From NCBI GenBank assembly GCA_934663645.1, contig CAKUKR010000105.1, forward strand, positions 1 through 5,601: a stretch of 5,601 nucleotides of DNA. The letters are read 5' to 3'. A program made the translations under genes and the position numbers. Each line of letters begins with the position of its first letter. Within the stretch, counting starts at the first letter, position 1. Below, piece after piece: positions 1 through 5,601 of the stretch. A model generated the notes under the pieces. The model searched no databases, was not told the DNA's origin, and was given only the letters and a program-made list of their open reading frames with translations. This stretch comes from an uncultured Muribaculaceae bacterium. Lineage in GTDB: Bacteria; Bacteroidota; Bacteroidia; Bacteroidales; Muribaculaceae.

Positions 1-2282
1 GCAAAGAGGCGTCAAATACATACGTCGAGTTCAAGCGCACTATGGCTACGGACAAGAAGTATGAGTGCAGCAACCTCGGGAAGTCTTTCACCTCGGAGGA
101 ACTCTCTGCGGAAGTGCTCAAGACACTGAAATCATTCGTGACTGATGAGAACGTGAATTGCGCAATCATCACCGTACCCGCAAAATTCTCCGTTAACCAA
201 AAGACAGCGACACTGGAAGCGGCGAAAATGGCAGGTTTCGAGAAGGTCGAGTTGCTGCAAGAACCGATTGCTGCGTCAATGGCATACGGACTCACTGCCG
301 ATGAAAAGGATGGTGTCTGGATGGTGTTCGACTTCGGCGGCGGCACATTTGACGCCGCTTTGGTGAAAGTTGAGGACGGCATCATGCAGGTTTTTGACAC
401 AGAGGGCGACAATTACCTCGGGGGCAAGAACCTGGACTATGCCATAGTGGACGAAATCATAATACCCTATCTGCGAAACAACTATTCTGTGGAAGGCTAT
501 CTGCAAGACCCGGTTAAGAAGGAGGTGTTGCGAGATGCCATGAAGACATACGCAGAGGAGGTGAAAAACCAGCTTTCATTCAAGGAAAAGGAAGACATCA
601 TCTCCAACCTTGGCGACTTTGGCGAAGATGAGGACGGCGAGGAAATCGAACTGGATTTGACAGTGACACAGGCACAGCTGTATGGCGTAATCCGTCCGTA
701 TTTCCAGAAGGCTGTTGATATATGCCGCGAACTCATCTCACGCAACAAGCTCAAGCCGTCGCAAATCAGCAAACTGATACTCGTCGGCGGACCGACACAC
801 AGCCCACTGATACGCCAGATGTTGAAGGAGCAGGTGACACCGAATGTTGACACAAGCATCGACCCGATGACCGCCGTTGCCACAGGTGCTGCATTGTATG
901 CATCGACTATCGACGCGGTTGTGTCTGACAGCGAAATTGAAGTCGGAACTGTCAAACTGAACCTCGGATATGCCTCAACATCAGTCGAAACAACAGAGTT
1001 TGTGTCGGTAAAACTTGAGGGAGGAACTTCGCTGCCGAAGGTTGATGTCGAAATTGTCCGCTCCGAGAAGGGCTGGTCTAGCGGCAAGTGTCCTATCGAT
1101 GCGAGCGGAGATGTTATTGAAGTGCAGCTCAGAGACGGAAGAGCAAACTCATTCAGCGTATTGTGCTACGATGACAAGGGCAACCCGCTCCCCTGCTTCC
1201 CCTCTGAAATCACAATCATTCAGGGCAGTTCTGTCGGAGCTGCGCCGTTGGCATATAATATTGGTATCAGCGTATGGAGCGATGTCCGCAAATGCGGCGT
1301 GTTCCGTATGGCAGAGGGCCTTGAGAAGAACAAGCCGCTTCCGGCGGTCGGTGTAATAAGCGATTTGAAGACGCCAGCCAAACTGCGTCCCGGCGTCAGC
1401 TCTGATGTAATCACTATCCCGGTGTATGGAGTGGACGGCGTTGCCGAAGAAGCGGAAGGAAGACCTACAACCCTGTACGAGCATATCAGCGATGTGGTGA
1501 TAACCGGCGATGAGGTAGAGACTCTGATTCCCGAAGAAAGTCTTGTAAACGTGACACTGAAAGCGGACTCGTCGGAACAAATGAAACTCGAGGTGTTTTT
1601 CCTTGCATCCGGCATCTCCATTGAGAAAGCTCTCGACACAAGCAAGAAGCACAAGACAGAGCAAACGCTCAAGGAGATACAGGCAGGTTTGTCAAACGCT
1701 CAAGTCGGCATCGCTCGGCTTGCCGAAAGCGGCATCGACACAGGCATAATGCGCGAGGAACTGGCTCGTCTGCGCAAAGACGCGCAAAACCCGTCAGAGC
1801 CCAAGGAAGTCCTCAAGCACTTGCGCGACTTGCTCATTGACATTGTTAAGGTGGAAGACGGCACAGAGTGGCAGCGCGTTGAAAAAGAGCTGCGCGAGGA
1901 GTTTGATGACCTCGAAAGAGCGCAGAACGACCTCGGCAATGAGGAGACTGCCCGCAGTGTCTCACAGTTGCGTATGCAGACAGACGAGGCCATACGCGCC
2001 AAAGACCCCAAAATGGGACGTGCCGTAATAGACCAAGTCCGCGGATTGTATGTACACCTGACAATGGTGTATCAGTGTGCTGCGATAATTCAGAATAGTA
2101 ACAGCCGTTTCGGCTCGATACGCTGGAAAGACGCATCGCGTGCACGTCAGTTGGTGAACACTGGCATGGCGGAAATCAACAACGGCCTGAATGTTGACAA
2201 ACTGCACCCGATTGCGGTACAGCTTCTCAAACTGATGCCAGATGACCAAGCTCGCGATAATGCCGGAGGTCTGCTGAAATGA
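1..2282 (+). CDS. Divergent Hsp70-like chaperone ATPase, 5' end outside the window
   Basis: Hsp70 proteins bind and release unfolded client segments in an ATP-driven cycle in the cytoplasm. Numbering from the Met at base 42: an EPIAAS connect-1 motif (E74, the equivalent of DnaK E171), the phosphate-2 motif DFGGGTFD (97-104, bases 330-353), the adenosine motif LILVGGPTHSP (245-255, bases 774-806) and DPMTAVATGAAL (274-285). A beta-rich substrate-binding-like region covers about 402-535, and a helical, charged lid-like region about 540-746. The frame stays open from base 3, and the 13 residues before Met42 continue the fold (an FKR segment like the KRLIG region of DnaK). Met42 is therefore internal, and the phosphate-1 loop, about 75-90 residues, lies upstream. 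Oddities are about 100 residues between the nucleotide-binding and substrate-binding parts, no DVLLLD-type linker, and an acidic stretch at 191-206. It is not housekeeping DnaK. The stop overlaps the next start, so the pair is probably translationally coupled. The family is clear; the role is unknown. Confidence 0.93.
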   Translation, partial: KEASNTYVEFKRTMATDKKYECSNLGKSFTSEELSAEVLKTLKSFVTDENVNCAIITVPAKFSVNQKTATLEAAKMAGFEKVELLQEPIAASMAYGLTADEKDGVWMVFDFGGGTFDAALVKVEDGIMQVFDTEGDNYLGGKNLDYAIVDEIIIPYLRNNYSVEGYLQDPVKKEVLRDAMKTYAEEVKNQLSFKEKEDIISNLGDFGEDEDGEEIELDLTVTQAQLYGVIRPYFQKAVDICRELISRNKLKPSQISKLILVGGPTHSPLIRQMLKEQVTPNVDTSIDPMTAVATGAALYASTIDAVVSDSEIEVGTVKLNLGYASTSVETTEFVSVKLEGGTSLPKVDVEIVRSEKGWSSGKCPIDASGDVIEVQLRDGRANSFSVLCYDDKGNPLPCFPSEITIIQGSSVGAAPLAYNIGISVWSDVRKCGVFRMAEGLEKNKPLPAVGVISDLKTPAKLRPGVSSDVITIPVYGVDGVAEEAEGRPTTLYEHISDVVITGDEVETLIPEESLVNVTLKADSSEQMKLEVFFLASGISIEKALDTSKKHKTEQTLKEIQAGLSNAQVGIARLAESGIDTGIMREELARLRKDAQNPSEPKEVLKHLRDLLIDIVKVEDGTEWQRVEKELREEFDDLERAQNDLGNEETARSVSQLRMQTDEAIRAKDPKMGRAVIDQVRGLYVHLTMVYQCAAIIQNSNSRFGSIRWKDASRARQLVNTGMAEINNGLNVDKLHPIAVQLLKLMPDDQARDNAGGLLK
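2265..2269 (+). promoter_or_regulatory. Shine-Dalgarno-like GGAGG before the kinase-AAA gene
   Basis: GGAGG lies inside the end of the Hsp70 gene, nine bases before the ATG at 2279 and twelve before the in-frame ATG at 2282. The spacing slightly favours 2279. The first ATG shares ATGA with the Hsp70 stop codon, an arrangement typical of translational coupling. The other starts in the window have no comparable motif, so this one stands out. Confidence 0.5.
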
Positions 2283-4048
2283 TGTTCCAAAAAGGCGACA
2301 GCATAGGGAATTACACGGTATCGTTTCCGCATAAGCAAGAAGCCTGTGCGGAAACATACCGTGTAAAAGACCCTGAAGGGCATACACGCTTCCTGAAACT
2401 CATTGATTGCAGCAAGTTGCGCCGTGACAGGATAGATGATGAAGGACAGGTAGTGGAAATCGTAGTTGCCAAGCAGCTTGACCACCATAACCTGCTCAAA
2501 TACCATGATTCAGGCAGACTGACATTGGACGGCAGACTGTTCGCATTCCTCGTGACTGACTATGTCAGCAGCGAATCGCTGTCACAGCGCATTATTCGTG
2601 ACGATGACATATCTGTTTATGAGATTAAGGGCATTGCCAAAGCCGTGCTTTCGGCTTTGGCGTATATGCACTCACGCCCTGCTCCGATAATCCATAACGA
2701 TGTGACAATAAATAGTGTCCTGCTTGATTTGACAGGCAGTGTCAGCGATTTGAAACTCGTGGGATTGGGGTATTCCCAGTTTCTTGGGTCAAGTTTGGCG
2801 AAGCCAGATCTGAAAAACCAGAACCTGTTCTACATTGCTCCAGAACGGTTTTCAGGGGTTAGCTCTGTGCAATCTGACTTGTACTCCGTCGGGGTGATGA
2901 TGTATCACCTGCTTTACGGCAGGTTGCCTTGGTATGTAGATGCTTCGCGAGTTGACAGCCAAGAAATTGTAGACGTCATACTTGCGCAGCATGACAAGGA
3001 ATTGGATTTGCCACGGCTGAACAAGTTCGAGCTTGACGACCAGTTGCTCAATGTGATAGCCAAGTCGCTCAGCTACGATGCGGAAGACCGCTTCCAGTCA
3101 GATGATGATTTCATCAGGGCCCTTGACGGCGAAACTGAAATACCGAGACAATCCACAAAGACCAAAATCTTGTCGGAAGCTGGGCAGCGCAAACAAGCAA
3201 CGCCTAAGTTTGAAAAGGCAGAAGGTGAAGGTTTTGCGGCCATTGCAGGTATGGAGGAACTGAAACGTCAGCTTCAAGAGGAAGTAATCGAGCCGCTCCA
3301 CAATCCAGAGGAATATCGCCGCTATGGCGTGACTATACCCAACGGTATGCTTCTGTACGGGCCTCCTGGATGCGGCAAGACATTCTTTGCCAAACATTTT
3401 GCAGAGGAGGTGGGCTTCAATTTCCTGTGCATCACCCCGGCAACGCTGAAAAGCAGATATGTCAACGCCACTCAGGAGAACATTGCGCAAATGTTCAAGG
3501 AGGCGGAGGCAAAAGCACCGACTGTCATATTCATAGACGAGATGAACGAGCTCGTTCCCGACCGTCAGAGCGATGTTCATGAGATGTCGCGAAGTGCGGT
3601 CAATGAGATGCTCGCTCAAATGGATCGGACCGGCGAAAAAGGGGTGTTCGTAATCGGAGCAACGAACTATCCGGACATGATAGACCCGGCGATATTGCGT
3701 GCCGGCCGTTTGGATAAGAAGTACTATGTCGGCGCACCTGACAAGGATGCAAGAGCTGCCCTGTTCCGGCTGTATCTTAGCAAGCGTCCGTATGATTTCG
3801 GACTGGATTATGACAAATTGGCGGAACTGACCGAATACTACGTGTCGGCGGACATACAACTGATTGTCAATGAGGCATCGCGCAATGCGCTGCAACTTCG
3901 CAGCCGTATCACAATGCAGTTGCTTACTGATGCAATAAGCAACACAAAGCCCTCGTTGAGCCGCGAAATGCTTAGCAAGTATGAAACGATTAAGGCAAGG
4001 ATGGAAGGAGCGGACGAGAAACCGACCCGTCGCCGGGTAGGCTTCTGA
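2279..4048 (+). CDS. Pseudokinase-AAA+ ATPase fusion protein
   Basis: The 589-residue protein has two domains. Residues 1-285 have a Ser/Thr kinase fold: the VAIK-type Lys is K40, the probable helix-C Glu E60, APE 187-189, the helix-F Asp D200 in SDLYSVG, and R271. The glycine loop is absent. HRD reads HND (139-141), the catalytic Asn is S146, and DFG reads GLG (162-164), so phosphotransfer is doubtful. A polar linker at 286-316 follows. Residues 317-575 form a classical AAA+ domain: IAGMEELK (322-329), Walker A GPPGCGKT (361-368), pore-loop aromatic Y394, Walker B FIDE (D420, E421), sensor-1 N463, arginine-finger motif RAGR (474-477) and sensor-2 helix SADIQLIVNEA (523-533). The end is basic (RRRVGF). 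The AAA+ half should form an ATP-driven ring that remodels proteins. No membrane segment or protease domain is visible. Translational coupling to the Hsp70 suggests joint work on clients, with the pseudokinase as a docking or sensing module (inference). The start at 2279 fits the ATGA overlap; 2282 is an equal alternative. Confidence 0.95.
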   Translation: MMFQKGDSIGNYTVSFPHKQEACAETYRVKDPEGHTRFLKLIDCSKLRRDRIDDEGQVVEIVVAKQLDHHNLLKYHDSGRLTLDGRLFAFLVTDYVSSESLSQRIIRDDDISVYEIKGIAKAVLSALAYMHSRPAPIIHNDVTINSVLLDLTGSVSDLKLVGLGYSQFLGSSLAKPDLKNQNLFYIAPERFSGVSSVQSDLYSVGVMMYHLLYGRLPWYVDASRVDSQEIVDVILAQHDKELDLPRLNKFELDDQLLNVIAKSLSYDAEDRFQSDDDFIRALDGETEIPRQSTKTKILSEAGQRKQATPKFEKAEGEGFAAIAGMEELKRQLQEEVIEPLHNPEEYRRYGVTIPNGMLLYGPPGCGKTFFAKHFAEEVGFNFLCITPATLKSRYVNATQENIAQMFKEAEAKAPTVIFIDEMNELVPDRQSDVHEMSRSAVNEMLAQMDRTGEKGVFVIGATNYPDMIDPAILRAGRLDKKYYVGAPDKDARAALFRLYLSKRPYDFGLDYDKLAELTEYYVSADIQLIVNEASRNALQLRSRITMQLLTDAISNTKPSLSREMLSKYETIKARMEGADEKPTRRRVGF

Positions 4049-4080
4049 CCATATTGCATTAGCCACCCATGAGATGAAGT

Positions 4081-4108
4081 TGGAGCCGTCCTGGACAGGG
4101 CGGCTCCG
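4081..4108 (+). terminator. Strong hairpin after the Hsp70/AAA operon, possible terminator
   Basis: Arms GGAGCCG (4082-4088) and CGGCTCC (4101-4107) pair perfectly. The stem continues inward through a T-G wobble and three further pairs to a four-base loop (4093-4096), about 11 pairs in all. It begins 33 bases after the AAA gene stop. No clean T tract follows: the next bases are mixed, then AATTAATT, with a TTTT run only at 4129-4132. Intrinsic termination is therefore plausible but not textbook. The hairpin could instead protect the 3' end of the mRNA. Confidence 0.5.
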
Positions 4109-4298
4109 CTCGAATTAATTACACACGATTTTCTCAGGTTATGGGAGAGGAGAGATATGTGGCAGTTCCTGCTAACCACATTGCAAAATTAGGCAATGCT
4201 GGCGATTTCAGCATAGCAGCATCGGACATCCATATTGTCATATCGGACAATGCGCGTGCGCAGAACAGACAAAGCCGCTGTATATCGGGGATTTTGAC
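4109..4298. other. Non-coding spacer with small inverted repeats
   Basis: I see no convincing gene here. The two short open frames that cross it, one per strand, run out of phase into rsmG and resemble no family I know. The spacer holds several short inverted repeats: TGTGG/CCACA with an inner GCAG/CTGC (4158-4180), ATGCTG/CAGCAT with a seven-base loop (4196-4214), ATTGTC/GACAAT with a six-base spacer (4234-4251) and TGCGC/GCGCA with a two-base spacer (4251-4262). ATCGGACA is also repeated directly at 4221-4228 and 4242-4249. These could be operator sites, a structured leader or a small RNA, or chance. Confidence 0.4.
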
Positions 4299-4306
4299 TA
4301 ATTTTG
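4299..4306 (+). promoter_or_regulatory. Bacteroidota-type -7 box upstream of rsmG
   Basis: TAATTTTG matches the TAnnTTTG consensus of the Bacteroidota primary sigma factor. Transcription would start near 4312, leaving a leader of about a dozen bases before the rsmG ATG at 4325. No clear TTG -33 element sits at the expected distance; only CTG at 4278-4280 comes near. Position and orientation support a promoter for rsmG and the MBL gene, separate from the Hsp70/AAA operon. Confidence 0.5.
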
Positions 4307-4324
4307 CAGTAGAAATAGACAGGT

Positions 4325-4948
4325 ATGGCAACTACAATAGAGAAGTATTTTCCACAACTGACTGTGGAGCAACGTGACCGGTTTGACATCATGATGCGTC
4401 TGTACCCTGAATGGAACAGCCGCATAAATGTCATTTCACGCCAGGACATCGACAATCTCGAGACGCACCACCTGCTGCACTCGCTCGCAATAGCCAAGTT
4501 CCTCAACTTCGCGCCCAATAGCCGAGTGTTGGATCTCGGTACAGGCGGCGGGCTGCCGGGGTTGCCTCTTGCGGTCATGTTTCCGCAGGTGCATTTTCAC
4601 CTGATAGACCGCATCGGCAAGAAAATCCGCGTCGCTACGGAGGTGGCGCGTGAGTGCGGTCTTGACAACGTGACCTTTCAGCACGGTGACATAGGCGAGT
4701 GCCATGACAAGTTCGACTTTGTTGTTAGCCGTGCTGTCATGCCTCAAAATGAACTGATGAAGCTGGTTCGTCGCAATTTTGCGGACAAGGGCATCAATGC
4801 AGTCCCCAACGGCCTGATTACGCTGAAGGGCGGCGATGTGACTGGTGAGCTGAAAGGGTTGCCCACAAGCGAGACTGTGGAATTATCCAAGTGGTTTGAC
4901 GAGCCGTTTTTCAGAACAAAGAAGTTGATATACACGCCGGCGAAATGA
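4325..4948 (+). CDS. rsmG: 16S rRNA (guanine-527-N7)-methyltransferase RsmG (GidB)
   Basis: RsmG uses S-adenosylmethionine to methylate N7 of G527 (E. coli numbering) in the 530 loop of 16S rRNA on the small ribosomal subunit. Loss of it in other bacteria gives low-level streptomycin resistance. The 207 residues match the family length. An N-terminal helical part carries WNSRINVISR (30-39) and HHLLHSLAIA (48-57). The SAM-binding motif I is VLDLGTGGGLPG (68-79), followed by HLIDRIGKK (92-100), the SRAV motif (135-138) and LKGG (167-170). The ending DEPFFRTKKLIYTP is typical of Bacteroidales RsmG as I recall it. The ATG at 4325 sits a short leader after the candidate -7 box, and the N-terminus aligns with the family, so no other start is needed. 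There is no clear Shine-Dalgarno sequence. It is probably co-transcribed with the next gene. Confidence 0.97.
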   Translation: MATTIEKYFPQLTVEQRDRFDIMMRLYPEWNSRINVISRQDIDNLETHHLLHSLAIAKFLNFAPNSRVLDLGTGGGLPGLPLAVMFPQVHFHLIDRIGKKIRVATEVARECGLDNVTFQHGDIGECHDKFDFVVSRAVMPQNELMKLVRRNFADKGINAVPNGLITLKGGDVTGELKGLPTSETVELSKWFDEPFFRTKKLIYTPAK

Positions 4949-4978
4949 CATTCTAATGCTGGCAGACAACAAGATAAG

Positions 4979-5601
4979 ATGAAAGTAGCAAGATTTGAAC
5001 TGGCCCTGTTCGGGATAAATACATACGTCGTATATGACGAGGAAACACGCGAGTGTGCAATCATCGACCCGGGGATGACCCTCCCCGAGGAGTTTGACGC
5101 TCTCGACAATTTCATAGCACGCGAGAAGCTGACTGTCACTCACTTGCTCAATACGCACATGCACATAGACCATGCTATCGGTGACAACTATGTGAGCAAT
5201 AAATATGGTGTCAAGGTTGAAGCTCACCCTGCTGATGAGGTGCTTGGCGAGCGCATAGACCGTCAGGCGGAAATGTTCGGCCTGACGAAACAGGCGGAGG
5301 GTGTACACATTACTCATTACCTGAGCGACGGCGACATAATACGCATCGGAGGCGGAGAGCTGAAGGTGCTGCATGTGCCGGGACACTCGCCTGGCGGCAT
5401 CGTGCTATATGACGAGAAAGACGGATTTCTGTTCGCCGGGGATGTCCTTTTTGCTGGCAGCATCGGCCGAACAGACCTGCCGGGTGGCAGCATGACACAG
5501 TTGCTCACTGGTATACGCGAAAAACTGATGCCGCTGCCTGACAGCACAGTCGTATATCCTGGTCACGGTCCGGAAACGACTATCGGCCGGGAGCGCAATT
5601 C
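4979..5601 (+). CDS. Glyoxalase-II-like metallo-beta-lactamase-fold hydrolase, 3' end cut by the window
   Basis: The frame opens with MKVARFELALFGINTYVVYD and stays open to the right edge (207 codons plus two bases). It carries the full metal-binding set of the MBL fold: THMHIDH (H60, H62, D64, H65), H136 in VPGHSPGG, D155 in FAGD and H196 in YPGHGPET. SIGRTDLPGG (161-170) and the PGHGPETTIG ending are typical of small YcbL-like, glyoxalase-II-related hydrolases, which are cytoplasmic, use a two-metal centre and cleave thioesters such as S-lactoylglutathione. The real substrate here is unknown, and many such proteins have other roles. Relatives end soon after this motif, usually with an NPF-type segment, so probably only a few residues are missing. 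The 30-base gap after rsmG suggests one operon. No signal peptide is visible. Confidence 0.94.
   Translation, partial: MKVARFELALFGINTYVVYDEETRECAIIDPGMTLPEEFDALDNFIAREKLTVTHLLNTHMHIDHAIGDNYVSNKYGVKVEAHPADEVLGERIDRQAEMFGLTKQAEGVHITHYLSDGDIIRIGGGELKVLHVPGHSPGGIVLYDEKDGFLFAGDVLFAGSIGRTDLPGGSMTQLLTGIREKLMPLPDSTVVYPGHGPETTIGRERN

Follow-up and report, generated by a model that had tools for sequence, protein, structure and literature searches.

A kinase-like fold joined to a p97/Vps4-like AAA+ domain, encoded in an Hsp70 operon of Bacteroidota

The window, by which we mean the whole 5,601-nucleotide stretch of DNA analysed, carries an Hsp70-family gene, cut by the window edge, and overlapping its stop codon a gene for a protein with a kinase-like domain and an AAA+ domain. 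Their features are the following.

3..2282, + strand: Hsp70-family gene truncated at its 5′ end by the window edge, with 759 aa visible; Pfam HSP70 at E 4.1e-57 over residues 8-309
2279..2282, + strand: four-base ATGA overlap of the Hsp70 stop codon and the kinase-AAA+ start codon
2279..4048, + strand: gene for the likely pseudokinase-AAA+ protein, 589 aa
2279..3133, + strand: kinase-fold domain, residues 1-285
2396..2398, + strand: VAIK-type Lys40, present in every one of the 137 alignment rows
2693..2716, + strand: catalytic loop reading HNDVTINS, residues 139-146, degenerate in that Asn stands for the HRD Arg, Thr for Lys and Ser for Asn
2762..2770, + strand: GLG in place of DFG, residues 162-164
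3134..3226, + strand: linker, residues 286-316, poorly conserved, with low pLDDT from residue 295
3227..4003, + strand: classical AAA+ domain and lid, residues 317-575; Pfam AAA at E 2.8e-37, AAA_lid_3
3359..3382, + strand: Walker A, GPPGCGKT, residues 361-368, in 137 of 137 rows
3452..3469, + strand: pore loop 1, SRYVNA, residues 392-397
3524..3541, + strand: Walker B, VIFIDE, residues 416-421
3656..3667, + strand: sensor 1, GATN, residues 460-463
3698..3715, + strand: arginine-finger motif, RAGRLD, residues 474-479
4049..4324, no strand: site of the relatives' TerB-like gene, none being found in the window (tblastn with 17 TerB-like proteins, best E 0.22, elsewhere)

A sequence-only reading of this DNA had proposed that one protein joins a kinase fold (residues 1-285) to a classical AAA+ ATPase, with the kinase fold standing where such proteins carry their N-domain. 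Pfam domains and structure prediction bear out both points; the predicted structure has a kinase fold over residues 1-291, with low confidence in the AAA+ half of the model. An artefactual fusion of two genes during assembly is ruled out by the relatives, which carry one frame rather than two genes. A database search with the window protein gave 6045 matches at E 0.001 or better, and each of the best 120 has kinase and AAA Pfam domains in a single chain of 573-594 aa; 18 of the 20 genome loci described below likewise have a single full frame. The N-terminal domains of classical AAA+ proteins usually choose clients, and it may be that client choice or switching falls here to the kinase-like module. 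Rfam models gave nothing over the window at gathering scores.

Conservation was read from an alignment of 137 rows, consisting of the best 120 of the 6045 database matches, the window, 15 genome loci and the plasmid locus L021, and leaving out L008, L010, L016, L019 and L020. The kinase motifs (VAIK, HRD, DFG) and the AAA+ motifs are given their customary names. As the sequence-only reading had it, the motor motifs of the AAA+ domain are intact: Walker A is identical in all 137 rows, GATN is present in 136 and the Walker B catalytic Glu in 136, and with the arginine fingers and an aromatic pore loop these make up the full p97/Vps4-type set. We infer that the AAA+ part would form a hexamer and thread substrate.

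The kinase site presents a different state. In an active kinase a lysine at the position of Lys40 pairs with a glutamate at the position of Glu60, and both residues are invariant in the alignment (137/137), as are Glu189, Asp200 and Arg271. The HRD Asp position, however, holds E in 108 rows, G in 22 and D in only 7; the catalytic-loop Lys position holds T in 132, A in 5 and K in none; and the DFG Asp position holds D in 109 and G in 28. The catalytic-loop Lys is also missing from 45 of 45 rows of a second row set, which overlaps the 137. The window itself keeps Lys40 and Asp141 and has lost the catalytic-loop Lys, the loop Asn and the DFG Asp. Throughout its clade the DFG Asp is lost, and Asp141 is replaced by Gly in 22 clade mates and kept in 4. 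On a tree of 39 rows chosen from the 137, loss of the DFG Asp requires two changes, one in the window's clade and one in P0048; it is also gone in loci L068 (GFE) and L070 (SFG), and L069 has HRDINPDN together with DFG. The domain thus combines a kinase fold with loss of at least one of the VAIK Lys, HRD Asp and DFG Asp (here DFG Asp to Gly), the same three motifs that are used in the consulted part of a pseudokinase review (PMC12599244). A kinase domain without key catalytic residues is likely to be a pseudokinase, and this is how we read it from its sequence; the motif counts disfavour an active Ser/Thr kinase.

The same residues bear on two other accounts of the domain. It could be a kinase that is active, if atypical, and regulates the machine by phosphorylating Hsp70 or the AAA+ part of its own chain, an idea that the invariance of Lys40 and Glu60 favours, as do the single branch formed by L055-L060, where HND, the loop Asn and DMG are kept in 6 of 6, the L069 motifs, and the acquisition of other chemistry by some pseudokinases, such as SelO (PMC12599244, consulted part). 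We nevertheless consider it improbable, given the absence of the catalytic-loop Lys from both row sets, the loss of the DFG Asp in the window's clade, L068 and L070, and the missing loop Asn of the window. Alternatively, the domain could be a decaying relic attached to an AAA+ part that alone matters. More than one loss of the DFG Asp would fit such decay, as would the faster evolution of the kinase domain, which has 36-65% identity to rows outside the clade against 52-84% for the AAA+ domain. Against clade mates P0001 and P0002, however, the kinase domain is 92 and 89% identical (AAA+ domain, 95 and 94%), and because of this within-clade identity we regard it as kept rather than rotting. Together with the five invariant residues and the lack of any homologue without a kinase domain among the best 120 of the 6045 matches, this leaves the relic account very improbable.

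A pattern-based scan of genome contigs yielded 20 loci, all from Bacteroidota (Prevotella, Odoribacter, Muribaculaceae, Alistipes, Parabacteroides, Bacteroides, Flavobacterium and others). The kinase-AAA+ frame is complete in 18 of them, being broken within the AAA+ domain in L019 and reduced to a contig-end fragment in L020; L008 duplicates L007, and the contig of L005 begins within the Hsp70 gene. L007 and L008 come from MAGs labelled Bacteroides and Duncaniella and share their ORF coordinates over 12 kb, reflecting transfer or a binning error. Clustering of ORFs across the 20 loci gave the operon order c2 - c3 - Hsp70 - kinase-AAA+ - TerB-like. In all 19 testable loci Hsp70 lies upstream of the kinase-AAA+ gene, separated from it by no more than two genes, and c2 and c3, the two genes ahead of Hsp70, are present in 18 of 18. 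The Hsp70 proteins retain GIDLGTTNS (18 of the 18 rows that reach it), DFGGGTFD (19/20) and the adenosine motif (20/20); the window copy has DFGGGTFD and the GG-T-SP motif. A plasmid of Haliscomenobacter hydrossis carries the five-gene operon under the annotations CFI-box, 'septum formation initiator', Hsp70, AAA and TerB. Location in an Hsp70 operon gives the kinase-AAA+ protein a concrete partner. The sequence-only reading had recognized the kinase fold in the N-domain place and had missed both this operon and the degeneracy of the kinase site.

Occurrence is patchy. Among 149 genomes sampled from the family to which the L004 genome (titled Muribaculaceae) belongs, at least 10 match at E 1e-100, and among 395 from its phylum at least 6 match at E 1e-80; both samples include the centre genome and together they give 15 genomes, the counts being lower bounds because few candidates were scored per genome. 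Such a distribution is more in keeping with an accessory role than with core proteostasis. Hsp70 adjoins the kinase-AAA+ gene in 9 of the 15 sampled genomes (L004, L052-L054 and L066-L070). All five operon genes are found in L052, L053 and L066-L068; L069 has four with no TerB in view, L070 has four before its contig ends, and L054 is likewise cut by a contig end. The other six (L055-L060) have no Hsp70 gene within the stretch fetched, which speaks against a dedicated Hsp70 machine. In all six, a gene for a conserved protein of 127-130 aa follows the kinase-AAA+ gene (alignment A9). Since the deepest rows, L068-L070, are Hsp70-linked, the tree favours the Hsp70-linked operon as the older state, with the placement unsure given long branches and a midpoint root. 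A kinase-AAA+ fusion on enterobacterial plasmids was rejected: the 25% match on pPOL9A has AAA and biotinyl-lipoyl domains and no kinase at E 0.1. A phage origin was also rejected, as the pattern scan of viral contigs gave five pattern matches and no relative; 195 phage records match, none covering more than 80% of the query.

We then consider the remaining operon proteins. In all 18 c3 members hydropathy shows a single strong hydrophobic segment, located after a stretch that matches coiled coils. Its C-terminus scores 26.5 bits against Pfam GrpE (cut-off 25.8) at the L015 gene coordinates (G006), and the G007 and G134 operons give full-length but sub-threshold GrpE alignments at places matched by coordinates. 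GrpE was listed for 2 of 10 trimmed c3 C-termini, both under the cut-off; comparison of c3 with six GrpE sequences gave nothing, and the likeness fails in most c3 members. Of 21 c2 sequences, 17 have hydrophobic segments, either C-terminal or internal; the structure model of c2 (mean pLDDT 87.7) is all-helical and repeat-like. Foldseek with c2 returned no match at E 0.001 or better, giving helical-repeat likeness at best and barely covering the N-terminus. The NPYR-LG start of c2 shows a faint profile likeness to the J domain (P 0.003 and 0.0023, probability 10-13%), the cross-pairs c2-GrpE and c3-J giving P 0.18-0.45. We rejected c2 as a J-domain protein, there being no HPD in a 14-row alignment and no Pfam J-domain (DnaJ) match at the c2 genes of 11 genomes. 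Neither a GrpE nor a J chain was listed when the PDB was searched by sequence with the C-terminal and N-terminal profiles, and overall the profile comparisons gave nothing convincing for either a J domain or GrpE. Upstream of the L018 operon, a small protein (L018:3937-4224) matches a J-domain profile at E 0.0031 and 12.4 bits, with none by Pfam.

Variation around this core was also recorded. The c2 proteins of L012, L013, L016, L019 and L021 lack the membrane segments and have instead a C-terminal CYIATMxYG segment, and the L021 protein with this segment is the one annotated CFI-box. A gene inserted in L015 (11838-12494) encodes a similar CYVATMVYG segment, and the gene inserted in L017 clusters with it. 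The insert between the Hsp70 and AAA+ genes of L002 (L002:9440-9994) encodes a secreted-looking protein of near-identical TTGHTDMFGNTTTTHRNRYGNTTGTS repeats. A TerB-like gene is present in 17 of 19 loci, once as a 70-aa fragment; it was not found in L019 or L020, and the L016 contig, which ends too early, is outside the 19. Pfam TerB scores exceed the 24.4-bit cut-off in L021 (26.4) and in the G370 (29.2) and G083 (26.8) operons, the other members seen scoring 13.8-21.5 bits, under the cut-off. In the window, rsmG comes after the AAA+ gene, where most relatives have the TerB-like gene. A TerY-P triad was rejected, the scanned operon proteins of the window, L003 and L021 having no VWA or PP2C domain.

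The patchy spread noted above also suits a role in conflict: a chaperone-like core would sense or disassemble an invader complex and free effectors encoded by variable inserted genes. Chaperone-centred conflict systems are described in the consulted part of PMC7159879. Extra genes occupy three slots. Eight of the 19 loci, counting both of the near-copies L007 and L008, carry them after Hsp70 and ahead of AAA+; L003 and L004 have them between c2 and c3, and L015 and L017 before TerB. The DUF6602 inserts L003:5741-6508 and L004:5761-6528 match the PADLOC model PD_DExK (E 3.7e-28 and 2.7e-27) and NucC (E 2.7e-14 and 3.7e-16); these NucC-like inserts and the patchy spread are the strongest points for a conflict role. 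The Haliscomenobacter plasmid copy adjoins brxL and pglZ, and among 100 flanking and inserted proteins at most four match the candidate family PDC-S05 and two PDC-S23 (E 1e-20). The kinase-AAA+ protein itself matched 39 PADLOC models, the best being IetA (E 1.2e-35) and mad6 (E 5.1e-30), but these matches span single domains and fall far below the NCBIfam equivalog cut-offs. We rejected identity with the anti-phage ATPase IetA (109 bits against 510, AAA+ part only) and with the defence kinase MAD6 (77 bits against 460). At E 1e-5 PADLOC matched neither the remaining four core proteins of L003 nor the four other inserts tested. Of the 100 Pfam families for the flanking and inserted proteins, the 25 listed are mostly metabolic, housekeeping or TPR-repeat families (SecA, DNA pol III alpha, PFK, tRNA synthetase and glycosidases, for example), and 3 proteins are phage integrases. 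A defence island finds no support in the families listed, 25 of 60 in the candidate-family scan and 25 of 100 in the Pfam scan. The pattern scan of viral contigs, which gave no relative, also counts against a conflict role. On balance we regard a conflict or anti-phage system as unlikely.

The closest known systems each share part of this arrangement. With p97/Cdc48 and Vps4 the protein has in common the AAA+ fold, Walker A and B, sensor 1, the arginine-finger motif and the aromatic pore loop, but Cdc48 has two AAA+ domains against one here, and the p97-type N-domain is replaced by a kinase fold. Membership of the CDC48 family proper was rejected (193 bits against an NCBIfam cut-off of 803; a single AAA+ domain, not a tandem). 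The DnaK-ClpB bichaperone pairs an Hsp70 with an AAA+ motor, and here an Hsp70 and an AAA+ protein are neighbours in one operon; the ClpB motor, however, is a double-ring Hsp100 with a middle domain, whereas this one has a single classical AAA+ domain with a likely pseudokinase. The bacterial Ser/Thr pseudokinase families ActPs1-3, GLW, CP1, DYD and DLHK share the degraded-motif kinase fold, and CP1 is linked to a predicted ATPase (PMC12599244, consulted part). Compared with them, the present family keeps the Lys and the alpha-C Glu and has a p97-like AAA+ partner; the main text of that review, as far as consulted, has no match for AAA, Bacteroid- or Hsp70. The GTPase-centred conflict systems of PMC7159879 resemble the operon in that Hsp70, GrpE and a protein fused to DnaJ or TPR share one neighbourhood; in the consulted part they differ in being centred on a GTPase, mostly in actinobacteria and firmicutes, with no pseudokinase-AAA+ protein. 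Searches of open-licence papers gave no title or abstract that dealt with the kinase-AAA+ fusion or its operon. The individual parts are of known kinds, and their combination appears new.

Based on the adjoining Hsp70 gene, found in many relatives too, the protein is likely the motor of an unfolding or remodelling machine, and we give about an even chance to the fuller proposal that it is the motor by which a dedicated Hsp70 chaperone machine unfolds its clients, with its kinase part a likely pseudokinase. The AAA+ part would assemble as a hexamer and, driven by ATP, pull client chains through its pore by means of Tyr394 of SRYVNA. In the place of the p97 N-domain, the pseudokinase could serve as a non-catalytic docking platform or a nucleotide-sensing switch, docking Hsp70, clients or adaptors and, in members that retain the DFG Asp, perhaps still binding ATP by way of Lys40; clients would most plausibly reach it through the Hsp70 encoded next to it. 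Where the operon is complete, a transmembrane protein whose cytoplasmic end is GrpE-like may tie Hsp70 cycling to the inner membrane, where the operon's membrane proteins would position the machine. The helical-repeat protein, which has membrane segments in most members, could serve as a scaffold, and the TerB-like protein could be another adaptor. More tentatively, and with a chance that we place clearly lower, the whole would be a Bacteroidota bichaperone in which a transmembrane GrpE-like receptor reports the state of the envelope to a dedicated Hsp70, which passes clients on to a hexameric unfoldase; in this unfoldase a non-phosphorylating pseudokinase that reads ATP or partner proteins would have taken the place of the client-choosing N-domain.

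If this is correct, the operon would represent a second bacterial route, besides ClpB, for coupling Hsp70 to an AAA+ motor, and a case of a protein kinase fold serving as an unfoldase adaptor. The family offers a natural series, HND/DMG, HNE/DFG and HNG/GLG, in which the kinase site fades and the motor stays intact, so that a docking role is directly testable; and hand-over from Hsp70 to a single classical AAA+ motor would be testable in a five-protein system.
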